This document shows positions 1 through 64,000 of a DNA stretch of 64,000 nucleotides, in pieces. The stretch spans positions 1-64,000 of the forward strand of contig NZ_JAIQDE010000019.1 in NCBI RefSeq assembly GCF_020037015.1, read 5' to 3'. The translations under genes were made by a program, and so were the position numbers. This DNA comes from Corallococcus sp. AS-1-6. GTDB lineage: Bacteria > Myxococcota > Myxococcia > Myxococcales > Myxococcaceae. The notes under the pieces were generated by a model, which was not told the DNA's origin, searched no databases, and worked only from the letters and a program-made list of their open reading frames with translations. Position 1 is the stretch's first letter. Every line of letters starts with the position of its first letter.

Positions 1-22
1 GGAGAGTAGGTCGCTGCCGGAT
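1..22 (+). rRNA. rrf: 5S ribosomal RNA, 3' end only
   Basis: The first bases match the conserved 3' end of bacterial 5S rRNA (GAGAGTAGGTCGCTGCC followed by GG), and a strong terminator follows within ten bases. The rest of the gene, and probably 23S and 16S, lie before the window. Only about 22 bases are visible, so the call rests on the conserved terminal helix and the context. Confidence 0.72.
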
Positions 23-30
23 TCTTTTTG

Positions 31-70
31 AAAGCCCCTGGTGCCGCAAGGCGCCGGGGGCTTTGTCTTT
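31..70 (+). terminator. Rho-independent terminator of the rRNA operon
   Basis: A stem of about 15 base pairs (AAAGCCCC...GGGGCTTT) closes on a GCAA tetraloop and is followed by a T-rich tract. A T-run also precedes the stem, so it could work in both directions. It directly follows the 5S end. Confidence 0.85.
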
Positions 71-227
71 GCGGGCTAGTGATCTGGGCCGCCGCACCTG
101 GCTTGAGCGCTGAGACGCGCTCGCCGGAGGCGATGTTGGGGCCGCGCCGGAAGGCGGGTGGGTCGGATTTAGGGCGAAGGGACGCCAAGTTCTCGGATTC
201 CTTGGGGAATCGCGTTATCGTGGATGT

Positions 228-256
228 TTGACCGCCGTTCCCACTGGATCTAGAGT
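228..256 (+). promoter_or_regulatory. Candidate sigma70-type promoter of the Ser/Thr kinase
   Basis: TTGACC (228-233) and TAGAGT (251-256) are separated by exactly 17 bases. Transcription would begin near 263 and leave a leader of about 60 bases. The rest of 71-325 shows no gene; the short frame at 28-231 crosses the terminator and is not credible. Confidence 0.55.
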
Positions 257-325
257 CATTGCTCCCCCCGGTCTGCGCACCGCCTGCTGCGGTCCGTACT
301 CGCCGGCGCCGGGCAGCCCCGCGAG

Positions 326-3088
326 ATGAAGAAGCCGACCTTCTTTGGGAAGTACCTGCTCCTCGAGCGCGTCAACGTCGGCGGTATGGCCGAGGTCTTC
401 ATCGCGAAGGCTTTTGGCGTCGAAGGCTTCGAGCGCATCCTGGCCATCAAGAAGATCCTTCCGACGATGGCGGAGGATGACGAGTTCATCACGATGTTCA
501 TCGATGAGGCGCGGATCAGCGTTCAGCTGAACCACGCCAACATCGTGCACATCCACGAGCTCGGGAAGCACGAGGACACGTATTTCATCGCCATGGAGTA
601 CGTGGCGGGCCGTGACGTCCGCACGCTCCTGGAGCGCTACCGCCGCCGCAAGGAGATCATGCCCACCGCCCAGGCGGTGTTCATCGTCTCCAAGATGTGC
701 GAGGGCCTGGACTACGCGCACCGCAAGAAGGACGCGCGCGGCCAGGACCTGCACATCATCCACCGCGACGTCTCTCCGCAGAACATCCTCGTCTCGTACG
801 AAGGCGAGGTGAAGATCATCGACTTTGGCATCGCCAAGGCCGCCAACCGTTCGCAGAAGACGCAGGCCGGCATCCTCAAGGGGAAGTTCGGCTACATGAG
901 CCCGGAGCAGGTCCGGGGCATGCCCATCGACCGGCGCAGCGACATCTTCGCCGTGGGCGTGCTGCTCTACGAAATGCTCACGGGCGAGAAGCTCTTCGTG
1001 GGCGAGTCCGACTTCTCCACGCTGGAGAAGGTGCGCAACGCGGACATCCCGCTGCCGCGCGAGTTCAACCCGAACATCTCCGCGGGGCTGGAGAAGGTCG
1101 TCCTCAAGGCGCTCGCGCGCGAGCCCGAGGACCGCTACCAGTGGGCTTCGGACCTCCAGGAGGACCTGATGCGCTTCCTCCTCGCGGGGGACGCCATCTA
1201 CTCGTCGAAGCACCTGTCCGGCTTCATGAAGGAGGCCTTCGCCGAGGACATGCTCCGGGAAGCGGAGAAGATGGAGCGCTATGCCTCCGTCGAGCGCCCG
1301 GACCAGATTGAACACTCGGGTGTGACGCTGCCTCCTCCGGTGGCCGCGCCTCCGCGTGCCACCGCGCAGAAGAGGTCGCCGCCTCCGTCCGCCACGGGTT
1401 CTCCCGTGGGCCGCGCCTCCACGGCGCCCGCGCAGCCCGCGCCTGGCTACATCCCGCCGCCCAGCGCTGAAGAGCTGGCGGAGATGGATGGCGCCGCGGA
1501 CAAGACGCAGATCGTCGACTCCACGCACACGTTCCGCGCCCCGGAGACGCGGATCGCGGACAGCAGCGTCGTCGTGGACGACAGCATCACCGGCCGCTCG
1601 GAGAACCCCATCGACCGGGCCGGACATCACACGAGCGCCTCTCCCTACGCTCAGGACGAAGGACGAGGCGGCAAGGGCAAGAGCGGCCCCAAGTCCCAGG
1701 TCATCATCGGGGACGAGGGCGGTGAGGCCTACGCGGGCGCGACCATGATCGGTCCGGCTCCGACGGCGCCGCCTTCGCGCTCGCGCGGTGGCTCGGCGGC
1801 CCCGGTGCTGGACCCCGAGGAAGAGGAGACCACGGGCAACATCACCGTCCCGGTGGGCTCCCGCCACAACGGGCTGCGCGCCCAGGCGGCCGAAGAGGAC
1901 CCGGACGGCGCCTACGACGACCAGGGCGACGAGTACGAGGGCGACGGCCAGGACGACTACGGCGACGAAGGGCAGGACTCCGAGGAGCCGCCCTACGACG
2001 ACGAGGCCGATGGTCCGGCGACCATCCCCCAGAAGGCTTCCAAGATGGCGAAGCCGGCCCCGGCCGCCAAGGTCGAGAAGGCCAAGGCGCCCGCCGGTCC
2101 GAAGAAGCCCCTGCCCAAGCCCGCCATCATCGGCATGGCCGTGGGCGCGGCGCTGCTCCTCCTCGTCGCGGTGGTCTTCGTGGTCCGTGGCTCGTCCACG
2201 GGCTCCGTGAACTTCGTCGCGCCCGTGGGCGCCACCGTCCTCGTGGACGGCGAGGCCGTGAACGCCAACCAGGTCATCGAGCTGTCCGCGGGCATCCACA
2301 ACGTGACCGCCTCGGCTCCGGGCTTCCAGCCCGTGACGCAGCAGATTGAGGTCACCGCGGGGCAGGCGGCGGCCCCCATCCTCCTCAGCCTGAAGGCGGA
2401 TGCGCCGCCTCCGAAGCCGCCGGAACCCAAGCCTCCGGAGCCCCAGCAGCCGCCGCAGGTGGTGGACAACACGCCTCCGCCCACGACGCCGGAGCCGCCC
2501 CCGGAGAAGCCCGCCGAGCCTCCCGCGGCGAAGACGTTCACCGCCCTGTTCGAAGGACAGGAGGGCGCGGAGATCTCCGTCGACGGCAAGTCCCTGGGCA
2601 AGCTGCCTGGCGCGAAGCTCGGCGACCTGGAGATCGGCAAGACGTACACGTTCACGGCGAAGCGCGCGGGCTACAAGCCGTTCTCCGGCGACTTCACGTC
2701 CAAGGGCGACACCGAGGTGCGTGTCGCCGTGGACATGGTGGAGGAAGCGCCGCCGCCCGAGCCGAAGCCGAAGCCCCCGCCGCCCGAGCCGAAGCCGAAG
2801 CCTCCGCCCGTGGTGGCGACCCCGAAGCCTCCTCCGGAACCCAAGCCGAAACCCGCCGCCGCGGCGCTGGGCAAGTTCGCCTGCAGCACTTCGCCGGCGG
2901 GCGCTCAGATCTGGGTGGACGGAAAGAACACCGGACGTGTGAGCCCTGTGCCGTTGGGCAATCCGCTGCAACTGCCGGTAGGCAAGCGGAAGGTCGTCTT
3001 CAAGCTCAACGGCAAGTCGACCAAGCCCCAGGTGGTGGTCATCGACACGGAGAACGTGGCGAAGCTCATCAACGTCAAGGTGGAGTGA
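326..3088 (+). CDS. Transmembrane Ser/Thr protein kinase with C-terminal PEGA domains
   Basis: This is a 920-residue Hanks-type kinase of the myxobacterial Pkn group. The kinase domain (about 1-275) has a glycine loop (GGMAEVF, 19-25), the ATP lysine K42 in AIKK, a catalytic loop HRDVSPQN (H146, D148), DFG at 166-168 and GYMSPEQ before the activation-segment end. A long Pro/Ala-rich and acidic linker leads to one membrane helix (about 599-622). Three PEGA-like beta domains follow (starting about 626, 736 and 849), separated by Pro-Lys-Glu spacers, and probably bind cell-wall or envelope ligands. The kinase would be cytoplasmic and the PEGA part periplasmic. The catalytic loop has Ser where many kinases have Lys, as is common in myxobacterial Pkn proteins. 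The start is the first ATG that gives the usual MKKPTFFGKY beginning. Confidence 0.93.
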   Translation: MKKPTFFGKYLLLERVNVGGMAEVFIAKAFGVEGFERILAIKKILPTMAEDDEFITMFIDEARISVQLNHANIVHIHELGKHEDTYFIAMEYVAGRDVRTLLERYRRRKEIMPTAQAVFIVSKMCEGLDYAHRKKDARGQDLHIIHRDVSPQNILVSYEGEVKIIDFGIAKAANRSQKTQAGILKGKFGYMSPEQVRGMPIDRRSDIFAVGVLLYEMLTGEKLFVGESDFSTLEKVRNADIPLPREFNPNISAGLEKVVLKALAREPEDRYQWASDLQEDLMRFLLAGDAIYSSKHLSGFMKEAFAEDMLREAEKMERYASVERPDQIEHSGVTLPPPVAAPPRATAQKRSPPPSATGSPVGRASTAPAQPAPGYIPPPSAEELAEMDGAADKTQIVDSTHTFRAPETRIADSSVVVDDSITGRSENPIDRAGHHTSASPYAQDEGRGGKGKSGPKSQVIIGDEGGEAYAGATMIGPAPTAPPSRSRGGSAAPVLDPEEEETTGNITVPVGSRHNGLRAQAAEEDPDGAYDDQGDEYEGDGQDDYGDEGQDSEEPPYDDEADGPATIPQKASKMAKPAPAAKVEKAKAPAGPKKPLPKPAIIGMAVGAALLLLVAVVFVVRGSSTGSVNFVAPVGATVLVDGEAVNANQVIELSAGIHNVTASAPGFQPVTQQIEVTAGQAAAPILLSLKADAPPPKPPEPKPPEPQQPPQVVDNTPPPTTPEPPPEKPAEPPAAKTFTALFEGQEGAEISVDGKSLGKLPGAKLGDLEIGKTYTFTAKRAGYKPFSGDFTSKGDTEVRVAVDMVEEAPPPEPKPKPPPPEPKPKPPPVVATPKPPPEPKPKPAAAALGKFACSTSPAGAQIWVDGKNTGRVSPVPLGNPLQLPVGKRKVVFKLNGKSTKPQVVVIDTENVAKLINVKVE
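2745..2862 (+). repeat. Pro-Lys-Glu repeat tract inside the kinase gene
   Basis: Near-identical units encoding PEPKPKPP are repeated three to four times between the second and third PEGA domains. Such tracts are extended periplasmic spacers and are prone to length change by slippage. Confidence 0.7.
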
Positions 3089-3100
3089 ACGGACGCACTG

Positions 3101-3128
3101 CGCCATGGGGCATCTTGTTCCCCTGGCG
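3101..3128 (+). terminator. Weak terminator hairpin after the kinase gene
   Basis: CGCCATGGGG pairs with CCCCTGGCG (one bulged base) around a short loop. No real T-tract follows, so termination may be weak or Rho-assisted. Confidence 0.4.
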
Positions 3129-3190
3129 ATTGTTGAGCAGGGATGTCGGGGGGCAGGCTATGACGCCTCGCCCACGACGCTCCTTACGTT

Positions 3191-3196
3191 GAGGTG
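3191..3196 (+). promoter_or_regulatory. Ribosome binding site that fixes the kamA1 start
   Basis: GAGGTG lies 8 bases before the ATG at 3205 but only 2 bases before the upstream GTG at 3199, so the ATG is favoured. Confidence 0.6.
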
Positions 3197-3204
3197 ATGT
3201 GTTC

Positions 3205-4575
3205 ATGAGCATGACGTCCACTCGAGGCAAGCCCGACGCTGGCCCCGCGCAGCAGCCGTTCACCTATCCCCTTCGCAAGGAGTTCGTGGAGCCCGACTGG
3301 CGGCGCATCCCGGGCTACAAGGACGTCACCGCGGCGGAGTGGGAGAGCTCGGTGTGGCAGCGCAAGCACACCGTGAAGAACCTGCGCGAGCTGCGGGCGA
3401 CGCTCGGGGCGCTGCTGCCGGACGACCTGGCCGCGAGCATGGAGTTGGACCAGAAGGAGCGGGCGACGATGTCCATCCTCGTCCCGCCCCAGATGCTCAA
3501 CACCATGGACCTGGACGACCTGTGGAACGACCCGGTCCGCAAGTACATGCTGCCGGCGCTCGCCGACCGCCGCACGGACTGGCCCAACCACCCGCGCGCC
3601 AGCCGGGACAGCCTCCACGAGGCGGACATGTGGGTCGTCGAGGGCCTGACGCACCGCTATCCGACGAAGGTGCTGGCGGAGATGCTGCCCACGTGCCCGC
3701 AGTACTGCGGCCACTGCACGCGCATGGACCTGGTGGGCAACGACGTCCCGCAGGTGTCCAAGCACAAGTTCGCGACGGGGCAGAAGGAGCGCTACGAGCA
3801 GATGCTGGACTACCTGCGCCGCACGCCGACCGTGCGCGACGTGGTGGTGTCCGGCGGCGACATCGCGAACCTGCCCATCCAGGCGCTGGAGCCGTTCGTC
3901 AGCGCGCTGATGGACATCCCGAACATCCGCGACATCCGCCTGGCGTCCAAGGGGCTCATGGCGCTGCCGCAGCACTTCCTCCAGGACAGCGTGCTGGCGG
4001 GCCTGGACCGGCTGGCGAAGAAGGCCGTGGAGCGCGGCGTGGACCTGGCGCTGCACACGCACGTGAACCACGCGCAGCAGCTCACGCCGCTCGTGGGCAA
4101 GGCGGTGCGCAAGCTGCTCGACATGGGCTTCCGCGACGTGCGCAACCAGGGCGTGCTCTTGCGCGGCGTGAACGACAGCCCCAAGGCGCTGCTGGACCTG
4201 TGCTTCACGCTGCTCGACCACGCGAAGATCCTGCCGTACTACTTCTACATGTGCGACATGATCCCCAACAGCGAGCACTGGCGGCTGTCGGTGGCGCAGG
4301 CACAGAAGCTCCAGCACGACATCATGGGCTACATGCCGGGCTTCGCCACGCCGCGCATCGTCTGCGACGTGCCGTTCGTGGGGAAGCGGTGGATCCACCA
4401 GGTGGCGGAGTACGACCGCGAGCGCGGCATCTCCTACTGGACCAAGAACTACCGCACGAGCGTGGAAGCGAACGACGCCGACGCACTTGAGCGGAAGTAC
4501 GAGTATTTCGATCCCATCGACACGCTGCCGGAGTCCGGCCAGGCGTGGTGGCGGGATCAGCCCAAGGCGGCGTGA
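3205..4575 (+). CDS. KamA-family radical SAM protein (lysine 2,3-aminomutase-like), first of a pair
   Basis: This 456-residue protein belongs to the lysine 2,3-aminomutase family, whose members use a 4Fe-4S cluster, SAM and PLP to move an amino group on an amino acid. The CX3CX2C cluster motif is C164, C168 and C171. The region equivalent to the usual PLP-binding PGGGGK reads VPFVGK here; the lysine (K394) is kept but the glycine loop is not. The C-terminal part (GISYWTKNYRTSVE) also differs from classical KamA, so substrate or PLP geometry may differ. Its stop overlaps the start of the second KamA gene (TGATG), so the two are probably translated together and may form a heteromer. The reaction cannot be fixed from sequence; mutases for glutamate or other amino acids and protein-lysine modification are alternatives. 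Confidence 0.85.
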   Translation: MSMTSTRGKPDAGPAQQPFTYPLRKEFVEPDWRRIPGYKDVTAAEWESSVWQRKHTVKNLRELRATLGALLPDDLAASMELDQKERATMSILVPPQMLNTMDLDDLWNDPVRKYMLPALADRRTDWPNHPRASRDSLHEADMWVVEGLTHRYPTKVLAEMLPTCPQYCGHCTRMDLVGNDVPQVSKHKFATGQKERYEQMLDYLRRTPTVRDVVVSGGDIANLPIQALEPFVSALMDIPNIRDIRLASKGLMALPQHFLQDSVLAGLDRLAKKAVERGVDLALHTHVNHAQQLTPLVGKAVRKLLDMGFRDVRNQGVLLRGVNDSPKALLDLCFTLLDHAKILPYYFYMCDMIPNSEHWRLSVAQAQKLQHDIMGYMPGFATPRIVCDVPFVGKRWIHQVAEYDRERGISYWTKNYRTSVEANDADALERKYEYFDPIDTLPESGQAWWRDQPKAA

Positions 4576-5810
4576 TGGACTCCTCCGTGGGCGCGACAGC
4601 GCCCCTGTCGTCCCCCCGTCCCTCGCTCAGTGCCGAGGGGCGGGCCCGGTTGTTCCCCTCCGCGACCGACGCGGAGTGGACGGACTGGCGCTGGCAGCAG
4701 CGGCACTCGGTGCGCAACCTGGAGCAGTTGGAGCGCTACGTGCGCCTGACCCCGGAGGAGCGCGCCGGGGTGCAGGAGACGTCCTCGCTGTTCCGGATGG
4801 GCATCAGCCCGTACTACCTGTCCCTCATCGACCCGGAGCACCCGCTGTGTCCGGTGCGCATGCAGTCCATTCCGGTGCGCGCGGAGGCCCGGGTGCGGCC
4901 CGGGGAGCTGGAGGATCCGCTCGGCGAGGACAAGACGCGCCCGGAGGAGTGCATCGTCCACAAGTATCCGGACCGGGTGCTGTTCCTGGCCCTGGATACG
5001 TGCTCGGTCTACTGCCGCCACTGCACGCGGCGGCGCATCACCAAGGGCGGTGAGGCGGAGCTCACCAAGGACCAGATGCGCCGGGGCATCGACTACGTGC
5101 GCAGCCACCCCGAGGTGCGCGACGTGCTCATCTCCGGGGGAGACCCGTTCCTCTTGAGCGAGGAGCGGCTGGAGTCGTTGCTCGCGCCGCTGAGCGAGAT
5201 TCCGCACGTGGAGATGGTCCGCATCGGGACGCGGGTGCCGGTGGTGCTGCCCATGCGCGTCACGGACTCGCTGGCGCGCCTGCTGCGCCGCTACGCGCCC
5301 GTCTACGTCATCACCCACTTCAACCACCCCAAGGAAGTGACGCCGGAGGCGCGCGAGGCGTGCGAGCGGCTGGTGGACCATGGCGTGCCGGTGGAGAACC
5401 AGGCGGTGCTGATGCGGCAGCTCAACTCGGATGCGCGCATCATCAAGGAGCTGTCGCACGTGCTCCTGCGCAGCCGCGTGCGCCCGTACTACCTGCACCA
5501 GATGGACGTCGCGGAGGGCTGCGAGCACCTGCGCACGCCCATCGCCAAGGGGCTGGAGATCCTCCAGCAGCTTCGCGGGCACACCAGCGGGCTCGCGGTG
5601 CCGCACCTCGCGGTGGACCTGCCGGGTGGGGGAGGGAAGGTCACCCTCCAGCCCGACTACGTCATCGAGCGGGGCGAGCGGGAGACCCTGTTCCGCAACT
5701 ACAAGGGCGAGACGTACGCGTACCCGGAGCCGGAGGAGACCGACTGCTCCTGCCCGTACGACGAGGTGTGGCAGGCGCGGTCGCGGGAGCCAGGTTCCCG
5801 AGGCCGCTGA
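4575..5810 (+). CDS. kamA: KamA-family radical SAM protein, lysine 2,3-aminomutase type
   Basis: The 411-residue protein keeps the classical features: CSVYCRHC cluster cysteines C143, C147 and C150, and the PLP motif PGGGGK with K355. Such enzymes convert L-alpha-lysine to L-beta-lysine, a precursor in lysine breakdown, osmolytes and some natural products. The chosen ATG overlaps the stop of the upstream paralogue and has a GGCGG-type ribosome site a few bases earlier; an upstream in-frame GTG at 4545 would lie inside the previous gene. A Cys-x-Cys near the C-terminus (DCSCPYDE) may be the zinc-site remnant seen in clostridial KamA. The paired paralogues differ in the PLP loop, so this one is more likely to be the standard enzyme. 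Confidence 0.88.
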   Translation: MDSSVGATAPLSSPRPSLSAEGRARLFPSATDAEWTDWRWQQRHSVRNLEQLERYVRLTPEERAGVQETSSLFRMGISPYYLSLIDPEHPLCPVRMQSIPVRAEARVRPGELEDPLGEDKTRPEECIVHKYPDRVLFLALDTCSVYCRHCTRRRITKGGEAELTKDQMRRGIDYVRSHPEVRDVLISGGDPFLLSEERLESLLAPLSEIPHVEMVRIGTRVPVVLPMRVTDSLARLLRRYAPVYVITHFNHPKEVTPEAREACERLVDHGVPVENQAVLMRQLNSDARIIKELSHVLLRSRVRPYYLHQMDVAEGCEHLRTPIAKGLEILQQLRGHTSGLAVPHLAVDLPGGGGKVTLQPDYVIERGERETLFRNYKGETYAYPEPEETDCSCPYDEVWQARSREPGSRGR

Positions 5811-5823
5811 GGGCTCCTCGGGG

Positions 5824-6402
5824 CTACCTGCGGCGCTTGGACGACTTCCGGCTGATGGACTTGGTGGGCGTGCCGGCGGTGTCGCCAATCTCCACGGCTG
5901 GCGCACCCGCTGTGCTGTCCAGGCTGCCGTCGACGTCGACGGAGGGCTCCGCGCCGTCCGCGGACTCCAGCTCCACCGGGTCCGCGTCGCTGAAGCCCTG
6001 CTGGATGTGGACCTCGCCGTCGCCCTTGCGCTTCTTCGCCTCGGCTTCCTTCTCGGCCTTGGCCTTGTCGTCGAGCCGCTTGGCCTCGTTGGCGACGCGC
6101 TGGTTGTCCTCGGGCGTCATCCGGGCGGTGAAGGTGGCGAACTCCTTCGCGGAGACGCCGTGCTTCTCCATGACCTTGGCGGACTCCTTCTGCTGGTCGC
6201 GGATGGCCTGGCCGCGCTCGGCGTTGCTCATCTCCGACGGCTTGCGGTTGCCGTAGTCCTCGTTGACCTTCGCCTGGGCCGCGGCCTCATCGCGCTGGAT
6301 GGCCGCCACCTTCTCCGGCGTCAGGCCTTCCTCCTCCGCGAGGGCAGGGGTCGCCAGCAGGAGCGACGAGGCAGCGAGCATCAACGAGAGGCGGGTGGTC
6401 AT
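5824..6402 (-). CDS. Secreted or periplasmic charged protein, unknown function
   Basis: The 192-residue product starts with a signal peptide (MTTRLSLMLAASSLLLATPALA) and continues as a Lys/Glu/Ala-rich, probably helical and partly coiled-coil segment (DDKAKAEKEAEAKKRKGDGE), then a flexible acidic stretch and a basic end (RKSSKRRR). No known domain is recognised. The ATG at 6402 follows a GAGGAG ribosome site by about 8 bases, better than the TTG at 6417. It converges on the kamA pair with 13 bases between stops. Confidence 0.7.
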   Translation of the reverse strand: MTTRLSLMLAASSLLLATPALAEEEGLTPEKVAAIQRDEAAAQAKVNEDYGNRKPSEMSNAERGQAIRDQQKESAKVMEKHGVSAKEFATFTARMTPEDNQRVANEAKRLDDKAKAEKEAEAKKRKGDGEVHIQQGFSDADPVELESADGAEPSVDVDGSLDSTAGAPAVEIGDTAGTPTKSISRKSSKRRR

Positions 6403-6465
6403 GGGGAGGCTCCTCAATCCGGGCCATCATAGGCATGGAGTCAGAGCCAGCGCATGGCCGCTTCT

Positions 6466-6801
6466 TCAGGGCGCCTGACACCGCGTGCAGCCGTCGTTCG
6501 CGCCCGCGCATTGCTCGCGAGCCCTGGCGCAGCGCGGCGGGAGGTCGTCCCGGTCCGCGTGCTGCTCCACGAGGCCGCAGAGCTGCTCCGCCGTGGCGCA
6601 CGTCCGCGCGGAGACGTCGCACTGCTCGGCGCAGGTGAGGTCGTCCCCCTGTTCGCGGGCGCGGAGCTCGTCGAGGCGGGCCTCGATGCCGTCGATGGCC
6701 GCGTCGTCGTCCCCGGCCACCCGGGTGTCCACGTGCTTCGCGCAGCCCGCCAGCGCGATTCCTGCCGTGAGGAGGGCCAGCCATGACCGGGTCGCTCGCA
6801 T
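6466..6801 (-). CDS. Small cysteine-rich lipoprotein, unknown function
   Basis: A short protein of about 111 residues with an N-terminal hydrophobic segment ending in a lipobox (LAGC), so it should be lipid-anchored. The mature part has a charged helix (IEARLDELRAREQ) and then eight cysteines in about 55 residues, which suggests several disulphides in the periplasm or outside. The start could also be the ATG 12 bases upstream. No family is recognised. Confidence 0.6.
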   Translation of the reverse strand: MRATRSWLALLTAGIALAGCAKHVDTRVAGDDDAAIDGIEARLDELRAREQGDDLTCAEQCDVSARTCATAEQLCGLVEQHADRDDLPPRCARAREQCAGANDGCTRCQAP

Positions 6802-6839
6802 GGCCCTACCCATACGCGCCTGCTCGAGGCCGCGTCCAG

Positions 6840-7388
6840 TCAGCGGCGCTCGGGGGAGGGCATGCGGCGCTCGGGGCGGGGCTCCGGCTCAGGGGGGCGG
6901 CTCCAGTAGAGCCAGGCCGTCAGGGCCAGGAGCGCGGCCACGGCCAGCCTCCGCAGCCATTCCTCCCTCGCCCGTCCGGGTGAGTCCGCGTCGGCCTGGG
7001 CGGCCCTGTCCAGCGCGGCCTCGACCTCGGGGCCGAGCGCGTGCAGCCGCCGGCACAACCACGCCACCGGCGCGAGCGGCACCGGCACGGGCGCGGTGTC
7101 CTTCTCCACGGCCATGGCCAGCATCCGCTCCCAGGCGGTGGCCTCCTCCGGGCTCTCCGGGGGCCTCGAGGGCTGGCCCAACTGGCGGGCCAGGGCCACC
7201 GCTGAACGGAGCAGCAGCGCCGAGAACGCGTCGCTTGAAATCCCGTACCAGGCCGCGCACTCCGCCTGGGGCCGGCGCTCCACGAGCCGGCGGACCAAGA
7301 CGGCGGCCGCGCGGGGCTCCAGCGCGCGGAGGGCGTCGGAGAGGGCCTCGGGGGACAGGCGGGCGACGTCGGGGACGGAGGCGGTCAC
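6840..7388 (-). CDS. Membrane-anchored protein with a sigma-region-4-like helical domain, unknown function
   Basis: The 182-residue product starts at a GTG preceded by GGAG. The first about 75 residues are helical, with a segment (RRPQAECAAWYGISSDAFSA) resembling the helix-turn-helix of sigma factor region 4 in ECF-like proteins. A long Ala/Pro-rich linker follows, then one membrane helix (about 150-166, LAVAALLALTAWLYW) and a short Pro/Arg tail. A DNA-binding-like part tied to the membrane could be a sensor or a degenerate sigma factor; this is inference only. It is divergent from the SpoIID gene. Confidence 0.6.
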   Translation of the reverse strand: MTASVPDVARLSPEALSDALRALEPRAAAVLVRRLVERRPQAECAAWYGISSDAFSALLLRSAVALARQLGQPSRPPESPEEATAWERMLAMAVEKDTAPVPVPLAPVAWLCRRLHALGPEVEAALDRAAQADADSPGRAREEWLRRLAVAALLALTAWLYWSRPPEPEPRPERRMPSPERR

Positions 7389-7466
7389 GGGGCTCCATTC
7401 TGCGGCATCCGCCCGGGGATTTCGTGGGCTCCTACCAGGGACATGTCCTGGCTTCCGGCCGATTTC

Positions 7467-7494
7467 TTGAGGCGGATCGCCCCGCCCCTAGACT
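7467..7494 (+). promoter_or_regulatory. Candidate promoter of the SpoIID-domain gene (possibly leaderless)
   Basis: TTGAGG (7467-7472) and TAGACT (7489-7494) are 16 bases apart. The ATG at 7503 comes only 8 bases after the -10 box and has no Shine-Dalgarno, so the transcript may begin at or next to the start codon. Confidence 0.45.
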
Positions 7495-7502
7495 GTTGGA
7501 CC

Positions 7503-8609
7503 ATGTTGCAACGTGTGGCACTGCTGCTGCTCCTGCTCGCGTCGTCGCGGGCGTTCGCCGTGGAGACGATGCGCATTGCCATGGACGACCCTGGCGACGA
7601 GGTCCGCGTGAGCGGCCGGGGCCTGGGCTTCGGCCCCGACGCGGAGGACGGCACCTATGTCGCCGTCACGTCGGGACAGGCCACCGTGCGCCGCCGCAAC
7701 GGCAAGCTGGAGGTCAACGGGGCTCCGGTCCTCGAGGACTCCATCCGCTTCCGGGGCGGCCTGGAGGCCACCGACGCGGGCGGCCCCGGCAACGAGCCCC
7801 TGAAGGCGGGCAGCGCGCAGGTGCGCGGCGACGTCGTGGTGCGCCTCTTCAAGAACAGCCTCCAGCTCATCAACGTCATCCCCCTGGAGGACTACCTGGC
7901 GGCGGTGCTCGGCAGCGAGATGCCCGTGTCCTTCCCGCTGGAGGCCCTCAAGGCCCAGGCCGTGGCCGCGCGGACGTACGCGCTGCAGAAGAAGCTGGAC
8001 GCGTATGGCGCCGCCTTCCACATGGGCAGCAGCGTGCTCCACCAGGTGTACGGCGGCGTGAACCGCGAGGACGCCAAGACGCGCGCCGCCGTGGAGGCCA
8101 CCCGGGGCGAGGTGCTCACGTACGACCTGGCCCCCATCGAGGCGTACTTCCATGCCTCCTGCGGCGGGCGCACCGAGTCCGGCCAGGACGCGCTCCAGCG
8201 GAACCTGCCGTACCTGCAGCCCGTCGACTGTCCCTGCGGGAAGCTGCCCGCCAGCCGCTGGTCCGCGACCCTCTCCGAGGGGGAGCTGCGCGGCGCGCTG
8301 AAGTCCGCGCCGGGCGGCATGCGCGTCACCGGCCGCACGCCCACGCACCGGGTGACCCGCGTGACGCTGCCGGATGGCACCGCGGTGGACGGCGTGACGT
8401 TCCGCCGCAAGCTGGGCTACACGCGCCTCAAGAGCCTGGACTTCGACGTGGAAGCGTCCGGCAAGAACTACGTGTTCACCGGACGTGGCTTCGGCCACGG
8501 GGCGGGGCTGTGCCAGTGGGGCGCCAAGGCCCTCGCCGACCAGGGCAAGACGTACCGGGAAATCCTTTCCCACTACTACCCGGGCGCCGAGTTCCAACAG
8601 CTCTACTGA
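7503..8609 (+). CDS. SpoIID/LytB-domain protein (probable peptidoglycan lytic enzyme)
   Basis: The 368-residue protein has a signal peptide (to about residue 20, ending AFAVE) and a SpoIID/LytB domain. Family marks are EDYLAAVLGSEMP, with the Glu that serves as catalytic acid in SpoIID, ALKAQAVAARTYAL, HASCGGRTE and a C-terminal GRGFGHGAGLCQWGA. SpoIID is a lytic transglycosylase acting on denuded glycan; in non-clostridial bacteria such proteins act in wall remodelling. The start at the second Met gives a clean signal peptide. A small hairpin (8610-8634) follows the stop. Confidence 0.88.
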   Translation: MLQRVALLLLLLASSRAFAVETMRIAMDDPGDEVRVSGRGLGFGPDAEDGTYVAVTSGQATVRRRNGKLEVNGAPVLEDSIRFRGGLEATDAGGPGNEPLKAGSAQVRGDVVVRLFKNSLQLINVIPLEDYLAAVLGSEMPVSFPLEALKAQAVAARTYALQKKLDAYGAAFHMGSSVLHQVYGGVNREDAKTRAAVEATRGEVLTYDLAPIEAYFHASCGGRTESGQDALQRNLPYLQPVDCPCGKLPASRWSATLSEGELRGALKSAPGGMRVTGRTPTHRVTRVTLPDGTAVDGVTFRRKLGYTRLKSLDFDVEASGKNYVFTGRGFGHGAGLCQWGAKALADQGKTYREILSHYYPGAEFQQLY

Positions 8610-8660
8610 CGCCCTCGCCGGTTCCGTGAGGGCGCGGGGGCTGCTACAAGCGCCAACCCC

Positions 8661-10951
<2,291 letters not shown>

Positions 10952-11102
10952 GCGGGCAAAGGGTTTGCCGTGCTTCCGGCGTTCACTTGCTCACATGGGG
11001 CGCCCTTGCTAAGAGGCCACCCTTTCGGATGTTTTGCCCCCACCCGTACGCCGGGTCGGGGCCACGTTTCCGAATCCTTCCTTCCAAACGACGAGGCAGT
11101 GC

Positions 11103-11456
11103 GTGGCTGACAGTTTCCTGATTCTCGCGCAGGCCGGGGCCGGCGGTTCCCCCCTGGGGACCTTCGGCTTCCTCGCCGTGCTGGTGGCCATCATGTACTT
11201 CGTGATGATCCGCCCCCAGCAGAAGCAGCTCAAGGAGCACCGCAACCTGCTCGCGGGGCTCAAGAAGGGCGATGACGTCGTGACGTCCGGCGGCATCCTC
11301 GGGCGCATCCACCAGGTGGACGACTCCACCGTGACGCTGGAGATCGCCAGCGGGGTGCGCGTGCGCGTGCTCAAGACGGCTGTCAGTGCGAAGGGCACCG
11401 TTCCGGCGGCGGGCGCCCCGGCGGCCGCCCCCGCTGAGAAGAAGGAGGAGAAGTAA
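11103..11456 (+). CDS. yajC: Preprotein translocase subunit YajC
   Basis: The 117-residue protein has one membrane helix (FGFLAVLVAIMYFVMIRPQQKQ) followed by the YajC cytoplasmic core (GLKKGDDVVTSGGILGRI). It is the small partner of SecDF. The GTG start gives the typical short N-terminus; the ATG at 11034 would add a sequence unlike the family. An Ala/Pro-rich, Lys/Glu-ended tail closes the protein. The stop overlaps the secD start (TAATG). Confidence 0.93.
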   Translation: MADSFLILAQAGAGGSPLGTFGFLAVLVAIMYFVMIRPQQKQLKEHRNLLAGLKKGDDVVTSGGILGRIHQVDDSTVTLEIASGVRVRVLKTAVSAKGTVPAAGAPAAAPAEKKEEK

Positions 11457-13228
11457 TGGACCGCGGCTGGTGGTGGAAGTTCGGGATGATCGTCGCGGTG
11501 ACGCTGGGGACGATCTGGTTCCTCGTGCCGACGTACTACTCGCTGGTGGTCCTGGACCGCAGCGAGCGCAACAACATCGCCGTGCTGGAGCAGCGGCTGC
11601 CCAAGTGGGCGCCCCCCGCGAAGTACCGCCTCAACCTGGGGCTGGACCTGCAGGGCGGCATCCACATGGTGATGCGGGTGGACACCAAGACGGCCCTGCA
11701 GAAGCGCACCGAGCGCCGCGGGCAGCAGATCGCCACCTACGTCAACGACAAGAAGCTGGGTGAGGTGACGGCGGACACGGATCCGGAGCGGCTGCAGTTG
11801 GTGCTGACCGCGAAGGACCCGGGCACCATGGACGCCATCCAGAAGGAGGTGCTCGCCACCTTCACCGACTTCACCGTGGAGTCCCGCAACGGCGGCACGC
11901 TGGTGCTCAAGCCGGACGAGGGCCAGGTGAACCGCTTCCGCGACGAGGCCGTGGACCAGGCGATGCTCGTCATCCGCCGCCGCATCGACAAGTGGGGCGT
12001 GGCGGAAGTGGACGTGCGCAAGCTGGGCACGGACTCCATCCAGATTTCGCTGCCCGGCCGCAGCAACCCGGAGCAGGCCAAGGAGCTGGTGGGCACCACC
12101 GCGCAGTTGGAGTTCCGGATGGTGGACGACACCAACCCGCAGGTGTTCGCGCAGATGTACCAGCAGCACCCGCCCCCGCCGGAGAGCAAGATCACCCTGG
12201 TGGAGGACGAGGGCTTCCCGCAGTTGTCCTCGCCCAACCGCGAGGCGCTGCTCGCGTACGCGAAGGACAAGACGCCGGAGGGCCGCGACGTCGTCACCGA
12301 GTGCGTGGCGAACCCGGTGAAGAAGAACGACTGCATCGCGTACCGCAGCTACCTGCTGGACAAGAACGTTCCGCTCACGGGTGAGAGCCTGGCGGGCGCG
12401 GACGCGTCCGTCAGCCAGATGAACGAGCCGGAGGTGAACATCGCCTTCGACCCGGCCGGCTCGCGCGAGTTCGAGAAGCTGACCGAGGCCGCCGTGGGCC
12501 GCCGGATGGCCATCGTGCTGGACGACAACGTGCACACCGCGCCGCGCATCAACGAGAAGATCGGCGGCGGCCGCGCGCGCATCACCATGGGCCGCGCCAG
12601 CGGGCGCAGCTTCGAGGAGTGGCTGGGCGAGGCGCAGACGCTGGCGCTGGTGCTCAAGGCGGGCGCGCTGCCCGCGCCGGTGACGGTGGGCGAAATCCGT
12701 CAGGTGGGCGCGACGCTGGGCGACGAGCTCATCAAGAAGGGCAGCCTGGCGGCGCTGGTGGGCCTGGCGCTCGTGGTCGTCTTCATGGCGGTGTACTACC
12801 GCAAGTCCGGCCTCATCGCGGACGTGGCGCTGCTGCTCAACGGCCTGCTCATCCTGGCGGGCCTGGCGTTCTTCAACGCCACGCTGACGCTGCCGGGCAT
12901 CGCGGGCTTCGTGCTCACGCTGGGCATCGCGGTGGACGCGAACGTGCTCATCAACGAGCGCATCCGCGAGGAGCTGTCGCACGGCAAGTCCGCGCGCGCG
13001 GCGGTGGACCAGGGCTACGACCGCGCGTTCTGGACCATCTTCGACGCGCACGTGACGACGCTGCTGGCGGGCTTCATCCTGTTCTTCACGGGAACGGGCC
13101 CCATCCGCGGCTTCGCCACCACGCTCATCGTGGGCCTGCTGGCGTCGCTGTTCACGTCCATCGTGGTGACGCGCGTCATCACGACCTACTTCGTCCACGG
13201 CCGCAACGCGCAGTCGGTGTCCGTCTAA
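11456..13228 (+). CDS. secD: Protein translocase subunit SecD
   Basis: The 590-residue membrane protein uses the proton gradient to pull secreted proteins out of SecYEG. It has an N-terminal membrane helix, the periplasmic P1 region with RLNLGLDLQGG, a second periplasmic part, and a C-terminal block of about five helices with the motif GIAVDANVLINERIREE. It overlaps yajC by two bases and is followed by secF after about 30 bases, so yajC-secD-secF form one unit. Confidence 0.97.
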   Translation: MDRGWWWKFGMIVAVTLGTIWFLVPTYYSLVVLDRSERNNIAVLEQRLPKWAPPAKYRLNLGLDLQGGIHMVMRVDTKTALQKRTERRGQQIATYVNDKKLGEVTADTDPERLQLVLTAKDPGTMDAIQKEVLATFTDFTVESRNGGTLVLKPDEGQVNRFRDEAVDQAMLVIRRRIDKWGVAEVDVRKLGTDSIQISLPGRSNPEQAKELVGTTAQLEFRMVDDTNPQVFAQMYQQHPPPPESKITLVEDEGFPQLSSPNREALLAYAKDKTPEGRDVVTECVANPVKKNDCIAYRSYLLDKNVPLTGESLAGADASVSQMNEPEVNIAFDPAGSREFEKLTEAAVGRRMAIVLDDNVHTAPRINEKIGGGRARITMGRASGRSFEEWLGEAQTLALVLKAGALPAPVTVGEIRQVGATLGDELIKKGSLAALVGLALVVVFMAVYYRKSGLIADVALLLNGLLILAGLAFFNATLTLPGIAGFVLTLGIAVDANVLINERIREELSHGKSARAAVDQGYDRAFWTIFDAHVTTLLAGFILFFTGTGPIRGFATTLIVGLLASLFTSIVVTRVITTYFVHGRNAQSVSV

Positions 13229-13259
13229 CGGGCCTCAGAGCGCCTTCGGGAAATCCGCC

Positions 13260-14426
13260 ATGCAGATTCTCAAGCACAAGACGCACATCGACTTCATTGG
13301 AAAGCGCAAGCCGGCGCTCTTCATCTCCACGATCATCAACCTGGCCATCATCGTCGGCATCGCCGCGGTGGGGTTCAACTTCGGCGTGGACTTCGCCGGC
13401 GGCACGGTGGTGGAGCTGAAGTACAACACGCCCACCACGGCGGCGCAGGTCCGCGAGAAGGCCCAGGCCGGCGGTCTGCACGACGTCAGCGTCCAGGGCA
13501 TCGGCTCGGCGGACGAGAACTCCTTCCTCCTGCGCATGGGCGGCGTCACGCAGCTCACGGAGGAGAACGCCGAGCGCGCGAAGACGGCCATCCAGGGCCT
13601 GGGCGAGACGCGCAACGTCTACGCCGACATGGCCAACGGCATCGTGAACTTCCGCTCCGCGCAGCCCATGTCCGTGGAGGCGGTGAAGAAGGCCGTCGAG
13701 GGCGCGGGCATCGGCGTGCAGGAGGTGCGTGACCTGGGCGCGAACCAGGGCGGCACCGGCTACGACTACCAGGTCGTGGCGAGCGGCATGGCGGACAAGG
13801 TGTTCTCCGCGCTGAGCGCGGGCCTGGATAAGCCCAACTTCGAGCAGCGCCGCGTGGACTACGTGGGTCCGCAGGTGGGCAAGCAGTTGCGCAACCGCGG
13901 CATCATGGCGCTGCTGTACTCCATGATCGCCATCCTCATCTACGTGGCGTTCCGCTTCGACTTCAAGTTCGGTCCGGGCGCGCTGATCTCCATGGTGCAC
14001 GACGTCATCATGGTGGCGGGCTACTACCTGGTGAGCCGGCGTGAGTTCAACCTGACGTCCATCGCCGCGCTGCTCACGGTGGTGGGCTACTCGGTGAACG
14101 ACACCATCGTCATCTACGACCGCATCCGTGAGGACATGGCCAAGTACAAGGGCAAGCCGCTGCCGGAGATCATCAACATCGCCGTCAACGACACCCTGGG
14201 CCGCACCATCCTCACCTCCGGCGTGACGGCGCTGTCGCTCGTCGGTCTGCTCATCTTCGGCGTGGGCGAGATCTTCGACTTCGCCATGGCGATGCTGGTG
14301 GGCATCCTCGTGGGCACGTACTCGTCCGTGTACATCGCCAGCCCGCTGGTCATCTGGTTGGACGAGCGCGCGCACGCCCGCGAGGGTCACGGCGGCGGCG
14401 CCAAGCAGGAGCCGAAGACGGCCTGA
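13260..14426 (+). CDS. secF: Protein translocase subunit SecF
   Basis: The 388-residue partner of SecD. It begins with a helix (PALFISTIINLAIIVGIAAV) and the GVDFAGGTVVELKY motif, then the periplasmic domain, then the conserved membrane block with VVGYSVNDTIVIYDRIRED. The C-terminal tail (EGHGGGAKQEPKTA) is short and hydrophilic. It is the last gene before a strong terminator. Confidence 0.97.
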   Translation: MQILKHKTHIDFIGKRKPALFISTIINLAIIVGIAAVGFNFGVDFAGGTVVELKYNTPTTAAQVREKAQAGGLHDVSVQGIGSADENSFLLRMGGVTQLTEENAERAKTAIQGLGETRNVYADMANGIVNFRSAQPMSVEAVKKAVEGAGIGVQEVRDLGANQGGTGYDYQVVASGMADKVFSALSAGLDKPNFEQRRVDYVGPQVGKQLRNRGIMALLYSMIAILIYVAFRFDFKFGPGALISMVHDVIMVAGYYLVSRREFNLTSIAALLTVVGYSVNDTIVIYDRIREDMAKYKGKPLPEIINIAVNDTLGRTILTSGVTALSLVGLLIFGVGEIFDFAMAMLVGILVGTYSSVYIASPLVIWLDERAHAREGHGGGAKQEPKTA

Positions 14427-14451
14427 GCTGTTGGCCGGTCTTGAAGCAACG

Positions 14452-14494
14452 AGGGCCCTCCTCCCCACGTGGGAGCGAGGGCCTTCGCTTTTTC
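14452..14494 (+). terminator. Rho-independent terminator of the secDF operon
   Basis: GAGGGCCCTCCTCCC pairs with GGGAGCGAGGGCC around a short loop, followed by TTCGCTTTTT. It sits between the convergent secF and barrel genes. Confidence 0.75.
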
Positions 14495-15077
14495 AGAAGC
14501 GCGCGCCCAGCGTCAGCGACGCGTCCATCAGGCCGCCGCCGTTGTCGTCCGTCGAGGTGACGTTCGCGAAGTCCTGGTCGATGAGGAGGCGGTACGTGCC
14601 GCGCACGCCCGCGGTGAGGCCGCCGGTGTTGAACTCCAGGCCCACCGCGAGGGGCACCTCTTCCATCAAGTCCGAGTCGTAGAGCCCCGCGCCCGCGCCG
14701 CGCACGTCCACGTAGGACAGGCCCAGGCCCACGCCCGCGAAGGGGCGCACCGCGGTGAGGAAGGGCGGAGACACCTTCACCAGCGCGCTGCCGCCGTTGC
14801 GCACCAGCGAGGGCGCGTCGAAGAGGCGGCTGTCGCTCACCTTGTTCTGCGAGCCCTCGTAGCCCACCTCGAAGCCGAGGAAGGTGGTGGGCTGGAGGTT
14901 GAGCGTCAGGCCCCACAGCGGACCGGTGCTGGCCAGGTCGCCCAGGTCCCCCGTGTAGTCGCCAATGCCGCCGCGCAGGAAGACGTTCACGTCCCCCTGC
15001 TTCTTCTGCGCGAGCGCGGGCCCGGCGCACAACACGGCGGCCATCAGGGCACCGCCCTGGAGAAACCTGCGAAGCAT
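14493..15077 (-). CDS. Outer-membrane beta-barrel-like protein
   Basis: The 194-residue product has a signal peptide (MLRRFLQGGALMAAVLCAGPALAQ) and a small barrel pattern of alternating strands (VNVFLRGGIGDYTGDL, FLGFEVGYEG, VRPFAGVGLGLSYVDV, AVGLEFNTGGLTAGVRGTYRLL). It ends in Phe, the usual barrel-assembly signal. The ATG at 15077 has a GGGAGGT ribosome site 6 bases before it. It resembles OmpA/OmpX-like barrels but no named family is certain. Confidence 0.72.
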   Translation of the reverse strand: MLRRFLQGGALMAAVLCAGPALAQKKQGDVNVFLRGGIGDYTGDLGDLASTGPLWGLTLNLQPTTFLGFEVGYEGSQNKVSDSRLFDAPSLVRNGGSALVKVSPPFLTAVRPFAGVGLGLSYVDVRGAGAGLYDSDLMEEVPLAVGLEFNTGGLTAGVRGTYRLLIDQDFANVTSTDDNGGGLMDASLTLGARF

Positions 15078-15247
15078 GCGGACCTCCCTGTCCACGGGTG
15101 TGCACTCAAGCTGGGCACCGCGCACCCGCCGTGCAGGTCGGGGGCAGGGAGGCAGTCGAGCGCACGTCTGAACACGCGTGCAGGAGGGCGGTGTGAGTGG
15201 GCGGGTTGGACTGCCTTGGTCGGACGTCTGAGGTACTGTCCTTCACC

Positions 15248-16963
15248 ATGCGGTGGTTGCTTCCAGATGTCGTCGAGCAGGAGGTCGGTTCGCTCGCGGG
15301 TGAGCTGTCGCTGCACCCGTTGGCGGCGAGGGTGTTGCTGCACCGTGGCTACCGCACGCCGGAGGCGGCGTCGGCCTTCCTGTCGGACCGGCTGGCGGAC
15401 CTGCCGGACCCGTTCCGGATGAAGGGCATGGGCCCCGCGGTGGAGCGCGTGCTGCGCGCGGTGCGGCTCAAGGAGAAGGTGACGCTCTACGGGGACTACG
15501 ACGTGGACGGCGTGTCCTCCACGTCGCTCATGTACCTGTTCCTCAAGGAGCTGGGCGTGGCCCCCGCCACGTACATCCCGCACCGGCTGGACGAGGGCTA
15601 CGGCCTCAACCTGGGCGCGGTGGAGCGCATCGCGCAGGACGGCACGCGCCTGCTGGTGACCCTGGACTGCGGCATCACCTCCGTGGCGGAGATTGCCCGC
15701 GCGAAGGAGATGGGCCTGGACGTCGTGGTGGTGGACCACCACACGGTGCCGCCCACGCTGCCGCCCGCCACCGCGGTGCTCAACCCGCACCAGCCCGGCT
15801 GCGAGTACCCCACCAAGGTGCTGTGCGCCGCGGGCGTGGCCTTCAACCTCTGCATGGGCCTGCGCAAGCGCCTGCGCGACGACGGCTACTTCGCCACGCG
15901 CAAGGAGCCCAACCTCAAGGCGCTGATGGACCTGGTGGCGCTGGCCACCGTGGCGGACGTGGTGCCGCTCACCGGCGCCAACCGCATCCTCGTGGCGCAC
16001 GGCCTCCAGGAGCTGTCCCAGGGCCGCCGCCCCGGCATCCGCGCGCTGAAGGAGGTGGCCGGCCTGGAGCCGGACGCCACCGTCACCGCGGGGCAGGTGG
16101 GCTTCCGCCTGGGGCCCCGCATCAACGCCGCGGGCCGCCTGCATGACGCGTCGCTGGGCCTGCAGTTGCTCTGTGCGGACTCCGTGGAGGCGGCGCGCTC
16201 GCTGGCGCAGGTGTTGGACCGCGCGAACGCGGAGCGGCAGGGGATTGAGAGCAGCATCCTCACGCAGGCGCTGGCGCAGGCGGAGGAGCACAAGGACTCG
16301 CGGGGGCTCGTGCTCTTCGACGAGGGCTGGCACCCGGGCGTCATCGGCATCGTGGCGTCGCGCGTGGTGGAGCGCTTCCACCGGCCCACGGTGATGGTGG
16401 GCGTGAAGGACGGGGTGGGGAAGGGCTCGGCGCGCAGCATCGAGGCGTTCCACCTGTACGACGCGCTCACCGGCTGCTCGGACCTGCTCATGCGCTACGG
16501 CGGGCACAAGCACGCGGCCGGCCTCACCATCGACGCGAAGCAGCTCCCCGCCTTCCGCGAGGCCTTCGCGAAGATCGCCCTCCAGCGCCTGACGCCGGAG
16601 GACATGATTCCGCGCTGCCGCGTGGACGCGGTGGTGAACCCGCGCGACCTGGACGCGACGGCGGTGGAGTCGCTGCAGCGGCTGGGGCCCTTCGGTCAGG
16701 GCAACCCGGAGCCGGTGCTGGTGCTGCGCGGCCAGCAGGCCCGGCCCCGCGTGCTGCCCGCGAAGTCCGGGGCGCCTGGCGCGGGGCACCTGAAGCTGGC
16801 GCTCGTGGACGCGCCGGAGCTGGACGCCATCGGCTTCGGCATGGCGGACCGCGTGTCGCTGGTGGAGGGGCCGGTGGACCTGGCCTTCCAGGCCGGCTTC
16901 GACACCTTCCGCGGCCAGCGCAAGCTGTCCCTGCGCCTCAAGGACGTGCGTCAGGCCGCCTGA
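15248..16963 (+). CDS. recJ: Single-stranded-DNA-specific exonuclease RecJ
   Basis: The 571-residue protein is a DHH-superfamily 5'-3' exonuclease for single-stranded DNA, used in recombination and mismatch repair. Motifs are YGDYDVDGVSS, VTLDCGITS, VVDHHTVP, the RINAAGR segment, HPGVIGIVASRVVE and GGHKHAAG of the DHHA1 domain, with an OB-like C-terminal part. The start at the second Met gives the usual MRWLLPD opening. A TACTGT box lies 8 bases before it, so the message may be leaderless. Confidence 0.96.
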   Translation: MRWLLPDVVEQEVGSLAGELSLHPLAARVLLHRGYRTPEAASAFLSDRLADLPDPFRMKGMGPAVERVLRAVRLKEKVTLYGDYDVDGVSSTSLMYLFLKELGVAPATYIPHRLDEGYGLNLGAVERIAQDGTRLLVTLDCGITSVAEIARAKEMGLDVVVVDHHTVPPTLPPATAVLNPHQPGCEYPTKVLCAAGVAFNLCMGLRKRLRDDGYFATRKEPNLKALMDLVALATVADVVPLTGANRILVAHGLQELSQGRRPGIRALKEVAGLEPDATVTAGQVGFRLGPRINAAGRLHDASLGLQLLCADSVEAARSLAQVLDRANAERQGIESSILTQALAQAEEHKDSRGLVLFDEGWHPGVIGIVASRVVERFHRPTVMVGVKDGVGKGSARSIEAFHLYDALTGCSDLLMRYGGHKHAAGLTIDAKQLPAFREAFAKIALQRLTPEDMIPRCRVDAVVNPRDLDATAVESLQRLGPFGQGNPEPVLVLRGQQARPRVLPAKSGAPGAGHLKLALVDAPELDAIGFGMADRVSLVEGPVDLAFQAGFDTFRGQRKLSLRLKDVRQAA

Positions 16964-16987
16964 CGCCGCCCCCTGGCCTGGCCCGCG

Positions 16988-17227
16988 CTACGCGAGCCCC
17001 CAGCGCACCCGGCCCGGCGACATCAGCGCGCCGGCCCGCGCCAGCTCGTTGAGGCGGAAGCGCTCCGCCTGACGCTCGAAGGCGGTGCGGCAGCCCTCCG
17101 AGCAGAAGAAGTACCGGCGCCTCTTGTACTCCGACGAGGGCTGGCCCTCCGGGGCCTCCAGGTGCCTGCCGCACACCGGATCCCAGTGCCTGGTGTTGCC
17201 CTGCCCGTGTTCCTGTCCGCCGTTCAT
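16988..17227 (-). CDS. Small YHS-domain metal-binding protein
   Basis: The 79-residue product holds a YHS-type domain: a DPVCGRHLEA opening, then YKRRRYFFCSEGCRTAFE, with a Cys pair that would bind a metal (often copper or zinc in this family). Downstream is a short helix without clear function. The start is the second of two adjacent ATGs, 6 bases after GGAGG. It converges on recJ. A stand-alone YHS protein could be a metal sensor or chaperone; no partner is visible here. Confidence 0.68.
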   Translation of the reverse strand: MNGGQEHGQGNTRHWDPVCGRHLEAPEGQPSSEYKRRRYFFCSEGCRTAFERQAERFRLNELARAGALMSPGRVRWGLA

Positions 17228-17351
17228 CATCCACCTCCAGCCCGACGCCCCTGACTCCCCCACCGGACGCGAATGTAAGCAGGGGGCATGCCAGCGGTCC
17301 ATCTCCTGGGAATACCAACCAGGAGGGCGTGTCCGGGCCGCGAAGGAGGGG

Positions 17352-17399
17352 AAAAAGTTCAGCCCCCGCCACCGCTTCCCGGGGGAAGGGCGCGGGGGC
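17352..17399 (-). terminator. Rho-independent terminator of the barrel gene at 17425-18216
   Basis: Read on the minus strand, GCCCCCGC pairs with GCGGGGGC and is followed by TGAACTTTTT. Confidence 0.65.
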
Positions 17400-17424
17400 C
17401 GAGGGGATGGGGCCGGGAGGGGCT

Positions 17425-18216
17425 TCAGAAGCCGACGCCGGCGCTGCCACCCAGGAAGAAGTCGTTGGCGTAGCCGCGGCGCAGGCCCATGGCCTCGACG
17501 CGGAAGGTGAGGTGCAGCGTGCGCGACAGGGCGGGCCGGCCGCGGATGCCCAGGCCGTACTGCACCACGGGCTTGAGGCCGTTCACCTTCGTCTCGTCCT
17601 CGCCCACGGTGATGCCGGTGGCCTGGTAGGCGAGTCCACCCCCGGCCTGGAGGAACAGACCGAAGGGCGAGTCGCCGAACTGGAACAGCCAGGCCGGCGC
17701 GAGCGTGAAGTAGTGAAGCCGCGTGTCCCCCTTGATGAATTCCGTGCCGTCACTGAGGCTGCCGTAGAGCCAGCGCAGGTCCGCGAAGAGGGCCTCGCGC
17801 AGGGTCGCGTTCTCGGTGAAGAAGTTGCGGCCGAACTCCCAGGTGGCGCGCACGCCCAGGCCGGGCTTGTTGTCGGAGAAGTCGCCGCGGGCGCTGTCAA
17901 TCAACAGCAGGCCGCCCACCAGCTCCACCGCGACGCCCAGGTTGGGGTCGTCCAGGCGGGACATGCCCCGGAAGCCGTCGTCGTTGGTGGCCTCGGCGGC
18001 CTCGCGGAACTCGTCCGTTTCGTCCACCAGCTTGCGGCGGCGCTCGTAGGCGTCGTCGTCCTCCTGGCGCGCCTTCTGCTGGGCGCGGTCGGCCTCCTCC
18101 TCCGGGTAGGCGTAGGGGTCGTCGTCGTCCGCGCTCTGGGCGAAGGCGGCGGGGGTGAAGAGCAGGCTGCCAGCGAGGCAGGCCTTGAGCCAGGTGTTCA
18201 AGGGAGCGGGCCTCAC
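17425..18216 (-). CDS. Outer-membrane beta-barrel-like protein with acidic N-terminal region
   Basis: The 263-residue product has a signal peptide ending AFAQ, an acidic charged region (DDDDPYAYPEEEADRA then a helical RRRKLVDETDEF) and a C-terminal barrel-like half with strands such as GVAVELVGGLLLID, LGVRATWEFGRNFF and LFLQAGGGLAYQA, ending GVGF. The GTG start overlaps the stop of the upstream lipoprotein gene (GTGA), so the two are probably made together. The barrel is of unknown specificity. Confidence 0.7.
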   Translation of the reverse strand: MRPAPLNTWLKACLAGSLLFTPAAFAQSADDDDPYAYPEEEADRAQQKARQEDDDAYERRRKLVDETDEFREAAEATNDDGFRGMSRLDDPNLGVAVELVGGLLLIDSARGDFSDNKPGLGVRATWEFGRNFFTENATLREALFADLRWLYGSLSDGTEFIKGDTRLHYFTLAPAWLFQFGDSPFGLFLQAGGGLAYQATGITVGEDETKVNGLKPVVQYGLGIRGRPALSRTLHLTFRVEAMGLRRGYANDFFLGGSAGVGF

Positions 18217-19508
18217 TGGAAGATGCTGGGGCAGGTGGTGCCGCCCGCGGCGCTCGCCGGGCAGAGGTTGGCGCCGAGGAGCAGCTCGCGCGGGATCTGC
18301 AGGTGGTCCATGAACTCGTTGCAGACGGCCTTGCGCAGCTCCAGGTCGGAGATGTGCGAGATGATGGCGGCGGCGGGGACGGCCAGCGAGAACTGGGACT
18401 GATCCCCCAGCACCAACTGGGTGTACTGGAAGATGCCCGGCTTCGCGGGGTCCGTGTCGTAGTACGCGGAGACGATGTCGCGCTGGAGCTGGGCCTCCTG
18501 GCCGGTGGAGCGGCCCGCCTGGTAGAGCGCGGTCGCCAGCAGCGTGCCCACCTGGTACTCGGCGCCGTCGGCGGTGAAGGTGTTCACGTCCTGCTGCTGC
18601 ACGCGGGCGTACAGCAGCGCGCTCATGCAGCGGTCGCCGCGGGACAGGTCGCGCGCGTCCGTCACCCCGGCGTAGGGGCCCCCGTCGAAGGAGGGCGCCA
18701 TGAAGCGCGGGTCACACCCGCTGACGCTGCGGCAGGTGGCGCCGTAGGCGTGGTAGTCCGCCAGGCCCTCGTCGAAGGACTTGAGCACGTTGGCGCCCTG
18801 GCTGGGGTTCTCCGAGGACCAGTTGGACAGCGCCACGGGCAGGTTCTGGCCGGCGTACGCCAGCCGGTTGAACACCAGGTGCGAATATTCGTGCGCCATC
18901 ACCGCCGCGTTGAGGGGGAGCGGGGCGCGCTGGATCTTGTCGAACGGCAGCACCAGGAAGGACTGGAGCACCGGGTAGAAGATGGCGTTGTCGCGCGCCG
19001 GCTCCTTGCTCGCCTGCGCCTGGATGAACTCCGGGAAGTAGTAGAGCCTCGGCGCGGGCTCGAAGGACGCGACCTTCACGTTGGCGACGGTGCGGAAGTA
19101 CTCGTTGGCGCGCTCGAGGTTGTAATACGAGGTCACCATGTTCCAGGAGTGGAAGTCCGCGGGCCAGAGGACGTCCTCGCCCGTCTTCTCGTCCTTCTGG
19201 GTGATGTAGCTGGCCTTCACGTCGTGGCCGGGCTTCTTGAGCAGCACGTCCGCGACGGTGGCCTCCGTGGCGTTCTGGAGCGCGGGGTCGTTCAGGTCGA
19301 TGACGATGCGTGCACCGCCCTGGAGGTCGCCGACGGTGCCCTTCAGGCCGACGACGTCCTCGATGGTGGTGAGTTCGACCTGCGTGGGGACGTACTGGCC
19401 ATTGCTGGAGCGTGACAGGACGGAGACCTTCACGGGGGCCTCGCTGTCCGGCGCGCAGCCCGTGGCCAGGGTCAGCCCGACGGCGGCGGTGATGACTGTT
19501 CGGAGCAT
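18213..19508 (-). CDS. Lipoprotein with a putative zinc metalloprotease domain
   Basis: The 431-residue protein has a signal peptide with lipobox (LATGC). The central part has HEYSH (H206, E207, H210) in a MAHEYSHLVFNRL helix and, about 37 residues later, SFDEGLADY (E247), the arrangement of HExxH...E gluzincin-like peptidases. Cysteines in ATCRSVSGCDP and the C-terminal LCPASAAGGTTC suggest disulphides. A surface protease or structural relative is likely; activity cannot be proved here. It shares an operon with the downstream barrel gene. Confidence 0.72.
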   Translation of the reverse strand: MLRTVITAAVGLTLATGCAPDSEAPVKVSVLSRSSNGQYVPTQVELTTIEDVVGLKGTVGDLQGGARIVIDLNDPALQNATEATVADVLLKKPGHDVKASYITQKDEKTGEDVLWPADFHSWNMVTSYYNLERANEYFRTVANVKVASFEPAPRLYYFPEFIQAQASKEPARDNAIFYPVLQSFLVLPFDKIQRAPLPLNAAVMAHEYSHLVFNRLAYAGQNLPVALSNWSSENPSQGANVLKSFDEGLADYHAYGATCRSVSGCDPRFMAPSFDGGPYAGVTDARDLSRGDRCMSALLYARVQQQDVNTFTADGAEYQVGTLLATALYQAGRSTGQEAQLQRDIVSAYYDTDPAKPGIFQYTQLVLGDQSQFSLAVPAAAIISHISDLELRKAVCNEFMDHLQIPRELLLGANLCPASAAGGTTCPSIFQ

Positions 19509-19532
19509 GACGCCCGTTTTACTCCGGACCGC

Positions 19533-20630
19533 TCAGAACGTGTATTCCCCTCCGAGTGTGAGCAGGGCGGAGTCCTGCGCGGGGAGGCCCTCCGGCACGT
19601 CCCGCTGGAGGGCCACGGAGGCCCACAGGCGCACCGCGTCGCCCGGGCGCACCGTCCACCGGGTGGCCACCACGTGGGCCACGCCCTCGCCCGGCACGTA
19701 TTGGGTGAAGGCGTAGGAGAGCTGGCCCCGGAGGGCGGGGCTGAGGCGCCAGGAGAGGGATGGCTTCACGTCCCAGCGGACCGGCGCGGAGGGGAAGCCG
19801 GTGGTGGCGTTGACCTCTCCCAGGCGCCGCGCCACGGCCGCGCCCAGGTCCCGCAACTGGCGGCGGCGCAGGACGGTCAGGGCCCCGCGGGCGGCGGCCA
19901 GGCCTTCCAACCGGGCCTCCAGTTGCTCCGTCTCCGCGTCGGTGAACTGGCCCGCGGTGAGCGGGTCCTCGCTGTAGAAGGCGAAGGCCCCGCGCAGCCC
20001 CAGCTCCCACCGGCCCTTCCAGAGCAGCCTCGCGCCCAGCGTGGGGCGGGCCATCCAGAGGATGTCCTCCTGGGTGTAGCGCTGCGTGGCGGCGCCGCCG
20101 GAGACGGTGAGCAACTGGCGGCGCAGCGGGTTGCGGCTGACGCCCACGCCCGCGTCCAGGCCGTACTCCCAGGTGCCGAAGCCCGCCGAGTCCCAGGCCG
20201 CGCCCAACTGCACCGCCTGGCTGCCGTAGCCCGTCCGGGCGGTGAGGCCGGGGACGTCCAGGCGGGGGCGCTCCTGGATGAGCTCCGTGTCCGAGGACTT
20301 GGCCAGCCCCAGGCTGACGGCGCCGGACAGCAGCCAGTGCGCGCCCGCCAGGTGGTCCACGCCCACGGAGAGCTGGTGGGTGGCCGCGGTGCCGGACTCC
20401 GGACGCACGCCGCTGTAGCCCAGCGTGAGGAAGGTCGCTTCCCCCACGCCCACGTCGCCCAGCAGGCTCCAGAGGGCATAGCCGTGGCCTCCGCTCGCCT
20501 CGAGCGTGACGGAGCTCTCCGCGGCCTCCGCCCGGGCGGTGCCCGCCCCCAGGCTCCCCACGAGCGCCAGCAGCACCCACCCCGCGCGCAGGCCTCCGGG
20601 CCGGCGGCGGGTCTCCAGTTCCCCCTGCAT
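19533..20630 (-). CDS. Predicted outer-membrane beta-barrel protein
   Basis: About 365 residues from the Met at 20630. A hydrophobic segment (WVLLALVGSLGAGTARA) acts as a signal peptide. The rest alternates in a barrel-like way (LSVGVDHLAGAHWLLSGAV, YGLDAGVGVSRNP, WELGLRGAFAFYSEDP) and ends LLTLGGEYTF with the terminal Phe. No strong ribosome site precedes the chosen Met, so the exact start is uncertain. Function and substrate unknown. Confidence 0.65.
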   Translation of the reverse strand: MQGELETRRRPGGLRAGWVLLALVGSLGAGTARAEAAESSVTLEASGGHGYALWSLLGDVGVGEATFLTLGYSGVRPESGTAATHQLSVGVDHLAGAHWLLSGAVSLGLAKSSDTELIQERPRLDVPGLTARTGYGSQAVQLGAAWDSAGFGTWEYGLDAGVGVSRNPLRRQLLTVSGGAATQRYTQEDILWMARPTLGARLLWKGRWELGLRGAFAFYSEDPLTAGQFTDAETEQLEARLEGLAAARGALTVLRRRQLRDLGAAVARRLGEVNATTGFPSAPVRWDVKPSLSWRLSPALRGQLSYAFTQYVPGEGVAHVVATRWTVRPGDAVRLWASVALQRDVPEGLPAQDSALLTLGGEYTF

Positions 20631-20750
20631 GGAGGCTTCAACCCGGGATGCGGCCGCGGGTTGCGGGGACGTGCGCGCCTGCCTGCTCACGCGCCCGTCC
20701 TCCGAGGGAGATGGCGGTGAAAACACGGGGGTGCCGGGGCCATGGATTCC

Positions 20751-20781
20751 TTGACGCGTCGTTTCCACGATCCGCTATGGT
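20751..20781 (+). promoter_or_regulatory. Candidate promoter of aspS
   Basis: TTGACG (20751-20756) is followed at 18-19 bases by CTATGGT, a TATGGT-type -10. The aspS ATG at 20821 lies about 40 bases downstream. Confidence 0.42.
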
Positions 20782-20820
20782 GCCCGGCCTTCCTTCCCGA
20801 ACCAAACGCAGGCGGTCTCC

Positions 20821-22638
20821 ATGGCGGTCCCGTTCATTTCCGAGGTCAAGCGTACCCACACCTGCGGTCAGCTCACGGCCGCGAACGTTGGCGAAGAAGT
20901 GGTCCTCTTCGGCTGGGTGCACAACCGCCGCGACCACGGCGGCGCGGTGTTCATCGACCTGCGGGACCGCGACGGGCTCACCCAGGTGGTGTTCGAGCCG
21001 GACAGCAAGGAGGCCCATGAGCTGGCCGGGCACCTGCGCCTGGAGTTCTGCATCGGCATCAAGGGCAAGGTGCTGTCGCGCGGCAAGAACGTGAACCCGA
21101 AGATGAAGACGGGTGAAATCGAGGTGAAGGCCTCGGACCTGACCATCTTCAACCGCTCGGAGCCCACGCCGTTCCTCATCGAGGACAACGTGGAGACGTC
21201 CGAGGAGAAGCGCCTGGGCCACCGCTACCTGGACCTGCGCCGGGGCCCTTTGCAGAAGACGCTGATGACGCGCTCGAAGATGAACGCGCTCACGCGCTCG
21301 TACATGGTGGGCAACGGCTTCCTGGAGCTGGAGACGCCCTTCATGGGCAAGTACACGCCGGGCGGCGCGCGCAACTTCCTGGTCCCCAGCCGCCTGAACC
21401 CGGGCAAGTTCTACGCGCTGGCGGAGAGCCCGCAGTTGTACAAGCAGTTGTTCATGGTCGCGGGCTTCGACCGGTACTTCCAGATCGTGAAGTGCTTCCG
21501 CGACGAGGACCTGCGCCTGGACCGGCAGCCGGAGTTCACGCAGATCGACGTGGAGATGAGCTTCGTCACCCAGGACGACATCTTCACCATCATCGAGGGC
21601 CTGCTGAAGAAGCTGTGGGGCGAGGTGCTGGGCATCGACATCCCGACGCCCTTCATGCGCATGGACTTCTACGAGTCCATGGCGAAGTACGGCAACGACA
21701 AGCCGGACCTGCGCTTCGGGCTGGAGCACGTGGTGCTCACGGACGTCATCCGCGAGCACGGCGCCGCGGGCGGCGTGCCCATGATGTGGGACGCGGTGCA
21801 GGACAAGGGCATCGTCAAGGCGATGGTCGTCCCGGCGGAGAAGGCGCTGTCCCGCGCGGAGAGCGACAAGCTGGAGGACTTCGCGAAGCAGGCGGGCGCC
21901 AAGGGCCTGGCGCGCGCGAAGGTGGGCGAGGGCGGTGAGTGGACCCAGTCCCCGCTGTCCAAGACGATCACGCCGGCGCTGCGGCAGGCCATCAACCAGG
22001 CCGTGAACGCGAAGACGGGCGACCTCATCCTGTTCCAGTTCGGGAAGGAGTCGCTGGTGCACACGGTGATGGCGAACCTGCGCGTGCACGTGGCGAAGAA
22101 GCTGGGGCTCATCCCCGAGTACGGCAGCGGCGGCCAGTGGAAGTTCCTCTGGGTGGTGAACCCGCCCCTCTTCGAGTTCGACGAGGAGACGAACACCTGG
22201 GCCGCGGCGCACCACGCCTTCACCCGCCCGCACGACGAGGACGTGCAGTACCTGGGGACCGACCCGGGCCGCGTGAAGTGCCACCGCTACGACGTGGTGC
22301 TCAACGGCTTCGAGATTGGCGGCGGCTCCATCCGCCTGCATGACCCGAAGGTGCAGGGCGAGGTGTTCAAGGCGCTGGGCATCCAGGAGGAGGAGGCGCG
22401 CGTGAAGTTCGGCTTCCTTCTGGACGCGCTCAAGTACGGCGCGCCCCCGCACGGCGGCATCGCGCTGGGCATGGACCGCCTGGTGATGCTGCTGACCGGC
22501 GCGGAGTCCCTGCGCGACGTGATTCCGTTCCCCAAGACGAAGACGGGCACGGACACGATGACGGGCGCCCCCGGCGACGTGGACGAGAAGCAGTTGCGCG
22601 ACCTGCACGTGCGCTCGGTGCCGCTGCCCCAGAAGTAG
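20821..22638 (+). CDS. aspS: Aspartyl-tRNA synthetase, probably the non-discriminating type
   Basis: The 605-residue bacterial-type AspRS has an N-terminal OB-fold anticodon-binding domain (GWVHNRRDHGGAVFIDLRDR), class II motif 1, motif 2 (FRDEDLRLDRQPEFTQ), the bacterial GAD insertion, and motif 3 (GIALGMDRLVMLL). His39 in the anticodon loop region (RRDHGG) matches the residue linked to relaxed recognition of tRNA-Asn in characterised non-discriminating AspRS; discriminating enzymes such as that of E. coli have Leu. This would fit a GatCAB transamidation route to Asn-tRNA, though no gat gene is in the window. Confidence 0.95.
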   Translation: MAVPFISEVKRTHTCGQLTAANVGEEVVLFGWVHNRRDHGGAVFIDLRDRDGLTQVVFEPDSKEAHELAGHLRLEFCIGIKGKVLSRGKNVNPKMKTGEIEVKASDLTIFNRSEPTPFLIEDNVETSEEKRLGHRYLDLRRGPLQKTLMTRSKMNALTRSYMVGNGFLELETPFMGKYTPGGARNFLVPSRLNPGKFYALAESPQLYKQLFMVAGFDRYFQIVKCFRDEDLRLDRQPEFTQIDVEMSFVTQDDIFTIIEGLLKKLWGEVLGIDIPTPFMRMDFYESMAKYGNDKPDLRFGLEHVVLTDVIREHGAAGGVPMMWDAVQDKGIVKAMVVPAEKALSRAESDKLEDFAKQAGAKGLARAKVGEGGEWTQSPLSKTITPALRQAINQAVNAKTGDLILFQFGKESLVHTVMANLRVHVAKKLGLIPEYGSGGQWKFLWVVNPPLFEFDEETNTWAAAHHAFTRPHDEDVQYLGTDPGRVKCHRYDVVLNGFEIGGGSIRLHDPKVQGEVFKALGIQEEEARVKFGFLLDALKYGAPPHGGIALGMDRLVMLLTGAESLRDVIPFPKTKTGTDTMTGAPGDVDEKQLRDLHVRSVPLPQK

Positions 22639-22668
22639 CGGGACCCTGCCGGTTCGTTGCTCGCCGCA

Positions 22669-22695
22669 CCCCGGGCCCTTCCCAAGGGCCTGGGG
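22669..22695 (+). terminator. Hairpin after aspS, possible terminator
   Basis: CCCCGGGCCCTT pairs with AAGGGCCTGGGG around a CCC loop. There is no T-tract, so this is a weak call. The remainder of 22639-22792 shows nothing else. Confidence 0.4.
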
Positions 22696-22792
22696 AGTGG
22701 CTGGAAGCCGACGGACGGCCCCCCGGCACGGCTGGACATCCCGGTGGCCGTGGCCATTGAGGACCGGTGGCGGGCAGGGGAAAGGGCGCGGG

Positions 22793-24046
22793 ATGCGGGG
22801 ACGGGCTTGGGGGGCGTGGGCGCTGGCGTGGGCCCTGCTATGCGCGGGGCCGGCCTTCGCGGCCGAGACGAAGATGCCCCCGGGCCTCACCGGTGACTGG
22901 AGCGGGGTGCGCGGCCTGCTCTACGAGCTGGGCGTGGCCATCCAGATCCGCTACGTGACGGAGCTCGCCTACAACGCGCGCGGCGGCAAGGGACACGCGC
23001 TGCGGCAGGCGGGCCAGCTCAACGTGGGGCTGGGGCTGGACCTGGAGGAGCTGGCGGGGCTCCAGGGCGGCACCTTCCAGTTCACGTTCACGCACCGCAA
23101 CGGCAACAACCTGAACGCGGACATGGCGCTGGGCAACCTCCAGTTGGTGCAGGAGGTGTACGGGCGCGGCAACGTGGGGCGCCTCACGCAGCTCTGGTGG
23201 GACCAGCTCTTCTGGGACGGGCGGGTGCACCTGAAGCTGGGCCGCGTCACGATGGGCGAGGACTCGGCGGACTTCCCCTGCGACTTCCAGAACCTGTCCT
23301 TCTGCGGCGCGCAGCCCGGCAACATCGTGGGCAACTACTGGTTCAACTGGCCGGTGAGCCAGTGGGGCACCCGGCTGCGCGTGGACCTGGCGAAGGTGGC
23401 CTACGTGCAGGTGGCCGCGTACGAGGTGAACCCCCGCAACCTGGAGGAGGCCTTCTACGTGGGGCGCTTCAACGGGGCGACGGGCGTGCTGCTGCCCCTG
23501 GAGCTGGGCTGGAACCCGAAGTTCCACGGCGACCTGCTGGAGGGGCTCTACAAGGTGGGCGCCTGGTACGACACGTCCAACGCGCCGGACGTGTTGCTGG
23601 AGGGCGTGGAGCGCGAGGGGCGATACGGCCTCTACTTCGTCGCGCGTCAGCAGCTCACGCACGTGGCGGGCTCGGAGAACAAGGCGCAGGGGCTCAACGT
23701 CTTCGTGCGCCTGACGCACGCGGACCGGGACACCTCCGCGGTGGATGGCCAGTACACGCTGGGCCTGGGCTACACGGGCGTCTTCGGCCGGGCGGATGAC
23801 GACGTGGGCTTCGCGCTGGGCGCCACGCACTCCAACGGGCGCTACGTCACCGCGCAGCGGCTGAAGCAGGCGCAGGCCCCGGACACGCCGATACCTCGCA
23901 CGGAGTACCTGGGCGAGCTGTACTACAGCCTCCACGCGACGCCGTGGCTCGTGCTGCGGCCGAACTTCCAATACATCCGCCCCGGCGGTGACGAGGCCGC
24001 GCGCAACATCCTCGTCCTGGGGCTCAAGGGCGCGCTGACGCTGTAG
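22793..24046 (+). CDS. OprB-like carbohydrate-selective porin
   Basis: The 417-residue product starts with a signal peptide (MRGRAWGAWALAWALLCAGP...AFA) and continues in the OprB style: LTGDWSGVRGLLYELGVAI at the mature start, VHLKLGRVTMGEDSADFPC, FNWPVSQWGTRLRVDL, KVGAWYDTSNAPD, and alternating strands to the end. OprB porins pass sugars across the outer membrane. No sugar kinase or transporter is beside it, so the substrate is open. The start is the Met at the signal peptide; upstream Met codons are in a GC-rich leader without function. Confidence 0.82.
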   Translation: MRGRAWGAWALAWALLCAGPAFAAETKMPPGLTGDWSGVRGLLYELGVAIQIRYVTELAYNARGGKGHALRQAGQLNVGLGLDLEELAGLQGGTFQFTFTHRNGNNLNADMALGNLQLVQEVYGRGNVGRLTQLWWDQLFWDGRVHLKLGRVTMGEDSADFPCDFQNLSFCGAQPGNIVGNYWFNWPVSQWGTRLRVDLAKVAYVQVAAYEVNPRNLEEAFYVGRFNGATGVLLPLELGWNPKFHGDLLEGLYKVGAWYDTSNAPDVLLEGVEREGRYGLYFVARQQLTHVAGSENKAQGLNVFVRLTHADRDTSAVDGQYTLGLGYTGVFGRADDDVGFALGATHSNGRYVTAQRLKQAQAPDTPIPRTEYLGELYYSLHATPWLVLRPNFQYIRPGGDEAARNILVLGLKGALTL

Positions 24047-24107
24047 GGCCCATGTGGGCGGAGGGCCCCCTTTCCGTGCCGCTTCGCGGGTGGCCTAGAG
24101 TGGGGCC

Positions 24108-25097
24108 ATGGCCCTGTCACCCTCGTGGGATGCGTGGCTGTCGGAGAACCTGCTGCGGGGCGTGCCGGAGGAGGCGCTGACCCGGGCGCTGGTCGCCGGA
24201 GGGGTGGCCCCGGAGGAGGCGCGCGCGGAGGTGGCGTGCGCGCGGCGGCACCCGGCGGTGAAGGCCGGGGGCTCGCGCGGGGCGCTGGGGGCGGAGGTGG
24301 TGTCGCTGCTGGACGTGCGCGCGGCGCTGCATGCGCAGTCCCGCCGGACGGTGGAGCGGCGGCGGGGCGTGTCCGCGGAGGAGTTCCAGGCCCGCTACTA
24401 CCGCGCGCACCGGCCCGTCGTCCTGGAGGACTTCCTGGAGGGCTGGCCGCTGCTGGAGCGCTGGCGGCCGGAGGCCCTGGCGCGGGACTACGGCGACGTG
24501 GAGGTGGAGGTCATGGCGGGCCGTGAAGCCCGCGCGGACCACGACATGTCGCCGGACGCGTGCCGCACGGTGATGAAGCTCGCGGACTTCCTCCACCGGC
24601 TGGAGCACGGCGGGCCCTCCAATGACCTGTACCTCACCGCGCGCAACTTCGCGCTGGAGCGGCCGGAGCTGCGGGGGCTGCTGGACGACCTGCGGCCGGC
24701 CCCGGGCTTCGTGTACCCGAAGCGGCAGCACGGCAGCCTCAAGCTGTGGGTGGGCCCGGCGGGCACGCACACGGCGCTGCACCACGACGTGGACTCGGTG
24801 CTGTTCTGCCAGGTCCACGGGCGCAAGCGCTTCTGGCTGGTGCCGTCCTTCGAGACGCCTCGCGTGTACAACCGCGAGCACGTGTGGAGCCCGGTGGACG
24901 CGGCGGCGCCGGACCTGGAGCGCTTCCCGGACTTCGCCTCCGCGCACGTGCACGAGGTGGTGGTGGGCCCCGGGGAGATGCTCTTCATCCCCGTGGGCTG
25001 GTGGCACCAGGTGCTGGCGCTGGACGTGAGCGTGTCGCTGACGTTCCAGTCGCTGGAGGTGCCGGGCGGGAACGCGCGGTGGCACACCTTCGGTTGA
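24108..25097 (+). CDS. Cupin_8/JmjC-fold Fe(II)/2-oxoglutarate oxygenase, first of three
   Basis: The 329-residue protein has a short helical N-terminal domain (WDAWLSENLLRGVP...GGVAPEEARAEV, about 1-50) shared by its two neighbours, then the cupin_8 domain beginning EEFQARYYRAHRPVVLEDFLEGWP. The iron-binding triad is complete: H225-x-D227 in ALHHDVDS and the distal H300 in PVGWWH. Relatives hydroxylate protein, tRNA or small-molecule substrates with 2-oxoglutarate and oxygen. A TAGAGT box lies 6 bases before the ATG and no Shine-Dalgarno is seen, so the gene may be leaderless. The substrate is unknown. Confidence 0.85.
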   Translation: MALSPSWDAWLSENLLRGVPEEALTRALVAGGVAPEEARAEVACARRHPAVKAGGSRGALGAEVVSLLDVRAALHAQSRRTVERRRGVSAEEFQARYYRAHRPVVLEDFLEGWPLLERWRPEALARDYGDVEVEVMAGREARADHDMSPDACRTVMKLADFLHRLEHGGPSNDLYLTARNFALERPELRGLLDDLRPAPGFVYPKRQHGSLKLWVGPAGTHTALHHDVDSVLFCQVHGRKRFWLVPSFETPRVYNREHVWSPVDAAAPDLERFPDFASAHVHEVVVGPGEMLFIPVGWWHQVLALDVSVSLTFQSLEVPGGNARWHTFG

Positions 25098-25126
25098 GGT
25101 GTGCCCACCGCTTCAATGACTGCTCG

Positions 25127-25297
25127 TCAGCCGTTGAGGTTTTCGTCCTTCGGCGTTTCAGGAAGGGGCGGGGTGGACGGCGGCGGCGTGGGCGGCGGGG
25201 CCGCGGGCGTCCGCTTGCGGCTGGGGTCCTCCTGCGCGGGGTCACACGGGGGATTGGGGTTCGGGACGATTCTGTATGAGTTTTCGGGAGGCGTCAT
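25127..25297 (-). CDS. Possible small proline-rich protein
   Basis: In the 263-base gap between the first two cupin genes, the minus strand has a 56-residue frame rich in Pro, Asn and Glu (MTPPENSYRIVPNPNPPCD, then a Pro/Ser/Thr stretch, ending PKDENLNG). Its composition resembles small low-complexity proteins, but no good ribosome site precedes the ATG. It may be chance; the gap otherwise shows no feature. Confidence 0.3.
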   Translation of the reverse strand: MTPPENSYRIVPNPNPPCDPAQEDPSRKRTPAAPPPTPPPSTPPLPETPKDENLNG

Positions 25298-25360
25298 GGA
25301 GTCCGCTCGGGGTGGATGTGGACGACCCAAAAGGTTCAGCCCGATTCAGGGGGGCGGGCG

Positions 25361-26395
25361 ATGACGTCTTTGCTCCCCCCTGTATGGAAAACGTGGCTCG
25401 CGGAGAACCTTGCGCGTGGGGTGTCCGCCGCGAGCCTCGGGGCCCGTCTGGAGGCGGAGGGAGTCGCGCCTGGGGTTGTCTGGGAAACGATTCGGGCCGC
25501 GGAGGGACATTTGGCGGTGACGCGGGCGCGTGAATTCACGACACGTCTGGGATTGCTTGAATCGTTGCTGGAGACGCGGTCGGCGTCGCGACGACAGGCA
25601 TTGCCCGGTCCACGCGTGGAGCGGCGGTCGCGGCTGGCGCCAGCGGAATTCTTCAATGACTATTACCGGCGCAACCGGCCGGTTGTCATTGAGGGGTTGA
25701 TGGAGGACTGGCCGGCGCGGACGCGGTGGACGCCCGCGTGGATGGCCGAGCGTTTCGGGGACGAGACGGTGGAGGTGATGGCGGGGCGCGACGCCCAGGC
25801 GATGCCGGACCTGCACGCGGACCGCCTGCGCCGGGACGTGCCGCTGCGGGAATTGCTGGCACGGTTCGACGGCGCGCCGGCGAACGACATGTATCTGGTG
25901 GCTCGGAACAGTCTGCTCTTGCGTGACGCGTTCCGGCCGCTCCTGGAGGACCTGCGCGCGCCGGAGGGCTACATCCAGCCGGACCTGCGCGAGCCCGACC
26001 GCGTCCACCTCTGGCTGGGGCCGGCGGGGACGCTGTCCAACCTGCATCACGATCACCTCAACGTCCTGTTCTGTCAGGTGTGGGGACGCAAGCAGGTGTG
26101 GCTGGCGCCGTCGTGGGAGACGCCGTGGATGGCCAACGTGCGCGGCTTCTACAGCGCGGTGGACGTGCTGGCGCCGGACGTGGGGCGCTTCCCGGACTTC
26201 GCGCGGGTGGCGTTGCACACGGTGGAGGTGGGGCCGGGGGACACGCTCTTCCTCCCGGTGGGGTGGTGGCACGCGCTGCGGGCGCTGGAGCCGAGCCTGT
26301 CGGTGACGTTCGTGAGCTTCGAACAGACGCCTGGGATGAACACCTGCTGGCGGGAGGGCTGGCTGGGCGCCACGCCTCCGGAGGAGCACCGATGA
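25361..26395 (+). CDS. Cupin_8/JmjC-fold Fe(II)/2-oxoglutarate oxygenase, second of three
   Basis: The 344-residue paralogue of the preceding gene has the same N-terminal helical domain (WKTWLAENLARGVSAASLGARLEAEGVAP) and cupin_8 core. The iron triad is H229-x-D231 (LHHDHLN) and H304 (PVGWWHALRA). The family-typical NRPVVIEGLMEDWP and GPAGTLSNLHHD are present. Its ATGA overlaps the third paralogue. The start at 25361 is preferred over 25316 because the N-terminus then aligns with the neighbours. Confidence 0.85.
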   Translation: MTSLLPPVWKTWLAENLARGVSAASLGARLEAEGVAPGVVWETIRAAEGHLAVTRAREFTTRLGLLESLLETRSASRRQALPGPRVERRSRLAPAEFFNDYYRRNRPVVIEGLMEDWPARTRWTPAWMAERFGDETVEVMAGRDAQAMPDLHADRLRRDVPLRELLARFDGAPANDMYLVARNSLLLRDAFRPLLEDLRAPEGYIQPDLREPDRVHLWLGPAGTLSNLHHDHLNVLFCQVWGRKQVWLAPSWETPWMANVRGFYSAVDVLAPDVGRFPDFARVALHTVEVGPGDTLFLPVGWWHALRALEPSLSVTFVSFEQTPGMNTCWREGWLGATPPEEHR

Positions 26396-27273
26396 GCGGT
26401 TCGAGCGAAGTCTCTCCGCTGACCCCCGAGTGGCGGCGGTGGCTGGTGGAGAACCTGGTGCGCGGCACGGCGCCCAAGGAGCTGGTGGCGTCGCTGGAGA
26501 AGGCCGGGGTGCCCGCGGAGCAGGCGCGGCGGGCGGTGGAGGTGGAGCAGCAGGAGCCCTTCGTCGCGGGCGCGCTGCGGGCGGTGGGCATGCAGCGGAA
26601 GCTGGAGGGGCTGCTGGACGTGTACGCGGAGCTGTTCCAGCAGACGGAGGGGCCGCCGCGCGTGGACCGGCATGACGCGCTGACGCCCGCCGCGTTCTTC
26701 GAGCGCTACTACTTCGACAACCTGCCCGTGGTGCTGCGGGCGGAGTGGAGCGCGTCGTTGGAGCCGGAGGCCTGGCGCCCCGGGAGCGTGGCCGCGCTGC
26801 TGGGCGAGCGCGAGGCGCGGCACGCGTGCTGCGTGCCCCTGTTCGAGGACTCGCGGCTGGCCCCCCTGGCCCGGGGGCTGACGCCGCTTCGGGGCTTCAC
26901 GGCGGAGGAGGCCCGCGCGTGCGAGCCCCGCCTGTGGTGGGAGCCGCCCGGCGCGGAGGTCCCCCTGCGCGCGGCGCGGCGCAACGTGCTGCTGGCGCAG
27001 GTGCACGGGGAGCGGCGGCTCCAGCTCGTCCCGGCCTTCGAGCTGCGGCGGGTGGCCCTGGCGTCGCCAGAGCCTGACGACGCGCCCCTGCGCCTGGACG
27101 TGACGCTGTCGCCGGGGGAGTGGCTGCTGCTGCCGGTGGGCTGGTGGTACGGCTTCAGCGCTCCCGGGGGCGGCGTCGCCGTGTCGTTCGAGGCCTTCGC
27201 GCTGCCGGAGCCGAACGTGACGTGGGACGCCGACGCGGAGCCACGGCCTTCGCCGCTGCCTCCTCGCGACTGA
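26392..27273 (+). CDS. Degenerate cupin_8/JmjC-fold paralogue (pseudo-oxygenase)
   Basis: This 293-residue third member overlaps the second by ATGA. It keeps the shared N-terminal domain (WRRWLVENLVRGTAPKELVASLEKAGVPAEQ), the FFERYYFDNLPVVL segment and the PVGWW strand. All three iron ligands are replaced: the HxD positions are R193 and A195 (LRAARRN), and the distal His is Y253 (PVGWWYGF). The frame is intact and GC-typical, so it is probably expressed but not an oxygenase; a regulatory or scaffolding partner of the two active neighbours is an inference. Confidence 0.82.
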   Translation: MSGSSEVSPLTPEWRRWLVENLVRGTAPKELVASLEKAGVPAEQARRAVEVEQQEPFVAGALRAVGMQRKLEGLLDVYAELFQQTEGPPRVDRHDALTPAAFFERYYFDNLPVVLRAEWSASLEPEAWRPGSVAALLGEREARHACCVPLFEDSRLAPLARGLTPLRGFTAEEARACEPRLWWEPPGAEVPLRAARRNVLLAQVHGERRLQLVPAFELRRVALASPEPDDAPLRLDVTLSPGEWLLLPVGWWYGFSAPGGGVAVSFEAFALPEPNVTWDADAEPRPSPLPPRD

Positions 27274-27285
27274 AGGGCGCGGGCG

Positions 27286-30066
27286 CTACTGATACAGCAG
27301 CACCTTGTCCACCCAGCGCATGTGGGGGTGCTTCTGGTGCCAGTCGAGGCGCTCGGCCCGCAGCGCCTGGGAGGGCTCCTCACCGGACTGGATGCGCTCG
27401 CGCACCGCGCGGAAGAAGGCGCCCGCGTCGTTGGGGATCTCCGCCGTGGCGGCGAAGACGGCCCGCGCTCCGGAGGCGACGAACGCCTGCGGCAGCGATG
27501 ACGTCTCATGCAGGATGGGCGGGAGGCGGGCCGCGCTGCAGGCGCCCAGCACCACCAGGGGGGCGCCGCGCAGTTGCCGGCGCCGCAGCTCCTCCGCGGT
27601 GAGCGCGTAGCGCCCGTCCTGCTGCGGCGACAGCGCGATGACGGTGGCGTCCGACAGCGCGCGGTCCACCACGCCGTGCGCGTGGATGTCGATGTCCGTG
27701 GCGTCCTCCATCGCCTCCAGCACGCGCTCGGGCGTGGCCTGCGCGCCCTTGAGCCGCAAGAGCCGCTGCGCGCCCGCCAGGTCCGCGTCCGCCGCCGAGG
27801 GCAGCCGCGCCAGCTTCAGCGTCAGGGGCGGCTCCACGTCCGACACCACGACGTGCAGGGGCGGCTTCGCGGGGGACGCCGCGGGCAGGCCCGTCCCGAC
27901 CCGGTAGCTCCAGGCCAGGTCCGCCGGCAGGATGCCCGCGCGGCTGTCCAGCGGCGGCGCGGCCAGCACCGCCACGCGCGGACAGTCGCGCAGCAGCTCC
28001 ACCAGCTCGCCGGGCACCAGCCCCGTCAGGTCGTCGCGCAGGGGCACCGTGCGCGAGGCGTCATAGTGCCCCTGCACCTGGCCCCGGGACCCGCGCACCA
28101 CCGTCACGGTGCGCTCCGCCTCCACCGCCGCCGCCAGCACGCAGCCCTCCGGCACGGGCACCTGGAGGCTTTCGGCCACCACGTCCATGGCCTCCCGGAA
28201 GGCCCCGGCGTGGCCCGCGCTCACCGCGAGCGTCTGGAAGGCCACCGCCCTGGCGTCGCGCGCGTCCGCGTTCACCGGCAGGAGCGGCTCCGCCTCCGCG
28301 ATGGTCTGCCGCAGCACCCGCTGGCCCTCGCGCCAGTCGCGGTCCACCGTGAAGCGCCCCCGGATGAGCGTGGCCAGCACGCGCCGCCCCGCGTTCTCCC
28401 GGAGCGGGCTCACCCGCGCCAGCTCCGCCATCAGGCGCGCCTCGTCGGACGGACGGGGCGCCAGCCGCGCCAGGTCCGCGAGGATCCACGCGCCCTGGAG
28501 CCCGGGTGTCTGGCCGCACGCCAGCGACTCCTCCAGCTCCTGCCGCGCCTCCTGCGGACGGAAGCGCATCAGCGCCAGCGAGGCCAGGTTGCGGTGCGCC
28601 TGGGTGCGCGCCAGGCAGTCATCGGGCTGACGGGCCAGGGACTCGCTGAGGTATGCACGCGACAGCGCCACCCGCACCTGGAAGCGCGTCGCGTTGGCCA
28701 GCATCACCAGCGCCTGTCCCTCGCGCTCCCATTCGCCCAGCGCGGCGGCCTCCTGCCACGCGGCCCTCGCGGACTCCTCCGCCTCCACCAGCCGGTTCGA
28801 CGCGGTCGCGCGGCTGCTCAACCGGATGAGCAGATCCACGCAGCGCAGGGGCAGCTTCTTCGCGCGGCACTCGCCCAGCGCCTCCCGCAGCCGGTCCCCG
28901 GCCTGCGTCCCCTGTCCCGACAGGTCGTCCAGCCGCGCGGCCTCCTGCGCCACGCGCGAGAGGATCCAGGGGTCCGTCTCTCCCGCCGTCAGGGCGCGGA
29001 GCTCCTCGTGCGTGCGCGCCACGCCCGGCGTGCGCAGCAGCGCGCCCAGCAGCAGGTCCTTCGCCGTGGGCTCCTGGCGCAGCCGTTCGATGAGGCTCGC
29101 GGGGTTGGGGTGCGCGTCCTGCACCAGCTTCGCGTACTCCTTCGCGAGCGGCGCCCGGCGCGCGAAGTCCGCCATCGCCAGCCTCCGCACCGTGTCCTCC
29201 AGCACCGCGCCCCCGCCGGCCGCGTGGTCCAGCACCTTCGCGAGCGGCAGCAGGGACTCCACCTGCCCGGAGCCCTCCGCGGTCGCCAGCAGCTCGTAGA
29301 ACCTCTCGCGCGCGAGCCCCGGGAAGCGGGCCGCGGCCTCCACCGGCAGGGGCGCCTGGGGCGAGCGCAGCCGGGCGTGGAATGCCTCGCGCGTGGCCTT
29401 CCAGGCCTCCGCCCGGGCCTGGAACCGGCCGCGCAGCGTCCGCGCCTGCTCGCGCGCCTCGTCGCTCCAGCCGGGCTCTCCCTTCGCGGCCACCGCCTCG
29501 AACGCCGTGGCGGCGAGCAGCGTCAGCCCCAGCTCGCGCGCCACCAGGGCGCGGTTCCAGCTCGCCTGCGGGTGCGCGGGCATGGCCTCCAGCGTGGCGT
29601 CCAGCAGGGTCAGGGCTTCGTCGTGACGGCCGCGCAGGATGGCGACGGCGGCCAGGTCGCTGTCGCGGTCCAGCGAGGGCGGCGCGCGCCGGAGGTACGC
29701 GAGCGCCTGCTCCGTGTCGCCATGCAGGAGGTAGCTGACGCCCACGCCGTGCACGTCGCCGCGCTCCTCCAGGCGGGACAGCGCGCCCAGGGGCACCGGC
29801 GGGGCCAGCGCGTCCCGCCGGGGGGGCGCATGGGGGCGGTACACGTCCGCGCCGGGGAGGCTCAGCCGCACCTCCAGGGAGCGGTGGGTCGCGTCCGCGA
29901 GCCACAGCGCCGGCGTCTCCGGCCCGGCGTCCCGCTGCTTCCAGACGCGCATGGCGACGAAGCCCGCGGTCATGCAGAGCGCCAGGGCCACGAGCCCCCA
30001 GACGCGCGCCACGCCTGTCCGTCCCGGAAGGCGCGCGCCTCGGGACGTTTGCCGCATGCCAGTCAT
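27286..30066 (-). CDS. Membrane-anchored TPR-CHAT domain protein
   Basis: The 926-residue protein has one membrane helix near the N-terminus (VWGLVALALCMTAGFVAM), a long helical repeat region (TPR-like, about 110-640) and a C-terminal CHAT domain, a caspase-like cysteine protease fold. The probable catalytic pair is H797 in IHAHGVVD and C843 in VLGACSAA. CHAT proteins occur in bacterial signalling and death systems as well as in secretion. The repeats would face the periplasm or cytoplasm depending on topology. It converges on the cupin array (12 bases between stops), so it is not in that operon. GGAGG lies 6 bases before the ATG. Confidence 0.83.
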   Translation of the reverse strand: MTGMRQTSRGARLPGRTGVARVWGLVALALCMTAGFVAMRVWKQRDAGPETPALWLADATHRSLEVRLSLPGADVYRPHAPPRRDALAPPVPLGALSRLEERGDVHGVGVSYLLHGDTEQALAYLRRAPPSLDRDSDLAAVAILRGRHDEALTLLDATLEAMPAHPQASWNRALVARELGLTLLAATAFEAVAAKGEPGWSDEAREQARTLRGRFQARAEAWKATREAFHARLRSPQAPLPVEAAARFPGLARERFYELLATAEGSGQVESLLPLAKVLDHAAGGGAVLEDTVRRLAMADFARRAPLAKEYAKLVQDAHPNPASLIERLRQEPTAKDLLLGALLRTPGVARTHEELRALTAGETDPWILSRVAQEAARLDDLSGQGTQAGDRLREALGECRAKKLPLRCVDLLIRLSSRATASNRLVEAEESARAAWQEAAALGEWEREGQALVMLANATRFQVRVALSRAYLSESLARQPDDCLARTQAHRNLASLALMRFRPQEARQELEESLACGQTPGLQGAWILADLARLAPRPSDEARLMAELARVSPLRENAGRRVLATLIRGRFTVDRDWREGQRVLRQTIAEAEPLLPVNADARDARAVAFQTLAVSAGHAGAFREAMDVVAESLQVPVPEGCVLAAAVEAERTVTVVRGSRGQVQGHYDASRTVPLRDDLTGLVPGELVELLRDCPRVAVLAAPPLDSRAGILPADLAWSYRVGTGLPAASPAKPPLHVVVSDVEPPLTLKLARLPSAADADLAGAQRLLRLKGAQATPERVLEAMEDATDIDIHAHGVVDRALSDATVIALSPQQDGRYALTAEELRRRQLRGAPLVVLGACSAARLPPILHETSSLPQAFVASGARAVFAATAEIPNDAGAFFRAVRERIQSGEEPSQALRAERLDWHQKHPHMRWVDKVLLYQ

Positions 30067-30131
30067 CCGGGGCCTCCCGCGTGCCCCCGCACCATCTCCG
30101 CGGGTCCTGCGGGCACCAGTCTACGGCCAAT

Positions 30132-30158
30132 GCCCCCGGGCATGACAGACCCGGGGGC
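30132..30158 (-). terminator. Probable terminator hairpin of the M14 carboxypeptidase gene
   Basis: A perfect 9-bp stem (GCCCCCGGG/CCCGGGGGC) with a 9-base loop lies about 25 bases past the stop on the minus strand. There is no T-tract. Confidence 0.45.
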
Positions 30159-30183
30159 GAGGCACTGTCCGGCGGTGTGACGC

Positions 30184-31848
30184 CTACTCCACCTTCTGGG
30201 GGGCGCGCGTGGACTCCACCAGCCGGTGGATGGGGTACAGCTCGCCCACCTTCAGGCTGTCATCCAGGAACTGCCAGCGGCAGAAGCCGTCGTCCGAGTG
30301 CGGCTCCAGCAGGTAGGTGATGAGCGTGCCTGTGCGCTGGTCGGTGCCCACCAGCAGGGTGCCGGCCGGGAAGTCCTGCTCGGAGCGCTCGGGGGCCACG
30401 GTGAGGATGGTCTCGAAGCGCACCGGCTTGGGCTTCTGGCTCAAGGGGACTTCGTCCTGGCCGGGGGGCGGCACGTTGGCGGCGACGTCCGGGCTGAAGG
30501 TCTCCTCCTTGCGGGCGATGCGGTAGCTGTCCACCTGGAAGCGCTGCGCCTTGGCCAGCTTCTCGTAGCGGATGCCGTGGCCGTCCAGGCGCGCGGCGAG
30601 CGACGCGGGCACCAGGTAGCCGGCCGGCGTGCTCACGGCCTGCGTGGGCACGAAGGTGCGGTGGTGCGGCGTCTTGTAGACCTTCTTGCGCTTGCCCGGG
30701 TAGCGGCGCTCCTGGATGCTCGCCTCGTCGAAGGAGAGGATGGCGGCGGTGTCGCCCTCCTTCACGTAGGCCGGGTAGTCGAACACCAGCGCCCCGTCCG
30801 TGGCGCGCTGCGCGACGCCGTAGTTGATGCCCACCCACTCGCGCACGTCCGGGGTCTTTCCGCGCGCGATGATGGCGGCCTCCTCGAAGTCGGTGACCCG
30901 GCGGTACTCCTTGGCGTAGCGGGCGGCGTCGCGGATGAGCTCCAGCACCCACGCGCGGATGACGGCGCAGCGGCGGGGGAAGTCGATGTAGCTGTACGTC
31001 TCCAGCAGCACGTCCAGCCGGCCCAGGAGGCCGCGGTAGTGGCTGCCGAAGCGGGGCAGGGCGGGGTAGGTGTGCCAGCCGGAGCGCGGGTCGCCCTCCT
31101 TGCGGAAGTTGCCGTACCAGAAGCTGTCGAAGCCGTGCTTCGTCTTCACCGCGGCGGACACGCGCTCGGCCAGCTCGCGGTTGTAGTCGCGCGAGGTGTG
31201 CAGCAGCTCCGCGTTGCCGTGGGGGATGTCGAAGGTGAGGTCGAACCCGTGGATGCTGCCGTCCGTGGTGTGGCAGTCCACGAAGAGGTGCGGCCACCAC
31301 GTCTGGTACAGCTTCGCCAGGGCGCGCGTCTCCGGCGCCTCCTGCTTCATGTTGTCGCGGTTGAGGTTCCAGCCCTCGCCCGTGTAGCGCATGCCCACGC
31401 CGCCGGGCGGGTTCACCTGGCCCTCCAGGTTCTTCAGGTCCAGCGCGCGGTTGCCCTTGCTGATGCGGTCGTTGCCGTCCGGGTTGAAGTTGGGGACGAA
31501 GACGATGCACAGCCGGTCCAGCAGCTTCTTGCCCAGGGACGTGAGCGTGAGGTCGCGCGCGAGCGCCTGGAGGGTCTCCTTGCCCTCCACCTCACCGGCG
31601 TGGATGTTGGCCTCCACCATCACGATGAGCTTCTTCTGCTTCTTCGCCAGCTCCGGCGTGAAGCAGTTGCGGTCGCTCAGGATGAGCGACATGAGCGGCT
31701 GGCCTTCACCACTCTGGCCGAAGTCCACGCGCTTCGCGAGCTTGGTCTGGGCACACAGGGCGTCGACGAAGGCGACCACGTCGGCGCTGCGGGACGTTTC
31801 CTGATAGTCGGTGGCTTCCGCGCGGGTGAGCAGCTTGGGAGTGGGCAT
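30184..31848 (-). CDS. M14-family zinc carboxypeptidase
   Basis: The 554-residue protein carries the M14 catalytic domain: zinc ligands H83 and E86 (NIHAGEVEG), H193 (DCHTTDG), and the catalytic Glu E283 (LLETYSY). The NPDGNDR and GWNLNRD segments are family-like. No signal peptide is seen, so it probably acts in the cytoplasm on peptides. The long C-terminal part (about 390-554) is not a recognised domain. A TTGACG-N17-TCGGAT promoter candidate (31860-31888) lies just upstream on the minus strand. Confidence 0.83.
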   Translation of the reverse strand: MPTPKLLTRAEATDYQETSRSADVVAFVDALCAQTKLAKRVDFGQSGEGQPLMSLILSDRNCFTPELAKKQKKLIVMVEANIHAGEVEGKETLQALARDLTLTSLGKKLLDRLCIVFVPNFNPDGNDRISKGNRALDLKNLEGQVNPPGGVGMRYTGEGWNLNRDNMKQEAPETRALAKLYQTWWPHLFVDCHTTDGSIHGFDLTFDIPHGNAELLHTSRDYNRELAERVSAAVKTKHGFDSFWYGNFRKEGDPRSGWHTYPALPRFGSHYRGLLGRLDVLLETYSYIDFPRRCAVIRAWVLELIRDAARYAKEYRRVTDFEEAAIIARGKTPDVREWVGINYGVAQRATDGALVFDYPAYVKEGDTAAILSFDEASIQERRYPGKRKKVYKTPHHRTFVPTQAVSTPAGYLVPASLAARLDGHGIRYEKLAKAQRFQVDSYRIARKEETFSPDVAANVPPPGQDEVPLSQKPKPVRFETILTVAPERSEQDFPAGTLLVGTDQRTGTLITYLLEPHSDDGFCRWQFLDDSLKVGELYPIHRLVESTRAPQKVE

Positions 31849-31859
31849 AGGTGCCGCGC

Positions 31860-31888
31860 ATCCGAGCGCTCCGGCCCTGCCGCGTCAA
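31860..31888 (-). promoter_or_regulatory. Candidate promoter of the M14 carboxypeptidase
   Basis: On the minus strand, TTGACG (31888-31883) and TCGGAT (31865-31860) are 17 bases apart, with the start codon 11 bases on. The -35 is good and the -10 poor. Confidence 0.35.
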
Positions 31889-31972
31889 GCACGCGTGAAG
31901 TGGGCCGCATTGCCGCACCGAGGCGGTGTCCCATATGAAACCGGCCGCGAAGGCAGCATGAGGGGGCGTTCC

Positions 31973-32403
31973 ATGGACCTGGCCACATCCCCGCTGTTCG
32001 AACGGCTCCAGCGCGCGGACCACGTGCTGCTCGCGGGCGCGGGGCCTACCTGGGCGTCACCGCGCTGCTGCCGGGGATGCCGGAGGTGGACCGCTACCGC
32101 GAGGCGGTCATGTTCTCCTCCGAGGAGATGGCCCGGCGGCCGAGCATCGTGTCGCTGCCGGTGGTGGGCGCCATCGACGGCGACTGCGGCGACCAGCACC
32201 GCACGTCGCGCACGCAGGGCAGCAGGCTGTGGATCAACCCGCTGATGAGCATGTACTGGGCCTTCGACCTGGACGCCGTCGCCAGGCGCTGCCTGTACCT
32301 GGAGCACCTGCGGGACACGACCACGAGCTGGGAGGTGAGCGCGCGCATCGAGACCTTCCGCGCGCGCAACCCCACGAAGCCGTGGGAGGACATCCCCGTC
32401 TAG
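31973..32403 (+). pseudogene. Broken DUF1152-type gene with internal deletion and frameshift
   Basis: The reading frame starts well (MDLATSPLFERLQRADHVLLAGAG, 31973-32040), the usual N-terminus of DUF1152-like proteins, where a Gly-rich loop should follow. Instead the similarity jumps, in another frame, to the C-terminal part (AYLGVTALLPGMPEVDRYREA, then a SIVSLPVVGAIDGDCGD segment and GSRLWINPLM, ending WEDIPV at 32403). Intact family members are about 300 residues, so most of the middle is gone. The join is near 32041. A 108-residue fragment (32077-32403) could still be translated. Its TAG overlaps the stop of the convergent methyltransferase gene. Confidence 0.7.
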
Positions 32404-33197
32404 CGCGCGGGCATCCCGAGCACGTAGGTGACGGCGCCCTTGCCCTTCTCACGCACCTCGCCCACCTCCCACGTGTAGCCGGGGCGCTGGAGGCTCCGCG
32501 TCAGGGCCTTCAGCTCCTCCGGCCGGTGGGCCCGCAGCGTGGACACCAGCCCGTCCCAGGCGAGCGCCAGCGGCGCCAGAGGCACCGCGTAGGTGAACAG
32601 CAGGCGCAGCGGCGTCAGCGGCCGGATGAACGGCGTGAAGAGCAGCACCAGCAGCGGCACGAGCAGCGTGCCCAGCACTCCGCCCGGCGTGCGGTGCACG
32701 ACCTCGAAGGCCGCGAATGATTCGCCCCGCCGCTGCGCGTCCTCTAGCACCTCGCGCACCTCCTCCGGCCGGATGTGGTGCAGGGCGTTGAAGAGCGTCC
32801 GCATGCCGCGCAGGTCTTCCGGCACCCGCCGCGCATCCACGGGCCGGGAGAGGTACGTGGCGCCCTCCGCACGGGCCTGCCCGGCGGCCTCCGCGTTGGG
32901 GTACAGGTCCGTGAGCACCGCCCGCGTCTTCAGGCCGTGGCGCGCCTCCAGCAGGCGCTGAAGTCCGGGCACGGGCCCCTGGCCGCCGGAGCACAGGTCC
33001 ACCAGCGTGTCCGTGCCGGACGCCTGGAGCCCCTTCGCGAGCACGTCCACCGCCGCGTCGAACAGCCCCATCCGCGTGGACACCGTGTGCAGGTAGTCCG
33101 TGGACAGGTTGCGCGCCGCGCGCGGATACCAGGGTTGATCCATCAGCTCGAACAGGTGCAGGCGGGGCAGCAGGGCGGGGTGCTCGGTGGAGTCCAT
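32400..33197 (-). CDS. Class I SAM-dependent methyltransferase-like protein with hydrophobic segments
   Basis: The 265-residue protein has a Rossmann-type motif I (DTLVDLCSGGQGPVPG) and motif-like LTDLYPNAEAA and LFNALHHIRPEEV, as in class I methyltransferases. Unusually, two hydrophobic stretches follow (GTLLVPLLVLLFTPF, LRLLFTYAVPLAPLALA), which may attach it to the membrane or to a lipid substrate. The start at 33197 (MDSTEHPALL) is preferred; a longer start would cross the promoter region. The substrate is unknown. Confidence 0.72.
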   Translation of the reverse strand: MDSTEHPALLPRLHLFELMDQPWYPRAARNLSTDYLHTVSTRMGLFDAAVDVLAKGLQASGTDTLVDLCSGGQGPVPGLQRLLEARHGLKTRAVLTDLYPNAEAAGQARAEGATYLSRPVDARRVPEDLRGMRTLFNALHHIRPEEVREVLEDAQRRGESFAAFEVVHRTPGGVLGTLLVPLLVLLFTPFIRPLTPLRLLFTYAVPLAPLALAWDGLVSTLRAHRPEELKALTRSLQRPGYTWEVGEVREKGKGAVTYVLGMPAR

Positions 33198-33293
33198 GCG
33201 GGACAAGGTGCCGCCCGCGCGGGTCGGGTGCACTGACCGCTGGCGCCAGAACGGCTTGCCGCGTGCGCCAGGCGGTCGCTAGCGTTGCGGCCC

Positions 33294-34319
33294 GTGGCGT
33301 CCTCCGCTCCTCCTTCGCTCTCCGCCCGCCTGGCCCGGCAGGGGCTGCTCGCGGCGGCGAAGCGCGGCGTTCCCTCGGAGCGGCTCTGCGCGGAGGTGGG
33401 GCTGCGCGGGTCGGACCTGGGCGACCCGGAGGCGCGCATCCCCTACGCCGTGCTGGACGACATCCTGGAGCGGGCCGTGGCGCTCACCGGGGATGACAAC
33501 CTGGGGCTGCACATGGCGGGCCTGGACGTGATGGACGCGGACGACCCCGCGTCGCTCGTCATCCTCACCAGCGCCAACCTGCGCGAGGCCATGGTGCGCG
33601 GCTGCCGCTACCAGCGCGTCTGGGGCGACGGAGAGCGCTTCGTCGTGGAGGACACGCCGCGCGGCGTGCGGATGCGCTTCACCCCCGTGGGGCCCTCATG
33701 GCGGCCCGCGCACCGGCACCTCGCGGAGATCGCGCTGGTGCAGCTTGCCACGGGCGTGCGCGTCTTCACCGGCGTGGACGTGCGGCCCCTGCGCGCGCGC
33801 TTCGTCCACGCGCCGCCCGCGGATCCGCGCGAGCACGAGGCCCTCTTCGGCTGCCCGCTGGAGTTCAACGCCCCCGCGAACGACCTGGAGTTCGCCGCCG
33901 GGGACGCGGACCGGCCCTTCGTCCACGCGGACGCGCTGCTCAACGCCGTGTTCGAGCATCACGCCCGCCGCGCCCTGGAGCGGCTGCCCGCCGCGGACAC
34001 CCTGTCGGACCGGGTCCGGGAGCAGGTGCGGCGGACGCTGGCGGGAGGCGACTTCTCCTTCGCCTCGGTGGCGAGGGCCCTGCGCGTCCCCTCCCGGACC
34101 TTGCAGCGCCAGTTGGCGGCGGAGGGCCGCACCTACGCGGGCATCGTGGAGGGGCTGCGGCGCGAGCTGTCCCAGGGCTACCTCCAGCGGCGCATGTCCA
34201 TCGCGGAGGTGTCCTTCCTGCTGGGGTACGCGGATCCGGTCGCCTTCCACCGCGCCTTCAAGCGCTGGTGGGGCACGTCCCCGGAGGCCTTCCGCAAGGC
34301 CCATGCGGCCGGGGGCTGA
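33294..34319 (+). CDS. AraC-family transcriptional regulator
   Basis: About 341 residues. An N-terminal ligand-binding region of the arabinose-binding-like type (about 20-220) is followed by two helix-turn-helix motifs (FSFASVARALRVPSRTLQRQL and MSIAEVSFLLGYADPVAFHRAF). It should activate or repress genes in response to a small ligand; the target is not evident, and it is divergent from the methyltransferase gene. A TAGCGT box lies exactly 8 bases before the GTG at 33294, so it may be a leaderless gene; a TTG at 33285 is the alternative. Confidence 0.86.
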   Translation: MASSAPPSLSARLARQGLLAAAKRGVPSERLCAEVGLRGSDLGDPEARIPYAVLDDILERAVALTGDDNLGLHMAGLDVMDADDPASLVILTSANLREAMVRGCRYQRVWGDGERFVVEDTPRGVRMRFTPVGPSWRPAHRHLAEIALVQLATGVRVFTGVDVRPLRARFVHAPPADPREHEALFGCPLEFNAPANDLEFAAGDADRPFVHADALLNAVFEHHARRALERLPAADTLSDRVREQVRRTLAGGDFSFASVARALRVPSRTLQRQLAAEGRTYAGIVEGLRRELSQGYLQRRMSIAEVSFLLGYADPVAFHRAFKRWWGTSPEAFRKAHAAGG

Positions 34320-34428
34320 CAGGCAAGCGGCGCCCCGAGCCCTTCCGGGAGGGAAGCCAGGCCTTCGTTGGGGAGCAGGCGTGCCTACGTTTCACCCCAG
34401 AGGGCCGGGACCCTCGGGGGAGACGACC

Positions 34429-34734
34429 ATGTGGACACGCCGCTTCAACGGGCTCGTCGTGCTGGGGGTGATCGGCACCGTGGGCTTCACGACCGGGTGC
34501 AACGAACACCAGCAGCAGACCGTCAACGAGAACGCCCGTCAGGCCGGGCAGGAGGTGGGCAAGGCCGCCAAGGACGTCCAGCACGGCGCCAGCCGGGCCG
34601 CGCAGATCGTCCGCGAGTCCAGCCGCGAGGCCGCTGAGGGCTTCCGGCAGGGAGTGGGCGGCTCGGGAGACACGGCCTCCGAGCAGCAGAAGGCCGACGC
34701 GCACCGCACGGACAGGCCGAGCGCGGAGCGCTGA
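34429..34734 (+). CDS. Small lipoprotein, unknown function
   Basis: The 101-residue protein has a signal peptide with lipobox (GFTTGC) and a mature helical segment rich in Ala, Gln, Asn and charged residues (ENARQAGQEVGKAAKDVQHG), resembling small entericidin- or YtxH-like surface helices. A GGGGGAG site is 7 bases before the ATG. Function unknown. Confidence 0.66.
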   Translation: MWTRRFNGLVVLGVIGTVGFTTGCNEHQQQTVNENARQAGQEVGKAAKDVQHGASRAAQIVRESSREAAEGFRQGVGGSGDTASEQQKADAHRTDRPSAER

Positions 34735-34788
34735 AAGACGCAACGTGCCAGACGCGCCGCGGCCCGGCGGTGTGTTTGAATGTGGACC

Positions 34789-35634
34789 ATGGTTGCGGCC
34801 CCACCCGTCCGTGGTCCTCGTGCGTCCCCTGGCCGTTGGCCGTGCCTGTTGCCGTGCCTGCTGACGGTGGCGTGCGTGACGACGAGCGAGGTGACGCGCG
34901 CCCCCACCCTGGAGGAGAAGTGCGACGCCGGGAGCGCCTGGGCCTGCGAGACCTGGGCGAAGCAGCTCCAGGTGGACAACCGGATGGAGGAGGCGGACCG
35001 GGCCTTCGGGCTCGCGTGCGCGATGGGCTCCACGTCCGCGTGCCTGTCGCAGGGCAAGGACCGGCTGTCGCGGGGCGACCTGGACGGCGCGGAGCCGCCG
35101 CTGCGCAAGGCGTACGACGAGGACTCGGAGGAGGCCACGCTGGCGCTCGCGGACCTCCAGGACGCGCGCGGGGACGTGGCGGGCGCGGCGCACCTCCGCT
35201 ACGAGGCGCTGGCCATCGACAAGTCGACGACGGAGTTCGCGTTCGGCTGGCGCGTCCCGTTCGACGGCGGCATGGGCCTGGCGCTGGACGTGAACGTGCA
35301 GCCCATGGGGCTCAAGGCGCGGCGGCTGACGTTGGGCCTCAACGTGAGCGCGGACCCCAGGCGGGCGTCGCTGAACGCCACCGTGGGCTATCAGCACTTC
35401 GTGACGAACTGGTTCGCGCCCTACGCCCGGGCGCTCGTGGGCCCCTACCTGGAGGTCGAGGGCTCACGGCGCAACCCCATCAACCTGGGGGCCGAGGTGG
35501 GCATGAAGTTCTTCGCGGGGCCCCTGGGCCACCTGGGCACCGGGTTCGGGACCTCGCTGGACGGCTCCACCTACTACTTCCTCCAGCTCGGACTGGACTG
35601 GGTGCTGACGCTGGCGGTGCTCGCGCACCTGTGA
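34789..35634 (+). CDS. Lipoprotein with Sel1/TPR-like repeats and a C-terminal barrel-like domain
   Basis: About 281 residues. The N-terminal hydrophobic stretch ends in a lipobox-like LTVAC. Next come short cysteine-bearing helical repeats (CDAGSAWACETWAKQL, RAFGLACAMGSTSACLSQGKD), as in Sel1-like repeats, then a C-terminal beta-rich region (ALDVNVQPMGLKARRLTLGLNV, YLEVEGSRRNPINLGAEVGMKFFAG). It could link a periplasmic repeat to an outer-membrane part; this is inference. The start could also be the ATG three codons upstream. It converges on nth. Confidence 0.64.
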   Translation: MVAAPPVRGPRASPGRWPCLLPCLLTVACVTTSEVTRAPTLEEKCDAGSAWACETWAKQLQVDNRMEEADRAFGLACAMGSTSACLSQGKDRLSRGDLDGAEPPLRKAYDEDSEEATLALADLQDARGDVAGAAHLRYEALAIDKSTTEFAFGWRVPFDGGMGLALDVNVQPMGLKARRLTLGLNVSADPRRASLNATVGYQHFVTNWFAPYARALVGPYLEVEGSRRNPINLGAEVGMKFFAGPLGHLGTGFGTSLDGSTYYFLQLGLDWVLTLAVLAHL

Positions 35635-35638
35635 CGGC

Positions 35639-36274
35639 TCAGGCCACGCCCAGCTTGGGGCACACGTCGTTGAGGAGGCACTCCGCGCACTTGGGCTTCT
35701 TGGCCACGCAGGTGTAGCGGCCGTGCAGCACCACGGCGGGGCCGAAGAAGGTCCAGTCGTCCCTGGGCACCAGCTTCATCAGGTCCGCCTCGATGGCCTC
35801 CGGCTTCTCCTGCTTCGTCAGGCCCAGGCGCTGGCTGACGCGGGCCACGTGCGTGTCCACGATGACGCCGGAGGCCTGCTGGAAGGCGGTGTTGAGCACC
35901 ACGTTGGCCGTCTTGCGCGCCACGCCGGGCAGCTCCACCAGGTCCTCCATGCGAGGAGGCACTTCCCCCTGGTGGGCGTCCAGCAGCGCGCGGCTCATGG
36001 CCTGCACCGTCTTGGTCTTCTGCTTGAAGAAGCCGGTGGGCTTCAGGTCCTCCTCCAGCTCCGCGGTGTCCGCGTCCGCGAGCGCCTGGGGACCGTCGTA
36101 CTTCTTCCACAGCTCGGCGGTGACGCGGTTGACGCGCTCGTCGGTGCACTGCGCGGCCAGGATGGTGGCCACCAGCAGCTCGAAGGGCGTGTTCCAGTTC
36201 AGCTCGTACTTCGCGTCGGGATACTTCTCGCGCAGGCGTTCGAGCACCACGGGGACGAGGGCGGCGGGTTTCAT
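35639..36274 (-). CDS. nth: Endonuclease III (DNA glycosylase/AP lyase)
   Basis: The 211-residue enzyme removes oxidised pyrimidines. It has the helix-hairpin-helix LPGVARKTANVVLN with the catalytic Lys K121, the Asp D140 in VDTHVARVSQRLGL, and the four cysteines of the C-terminal 4Fe-4S cluster (CVAKKPKCAECLLNDVC, spacing C-X6-C-X2-C-X5-C). It lies 10 bases after the Fe-type alcohol dehydrogenase gene, in the same direction. Confidence 0.96.
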   Translation of the reverse strand: MKPAALVPVVLERLREKYPDAKYELNWNTPFELLVATILAAQCTDERVNRVTAELWKKYDGPQALADADTAELEEDLKPTGFFKQKTKTVQAMSRALLDAHQGEVPPRMEDLVELPGVARKTANVVLNTAFQQASGVIVDTHVARVSQRLGLTKQEKPEAIEADLMKLVPRDDWTFFGPAVVLHGRYTCVAKKPKCAECLLNDVCPKLGVA

Positions 36275-36284
36275 GGGTGGATCC

Positions 36285-37451
36285 TCACATCGACCGTTCG
36301 ACGAGCGCCGTCAACTCCGCGTCCGTGAGCGGCAGCGGATTGCCCTTCATGCTGCTGGCGGCGCGGGCCTTGGTGACGAGCTCCGGGAGGGCCGCGTCGG
36401 TGAGGCCCATGTCGCGCAGGCCCCGGATGCGCACGGCGTGGACCAGGTCCTTCACCCAGGTGATGCCGTCCTCGGCGCGGGCGTTGGACTGGCCGGTGAG
36501 CAGCGCCGCCACCTCCTGGAAGCGGGGCAGGGCGGGGTGGCCCGGAGCGCGCGAGCGCAGCGCCTCCAGGTTCACCTCCAGCGTGGCCCCCAGCAGCGCG
36601 GCGCACAGCGCGCCATGGGCCGCGCCGAGCATCCCGCCCAGCGGCGCCGCGAAGCCATGCACCGCGCCCAGCCCCGAGTTGGCGAGGCACAGGCCGCCGA
36701 AGAGGCTGGCGAGGGCCAGGTCCTCGCGCTCCGCTGGACCGGGGCCGTGCAGCACCGCCTTGCGCAGCGAGCGCGCCGAGCGCCGCATGCCTTCGCGCGC
36801 GAGCGCGTCCGTGAGCGGCTGGGCGCGGATGGACAGGAACGGTTCAATGAGCTGCGACAGCGCGTCCAGGCCGCCCGCCGCGAGCACGTCCGCGGGCGCG
36901 TGCTCCAGCAGGTCCGGGTCCACCAGGGCGACGCGGGGGAGCATCATCGGGCTGCGCAGGCTGGCCTTCACGCCGGCCTCCTTCGAGCCCAGCACCGCGT
37001 TGCGCGTCACCTCCGAGCCGGTGCCCGCCGTGGTCGGCACGGCCACGAACGGCAGCGACGGCTTCGTCAGCGCCTGTCCCCGGCCGATGACCTCCAGGTA
37101 GTCCAGCGGGTCGCCCCCGTTGGCGGCGAGCGCGGCGATGGCCTTGCCCGCGTCGAGCGCGCTGCCTCCGCCGATGGCGACCACGGCGTCACAGCCGGAG
37201 TCCACGGCGGCGGCGGTGCCTTCGCGCGCCAGCTCGACGGTGGGCTCGCCCGGGACGCGGAAGGAGGCGGACGGGATGCCCAGCCGTTCGAGCCCGGCGC
37301 GGACGGGCTCCGCGCGGGTGGGGTTCGTGCCGGTGACGAGCAGCACCTTCCGCCCGCCGAGGCCTCGCACGAGGTCGGGGACTTCCTGGACGCGGCCCGG
37401 GCCGAAGAGGACGCGGGTGGCGGTGGCGAACTCGAAGGGGGCGGTGGACAT
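36285..37451 (-). CDS. Iron-containing-type alcohol dehydrogenase
   Basis: The 388-residue protein has the Fe-ADH signatures: a GGGSALDAGKA nucleotide loop and PTTAGTGSE. In the metal site, the family usually has a His in a DALTHAIE helix; here it is DALSQLIE, with Gln, a substitution known in one branch of the family. Two further His (AVHGFAAPLGGMLGAAHG) are kept. Metal binding may therefore be altered. It is preceded after one base by the ABM monooxygenase gene and followed by nth, so the three are likely cotranscribed. The substrate is unknown. Confidence 0.86.
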   Translation of the reverse strand: MSTAPFEFATATRVLFGPGRVQEVPDLVRGLGGRKVLLVTGTNPTRAEPVRAGLERLGIPSASFRVPGEPTVELAREGTAAAVDSGCDAVVAIGGGSALDAGKAIAALAANGGDPLDYLEVIGRGQALTKPSLPFVAVPTTAGTGSEVTRNAVLGSKEAGVKASLRSPMMLPRVALVDPDLLEHAPADVLAAGGLDALSQLIEPFLSIRAQPLTDALAREGMRRSARSLRKAVLHGPGPAEREDLALASLFGGLCLANSGLGAVHGFAAPLGGMLGAAHGALCAALLGATLEVNLEALRSRAPGHPALPRFQEVAALLTGQSNARAEDGITWVKDLVHAVRIRGLRDMGLTDAALPELVTKARAASSMKGNPLPLTDAELTALVERSM

Positions 37452-37452
37452 G

Positions 37453-37770
37453 TCACCAGGCCGCGTCGTCGGGGAAGCGGTTGGTGTAGCGGCGGGCGGC
37501 GCGGGGCTCGGCCATCATGGGGGCGACGGTGTCACGCCACGTGAGGTAGTGGGCGGTCTCCTTGTGCGCGGCGGGAGCGTCCGGCGTGCGGTAGGCCTCC
37601 ACGAGGACGAAGCGGGTGGGGTCTTCGTTGTCCTGGCAGACATCGAAGCGGGCGATGCCGGGCTCCTTCACGCTCTCGCGGGCGTTGGCGAGGGTGGCCT
37701 GGAGGAAGGCGTCGACGTGCTGGGGCAGCACGTGCACGTGGACATGGACGACGAGCAGGCTCGTGGACAT
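37453..37770 (-). CDS. ABM-type antibiotic biosynthesis monooxygenase-like protein
   Basis: A 105-residue ferredoxin-like fold of the ABM/YgiN group ([20 protein letters not shown], then [21 protein letters not shown]). Relatives oxidise quinols or reactive aldehydes without cofactor. A TACCGT box lies 7 bases upstream of the ATG, and no Shine-Dalgarno is apparent. It is the first gene of a probable three-gene operon with the dehydrogenase and nth. Confidence 0.78.
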
Positions 37771-37857
37771 GGCGCGCACGGTAGCGCGGGCGTCCCCGAG
37801 CGGAAACCGGTAGGGTTCCGGGCCGTTCACTCTCCCCAATTCGGAGCAAGACAGCGC

Positions 37858-38751
37858 ATGGTCTCGGACCTCTTTGACGCGTCCCGCTGGCAGCCGGTGG
37901 AAGGCCACAAGTTCAAGGACATCACGTTCCACCGCGCGGTGGATCAGGGCACGGTGCGCATCGCGTTCAACCGGCCGGAGGTGCGCAACGCGTTCCGTCC
38001 GAAGACGGTGGACGAACTGGCCCGGGCGCTGGAGGCCACGCGCTTCATGACGGACGTGGGCGTGGTGCTGCTCACGGGCAACGGGCCGTCGCCGAAGGAC
38101 GGCGGGTGGGCGTTCTGCTCGGGAGGCGACCAGCGCATCCGCGGCAAGGACGGCTACAAGTACGAGCCCGGCGAGGACGCGGCGGACCCCGCGCGCCTGG
38201 GACGCCTGCACATCCTGGAGGTGCAGCGGCAGATCCGCTTCCTGCCGAAGGTGGTCATCGCGGTGGTGCCGGGCTGGACGGCGGGCGGCGGGCACAGCCT
38301 GCACGTCGTCTGCGACATGACCATCGCGAGCAAGGAACACGGGATGTTCAAGCAGACGGACGCGGACGTGGCCAGCTACGACGCGGGCTACGGCAGCGCG
38401 CTCCTCGCGCGGCAGGTGGGGCAGAAGCGCGCGCGGGAAATCTTCTTCCTGGGCCAGGCCTACACGGCGGACGAGGCGTTCCAGATGAACGCCATCAACA
38501 AGGCCGTGCCGCACAAGGACCTGGAGAAGGTGGCGCTGGAGTGGGCGGCGGAGATCAACACCAAGAGCCCCACGGCCATCAAGATGCTGAAGTATGCCTT
38601 CAACCTCCCGGACGACGGGCTCGTGGGCCAGCAGCTCTTCGCGGGCGAGGCCACGCGTCTGGGCTACGGCACGGAGGAGGCGCAGGAGGGCCGCGACGCG
38701 TTCGTGCAGAAGCGCAAGCGCGACTTCAAGCGCTTCCCCTGGACGTACTGA
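37858..38751 (+). CDS. menB: 1,4-dihydroxy-2-naphthoyl-CoA synthase
   Basis: The 297-residue crotonase-fold protein has the MenB marks [10 protein letters not shown], the oxyanion-hole region [20 protein letters not shown], and [17 protein letters not shown]. MenB closes the naphthoate ring of menaquinone. A GGAG site precedes the ATG by 11 bases. No other men gene is nearby, so menaquinone genes are scattered. Confidence 0.93.
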
Positions 38752-38757
38752 GGCCGC

Positions 38758-40821
38758 TCAGATGTTGATGCGGGAGCTGACCGTCCGCACGTCCAGGCCC
38801 AGGGCCGCGAAGTCCGCGGCATGGGCCCGGAGCAGCTCCAGCAGCCGGGGATGCACGTCCTCCTCTTCGTTGGACAGGATGAAGCCGTAGTTCGTCTTGG
38901 ACAGCATCCAGGAGATCCACAGCATCTCCGTCGCCTCATCCGGGGTCGGCGCGACGTCCAGGTCCTCCTCCGGGGACAGCGCGCCGCCCTTGCCCCAGCG
39001 CAATCCCAGACATGAGTACAGGACCTCGCCCGCGTCCTCCCACTGGAGGTTGTTCGCCCAGGCGTGCCGGAACGTCGCGAAGAAGATGACGTAGCGGCAG
39101 AGGTGCTTCAGCGCCTCCACCTCGCCGGGCTGGGGCGTCTGCGTGCACGTCACAGCGCTCACCGCCCTGGCGCGGGGCTCGGTGACCTTCGCGTCCAGGT
39201 CCATGCGCTCCGAGCGCACGAACCACGGCGCGTCCTTCCCCGGCACCTTCGCCCGGAGATAACGGCAGACGAACGCGGGCGCGGAGTGCGCGACCAGGTC
39301 GTCGGAGAACCGGTGCACCTCCTGCCACTGCGCTTCAATCGCCGCGCCGTGCTCCGCGAAGAACGCGTCGATGTGCTCCCCGAGCAGCTTCCAGAAGAGC
39401 TGTCCCGCGTGCGCGTAGCGGTGCCCCTCGCAGACCGGCGTCGCGGGCGCGAAGCCCTTCCAGTCGTAGCTCCCCAGCAGGTGCTCCAGCCGCTGGTTGA
39501 TGCTCCGCTCCGTCAAGGCGCTGGCCCGCGAGATGTACCCCGTGGGGCCCACCAGGAACCCGTTGGCGGCGTGGTTGATCAACACCACCTCGCGCAGGTG
39601 CGGCATCAGCAGCCAGCGCAAGGGATTGCGGCGCAGGTTGCGGTGCGCGGCGATGGCGTACTGCTCCACGTTGAAGTGGCACTGCCCCAGGTGGTTGCCC
39701 AGCTCCACGTCCAGCGTCGCGCTCACCCGCGCCATCCGCTTCGCCGCCTCCCAGGCCGCGCCGTCCGCGGGCGTGTACGTCCGGCGCGTCACGGGTGAGC
39801 CGGGCGCCGTCGCACCGGGCTCCCGCATGCCCAGGATGATCCGCTGGGGCATCAGCTTGCCGTCCACCAGCCGCAGCCGGAGGTCCACGTCCGGCAGGCA
39901 GTGCACGCCGTCCTGCTCATAGGCGTTCCATGGCAGGTACAGCCGGAAGGCCTGGTCGTCCCCAGGCACCTCCGGGTCGCGGTCCAGGACGCTGGAGAAC
40001 ATCCCGTTGAGCAGGCGCTCTCCGAACCACGCATCGCTCCGCGAGGAGCCTGGGGACTCGCGCTCCATCCGGACCGTCGTCGTCTCCGGGTAGTCCGCCT
40101 GGATCTTCGCCAGGGTTGGCGCCTGTCCCAGGCGGATCTGCAACTGGTGCTGCCGCTTCACCAGCTCGATGGGCGCGACGGCCTTGAGCATCGCCAGCGC
40201 GCGTCCGGGCGCGTACGCCGTCGGCGGAGTGCCTTCCTCCACCACCAGCAGGCGCGCCAGCGGCGTCGTCGGATCGTATTCCCAGTAGGGCAGCCGCAGC
40301 GTCCCGAAGTCGTACTCCCGCCCCGCGTGGTCATCCGGTCCGCGCTCCGAACCGATGCGCCTCCAGGTCTCCACCACGCGGCCGTCCTGGCGGAACGTGT
40401 GCTGCGGCTCGAAGAAGCGCAGCTCCAGGTCCGGCAGGTCGCCTTCACCCGCGTCCGCCGGGTCGTAGCGGATGGCGAACGAACCATCCGCCGCCGTGAA
40501 GCCCTCTCCCAGGAAGTCGTCTGGCGTGCCGAAGTCCCGGTCCCACAGCTCGACCTTGATGTGGTGCAGGGGAATGGGGCCCTGGGGGCCGTCATGCTCG
40601 AACATCAACCTGCCGGTGACGACGGCGGGGAGGGCCGACACGTCCCGGAGCGCTCGCGGCGCGCGCACCTGCTGGACCAGGTTTCGGCTGACCGCCAGCC
40701 GCTCCTTCAGCCCCAGCCCCGCGTACCACCGGGCCAGCTCCTCCGCCTCCAGGAGCGGCGGCTCCACGGCCTTCGACGAGAACCCCAGCGAGGTCAACAG
40801 CCGGCGCCACGCGGTCCGCAT
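38758..40821 (-). CDS. Lipoxygenase family protein without PLAT domain
   Basis: The 687-residue protein has the lipoxygenase core. Iron ligands are H377 and H382 (NHLGQCH), H586 and N590 (FRHAWANN), and the C-terminal Ile I687 (SSRINI). An N-terminal region of about 170 residues (VTGRLMFEHDGPQGPIPLHHI...) is beta-rich, with a transthyretin/carboxypeptidase-regulatory-like look rather than the usual PLAT. Lipoxygenases add O2 to polyunsaturated fatty acids. The gene diverges from a second lipoxygenase and is next to a P450. Confidence 0.9.
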   Translation of the reverse strand: MRTAWRRLLTSLGFSSKAVEPPLLEAEELARWYAGLGLKERLAVSRNLVQQVRAPRALRDVSALPAVVTGRLMFEHDGPQGPIPLHHIKVELWDRDFGTPDDFLGEGFTAADGSFAIRYDPADAGEGDLPDLELRFFEPQHTFRQDGRVVETWRRIGSERGPDDHAGREYDFGTLRLPYWEYDPTTPLARLLVVEEGTPPTAYAPGRALAMLKAVAPIELVKRQHQLQIRLGQAPTLAKIQADYPETTTVRMERESPGSSRSDAWFGERLLNGMFSSVLDRDPEVPGDDQAFRLYLPWNAYEQDGVHCLPDVDLRLRLVDGKLMPQRIILGMREPGATAPGSPVTRRTYTPADGAAWEAAKRMARVSATLDVELGNHLGQCHFNVEQYAIAAHRNLRRNPLRWLLMPHLREVVLINHAANGFLVGPTGYISRASALTERSINQRLEHLLGSYDWKGFAPATPVCEGHRYAHAGQLFWKLLGEHIDAFFAEHGAAIEAQWQEVHRFSDDLVAHSAPAFVCRYLRAKVPGKDAPWFVRSERMDLDAKVTEPRARAVSAVTCTQTPQPGEVEALKHLCRYVIFFATFRHAWANNLQWEDAGEVLYSCLGLRWGKGGALSPEEDLDVAPTPDEATEMLWISWMLSKTNYGFILSNEEEDVHPRLLELLRAHAADFAALGLDVRTVSSRINI

Positions 40822-41063
40822 CAGCGCCGGGCCTCAATCCCATGCAGTGAGGTCTTGGCGGAACCACCCACCCACAGGGGACGATCAGGAGCGCGCTTCA
40901 TCGCGCCGGAAGCTACCACGGTGGCCCGGGCCTTCATCCCTGGGGGCGATCCACTATCGGCTCCAAGGCACGCGCCTGCGATGAGCGGCCCGGCGCGAGC
41001 CGTGGCTTGTCCGCCGCGACTTCATCGGCGTACCTTGGGTTTGACGTGCTAGTGGGGAAATCC

Positions 41064-43094
41064 ATGACTGTCGATTACACGCTAACGATTCGCACGAACT
41101 CGAAGCTCGGTGCCGGAACGAACGCGACCATCTCCGTGGTCCTGGTGGGCACGAAGGGCGAAAGCCCGCCGCAGACGCTGGACAAGCGCTTCCACAACGA
41201 CTTCGAGGCCGGGGCGGTGGATGCCTATGTCGTCAAGGCGGAGGACCTGGGCGACCTGCTGCTCTTGCGCTTCTCCAACGCGGGCGGCGGGGTGGGCGGC
41301 GACTGGCTGTTGGATTCGGTGACCGTCACCGCGACGGGGAAGCACTGGTTCTTCCCGTACTACCGCTGGGTCCTGGCGAAGACGACCGCGGACGTCCTGG
41401 AGGGCACCGCGCGGCTGCCCCAGCACGTCCCGCACGAGCGGGAGAAGGCCGCCCGGCACGAGCTGCTCCAGGCCCGCCAGCGCATGTATTCGTGGCGCCC
41501 CGCGGAGGCGACCGCGGGCCTGCCCGGCGCGCTCGACATCTCGGAGGCGCGCCCGCTCCCCAAGGACGAGCTCTACCGGGGGCTCGTGGACGGCAGCTAC
41601 GAGGTCGTCATCGCGAAGACGCTCGCGGCCATCAAGCTGCACATGCCCGTGCTCACCAAGGCGTGGAACGGCCTGGTCGACATCTTCGACTTCTTCAAGG
41701 GGCTGGAGCTTCCCAAGCTCGCCCAGCGCTGGCAGGACGACGTGGAGTTCGCCCGTCAGGCCGTCCAGGGCATCAGCCCCGTCCACATCCAGTCCATCAC
41801 CGCGCTGCCGGAGGGCATGCCCGTGACGGACGACGCGCTGAAGGGGCAGCTTTCGCCCGGCACGACGCTCCAGCAGGCGCTGGCGGGCAAGCGCGTGTTC
41901 CTCCTCGACTTCGAGATCCTGGGCGACGTGCCCATGTTCAAGAAGACGGACAAGGCGGGCGTCGAGGAGCGCCGGTGGGCGCCCGCGTCCCGGTGCCTGC
42001 TGTACCTGGACGACACGCGGCAGTTGCGGCCCATCGCCATCCAGCTCGGGAGGGATCCGGAGCTGGATCCGGTGTTCACGCCCAATGACAGTCCGCACGA
42101 CTGGCTGGCGGCGAAGATCTACCTGCGGTGCAGCGAGGGCAACGCGCACCAGATGGTGGGCCACGCGCTGCGCACCCACTTCGTGGCGGAGCCGTTCGTG
42201 GTGGCGACGATGCGCAACCTCCCGGACCCGCACCCTGTCTACAAGCTGCTGCGCCGCCACTTCCGCTACACGCTCGCCATCAACGAGGGCGCGCGGAAGG
42301 GCCTGCTCGCGGAGGGCGGCGTGTTCGACGACCTCATCGCCACCGGAGGCCCCGACCAGGGGCACCTGTTCCTGGGCAAGAAGGGATACCGGGCCTGGAA
42401 GCTCACGGACAACCAGCCGCGCCCGGACATCGAGCGGCGCGGCGTGCTCGACCCCGCGGTGCTCCCGAACTACCCGTACCGGGATGACGCGCTGCTGCTG
42501 TGGGACGCCCTGGAGGAGTACGTGGGCGGCGTGCTGGGGCACTTCTACAGGTCCGACGAGGACCTGGTGCACGACACCGACATGCAGCGCTGGTGGAAGG
42601 ACCTCACCGAGCACGGCCTGCCCGTGGACAAGCTCCCGTGCGCGGAGCTGAAGCGCGTGTCCGACCTCACGGACATCCTCACCACGGTCCTCTTCACGGT
42701 GAGCGTCCAGCACGCGGCGGTGAACTACCTCCAGTACGAGCACTACGCCTTCGTGCCCAACGCGCCGCTGTGCATGCGCCAGCCTCCGCCGCGCAAGAAG
42801 GGCGTCCTGGGGGAGAAGGACATCGACGCGATGATTCCCTCCAAGACGCAGATGCTCTGGCAGGTGGCCGTGGGCCGCGCGCTGTCCAGCTTCGGGGACG
42901 ACGAGGAGTACCTGCTCCACGAGGGCGGCTGGCGCGAGGACTACTTCCAGGAGCCGGAGCTCATCGCCATCCGCGACCGCTTCCACTCCCGGCTGCGCGC
43001 GCAGAGCGAGGCCGTGAAGGCGCGCAACGCGCAGAGCGCGGTGCCCTACACCGTGCTGCAGGCCGACCGCATCCCCTGCGGCATCACCGTCTAG
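41064..43094 (+). CDS. PLAT-domain lipoxygenase
   Basis: The 676-residue protein starts with a PLAT/LH2 beta-barrel (TVDYTLTIRTNSKLGAGTNA, about 1-115), which binds lipid or membrane, followed by the catalytic domain. Iron ligands are H362 and H367 (NAHQMVGH), H550 and N554 (VQHAAVNY). The C-terminus is Val (CGITV), where most lipoxygenases use Ile. VPNAPLCM is also family-like. GGGGAAA precedes the ATG. It is followed after 21 bases by a P450 gene, so a joint oxylipin pathway is plausible. Confidence 0.9.
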   Translation: MTVDYTLTIRTNSKLGAGTNATISVVLVGTKGESPPQTLDKRFHNDFEAGAVDAYVVKAEDLGDLLLLRFSNAGGGVGGDWLLDSVTVTATGKHWFFPYYRWVLAKTTADVLEGTARLPQHVPHEREKAARHELLQARQRMYSWRPAEATAGLPGALDISEARPLPKDELYRGLVDGSYEVVIAKTLAAIKLHMPVLTKAWNGLVDIFDFFKGLELPKLAQRWQDDVEFARQAVQGISPVHIQSITALPEGMPVTDDALKGQLSPGTTLQQALAGKRVFLLDFEILGDVPMFKKTDKAGVEERRWAPASRCLLYLDDTRQLRPIAIQLGRDPELDPVFTPNDSPHDWLAAKIYLRCSEGNAHQMVGHALRTHFVAEPFVVATMRNLPDPHPVYKLLRRHFRYTLAINEGARKGLLAEGGVFDDLIATGGPDQGHLFLGKKGYRAWKLTDNQPRPDIERRGVLDPAVLPNYPYRDDALLLWDALEEYVGGVLGHFYRSDEDLVHDTDMQRWWKDLTEHGLPVDKLPCAELKRVSDLTDILTTVLFTVSVQHAAVNYLQYEHYAFVPNAPLCMRQPPPRKKGVLGEKDIDAMIPSKTQMLWQVAVGRALSSFGDDEEYLLHEGGWREDYFQEPELIAIRDRFHSRLRAQSEAVKARNAQSAVPYTVLQADRIPCGITV

Positions 43095-43115
43095 CGCTGT
43101 CAGGAGCCACCGCCC

Positions 43116-44534
43116 GTGCCCAACGCCCTCTCTCGCGGCATCTTCAACCTGTTCTTCGGCGCGAAGCGCAAGCCGTTCGCGTCACTGCCCGGCCCCCAGC
43201 CGGGGATCCTCGGCACGGCCGGGGACTTCCTGGGGGCTTCGCCCTGGGATGTCTGCGCGCGCTATGGCCGCGAGTACGGCGGCGTCACGCTCATCTGGAT
43301 GGGACCCAATCCGGGGCTGGTGCTCAACGACCCGGCGCTCATCGCGGAGGTCTACGAGTCCCCGCGCCGGATGGAGTTCGAGAAGGGGAACATCAGCGAG
43401 CAGATCCGCCCGTCCACGACGGACGACACGGCCTTCACGGCGGAGCTGCGCGGGGACTGGGTCCAGAAGCGCGCCCTGGAGCCCACGGCCCGGCCGTGGG
43501 CCGCGGAGTCGCTGGCGGACATGGTGGGCCCCATGCAGGCGGCCATCTCCGAGTCCGTGGACGCGCTGCTGAAGCAGGACCGCATCGACTTCACGCCCGC
43601 GCTGCGCCGGATGACGTTCGATGCGTTCTCGGTGGCGCAGGTGGGGGAGAAGCTGCCGGATCAGGTGTTCGAGGACTTCATGCTGCTCGCGAGGGCGGCG
43701 GACGCGCGCATCCAGTCGAAGCTGCCGCTGAAGTTCGTGAAGCCGCCCAAGGACTTCGAGGCGGTGAAGGCCCGCTTCTACGGGCACTTCGTGGACCGCA
43801 TCCGTGAGGCTCGCAAGCGGCGGGACCCGGGGGCCATGGACGTCATGTCCCGCTACCTGCGGGAGACCCCGGGCATCGATGATCAGGTGTTGGCGCACAT
43901 GCTCGGGGGCACGTATTTCGGAGGCGCGTTCTCCTCCAGCGTCACGCTGGTGGGGGCGTTCCACCAGCTCAACAAGTATCCCGAGGCCGACGCGCGTCTG
44001 GCCACCGAGGCGGCTGCGCTCGTGGCGGACGGGCCGCTGACGTCCCAGAAGCTGGAGTCCGCGAAGTGGGCGGAGGCGGTGGCCTATGAGGCGCTGCGCA
44101 TCCTGCCCGCGGTCCGGGTGATGACGCGCACGCCGTCGAAGGACACGCAGCTCGCCGGGGTCACGTTGCCGGCGGGGTCGATGATCATGATCTCGAACCA
44201 GCACCTGCACCGCGACCCGGCGCACTGGCCGGACCCGGACACGTTCAAGCCCGAGCGCTGGCTGGACGGAGGCACGACGCGAGACCCGCTGGGGAGCGGC
44301 CACTTCTTCCCCTTCGGGCGAGGGCCACGCGCGTGCGTGGGCGCGGACTTCGCGATGGTGTTCCTGAAGACGGCGCTGACGACGATTGCCTCCCGCGTGA
44401 AGGTCCACCTGGATTCGACGGAGCCCTTCGAGGAGGGCTTCTTCTTCGGCGTGGTGCTGCCGAAGGGCGTCACGGGGAGGCTCGCCGCGCGGACAGCCAC
44501 GGCACTCCAGGACGCACGCGCCCGGAGCGCCTAG
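43116..44534 (+). CDS. Cytochrome P450 with non-canonical I-helix
   Basis: The 472-residue protein has the heme motif FGRGPRACVG with axial C407, the K-helix E325-x-x-R328 (YEALRILP) and the PERW region. In the I-helix the usual acid-Thr pair (AGxET) is GGAFSS (269-274): the acid is Phe272 and the Thr is Ser. Canonical O2 activation would therefore be impaired. P450s that use hydroperoxides rather than O2 also lack this pair, and two lipoxygenases adjoin. The start is GTG with AGGAG nine bases before. The specific reaction is inferred, not proved. Confidence 0.88.
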   Translation: MPNALSRGIFNLFFGAKRKPFASLPGPQPGILGTAGDFLGASPWDVCARYGREYGGVTLIWMGPNPGLVLNDPALIAEVYESPRRMEFEKGNISEQIRPSTTDDTAFTAELRGDWVQKRALEPTARPWAAESLADMVGPMQAAISESVDALLKQDRIDFTPALRRMTFDAFSVAQVGEKLPDQVFEDFMLLARAADARIQSKLPLKFVKPPKDFEAVKARFYGHFVDRIREARKRRDPGAMDVMSRYLRETPGIDDQVLAHMLGGTYFGGAFSSSVTLVGAFHQLNKYPEADARLATEAAALVADGPLTSQKLESAKWAEAVAYEALRILPAVRVMTRTPSKDTQLAGVTLPAGSMIMISNQHLHRDPAHWPDPDTFKPERWLDGGTTRDPLGSGHFFPFGRGPRACVGADFAMVFLKTALTTIASRVKVHLDSTEPFEEGFFFGVVLPKGVTGRLAARTATALQDARARSA

Positions 44535-44572
44535 AACGGAGGCCCTCCCGGTGGAAGTGGCGCACGGCAACG

Positions 44573-45556
44573 CTAGCGCAGCGCGAACCGCTTCCTGTAG
44601 GAGCCTGGAGACAGTCCGGTGCGAGCCTTGAAGCGGCGCCGGAACGACGTGGTGTCGGCGTAGCCGACGGACTGGGAGATGTCCTCCACGGTTCGAGGCG
44701 TGGTCTCCAGGAGTCGCCGGGCGGCCTCGATGCGCAGGCGCTGGACGTAGTCCAGGGGCGTATCGCCGGTGGCCTTGCGGAACCGGCGCAGCAGCGTGCG
44801 TTCGCCCAGGCTCGCGGCCCCGGCCGCTCCCGCCAGGGTCACCGGCTCCGAGAGGTGGGCCTCCAGCCACTCCTGGGCGCGCAGCACGGCGGTGTCGCCG
44901 TGGTCGCGAGGCGTGGCGTGCACCCTGTCTGGGGCGTGGAACCGCCGGCCGGGTTCCACCAGGAGCATCCTGGCGCAAAGCGCGGCCAGCTCCGCGGAGA
45001 CCTGCTTCGCGACCAGGTGCAGGCAGAGGTCCAGGCAGGCGGTGATGCCGCCCGTGGTGAGCACGTCGCCATGGTCCACCAGGAGCAGTTCCGGCTTGAG
45101 CGCCACGCGCGGATAGCGGGTCGCGAAGTCCCGGGCCAGCCCCCAGTGGGTGGTGGCCTCCCGGCCCTCCAGGATCCCTGCCTCGGCGAGCAGGAAGGCG
45201 CCCGCGCACACCGCCGCCAGCTTCGCGCCTCGCGTGTGCTGTCCCGCCAGCCAGTCCCGGGTGGAGCGCTCCGCCACGCATTGCTCCAGGTCGCCCACGA
45301 GCGCGGGGATGATGACGACGTCGAAGCGTTCCGTCGGATCCGGCACCCGCGCCGGGCCCAGCATCAGGCCATGGAAGCTGCGCACGGGGCCGGGGAGGGG
45401 CGCCACGAGCTCCGTCGTGAAGGGTTCTCCGCCTCCCTGGTCCCTGCTCAGGCGGTTGGCCATGGCGAACACGTCCAGCGGGCCCGAGACGCTGGAGGCC
45501 ACGCAGCCCTCCAGGGCCAGCACCGCGACACGAATCGACGAGGACCCGGCAGGCAT
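44573..45556 (-). CDS. GlxA-type AraC-family regulator with DJ-1/PfpI domain
   Basis: The 327-residue protein has an N-terminal DJ-1/PfpI-like domain (VAVLALEGCVASSVSGPLDVF; nucleophile-elbow segment AAVCAGAFLLAEAG) and a C-terminal AraC helix-turn-helix pair (LGERTLLRRFRKATGDTP, VGYADTTSFRRRFK). It faces the isochorismatase-like gene across a 112-base intergenic region with a perfect inverted repeat. GlxA-type proteins control such divergent hydrolase genes in other bacteria. Confidence 0.9.
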   Translation of the reverse strand: MPAGSSSIRVAVLALEGCVASSVSGPLDVFAMANRLSRDQGGGEPFTTELVAPLPGPVRSFHGLMLGPARVPDPTERFDVVIIPALVGDLEQCVAERSTRDWLAGQHTRGAKLAAVCAGAFLLAEAGILEGREATTHWGLARDFATRYPRVALKPELLLVDHGDVLTTGGITACLDLCLHLVAKQVSAELAALCARMLLVEPGRRFHAPDRVHATPRDHGDTAVLRAQEWLEAHLSEPVTLAGAAGAASLGERTLLRRFRKATGDTPLDYVQRLRIEAARRLLETTPRTVEDISQSVGYADTTSFRRRFKARTGLSPGSYRKRFALR

Positions 45557-45577
45557 GTGCGTTTGTCGGTTTCCGCC

Positions 45578-45595
45578 CCGGATTTGTCAATCCGG
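45578..45595. promoter_or_regulatory. Perfect 7-bp inverted repeat, candidate operator
   Basis: CCGGATT-TGTC-AATCCGG lies between the GlxA-type regulator and the hydrolase gene. On the minus strand it covers a TTGACA -35 hexamer for the regulator, so binding would repress it and could act on both promoters. Confidence 0.5.
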
Positions 45596-45668
45596 ACACT
45601 CCCCTCGGGGCGCGGGCCCGCGTATTCGACGGGGCGACGCACCAGGACCCGAATGAAGGAGGACGTCC

Positions 45669-46226
45669 GTGGAGAACACCGCACTGCTGCTCATCGACAT
45701 CCAGAATGACTATTTCCCCGGGGGGCGGTTCGAGCTGGATCGTTCGGATGCCGCGGCCACGGAGGCCCGGGCGGCCCTGGACCGCTTCCGGGAGCGCGGC
45801 GCTCCGGTCATCCACATCCGCCACGAATCACCGCAGCCCGGCGCCACCTTCTTCCTGCCGGGGACTCCGGGCGCGGAGATCCATCCTCGAGTCGCGCCCC
45901 GACAGGGTGAAGCGGTGGTGCTCAAGCACTTCCCCAACAGCTTCCGTGAGACGGACCTCCAGGAGCGTCTGCGGGCCCTGGAGGTGAAGCACCTGGTGGT
46001 CGTGGGGATGATGACCCTCATGTGCGTGGATGCCACCGTGCGGGCGGCCGCGGACCTGGGCTACACGGTCACCGTGCTTGGGGATGCGTGCGCGGCCCGG
46101 AGCCTGGAGTTCCAGGGCCAGCACGTGCCCGCGCCCCAGGTCCATGCCGCGTTCCTGGCCGCGTTGGGGATGGGCTACGCCAGGGTCCTGCCGACCGCCG
46201 ACTTCCTGGCCCAGGCCGGGCGCTGA
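45669..46226 (+). CDS. Isochorismatase-like cysteine hydrolase
   Basis: The 185-residue protein has the hydrolase triad: D10 (LLIDIQNDYF), K86 (LKHFPNSF) and C119 (MTLMCVDATVRAA), followed by a typical GDACAARSLEFQG. Family members cleave isochorismate, nicotinamide or other amides. AAGGAGG precedes the GTG by 5 bases. It is divergent from the GlxA-type regulator, which probably controls it. The substrate is unknown. Confidence 0.87.
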   Translation: MENTALLLIDIQNDYFPGGRFELDRSDAAATEARAALDRFRERGAPVIHIRHESPQPGATFFLPGTPGAEIHPRVAPRQGEAVVLKHFPNSFRETDLQERLRALEVKHLVVVGMMTLMCVDATVRAAADLGYTVTVLGDACAARSLEFQGQHVPAPQVHAAFLAALGMGYARVLPTADFLAQAGR

Positions 46227-46306
46227 CCAGGAGGGGGCGAGCATGGCCACCTCGCCCCCCACCGCCGGCCAGCAGCGCCGGTACGGCTTCCCGTGCCCGC
46301 CGACGG

Positions 46307-47443
46307 TTACTGGCTCGCGAGCTCGTACGGCCTGAGCGACACCACCGCGTTGCCGCGTGCTCCGCTGTAGCCGGTGTAGAAGTGGTTCTTCTCCAGGGTG
46401 TAGAACGAATCGACGTAGTCGTCGTCGTTGGTGAACCATTCGCCTGGCATGCGGTCCACCAGCCCGCTGCCCAGGGCCACCAGGGCGCCAATCTCCGGCT
46501 GGCCCATGGCGGTCAGGATCTGGCTCGCGACATTGAACAGGTAGCTCACCAGCTCCTGGTAGCTGGTGTTGTCGTCGTGCTCCATGAGGATGACGTTCGC
46601 CGCCGCCCAGCGGTAACGCTCCCAGAAGATGAGGACCTGGTTCGGGGAGTAGGTCCTGCCGGCCACGTCCAGATAGGGCATGTCGACGATGTCCACCTGC
46701 GGCGCGTCACGGCTGGGGTCGACACCGTTGACGATGGCATAGACCTCCGCGTTGCCGGAGATCCAGGGCTCCTGGTCGTCGTTCAGGTAGATGCGATCGA
46801 GGATGGTCACCGGCGTGCTGGTCGCCGCGGCGGCCGTGTCCAGGGCGGGCAGGGGACGTTGCCCGAGTGCCACGAGCTGCTCGCGCATCAGCTTGATGCC
46901 GGCGGCCAGGTCCCTGCGCGCGTCGAGGTCCACCACCAGCACCGGCTGGTCGGGCATGCGGTGCACGTCGAGGTGGTGCACGCGGCCCAGGCCATCGAAG
47001 GCCTCGATGAATCGCCACTGGGCGTCATCGCCATCCGGCTCGTACGCGTAGAGGGGCTCAACGCCTTGCTGCAATGCCGCCAGCATGGACGCGCTGGCGA
47101 GACGAAGCTGAAGCAGGCTGTCGAGCTCCCGATCGATGCCCTTGAGCCGGCGGATGTTCAGGTCCGCTCGCTCCGCCACGCCCGTGACGGAGGACGGGGC
47201 CGACACGGCGCCCAGCCACTGCTTCAGATCCACGGAGAGGTGCTCGCCGCTCAAGCGGGAAGCGAGAGCCTTTCGCAGCACCGTGTCCTGCTTCGCCAGG
47301 GTCAGCGCCACCTCACGCTTGTCGGCGGCCAGCGACACGCTGATCCGTTCGCGCAGCGCCGCTGGCTTCATGGCGGCGGCTCGAGCTTGAGAGGCTGCGG
47401 TCACGCAGACGAACAGCGCGATGACCATCCCTATCCGTTTCAT
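46307..47443 (-). CDS. Secreted protein, unknown function, possibly DUF3103-like
   Basis: The 378-residue product has a signal peptide (MKRIGMVIALFVCVTAASQARA). The central part (NDDQEPWISGNAEVYAIVNG) and later WERYRWAAANVILMEHDDN are striking and reminiscent of DUF3103-type secreted proteins, but I cannot confirm the family. An AGGAG site lies close to the ATG. GC content is slightly below that of the neighbours. It may belong with the AT-richer gene that follows. Confidence 0.6.
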   Translation of the reverse strand: MKRIGMVIALFVCVTAASQARAAAMKPAALRERISVSLAADKREVALTLAKQDTVLRKALASRLSGEHLSVDLKQWLGAVSAPSSVTGVAERADLNIRRLKGIDRELDSLLQLRLASASMLAALQQGVEPLYAYEPDGDDAQWRFIEAFDGLGRVHHLDVHRMPDQPVLVVDLDARRDLAAGIKLMREQLVALGQRPLPALDTAAAATSTPVTILDRIYLNDDQEPWISGNAEVYAIVNGVDPSRDAPQVDIVDMPYLDVAGRTYSPNQVLIFWERYRWAAANVILMEHDDNTSYQELVSYLFNVASQILTAMGQPEIGALVALGSGLVDRMPGEWFTNDDDYVDSFYTLEKNHFYTGYSGARGNAVVSLRPYELASQ

Positions 47444-47569
47444 TGGACTCTCCTGTGGTGGGTGAGGGTGAGGCGTAGCCGTCCACGAATCCAATCGTGG
47501 GGGCGTACTGCTCCAGCTTCGCGCGGACCGGGCCAGGGACCTGTTGCCAGGTTGATGGCGGCGCGTTTG

Positions 47570-48889
47570 TTATTTCGGGCCTTGTTCAGTGATGGGCTCT
47601 GAAGCTCTCGACGCGTCCTCGATGCCTACGGCGGCGCGCATCTCCTTGAGCAATTGCTCCATCTGAAGCGTTGCCGCTGTCCGGGCCGGTTGAATCTTCC
47701 TGAGACTTCGAAGTCTCGCGCCATCGGTCCTGACGGTGGTGCTGATCTTCTCGTAGCTCTCTTTGAGCTGGAGGGTCTTTGATTCCAGGGAGTCGATGTA
47801 GCCTTTGACGGTTTCGGAGTTCTTCGCGTTGGGGTGGATTCCTCCAATCCCTCCGGCAGTCAGGTAGCCTCTCAGTACAGTGGTGCCCGCGGTGTACGCC
47901 AATACGCGCCGGGAGGTGATCGACATGCAGTCCGCCAGTGACTCAGCGATGTCCACCTCGTCGGTCAGCTTCTCTGTTGCCTTGAGGCATTCGTTTTCCT
48001 CTTGGGCAAGTGCTGCTGCCTGTGACTCTATGGAGCGTGCAGCGTTGGCAAAAGCTTGATTTCTGGCGACTGCGTTGGCGATTTTGTCGACGGTCTCGTT
48101 CTTCTGAAGGAGTTCCCAGATGCTGCCAGCGCATAACGCGATGGCTCCAGATGCCAATGCGATGCCTTGGCCACGGGAAATCGGTTCATCACCTCTGACC
48201 GCGATCGAGATCCCGCTGATCAGGCTGGTGACTCCTCCGCCGCCGATCAGGGCTGTTTTGAGCGCGATGGAGTCTTCTCCGGAGAAGAGGTCCATGTGCT
48301 TGACCATGTCGCTGAAGACCTGCCTCTCGATGGCGGAGTTCAGCGAGATACTGGTTGCTGACTGTAGGGAAGATTTGATGGTCTCTACGTAGGTCTGCTC
48401 GTTCTTCGCCCAGGCAGTCTCCGTGCTCTTCCGTCCTGCCAGGAACCCGGACAGAGATGCTGCGATCGTGCGTGCGTCTGATTTTATCTTCTCCCTGGCA
48501 GGATCGAATTTCTGTGCGGATAGGTTGACGGCGGCGTTTCTTGAGAGCTGGAAGACGTCCACGTTCTCGTCGTCAGAGAGCTTCTCGAGGTTTTTTGTGT
48601 TTGTTTTGTCTCTGATCTCCTTGATGATCGACAAGGCCTCGTTCGTGTTCTGGTTTTCAATCGTATCGACCTTGCTGCTGAGCAACTTGAGCTGGCTGCT
48701 TGTTTGGTTGTTGGCCTCGATCGCCTGGCGCACGGCGCTGTCGATGAGTGCGCGCACCTGGTCGGACGTCAGGGCGGTGCCTTGTGTGGCGGTTTGTTGT
48801 TCAGGGGATGCTGGGTCGGATTGTGCGATTGCTGGTGATGATGTGAGCCATAGAGTCATCAACGCTTTATGGAAGAGGCGGGGCGACAT
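47570..48889 (-). CDS. Secreted or membrane protein with coiled coils, unknown function, probably foreign
   Basis: The 439-residue product has a signal peptide (to about residue 23, SSPAIAQ), coiled-coil segments (SQLKLLSSKVDTIENQN; later IESQAAALAQEENECLKA), two hydrophobic stretches (LIGGGGVTSLISGISIAV and IALASGAIALCAGSIW) and a helical C-terminus. The GC content is about 50% in places and codon use has many T/A third positions, unlike everything around it. AGGAG precedes the ATG. Together with 46307-47443 it may be a recent insert; no transposase or att site is seen. Confidence 0.6.
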   Translation of the reverse strand: MSPRLFHKALMTLWLTSSPAIAQSDPASPEQQTATQGTALTSDQVRALIDSAVRQAIEANNQTSSQLKLLSSKVDTIENQNTNEALSIIKEIRDKTNTKNLEKLSDDENVDVFQLSRNAAVNLSAQKFDPAREKIKSDARTIAASLSGFLAGRKSTETAWAKNEQTYVETIKSSLQSATSISLNSAIERQVFSDMVKHMDLFSGEDSIALKTALIGGGGVTSLISGISIAVRGDEPISRGQGIALASGAIALCAGSIWELLQKNETVDKIANAVARNQAFANAARSIESQAAALAQEENECLKATEKLTDEVDIAESLADCMSITSRRVLAYTAGTTVLRGYLTAGGIGGIHPNAKNSETVKGYIDSLESKTLQLKESYEKISTTVRTDGARLRSLRKIQPARTAATLQMEQLLKEMRAAVGIEDASRASEPITEQGPK

Positions 48890-49049
48890 GGCGTTCTCCT
48901 GAGTCAGTCGGGGTTGGGTGAGAACTCCTTCAGGCTGCTCCCCGTCCGTAGCTGATCGTGAAGATGGAACAGGGATTGGGAGCCGTCGCGGGGGCGGTTA
49001 CCGTCGTCGCCCCTTCTCAGGATGAACAATCTCGGGCGTTCAGATCAAG

Positions 49050-49139
49050 AGCCCCCGGTGTGGGTGAAATTGGCCCCGCCGGGGTGATGTCTGCCCATGG
49101 GGTCATTCACAATGCCTTGGGTGGCACTGACCGGGGGCT
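49050..49139. repeat. 90-base nested inverted repeat at the end of the PF09859 gene
   Basis: AGCCCCCGGT (49050-49059) and ACCGGGGGCT (49130-49139) are perfect complements 70 bases apart. Between them are further complements (TGCC/GGCA, GTGAAT/ATTTCAC, CCCCG/CGGGG), giving a branched RNA-like fold. The right end touches the gene stop. It could be a terminator-like RNA, a small palindromic element or an ncRNA. The rest of 48890-49049 shows nothing I can support. Confidence 0.45.
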
Positions 49140-49817
49140 ATGCCGCGTCGTGGAAGATGATCCCCGCCGTGTGCCGCTGCCCGGAGCGCACGCGGCTGAC
49201 ACCGTGACGCAGGTTGACGCGGTACGTGCCCCGCGTGCCCTGGACCGGGCGGTGGTGCACCGCGAAGACGACCGCGTCTCCCTGGCGCAGCGGGACGACC
49301 TCCGCGCGGGACTGCATGCGGGGACGCTGCTCCGTCAGCACGAACTCGCCGCCCGTGAAGTCCCGCCCGGGTTCGGAGAGGAGGATGGCCACCTGGAGCG
49401 GGAAGACGTGTTCCCCATACAGGTCCTGGTGCAGGCAGTTGTAGTCGTCCACGCCGTAGCGCAGGAGCAGGGGCGTGGGCCGCACCTGCCCGGCTTCATG
49501 GCAGCGCGCGAGGAAGTCCGCGTGCGCGTCCGGATACCGCACGTCGATTCCCATCGCCGTGTTCCAGCGGTTCGCGATGGGCACCAGGTGCGGATACAGC
49601 GCCGTGCGCAGCTTCGTCACGAGCTCCGGCAGCGGATGGTCGAAGTATTTGTATTCACCCCGGCCAAACCCATGCCGCGCCATCACCACGCGGCTGCGAA
49701 AGGCGTCGTCCAGGTCGTAGAGCAGCGCCAATGCCTCGCATTCATCAGGCGTCAGCAACTGCTCCAGCACCGCGCACCCGCGGGCATCCAGCTCCCGGCC
49801 CGTTTCTTCCCAATCCC

Positions 49818-49821
<4 letters not shown>
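49138..49821 (-). CDS. PF09859-type 2-oxoglutarate/Fe(II) oxygenase (alkylation-damage associated)
   Basis: The 227-residue protein strongly matches the pattern of the oxygenase family linked to oxidative demethylation of damaged DNA (SRVVMARHGFGRGEYKYF, CLHQDLYGEHVFPLQVAILL, then FTGGEFVLTEQRPRMQ). The iron triad is H131-x-D133 and H206, with an Arg-rich end (SRVRSGQRHTAG) for 2-oxoglutarate. The GTG start overlaps the ada stop (GTGA), so it is made with Ada. Its real substrate is less certain than AlkB's. Confidence 0.86.
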
Positions 49822-50891
<1,070 letters not shown>

Positions 50892-50959
50892 GCTCCGCCT
50901 CCCTTCGTTGACTCCGAGGCGAAACCTAACCCCCGGTCCCCAGGCCAGCACTCCGCGCC

Positions 50960-50972
50960 TTGCGGTCGAATT
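50960..50972 (-). promoter_or_regulatory. Candidate Ada box upstream of ada
   Basis: On the minus strand the sequence is AATTCGACCGCAA, which fits the Ada-box form AAT-N6-GCAA known from E. coli, and AATT is matched in full. It is about 70 bases before the ada start, the position expected for activation. Confidence 0.6.
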
Positions 50973-51110
50973 CGGGCCGCCATGGAACAGGGCGTCATGG
51001 CGTGACGCGCCCCCATCGCGCCGGGAGTGAACCCCTCGCAATGCGTGGCGGCACGTCCGCGTACGACGTGACAGGATGCCGCACCCATTCCTCCTTCCCA
51101 TGAGCAAGCC

Positions 51111-54100
51111 ATGTCCCACCTGCGTCTGATGTGGAAACGCTCCCGTCTGCTCTGGCCCGCGCTGGCCGCGTGCGCCTCGGCCTCCGCCTGGGCCGCCCCC
51201 GCGTCCATCGCCGTCCCCAACGCGGGCTTTGAAAACGCCGCCGCCACCGGCCTTCCCCAGGGCTGGACGGCATCCGGCCAGGGCAAGGTGTCCGCCCGCA
51301 CCGACGCGAAGTCGGAGGGCAGCCGCAGCCTCGTCATCGAAAGCCCCCAGGGCGGCGCGGAGACCACCGTCGTCTCCGAGCCCGTGAAGCTCCAGGTGGG
51401 CCGCCTCTACCGGCTCTCCGCCTGGGTGCGCACCCAGGGCGTGCAGGCGGATGCGCAGGCCCGCTATCCCACGGCGCTGGGCGCGTGTCTGTCCATGCAG
51501 AGCTTCCCCTTCACCAACTGCTCTCCGCCCCAGGGCGCGGACCAGAGCGGCCGGGTGCAGGTGCTGTTCTTCGCCACCACGTCCACGGACCGCGTGCGCG
51601 CGCACCTGGGCCACAACGGCAAGGCCACCGGCACCGCGTGGTTCGACGACGTGAAGCTGGAGGAGGTGAGCGACGTCACCCAGTACATCCCCATGGAGAG
51701 CGTGCGGTGGGCCGGCAAGGGCTTCCGCTACGACGACGGCGGCTGGGTGTACGTGCACATCGAGGGCGAGCCCTACGAGCGCGGCCGGCAGTATGGCGAG
51801 CTCGTGTCGCAGGAGATCGTCCGCTACATCGAGAAGCTGGGCATCCAGAAGGACAAGGCGGACGCCGCGAAGGGCTGGGCGCAGGTGCGCCTGCTCGCGG
51901 ACTCGCTGTTCCTGCGCCGCTTCGACGCCGAGTTCCTGGAGGAGATGAAGGGCATCGCCGACGGCGCCAACGTGGGCGGCGCGAAGTTCAAGGGCCCGGA
52001 TGGCAAGGAGCGCGACCTGGACGTGCTCGACGTCGTCGCCCTCAACTCCGCCGTGGACCTGGGCCAACTGGATGATGCCAACCGCGTCACCGCGTCCCCG
52101 CTCTCCGGCCGCACCTTCCTCAAGGGCGAGGACGAGAACGGCCGCGCGGGGGAGGGCGACCACTGCTCGTCCTTCGTGGCCACGAAGTCCGCGACGAAGG
52201 ACGGCCGCGTCGTCATGGGCCAGATCTTCATGTGGAACGGCTACACCGGCGTCCACTGGGACGTGGTGCTGGACGTGCAGCCCACCAAGGGCCACCGCTT
52301 CGTGATGCAGACCTTCCCGGGCGGCATCCACAGCGGCTCCGACTGGATGCTCAACGACGCGGGCATCGTCATCGGTGAGACGACCGTGGGCCAGACGCCC
52401 TTCAACATCGACGGCACCCCGCAGAGCAACCGCATCCGCAAGGCCGTGCAGTACGCGAACTCCATCGACGACGTGGAGCGCATCCTCAAGGACCGCAACA
52501 ACGGCCTCTACACCAACGACTGGACGCTCGCGGACACCAAGACGGACGAGGGCGCGTGCCTGCTCCTGGGCACCGCGAAGACGCGCCTGTGGCGCACCGG
52601 CAGCAAGGGCAAGGCCGCGGATACGCCCGGAAACCTCAAGGACTTCATCTGGGCCAACAACAACAACCGCGACCCGGAGGTCCGCAAGGAGTCCGTCCCC
52701 AACGCGAACAACGCCCCGGTGGACCTGGCCTTCAACACCTGGAACCGCGACATCGCCTTCCAGGAGTTCTACGCGAAGTACGGCAAGGGCGGCTTCGACG
52801 TGGACAGCGCCACGCGCATGATGGCGTCCAGCCCCATCAACCGTCCGCACGCGTGTGACGGGAAGATCACCACCTCGGAGATGACCGAGAAGCTGATGTT
52901 CCTGGCCCACTACGGCAAGACGACGCTGCGCGAGAAGATGGTCGGCAGCCGCTGGATTCCCGACCTGCCCGGCGCCACGCCGCACCTGTCCCTGGGCTAC
53001 ACCGCCTTCAGCCCCATCTACGTGGCGGACCAGCTCAAGGCCGCGAAGGCGAAGCAGAAGCCGGAGCCCAAGGCGGACAAGCCCAAGCGCGACTTCGCTC
53101 GCGTGAAGGACGCGCTGTCCTTCGACGAGAAGAAGCTCTGGGCCAACACGGTGTTCCCCGCGACGGACGCGGACAACTGGTTCGGCAGCGGGTCCGCCGC
53201 GTACTGGACCCAGCTCAAGGACCTGCCGGAAGGGGATGACCTGTCCAAGGCCTTCGACGCCCAGCGCGACGCGCTCGCGGAGCTCAACGCCCGCTACCTC
53301 TACATCACCGCCCGCGAGGGCGACGTGGTGCCCACCGCCGCGCGCACGGACTACGGCCGCTACGGCACGTACGCGGTGCCTCGCATCAAGGGCACGTACC
53401 TGCTGCACCAACTGCGGCTGACGCTGGGCAACGCGAAGTTCGCCAGGGTGATGGGCGCGGTGCACTCGAAGTTCGCGAACAAGAAGCTCACCACCCAGGA
53501 CTTCATCCGCACCGCGTCGGAGGCCGCGGGCCAGGACGTGGGGCCGTGGGTGAAGCAGTGGGTGGAGCGCGGGGGCCTGCCCGCGCCGCGCCTCACCTCC
53601 CGCGCCCAGAAGGCGAAGGAGGGCTACGAGGTGACGCTGAAGGTGGACCAGTCCGGCACGCCCTGGCGCTTCGCCACGCTGGTGGAGGTGCAGACGGAGA
53701 AGGGGAGCGTGCTGGAGCGCGTGGAGGTGAAGGGCTCCAGCGACACCTTCACCGTGAAGGTCCCGGACCGGCCGGTGCGCGTGGTGTTCAACGTGGGCAA
53801 CGACATCCCCGTGGCCCGCGAGCGCTACCAGACCCTGGCCAACACGCTGGATGACTGGGACAAGCTCCTCTTCGTGTACGGCTCCGCGCGCCAGGTGGAG
53901 TCCATGCGCACGCTGGCCACGAACTACCGCGAGCAGTTGGCGGACGCGTCCCCGGAGCGCCTGGCCCCGCTCAAGCCGGACGCGGAGGTGACGGACGCGG
54001 AGCTGGCGGACCGCGACCTGATCGTCTTCGGCGGCCTGGAGGACAACGGGCTCATGGCGCGTCTGGCGGCGGAGAAGAAGCTGCCGGTGGAGCTGGGCCG

Positions 54101-54383
54101 GCGCTTCTTCCGCTGGCAGGGCAAGACGTACGGCCGCGCGGATGACGGCCTCGCCCTGGCGCTGCCCAACCCCTGGAACCCGAAGCGGACGCTGTACCTC
54201 TTCGTCGCCAACAGCGGCCTGGAGCTGTGGCACATGACGCGCTCGTTCCAGCGCGGCCTCCAGAGCTGGGCGCTGTTCCGCGCGGGCGAGGTCAGCGGCA
54301 AGGGCTTCCACGCCACCGAGGGCTTCACCCAGGAGCTGTCCGTGGACCTGCCCGCCCCCAAGCTGGGCATGCTCACCCCCTGA
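51111..54383 (+). CDS. Large secreted C45/phospholipase-B-like protein with C-terminal M1-peptidase-like region
   Basis: The 1090-residue product has a signal peptide (to about 29, ASAWAAP), an N-terminal beta-sandwich resembling carbohydrate-binding modules (about 35-185), then a C45/phospholipase-B-like amidase domain with the self-processing nucleophile C352 (GDHCSSFVATKS). The rest (about 665-930) resembles the C-terminal part of M1 aminopeptidases (TYLLHQLRLTLGNAKFARVM, PWVKQWVERGGLP), but there is no HExxH zinc motif. A further unrecognised region ends the protein. Cleavage before the Cys would give two chains. The substrate is unknown. Confidence 0.78.
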   Translation: MSHLRLMWKRSRLLWPALAACASASAWAAPASIAVPNAGFENAAATGLPQGWTASGQGKVSARTDAKSEGSRSLVIESPQGGAETTVVSEPVKLQVGRLYRLSAWVRTQGVQADAQARYPTALGACLSMQSFPFTNCSPPQGADQSGRVQVLFFATTSTDRVRAHLGHNGKATGTAWFDDVKLEEVSDVTQYIPMESVRWAGKGFRYDDGGWVYVHIEGEPYERGRQYGELVSQEIVRYIEKLGIQKDKADAAKGWAQVRLLADSLFLRRFDAEFLEEMKGIADGANVGGAKFKGPDGKERDLDVLDVVALNSAVDLGQLDDANRVTASPLSGRTFLKGEDENGRAGEGDHCSSFVATKSATKDGRVVMGQIFMWNGYTGVHWDVVLDVQPTKGHRFVMQTFPGGIHSGSDWMLNDAGIVIGETTVGQTPFNIDGTPQSNRIRKAVQYANSIDDVERILKDRNNGLYTNDWTLADTKTDEGACLLLGTAKTRLWRTGSKGKAADTPGNLKDFIWANNNNRDPEVRKESVPNANNAPVDLAFNTWNRDIAFQEFYAKYGKGGFDVDSATRMMASSPINRPHACDGKITTSEMTEKLMFLAHYGKTTLREKMVGSRWIPDLPGATPHLSLGYTAFSPIYVADQLKAAKAKQKPEPKADKPKRDFARVKDALSFDEKKLWANTVFPATDADNWFGSGSAAYWTQLKDLPEGDDLSKAFDAQRDALAELNARYLYITAREGDVVPTAARTDYGRYGTYAVPRIKGTYLLHQLRLTLGNAKFARVMGAVHSKFANKKLTTQDFIRTASEAAGQDVGPWVKQWVERGGLPAPRLTSRAQKAKEGYEVTLKVDQSGTPWRFATLVEVQTEKGSVLERVEVKGSSDTFTVKVPDRPVRVVFNVGNDIPVARERYQTLANTLDDWDKLLFVYGSARQVESMRTLATNYREQLADASPERLAPLKPDAEVTDAELADRDLIVFGGLEDNGLMARLAAEKKLPVELGRRFFRWQGKTYGRADDGLALALPNPWNPKRTLYLFVANSGLELWHMTRSFQRGLQSWALFRAGEVSGKGFHATEGFTQELSVDLPAPKLGMLTP

Positions 54384-54416
54384 GCCACCGCCGCTGAACA
54401 TCCCGCAGCACCGAGC

Positions 54417-54449
54417 AAGGGCCGGCGGAGCGCACTCCCGCCGGCCCTT
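54417..54449 (+). terminator. Terminator hairpin after the C45 gene
   Basis: AAGGGCCGGCGG pairs perfectly with CCGCCGGCCCTT around a 9-base loop, followed by a weak T-rich tail. Confidence 0.65.
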
Positions 54450-54490
54450 CTTGCGTTCGGCCGCTCCCTCCCTCTGAGGACCCGGTCGAT

Positions 54491-54522
54491 TTGACTCCGG
54501 CGTGGAGAGGGTTAAATCTCTC
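54491..54522 (+). promoter_or_regulatory. Promoter and candidate operator of the TetR-EmrB-EmrA operon
   Basis: TTGACT (54491-54496) and TTAAAT (54512-54517) are 15 bases apart in an AT-rich patch. The inverted repeat GAGAG-GGTTAAAT-CTCTC (54505-54522) covers the -10, so the TetR repressor probably binds here. A second repeat (CAGAT/ATCTG) spans the start of the gene. Confidence 0.5.
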
Positions 54523-54530
54523 TTCAAGAA

Positions 54531-55151
54531 ATGAATCCAGATTCAAAATCTGAGGCCCCCGTCAAACGGCTGCGCTCTCGTCTGAAGGAAGCCACCGCGG
54601 ACGCCATCCTGTCGGCGGCCGCGGCGGTGTTCGCTCGCGACGGCCTGCACGCGGCGAAGATGGAGTCCATCGCCGAGCAGGCGGGCGTGTCGGTGGGGAC
54701 GCTCTACAACCACTTCACCGACCGCGCGGCCCTGCTGGACGCGCTGCGCGCCAGGCGCCGCCAGGTGATGCTGGACCGGCTGGACGCGGCCCTGGCGCCC
54801 GTGGCGGAGCGGCCCGCGCGCGAACAACTGCGCGCCTTCGTGACGGCGCTGTTCGCCCACGTGGCGGAGCGCGACGCGTTCGTGCGCGTCCTGGTGCAGC
54901 TCCCGGAGGACCCGGCGCGCAAGAGCCGCATCCTGGCGGAGCTCACCCGGCGCCTGACGGTCATCCTCGACCGGGGCATCCAGGCCGGGGAGCTGCGCGC
55001 GGAAGGGCGCGCGTTCTATCCGAATCTCCTGATGGGAATGGTGCGCGGCGCGCTGGACCGCCTGCGCGAGGACGACGCCGTGAACCCTCCGGCAGCCGCC
55101 TGGGCGGAGGAGATCCTCCGCGTCTTCTTGAAGGGCATCGAGGTCGACTGA
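54531..55151 (+). CDS. TetR-family transcriptional repressor
   Basis: The 206-residue protein has the TetR helix-turn-helix near the N-terminus (MESIAEQAGVSVGTLYNHFTDR, with ILSAAAAVFARDGLHAAKM before it) and a helical ligand-binding half. It is followed immediately by the EmrB and EmrA-like genes and very probably represses the operon until a drug binds. The operator candidate lies at its own promoter. Confidence 0.93.
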   Translation: MNPDSKSEAPVKRLRSRLKEATADAILSAAAAVFARDGLHAAKMESIAEQAGVSVGTLYNHFTDRAALLDALRARRRQVMLDRLDAALAPVAERPAREQLRAFVTALFAHVAERDAFVRVLVQLPEDPARKSRILAELTRRLTVILDRGIQAGELRAEGRAFYPNLLMGMVRGALDRLREDDAVNPPAAAWAEEILRVFLKGIEVD

Positions 55152-55152
55152 C

Positions 55153-56784
55153 ATGGCGACAGCCGCCGCGACACCGGAGGTCCTGGCTCAGGCCACGCCC
55201 AGGGCCCCCGTCAACAAGTGGCTCGTCACCCTGTCGGTGACGTTCGGCACGCTGATGGGCGCCATCGACTCGTCCATCGTGAACGTGGCGCTGCCGCAGA
55301 TCCGCGGCGCGGTGGGCGCCACGGTGCAGGAGATCACCTGGGCCACCACCGGCTTCGTCATCGCCACGGTGATGGTGATGCCGCTCACGGGCTTCCTGGG
55401 CCGCATGTTCGGCCAGAAGCGCGTGTACCTGGCGTGCCTGGTGCTCTTCGTCGCGGGCTCGTTCCTGTGCGGCCTGGCGTGGAACCTGCCCACGCTGGTG
55501 CTCTTCCGCTTCCTGCAGGGGTTGGGCGCGGGCGCGCTGCAACCCACCGAGCAGGCCATCCTCCGGCAGACGTTCCCGCCGAAGGAGCAGGGCACCGCGA
55601 TGGCCATCTTCGGCATGGCCGTGATGGTGGGCCCGGCCATTGGCCCCACGCTGGGCGGCTACATCGTGGACAACTGGCACTGGTCCTGGATCTTCTTCAT
55701 CAACGTGCCGGTGGGCATCCTGGGCTTCTTCATGGTGGCCCGCTTCGTCCAGGAGGACGAGCAGTTGCGCGCCACCGCGCGCCTGGAGGCCGAGAAGCAG
55801 CGCAAGCACATGGACTGGTCCGGCATCACGCTGCTCTGCATGGGCCTGGCCACGCTCCAGTACTTCCTGGAGGAGGGACAGGCGGATGACTGGTTCGAGT
55901 CCCCCGTCATCGTCTTCTGCGCGCTCATCTCCGCCACGTGCCTCATCGCCTTCGTCATCCGCGAGCTGACCGCGGAGGCGCCCGCGGTGAACCTGCGGCT
56001 GTTCAAGGACCCGGTGTTCGCGTCCGGCACGCTGTTGGGCGCGCTGGTGTTCGCGGTGCTCATGGCCAGCATGTTCCTGCTGCCGGTGTTCATGCAGGAG
56101 CTGCTGGGCTTCACCGCGACGCAGTCCGGCTTCTCGCTGATGCCGCGCACGCTGGTGATGATGTTGATGATGCCCATCGTCGGGCGGCTGTACGGCAAGG
56201 TGCCGGCGCGCATCCTGGTGGGCGCGGGCATCGTGTTCGCGGGCTTCGGCGCGTACGAGATGAGCCACTTCTCGCTCGCGACGGGCTCCAGCAACATCAT
56301 CGCGGCCATCGCGTTGCAGGGCGTGGGCTTCAGCCTGATGTTCGTGCCGCTCAGCGCCACGGCGCTCGGGAGCATCCCGCGCGAGCGGTTGGCGGACGCG
56401 ACGGGCCTCAACTCGCTCTTGCGGCAGATTGGCGGGTCCGTGGGCCTGGCCATCTTCACCACGCTCCTGTCGCGCTACACCGTGCTGTCCAAGGCCTCCA
56501 TCGCCGCGCACCTGAACCCGGAGCGGTGGGAGGTGGCCAGCCGCATGGCCGCCACCCAGAAGGGGCTCATGCAGCACGGCCTGGACGCCGCGAGCGCCAG
56601 CATGGCCAGCCTCCAGATGATGGTGGGCAACGTGTCGCGGCAGGCCATGGTGCTCGCGTTCGACAAGCTCTTCGTGCTGGCGGCGCTGATGTTCGTGGTG
56701 GTGCTGCCGCTCATCTACTTCCTCAAGGCCCCCCCGAGCGTCGGGGGCTCCCACGAGAAACCGCACATCGACGTGGAGATTTGA
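55153..56784 (+). CDS. emrB: EmrB/QacA-type DHA2 major facilitator drug transporter
   Basis: The 543-residue inner-membrane protein has about 14 helices and MFS marks of the DHA2 group (WATTGFVIATVMVMPLTGFL, GRMFGQKRVY, LFRFLQGLGAGALQP, AIGPTLGGYIVDNWHWSWIF). It exports drugs by proton exchange. It begins one base after the TetR stop and three bases before the EmrA-like gene. Confidence 0.93.
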   Translation: MATAAATPEVLAQATPRAPVNKWLVTLSVTFGTLMGAIDSSIVNVALPQIRGAVGATVQEITWATTGFVIATVMVMPLTGFLGRMFGQKRVYLACLVLFVAGSFLCGLAWNLPTLVLFRFLQGLGAGALQPTEQAILRQTFPPKEQGTAMAIFGMAVMVGPAIGPTLGGYIVDNWHWSWIFFINVPVGILGFFMVARFVQEDEQLRATARLEAEKQRKHMDWSGITLLCMGLATLQYFLEEGQADDWFESPVIVFCALISATCLIAFVIRELTAEAPAVNLRLFKDPVFASGTLLGALVFAVLMASMFLLPVFMQELLGFTATQSGFSLMPRTLVMMLMMPIVGRLYGKVPARILVGAGIVFAGFGAYEMSHFSLATGSSNIIAAIALQGVGFSLMFVPLSATALGSIPRERLADATGLNSLLRQIGGSVGLAIFTTLLSRYTVLSKASIAAHLNPERWEVASRMAATQKGLMQHGLDAASASMASLQMMVGNVSRQAMVLAFDKLFVLAALMFVVVLPLIYFLKAPPSVGGSHEKPHIDVEI

Positions 56785-56787
56785 GAC

Positions 56788-58020
56788 ATGGCAACGACAA
56801 CGACAGCACCCCAGCTCGTCCCCGAAGCGGCGCCCGCGCCCGCCGCCGGAGCGCAGGCGAAGCGCGGCAAGCGGGGCTTCCTCATCCTCGGCGGTGTCGT
56901 GGCGGCCCTCCTGCTGGGCATCGGCGGCTTCAAGGTCGTCACGGCCGGACAGGAGACCACCGACGACGCGCAGGTGGAGGCGGACGTAGTGCCCCTGTCC
57001 GCGCGCGTGTCCGGTCCCGTGGTGAAGGTGGCCGTGCTGGACAACGCCACCGTGCACCAGGGCGACGTGCTCCTCCAGATAGACCCGCGCCCGTACGAAG
57101 CGCGCGTGAAGCAGGCGGAGGCGGAGCTGGAGTCCGCGCGCGCCCAGGCCGCGGCGGCGGACGCGCAGGCCACGGTGGCGGCGGCCGGCGCGAAGGGCGG
57201 CCTGTCCAGCGCGAAGGCGCTCGTGTCCACGAGCACGTCCGCGGTGAGCGGCGCCCAGGCGCAGGTGGCGGCGGCCCGCGCGGCGCTGACCCGCGCGGAG
57301 GCCCAGGCCCGCAAGGCCACGCTGGACCTGGAGCGGACCCGGAGCCTGCGTCAGCAGAACGTGGTGGCGCAGAGCGCGCTGGATGACGCGCAGACGGCCC
57401 ACGAGACGGCGCAGGCCGCGCTCGAGGGCGCCCGCGCGCAGCTCGCCCTGGCGGAGGAGGGCCGGCGCACCGCGGAGAGCAAGGTGGCGGAGGCCCGGGG
57501 CCAGCTCGACGTGAGCGCGCCCATCGACGAGAAGATCGCCGCCGCCCAGGCCAACGCGTCGCTGGCGCACGCGCGGGTGAAGGGCGCGGAGGCCGCGCTG
57601 GACCAGGCGAAGCTCCAGTTGGAGGACACGCGCATCATCGCTCCGGCGGACGGCCAGGTGTCCAAGCTGTCCGTGCACGCGGGCCAGTTGCTTACCCCCG
57701 GCCAGGCCGTGGCGGAGCTGGTGCCCACGACGACGTACGTGGTGGCGAACTTCAAGGAGACGCAGGTGGGCCACATGCAGCCCGGCCAGCGCGTGGAGGT
57801 GGAGCTGGACGCCTTCTCCGGTGAGAAGCTGGAGGGCAGGGTGGAGAGCCTGTCCGGAGGCACCGGCGCCCGCTTCTCCCTGCTGCCGCCGGACAACGCG
57901 TCCGGCAACTTCGTGAAGGTGGTGCAGCGCGTGCCGGTGCGCATCTCCTGGGTGCACCCGCCGCAAGGACTGGCCCTGCGCGCCGGCCTCTCCGCCGACG
58001 TGACGGTGCACACGAAGTAG
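56788..58020 (+). CDS. emrA: EmrA/HlyD-type membrane fusion protein
   Basis: The 410-residue partner of the transporter. It has an N-terminal membrane helix (RGFLILGGVVAALLLGIGGF), the biotinyl-lipoyl half motif (DAQVEADVVPLSARVSGPV), a long alpha-helical hairpin with Ala/Gln-rich coiled coil (about 100-270), and a C-terminal beta-barrel (GQVSKLSVHAGQLLTPGQAV). It would bridge EmrB to an outer-membrane channel. No TolC gene is beside it. Confidence 0.92.
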   Translation: MATTTTAPQLVPEAAPAPAAGAQAKRGKRGFLILGGVVAALLLGIGGFKVVTAGQETTDDAQVEADVVPLSARVSGPVVKVAVLDNATVHQGDVLLQIDPRPYEARVKQAEAELESARAQAAAADAQATVAAAGAKGGLSSAKALVSTSTSAVSGAQAQVAAARAALTRAEAQARKATLDLERTRSLRQQNVVAQSALDDAQTAHETAQAALEGARAQLALAEEGRRTAESKVAEARGQLDVSAPIDEKIAAAQANASLAHARVKGAEAALDQAKLQLEDTRIIAPADGQVSKLSVHAGQLLTPGQAVAELVPTTTYVVANFKETQVGHMQPGQRVEVELDAFSGEKLEGRVESLSGGTGARFSLLPPDNASGNFVKVVQRVPVRISWVHPPQGLALRAGLSADVTVHTK

Positions 58021-58046
58021 GCCGCGAGCCCGAAGCTCCACACCCC

Positions 58047-58082
58047 AGCGCCGCGCCCCTCAAGGGTCGCGGCGCTTTTCTT
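58047..58082 (+). terminator. Rho-independent terminator of the emr operon
   Basis: AGCGCCGCG pairs with CGCGGCGCT, with CCCT/AAGGG extending the stem inside, followed by TTTTCTT. Confidence 0.75.
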
Positions 58083-58175
58083 CGCACGGGAGCGCCGTGC
58101 TCACTCTGTCGCGCGGGGGCCACGCTTCGACCTGCGCCCGGCGTCTGCACTGCTCGCGGGAGCTGCGCCGGGCCG

Positions 58176-58667
58176 TCAGAGCTCGACGGCCATCTCCACG
58201 TCCGCGCGCGAATAGCCCGTGTCGCGCGACACCTCCGGGCCGCTGCGCGTGGTGACGAAGCCGTGCTTGCGGTACAGCCCCAGCGCCGGCCCCAACGCGC
58301 TGTTGGTGACGAGGTACATCCGCTTCGCGCCGCGCTCCCGGGCCGTGGCCAGCGCGGCCCGCATCAGCGCGTCACCCAGGTCGCGGCCCCTCGCCTCCGG
58401 GGCCACCGCCATCTTGCACAGCTCGAACGTGTCCGCGTCCTCGCGCCTGAGCGCGCACGTGCCCAGCACCTGTCCGTCCACCAGGGCGAAGAACACCTCG
58501 CCCCCCGGCGCCACGAACATCCCGTGCGGGTCCGCGAACGAGGACTCGTCCGAGCCCTCGACGCGGAAGTCCTTCTCGATCCATTGCCGGTTGAGCCGCG
58601 CGAAGTGCTCGCGCAGCTCCGGCCGGTAGGGGACGACCTCGACGGAGGCAGGGGCCATGGCGCTCAT
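58176..58667 (-). CDS. GNAT-family N-acetyltransferase
   Basis: The 163-residue protein has the GNAT fold with the acetyl-CoA loop RGRDLGDALM and LCKMAVAPEAR before it, and a C-terminal LVTNSALGPALGLYRKHGF. Its ATGA overlaps the upstream MFS gene. The acceptor is unknown; amino acids or small amines are typical. Confidence 0.85.
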   Translation of the reverse strand: MSAMAPASVEVVPYRPELREHFARLNRQWIEKDFRVEGSDESSFADPHGMFVAPGGEVFFALVDGQVLGTCALRREDADTFELCKMAVAPEARGRDLGDALMRAALATARERGAKRMYLVTNSALGPALGLYRKHGFVTTRSGPEVSRDTGYSRADVEMAVEL

Positions 58668-59959
58668 GCGGCGGCGGCGGTCGCGGCGGGCTTCTTGCGC
58701 AGGAAGAGCACGAAGATGACCGCCACGATGCTGATGCCCACCAGCGTGATCAGCCCGTCCGCCGCGATGGTGGCGCGCGTGCCGATGCCCCGGAACTCCG
58801 ACGCGTGCCCGTCCAGCGCCGTCGTGTAGCTGATGGCGAAGTTGGAGGCCGCGACGAAGAGCGAGTACTTCGTCGTCACCGCCGCGCCGTCGCTCACCAT
58901 CTCCAGCACCATGCCGGCGAAGGCCGCGAAGCCCGCGCCGTTCGCGAAGCTGTACGCGAGCGAGCCCCAGATGTACGTGTCCGTCGTCATGGGCCCCGCC
59001 GCCATGGCGAACGCGGCCATCGCCGTGGCCCCGCCCATCAGCGCGTACGCGAGCTTGCGGTTCATCCGGTCGGACAGCCAGCCGCCCATCAGCGAGCCCA
59101 CCGCGCCGGTGACGGCCATGCCTGGGCCGTTCACCATCTCCACCGTGTGCTCCGGCACCTGGTACGCGCCCGCCATCGCGCTGAAGAGGTTGGTGAGCGC
59201 GCCGCAGCTCACCGGCGCCAGGCAGAGCACCAGCATGATGAGCCCGTCGCGGCTGAAGGCCGTCTTCACCAGGTCCATCACGATGCTCTTCACCCGGTCC
59301 ACCGCCGCCTTGAGCAGCGGCCCGGTGGGCACGGTGGACGGGTCATGCCGCTCGGTGATCCAGAAGATGCCCGCGCCGCTCGCCAGCACCAGCGTGGCCA
59401 GCACGATGCCCGCCACCTGCCGGGAGAACTGGGTCGCCAGGAAGATGGCCAGCGCGCCCATCATCGCGGTGGAGCCCACGTTGCCCGCCATCTGCCAGCC
59501 GCCCGTGCGCCCCTTGTCGGACGGCTTGGACGTCGTGGCCATCAGCCCGTTGAGCGCCGCGTGCGCCGTCGTCGCCGCCGCCTGCAACGCGGTGAGCAGC
59601 AGCGTGAAGACGCCCAGGTGTTGCGCGGGCTCCGGGAACACCGCGCACGCCAGCAGCAGCAGCGCGGTGAGCAGCGTGCTCACGCCGTACCAGACGCGCC
59701 GCCACGGCCCCAGGTCGATGAGCGGCACCCACAACAGCTTCCACGCATGCGGTGAGAACGCCGTGCCGGACAGCACGCCAATCTCCGCCAGCGGCATCCC
59801 GTCCTTCGCCAGCCAGTACGGCACCGCCGTCTGGAGGTAGCCCACCGCGGCGCCGAACTGCACCTCCAGCAGTCCGAACAGCGGGGGCCAGGCCCAGCGC
59901 GGCTCCTCGGCGGAGGCGGTGGCCGGAAGGGCAGTCTCTTGTTCAATCAAGGGCGACAC
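58664..59959 (-). CDS. Major facilitator transporter, AmpG/PAT-like
   Basis: The 431-residue protein has about 12 membrane helices. The opening (FGLLEVQFGAAVGYLQTAVPYWLAKDG) and the central LMATTSKPSDKGRTGGWQ resemble AmpG-like permeases, which import muropeptides or solutes. It starts at GTG without a clear ribosome site, and a TAGAAT box (59992-59987) lies about 28 bases upstream. It overlaps the GNAT gene. Confidence 0.72.
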   Translation of the reverse strand: MSPLIEQETALPATASAEEPRWAWPPLFGLLEVQFGAAVGYLQTAVPYWLAKDGMPLAEIGVLSGTAFSPHAWKLLWVPLIDLGPWRRVWYGVSTLLTALLLLACAVFPEPAQHLGVFTLLLTALQAAATTAHAALNGLMATTSKPSDKGRTGGWQMAGNVGSTAMMGALAIFLATQFSRQVAGIVLATLVLASGAGIFWITERHDPSTVPTGPLLKAAVDRVKSIVMDLVKTAFSRDGLIMLVLCLAPVSCGALTNLFSAMAGAYQVPEHTVEMVNGPGMAVTGAVGSLMGGWLSDRMNRKLAYALMGGATAMAAFAMAAGPMTTDTYIWGSLAYSFANGAGFAAFAGMVLEMVSDGAAVTTKYSLFVAASNFAISYTTALDGHASEFRGIGTRATIAADGLITLVGISIVAVIFVLFLRKKPAATAAAA

Positions 59960-59986
59960 CTACAGGGCAGGACAGGGGAGGGTGGG

Positions 59987-59992
59987 ATTCTA
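59987..59992 (-). promoter_or_regulatory. Candidate -10 box of the MFS-GNAT operon
   Basis: TAGAAT on the minus strand, close to the consensus TATAAT. No good -35 is seen. The remainder of 59960-60143 contains nothing else I can support. Confidence 0.35.
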
Positions 59993-60143
59993 GACACCTC
60001 CGGCGTCCTGCACAGCGCAACGCGCTGCGCCGTCTCCTCGGAAGCACGGGGTGGGAGAGTCCCCTTCAACGGGGAGTCCTGGTTCATGTCGGAAGGCGGG
60101 ACTAGCTTGCCCGCGCTTTCCCCCACAACCCCGAGGTCCCCCG

Positions 60144-61715
60144 ATGACGTTGAAGACCCGACTGCTGGTCGTCTCCACGGCTGGCCTGTTCGCCGCCGCT
60201 CCCGCCGTGGCCAAGCCGCTGGATGGCGCCAGCACCGACGTGATGATCCAGGGCTTCCACTGGAACTCCGCCAGCGCGGGCGGGTGGTGGAACACGGTGA
60301 AGAACAACGCGGCCACGCTGAAGGCTGCGGGCTTCACGATGATCTGGCTGCCGCCGCCCTCCGACGCGGCGTCCACGCAGGGCTACCTGCCCCGGCAGCT
60401 CAACGTGCTCAACTCCAGCTACGGCACGGAGGCGGAGCTCACCCAGGCGCTGGCCGCGCTCAACGCGCAGGGCGTCAAGCCCATCGCGGACATCGTGGTG
60501 AACCACCGCGTGGGCACCACCAACTGGGCGGACTTCACCAACCCCACCTGGAGCGGCTGCAGCGCGGTGGCCGCGGGGGACGAGTGGGCCAGCGCCTGCG
60601 GCAACGCGGACAGCGGCGAGGGCTACGCCGCGGCGCGCGACCTGGACCACTCGCAGACGAACGTGCGCGCGGACCTGAAGACGTGGATGGGCACCCGCCT
60701 GAAGGGCGTGGGCTTCGCGGGCTGGCGGTTCGACTTCGTGAAGGGCTTCGCCGGCGGCTACGTGAAGGAGTACGTCACCGCCACGGACCCGTGGTTCTGC
60801 GTGGGTGAGTTCTGGCCCACGAACTACTTCGACGCGAACAACCCCAACAACTGGAAGCAGCAGATCACCAACTGGGTGGACGCGACCACGGGCACCTGCG
60901 CCGCGTTCGACTTCGCCACGAAGGGCCTGCTCAACGACGCGCTCACCAACAACAACTACTCGCGCCTGAAGGCGTCCGACGGGAAGCCCGCGGGCGGCAT
61001 CGGCTGGTGGGCCAGCCGCCACGTCACCTTCGTGGACAACCACGACACCGGCCCCAGCGAGACGTGCGGCAACGGGCAGAACCACTGGCCGGTGCCGTGC
61101 GCCAAGGTGATGACGGGCTACGCCTACGTGCTCACCCACCCGGGCATCCCCACCGTCTACTGGGCGCACTACTTCAACTGGGGCCTGGGCAGCTCCATCA
61201 AGACGCTGATGGACATCCGCAAGAGCGCGGGCCTCACGTCTGAGTCCACCGTCAGCATCCAGCGCGCGGAGGCCGGCCTGTACGCGGCCATCATCGGCGG
61301 CAAGGTGGCGGTGAAGCTGGGCACCGGCTCCTGGAGCCCCGGCACCGGCTGGACGCAGGCCGCCTCCGGAACGGACTACACCGTGTGGACCACCGGCACC
61401 ACGCCGCCCCCCACCGGCACCACCGCCAACGTGGAGTTCGTGTGCAACAACGGCACGACCGTGATGGGCCAGAACGTCTACGTCACCGGCAGCGTCGCGG
61501 AGCTCGACAACTGGAGCCCCACCACCTCCAAGATCCTCAGCCCCACCGCGTACCCCACCTGGCGCGGCACCTACGCGCTGCCCGCGAACACCACCGTGCA
61601 GTGGAAGTGCCTCAAGCGCGACGGCAGCGGCAACGTCGTCTGGCAGGGCGGCAGCAACAACACCGTCACCACCCCGGCCGCCGGCGGCAGCATCACCGCC
61701 ACCGCCAGCTTCTAA
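60144..61715 (+). CDS. Secreted alpha-amylase with starch-binding domain
   Basis: The 523-residue protein has a signal peptide (to about 22, APAVAK) and a GH13 barrel. The conserved regions are DIVVNHR (I), GWRFDF with nucleophile D197 (II), VGEFW with acid E222 (III) and FVDNHD with D301 (IV). A Thr/Pro linker leads to a C-terminal CBM20-type starch-binding domain (VEFVCNNGTTVMGQNVYVTG). It resembles maltooligosaccharide-forming amylases. GAGG precedes the ATG. It degrades starch outside the cell. Confidence 0.93.
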   Translation: MTLKTRLLVVSTAGLFAAAPAVAKPLDGASTDVMIQGFHWNSASAGGWWNTVKNNAATLKAAGFTMIWLPPPSDAASTQGYLPRQLNVLNSSYGTEAELTQALAALNAQGVKPIADIVVNHRVGTTNWADFTNPTWSGCSAVAAGDEWASACGNADSGEGYAAARDLDHSQTNVRADLKTWMGTRLKGVGFAGWRFDFVKGFAGGYVKEYVTATDPWFCVGEFWPTNYFDANNPNNWKQQITNWVDATTGTCAAFDFATKGLLNDALTNNNYSRLKASDGKPAGGIGWWASRHVTFVDNHDTGPSETCGNGQNHWPVPCAKVMTGYAYVLTHPGIPTVYWAHYFNWGLGSSIKTLMDIRKSAGLTSESTVSIQRAEAGLYAAIIGGKVAVKLGTGSWSPGTGWTQAASGTDYTVWTTGTTPPPTGTTANVEFVCNNGTTVMGQNVYVTGSVAELDNWSPTTSKILSPTAYPTWRGTYALPANTTVQWKCLKRDGSGNVVWQGGSNNTVTTPAAGGSITATASF

Positions 61716-61724
61716 GAGGCCGGG

Positions 61725-61763
61725 ACAGGCGCCCCTGTCGCATGTCTTACCGGGGGCGCCTGT
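61725..61763 (+). terminator. Terminator hairpin after the amylase gene
   Basis: ACAGGCGCCCC pairs perfectly with GGGGCGCCTGT over a 17-base loop, followed by GTTTCAT. Confidence 0.6.
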
Positions 61764-61863
61764 GTTTCATCTGTTGCTTGAGTTCCATGCTTCAAGCTGT
61801 CACAGGGGCCGCTTCACTCTCCGGGCGGGCCCCTCCCGCCCTCCTTGAACGAAGGCGGACGCG

Positions 61864-62847
61864 ATGAAGCGTGGAACGGCAGTGGTGTGGTGCATGGCCG
61901 CGGTGGGCCTGATGGGCGCCTGCGGCGGTTCGCCGGAGCAGGCTCCGGCGAACGGCGACACGGTGGCGGTGGCGGCGCAGCCGCTGGTGTCGCCTCCGGC
62001 CTCGCTGTCCGGCGGCTTCATGAACTACCTGGGCACGCTGACGGTGGGCGGCGCGGTGTCGTCGAACACCGGCTCGACGGCGGCCTACGAGGGCTTCAAG
62101 CTCACCGTCGCGGCGCACACGCAGGTGGCGCTGGAGGTGACGCACCTGGGCACCGGCATGGGCGTGGACACGGGCCTCTTCGTGTACGGCCCCAAGGACG
62201 CGAACGGCAGCTACGGCACGCGCATCCTCTTCCAGGACGACGACTCCGGCTACGGCGAGCTGAGCAAGATTCCCCTCGCGACCCTCGACAAGGCGGGCGA
62301 GTACCTGGTGGTGGTGGGCTGGAGCAACGGCCTGGGCAAGAACTACCGCCTCCAGGCCTCCTGCGTGGGCGGCGCGTGCGTGGCGAACCCCAGCCCGGCG
62401 CCGGCCAGCGCCCCGGTGACGCTGGCGGCGTTCCCCCTGGAGCCCAACCTCCAGGCGCTGCTCAACGGGGGCAACGCGTACCGCGAGGACATGTTCTCCT
62501 TCCTCGACCGGTATGACTTCGCGTGGCCTTACTCGACGCCCGCGACGCTGGACGCGGCGGCGGCGGCGGTGCTCGCGCGCAGCGAGTACTCGGGCTACCG
62601 CAACGACCCGTCCCCGGACACGTACACCTACGCGGCGTTCCAGTCCGCGATGTACCTGCAGTTCCAGGGGCTGCACCCGGCCATCCCGGACACCTACGGC
62701 GAGGACGCCGCGAACGCGCAGGTGAAGAGCTACTTCCGCGAGTTCAGCACCGGCCCCAACGGCGACAACTGGCGCACGCTCAACATCATCCTCCTGCCCG
62801 TCTCCCGCCACGTGCTCGTCTACGAGCAGACCGCGCACGAAATCTGA
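61864..62847 (+). CDS. Lipoprotein with beta-sandwich region, unknown function
   Basis: The 327-residue product has a signal peptide with lipobox (LMGACGG). About 50-175 is a beta-rich region resembling pre-peptidase C-terminal or jelly-roll domains (YEGFKLTVAAHTQVALEVTHLG; GEYLVVVGWSNGL). A C-terminal helical part (NAYREDMFSFLDRYDFAW...) is not recognised. It follows the amylase, but with its own terminator between them. Confidence 0.66.
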   Translation: MKRGTAVVWCMAAVGLMGACGGSPEQAPANGDTVAVAAQPLVSPPASLSGGFMNYLGTLTVGGAVSSNTGSTAAYEGFKLTVAAHTQVALEVTHLGTGMGVDTGLFVYGPKDANGSYGTRILFQDDDSGYGELSKIPLATLDKAGEYLVVVGWSNGLGKNYRLQASCVGGACVANPSPAPASAPVTLAAFPLEPNLQALLNGGNAYREDMFSFLDRYDFAWPYSTPATLDAAAAAVLARSEYSGYRNDPSPDTYTYAAFQSAMYLQFQGLHPAIPDTYGEDAANAQVKSYFREFSTGPNGDNWRTLNIILLPVSRHVLVYEQTAHEI

Positions 62848-62872
62848 CGCGCGCGCCGTCCCCCGGAAACAC

Positions 62873-62912
62873 CACCGCCCTCCTCTTCGCGGACCGGAAG
62901 GGGAGGGCGGTG
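62873..62912. terminator. Bidirectional terminator between convergent genes
   Basis: CACCGCCCTCC pairs perfectly with GGAGGGCGGTG around an 18-base loop, followed by CGTTCTTC, between the lipoprotein gene and the RND pump gene. Confidence 0.65.
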
Positions 62913-62936
62913 CGTTCTTCAGCGATGACGCTCAGC

Positions 62937-64000
62937 TCACGGCGCGTGGGCCGGGGCCGGCTCGTGGGACGGGGGCGCGTCCTCCTCACCGCTGGAGCGC
63001 TTCGCGTCCCCGCGCACCTTCTGCATGAGGATGTAGAGGCCCGGGATGAAGATGAGGTTGACGATGGTGGACACCAGCATGCCGCCGAACACGGCCGTGC
63101 CCAGCGAGTTGCGCGCCGCCGCGCCCGCGCCGGACGCCGTCATCAGCGGCACCACGCCCAGGAGGAACGCGATGGACGTCATGAGGATGGGGCGCAAGCG
63201 CACCTCCGCCGCCGTCACCACCGCGTCCAGCGCGCTCCGGCCCTGCTCGCGCAACTGCTCCGCGAACTCCACGATGAGGATGGCGTTCTTGGACGCGAGG
63301 CCCACGAGCATCACCAGCCCCACCTGGCAGAACACGTCGTTCGCGAAGCCGCGCGCCACCTGCAACCCCAGCGCGCCCATGATGGCCAGCGGCACGGACA
63401 GGATGATGACGAACGGGAGGCTGAAGGACTCGTACTGCGCCGCCAGCACCAGGAACACGAAGAGGATGCCCAGGGCGAAGATGATCAGCGTCTGGCCGCC
63501 GGACTCCTTCTGCTCCAGGCTGATGCCCGTCCACTCGGACGACATGCCCTGGGGCAGCGACGCCCGGGCCACCTGCTCCATGGCCTCCAGCGCCTGCCCG
63601 GACGACACGCCGGGCGCGCCCTGGCCGTTGATCTCCACGGAGCGGAACAGGTTGTAGTGCTTGATGACCTGCGCGGAGACGATGGGCGTCACCTTCACCA
63701 GCGACTCCAGCGGGATCATGTCCCCGCCTTCCGTGCGCGCGTAGAAGGAGCCGATGTCCTGGGGGCTGTCGCGGAACTGCTGCTCGGCCTGGACGTACAC
63801 GCGGTAGGTGCGGCTGGCGTAGTTGAAGTCGTTGACGTACTGGCTGCCCATGTAGAGCTGCATCACGCCGAAGATCTGCTCAATGGGCACGCCCAGCGCC
63901 TTGGCCTTCTGGCGGTCCACCTCCACGTCCAGGATGGGCGTGTTGGCGTTGAAGGGGGTGAAGACGCCGCGCAGGCGGCCCTCCTCGTTGCCCTTCTGCA
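62937..64000 (-). CDS. RND efflux pump inner-membrane subunit, C-terminal part (AcrB/HAE1 type)
   Basis: About 354 residues of the C-terminal part are visible; the gene runs past the window end on the minus strand, and the in-frame GTG at 63926 is not the start because the frame continues upstream (EEGRLRGVFTPFNANT). AcrB-like features are DVEVDRQKAKALGV, the membrane block FALGILFVFLVLAAQYESF, the motif VGLASKNAILIVEFAEQL and the RPILMTSIAFLLGVVPL helix. Normal length is about 1050 residues. It would export drugs with a fusion protein and TolC. Confidence 0.92.
   Translation of the reverse strand, partial: QKGNEEGRLRGVFTPFNANTPILDVEVDRQKAKALGVPIEQIFGVMQLYMGSQYVNDFNYASRTYRVYVQAEQQFRDSPQDIGSFYARTEGGDMIPLESLVKVTPIVSAQVIKHYNLFRSVEINGQGAPGVSSGQALEAMEQVARASLPQGMSSEWTGISLEQKESGGQTLIIFALGILFVFLVLAAQYESFSLPFVIILSVPLAIMGALGLQVARGFANDVFCQVGLVMLVGLASKNAILIVEFAEQLREQGRSALDAVVTAAEVRLRPILMTSIAFLLGVVPLMTASGAGAAARNSLGTAVFGGMLVSTIVNLIFIPGLYILMQKVRGDAKRSSGEEDAPPSHEPAPAHAP

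Follow-up and report, generated by a model that had tools for sequence, protein, structure and literature searches.

A conserved array of two JmjC-type oxygenases and a putative pseudo-oxygenase beside a caspase-like gene in myxobacteria

Three tandem paralogues and their distribution

The window, a 64-kb stretch of DNA from Corallococcus sp. AS-1-6, carries three consecutive genes on its forward strand that encode related proteins. The first two, P1 (24108–25097, 329 aa) and P2 (25361–26395, 344 aa), are predicted JmjC/Cupin_8 oxygenases, and the third, P3 (26392–27273, 293 aa), encodes a degenerate JmjC-fold protein that is a putative pseudo-oxygenase. An alternative in-frame ATG for P2 is possible at 25316. 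In the protein alignment, P2 is 47% and P3 36% identical to P1, and all three share a helical N-terminal domain with the motif W..WL.ENL.RG, which comprises residues 1–80 of P1 (24108–24347, forward strand) and 1–88 of P3 (26392–26655, forward strand). The initial annotation had described a tandem row of three such paralogues with a common N-terminal domain, the last one in an intact frame overlapping its neighbour, and this is borne out by the reading frames, the alignment, the Cupin_8 profile and a predicted model of P3. The start codon of P3 overlaps the stop codon of P2 in the four bases ATGA (26392–26395, forward strand).

The same three genes are found in other myxobacteria. Among the matches listed, P1, P2 and P3 are present together in 41 genomes from seven genera of the family, including one (G007) where P1 is on a separate contig from P2 and P3. 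In one more genome (G120), P2 and P3 are present and P1 was not found. Thus, the array is not a product of chance. Locus L066 of RHSTA-1-4 and G139 are one contig and contribute a single entry to these counts. P3 is neither frameshifted nor absent: it is an open frame in all 42 genomes with P2 (seven genera), a statement that holds among the matches listed, beyond which a weak-scoring P1–P2 pair lacking P3 might exist. Its length ranges from 246 to 312 aa across genomes, with deletions present. In G032, a stop codon is located inside an extended P3 match, and the called P3 frame is 291 aa; G125 carries a second, broken P2–P3 block (L130). NCBIfam contains no family for P1, P2 or P3, and PADLOC at an E-value of 0.01 returned none for these proteins or for P0004 and the c2 protein (see below). 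Membership of the array in a defence system was rejected on this last result.

Active sites and fold

The HxD...H triads attributed to the first two genes were confirmed on the DNA. In P1, the triad is H225/D227/H300, with codons H225-H226-D227 at 24780–24788 and H300 at 25005–25007 (both forward strand), and it is accompanied by the 2-oxoglutarate (2OG) lysine K240; in P2, it is H229/D231/H304. The substitutions R193, A195 and Y253 reported for the third gene were also found as described: R193-A194-A195 replaces HxD at 26968–26976 and Y253 replaces the third ligand histidine at 27148–27150 (both forward strand), and the 2OG lysine is also absent. Among the orthologues found, the triad is present in P1 (41/41) and P2 (42/42), and it is lost from 41 of the 42 P3 proteins, the sole exception being that of G106. 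The 2OG lysine is kept in every P1 (41/41) and P2 (42/42) and in none of the 42 P3 proteins.

Both P1 and P2 score well above the curated Pfam cut-off for Cupin_8 of 27.4 bits (162.2 and 135.5, respectively), and P3 falls below it, at 24.3. The core of P1 is 30–32% identical to that of JMJD5 and can be superposed on it (VIA-align Z 23.1, 229 residues, rmsd 2.6). The predicted model of P3 (mean pLDDT 79.8) also matches JMJD5 (Z 17.7, 178 residues, rmsd 3.2) and gives a Foldseek E-value of 4.3e-11 for a JmjC-fold match, so that the fold appears to be retained. JMJD5 ranks first structurally for both P1 and P3, and this common fold does not imply a common substrate. More broadly, P1 resembles JMJD5/KDM8, JMJD7, TYW5, JMJD6 and FIH in core, triad and 2OG lysine, and the P3 model resembles them in fold. 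By contrast, P3 lacks the ligands and about 45 core residues of the small JmjC protein hydroxylases, and the N-terminal domain of P1–P3 differs from those of JMJD5/KDM8 and the small JmjC hydroxylases, with no PDB match under an E-value of 0.09. Judging from their sequences, P1 and P2 are probably Fe(II)/2-oxoglutarate hydroxylases of the JmjC/Cupin_8 type.

P3 might still be catalytic through a different centre, for instance, one with tyrosine for the third histidine together with other ligands, or through a metal-free activity. In PHF2, a tyrosine serves as the third ligand, and tyrosine occupies this position in 26 of the 42 P3 proteins. Nevertheless, the remaining ones have F, H, C or L there, and the 2OG lysine and both HxD positions have been lost, the first now being R, A, T, G, Q, L, S or H and the second A, S, V, L, G or D. 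Such free variation makes continued catalysis very improbable. Proteins that have kept the JmjC/DSBH fold, lost the iron ligands and taken on a non-catalytic role include JARID2, Epe1 and the C-terminal domain of OGFOD1/Tpa1. In contrast to these eukaryotic pseudo-enzymes, the apparently dead copy described here belongs to a bacterial tandem array and would be translationally coupled to an active paralogue.

Loss of the triad and constraint on P3

In the careful tree, P1, P2, P3 and P4 (a stand-alone paralogue, see below) each form one clade with a bootstrap of 100. The HDH-bearing P3 of G106 is the sister of the 29 other P3 rows in this tree. As this intact protein branches beside all the degenerate ones, a single loss is the simplest history, and the triad was probably lost once in P3. 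The overlap with P2 follows the same division: the P3 start codon can overlap the P2 stop codon in all 41 genomes with a degenerate P3, and only the intact P3 of G106 cannot do so. Since triad loss and overlap fall on the same branch, they are best considered one event and not several.

P3 evolves faster than its neighbours, with a between-genus core identity of 0.475 versus about 0.71 for P1 and P2. This rate, the deletions and the broken second P2–P3 copy of G125 would agree with a gene that is decaying and heading for loss, its open frame being a by-product of high G+C. However, P3 is not under relaxed selection. Its median pairwise dN/dS across 16 Corallococcus is 0.337, far below 1 and equal, at about 0.34, to that of P1 (0.346; P2, 0.232). 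In addition, invariant columns persist across genera in the P3 alignment, and no P2 genome lacks P3 among the matches listed. Decay, or a high-G+C artefact, was rejected on the dN/dS value and the open frames in 42 of 42 genomes, and we find it scarcely credible. P3 can instead be regarded as a pseudo-enzyme, since it keeps the family fold in its predicted model and has been under long-term purifying selection in seven genera, among the matches listed.

Constraint has shifted from the catalytic core in P1 and P2 to the common N-terminal domain in P3. The between-genus identity of this domain minus that of the core is −0.225 in P1 and −0.300 in P2, and it is +0.098 in P3 (bootstrap 0.017 to 0.177), where the domain is thus the better conserved part. 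Within Corallococcus, however, the omega of this domain in P3 (0.42) is not below that of the core (0.31), even though dN is lower for the domain (0.113) than for the core (0.147). A search of the organism's own genome gave matches to the domain at good E-values only in P1–P4.

P3 also has constant residues of its own, namely E at column 45 (42/42), R at column 228 (38/42) and an invariant Asn at column 230, the last two adjoining the lost HxD. These newly conserved residues could mean that P3 is a pseudo-enzyme with its own job, which would bind the TPR-CHAT protein encoded next to the array, an anti-sigma factor or a ligand in the old pocket, and would not be a subunit of P1/P2. P3 is the array gene nearest to the CHAT gene, and the CHAT-paired P4 joins P3 in a quick tree with a support of 89. 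Nevertheless, the four clades are left unrooted in the careful tree, the translational coupling is to P2 and not to CHAT, and P3 goes with P2 in 42 of 42 genomes, including four without a CHAT neighbour (among the matches listed). We consider an independent role of this kind fairly unlikely.

The TPR-CHAT neighbourhood and a proposed regulatory module

Convergent with P3, and separated from it by a 12-base gap, is the gene for P0004 (27286–30066, reverse strand), a TPR-CHAT (caspase-like) protein of 926 aa with an N-terminal membrane anchor. It scores above the cut-off for Pfam CHAT and TPR_12, and it keeps HAHG at 795 and Cys843, both of which are conserved in 20 of 20 aligned TPR-CHAT proteins. 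Going beyond the initial annotation, a TPR-CHAT gene was found to adjoin the array in 38 of the 42 genomes (among the matches listed). For two of them, the gene was taken from separate matches, as it is outside the fetched stretch in G151 and outside the neighbourhood comparison in L043 (G007). No TPR-CHAT gene was found within roughly 13–15 kb of the arrays of G029, G113, G116 and G121. In Myxococcus-like genomes, a protein of about 420 aa (c2), with no Pfam or PDB match, is encoded between P3 and CHAT.

Two further elements were not in the initial annotation. The first is P4, which has an intact triad and which, in 45 of the 50 loci examined, faces a TPR-CHAT gene of its own in convergent orientation; five P4-type genes, from two genera (g8 and g12), have no adjoining TPR-CHAT gene. 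The second is an ECF sigma/anti-sigma pair, found beside P4–CHAT in each of the seven such loci examined. The G106 array also has ECF sigma/anti-sigma genes, and tblastn gave no sigma or anti-sigma match in the window. The P4-side anti-sigma is a zf-HC2-TM-TPR protein that matches, over its length, a CHAT-domain protein of 991 aa (PDB entries 8rot/8rw5), and that CHAT-domain protein also matches P0004 over residues 24–925. P0004 itself has no zf-HC2 match. It has a hydrophobic N-terminal segment, and there are relatives that carry a zf-HC2 domain ahead of such a segment. Thus, the TPR-CHAT part may be periplasmic and inaccessible to cytoplasmic oxygenases, which counts against the module proposed below.

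A comparable arrangement is that of Craspase/CASP, with the TPR-CHAT protease Csx29, Csx30 and CASP-sigma, in which the protease cleaves the sigma inhibitor; there, as in the P4 loci, the TPR-CHAT gene is accompanied by genes for an ECF sigma factor and its inhibitor (PMC10028731). In the system described here, by contrast, TPR-CHAT is paired with JmjC oxygenases, the anti-sigma is of the zf-HC2-TM-TPR type, the window lacks both sigma and anti-sigma, and P0004 is a putative protease. The P4-side anti-sigma is also weakly similar (32.5 bits) to DdvA of the myxobacterial ECF sigma/anti-sigma system DdvS/DdvA, for which the passages covered mention no JmjC partner (PMC4374960).

The pairing of oxygenase and TPR-CHAT could be leftover synteny of a single duplicated ancestral locus, with no functional link. 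One module could be the ancestor of both loci, and in some lineages the genes have come apart, namely at four arrays and five P4-type genes, or nine of the 92 loci. Nevertheless, two paralogous loci preserve the pairing in several genera, even though their remaining flanks vary. We therefore lean against leftover synteny, while giving it appreciable weight.

Overall, two probably active oxygenases are accompanied by a conserved pseudo-enzyme, as initially proposed: the triads are kept in P1 and P2, and P3 is maintained despite losing its own. The explanation that we favour, if by a modest degree of confidence, is that P3 is selected as a non-catalytic partner of the hydroxylases P1 and P2, in an array that belongs to a TPR-CHAT gene module. 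On this reading, P3 descends from a third oxygenase; its iron ligands and 2OG lysine would have disappeared in a single event after divergence from the G106 lineage, and selection would retain the protein in this non-catalytic capacity. P2 and P3 would be co-produced through translational coupling at the four-base overlap, and P3 would probably bind P1/P2 via the helical domain common to all three, acting as a scaffold or as an allosteric or substrate-docking subunit. The sequences, triads, phylogeny, constraint, overlap and gene neighbourhood are observed directly. Physical assembly is suggested by the P2/P3 overlap and the conserved common domain; we infer it, together with the hydroxylase activity of P1/P2 and the functional link to CHAT. 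The array and the membrane-anchored TPR-CHAT protein would form a gene module and probably act in the same signalling pathway, and the ancestral form of this module, as seen at P4 and in G106, would add an ECF sigma factor and a zf-HC2 anti-sigma. More speculatively, and in our view with little likelihood, a cytoplasmic oxygenase/pseudo-oxygenase complex could place TPR-CHAT/ECF-sigma signalling under O2-, iron- or 2OG-dependent control, the CHAT-proximal hydroxylase having become a dead regulatory subunit in the array branch.

No description of the array, or of a JmjC/cupin oxygenase with CHAT, was found in the literature covered, from which bioRxiv and most subscription papers fell outside the scope. 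The conserved array beside a caspase-like gene points to a regulatory enzyme/pseudo-enzyme module. As an intact sister survives in G106, the branch on which a bacterial JmjC protein lost its active site would be known; the loss falls together with apparent translational coupling to an active paralogue, after which constraint would have moved to a common putative interaction domain. The array would be a good system for asking how enzymes turn into regulatory subunits. In addition, the recurrent TPR-CHAT and ECF sigma neighbourhood provides a testable pathway for bacterial JmjC hydroxylases without an assigned function. If true, oxygenase control of TPR-CHAT/ECF-sigma would be a bacterial counterpart of hydroxylase-controlled signalling.

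Triad loss in the retained third oxygenase gene

Three paralogous JmjC/Cupin_8 genes lie in tandem on the forward strand, namely P1 (24108-25097), P2 (25361-26395) and P3 (26392-27273), with positions and residues that the window sequence confirms as first described. P1 and P2 score well against Pfam Cupin_8, while P3 falls below its curated cut-off. When aligned to its paralogues, P3 is seen to lack about 45 core residues, the iron ligands and the 2-oxoglutarate-binding lysine. The predicted models have a mean pLDDT of 79.8 for P3 and 76.7 for P1, and JMJD5 is the best match among solved structures for both. Upstream of the array, an OprB-type carbohydrate porin and a class II (D/K/N) tRNA synthetase are encoded at 22697-24046 and 20821-22638, respectively.

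The HxD...H iron triad (HDH) is found in 41/41 P1 and 42/42 P2 proteins and in only 1/42 P3 proteins, although the 42 genomes include many close relatives and are not 42 independent cases. At the third ligand position, P3 has Tyr (26), Phe (10), His (3), Cys (2) or Leu (1), and none has Lys at the 2-oxoglutarate position. The initial annotation had called P3 a pseudo-enzyme, a view that would have suffered from homologues mostly keeping the triad, from a frameshift or absence of the gene in close relatives or from a dN/dS near 1. Instead, among the matches listed for 195 genomes no P2 occurs without P3, a broken second copy in genome G125 aside. Median pairwise dN/dS (NG86, 120 pairs from 16 Corallococcus genomes) is 0.337 for P3, 0.346 for P1 and 0.232 for P2, values that are rough at a third-position G+C near 0.9 and best read relative to each other. 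P3 is thus very probably a pseudo-enzyme maintained by selection.

The distribution of constraint also differs between the copies. Across ten genomes from several genera, identity is lower in the N-terminal domain than in the core for P1 (0.477 versus 0.702) and P2 (0.420 versus 0.719), while P3 shows the reverse (0.572 versus 0.475; difference 0.098, bootstrap 0.017 to 0.177). Some constant residues are peculiar to P3: Glu at column 45 (42/42) and Arg at column 228, beside the lost Asp (38/42). Nevertheless, within Corallococcus the dN/dS of the P3 N-terminal domain (0.42) is not below that of the core (0.31), although its dN is lower. In the window's own genome, this domain is found at good E-values only in P1-P3 and in P4, a stand-alone intact paralogue.

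Distribution and history of the array

The window's genome is near Corallococcus, which supplies eight of the ten loci that one genome scan gave in named relatives; of the other two, one is from a Myxococcaceae MAG and one from Myxococcus sp. RHSTA-1-4. P3 was matched in 19 of 59 relatives. A joint profile run against 195 genomes of this phylum, with the loci then read, found P1, P2 and P3 together in 41 genomes and P2 and P3 only in one (G120). By numbered genus, these are 16 in g1, 18 in g41, two in g18, three in g16 (G116, G120, G121) and one each in g15, g12 and g8. About ten small g41 genomes lack the array and retain only P4. G125 has an intact array as well as the broken P2-P3 block (L130, contig C93, 2156-5268). 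The arrays of G029, G113 and G121 (L053, L118, L115) are near-identical in three genera and have no CHAT neighbour; this similarity suggests that the block may have been transferred horizontally as a unit. At L118, a P4-type gene (7232-8203) immediately 5′ of P1 makes four tandem oxygenase-family genes.

P1, P2, P3 and P4 each form one clade (bootstrap 100) in a 57-row tree, where the HDH-bearing P3 of G106 branches between the remaining 29 P3 rows and everything else, with support of 100/97 on both sides. A quicker 105-row tree recovers the three clades and puts G106 in the same position. Given a root outside P3, a single triad loss would explain these data. In 41/42 genomes, a P3 start codon lies in a four-base overlap with the P2 stop codon; the exception is again G106, where the first P3 start was found 43 bases further on. 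Thus, as far as sampling allows, triad loss and overlap gain fall on the same branch.

TPR-CHAT and sigma factor genes near the paralogues

Twelve bases from P3, on the reverse strand, lies P0004 (27286-30066), which encodes a TPR-CHAT (caspase-like) protein. An M14 zinc carboxypeptidase gene (30184-31848) lies just upstream of it on the same strand. A P0004 relative adjoins the array in 38/42 genomes: relative and array converge directly in 18 (16 g1, 2 g18) and across an intervening gene termed c2 in 19 (G120 and 18 of g41), and G106 has them in one orientation, with c2 downstream of CHAT. No TPR-CHAT gene was found within roughly 13-15 kb of the array in G029, G113, G116 and G121, and the remaining flanks vary from genus to genus. 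The c2 product (L103 2634-3887 and equivalents) is uncharacterised and about 420 aa long; it carries a GGGMCGGW motif that looks conserved and has no Pfam or PDB match. HAHG and Cys are retained in 20/20 aligned CHAT proteins. P0004 has a hydrophobic N-terminal segment, which may place its CHAT part beyond the oxygenases' reach.

P4 is convergent with its own TPR-CHAT gene in 40/40 genomes with both among the matches listed (median gap 35 bases between match ends), and five further pairs read directly bring this to 45/45 in g1, g41 and g18. In g8 and g12, no TPR-CHAT gene is near any of five P4-type genes, one of which is on a contig that stops about 1.7 kb downstream. Each of the seven P4 loci examined has, upstream on the opposite strand, genes for an ECF sigma factor and for a TPR-containing zf-HC2 anti-sigma factor; L055 (G000:C82:119751-124500) exemplifies the whole arrangement. 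Among 41 array loci searched, only that of G106 has the sigma/anti-sigma pair. A 991-aa CHAT-domain protein of the PDB (8rot/8rw5), for which a literature search found no paper, matches P0004 over residues 24-925 and the P4-locus anti-sigma factor over residues 2-435; the two therefore resemble separated halves of a single architecture.

Possible role of the pseudo-enzyme

JmjC oxygenases, pseudo-enzymes, TPR-CHAT proteins and ECF sigma pairs are individually of known kinds, while searches of an open-access library found no description of their combination. As reported for Craspase (PMC10028731), an ECF sigma factor inhibitor is cleaved by a TPR-CHAT protease. Gene neighbourhood suggests that the array may belong to a pathway with TPR-CHAT and sigma regulation, and a functional link between array and CHAT is proposed tentatively. 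With somewhat more confidence, P3 can be regarded as a subunit of P1/P2: most likely a non-catalytic partner, it would be co-produced with P2 and would bind P1/P2 through the common N-terminal domain.
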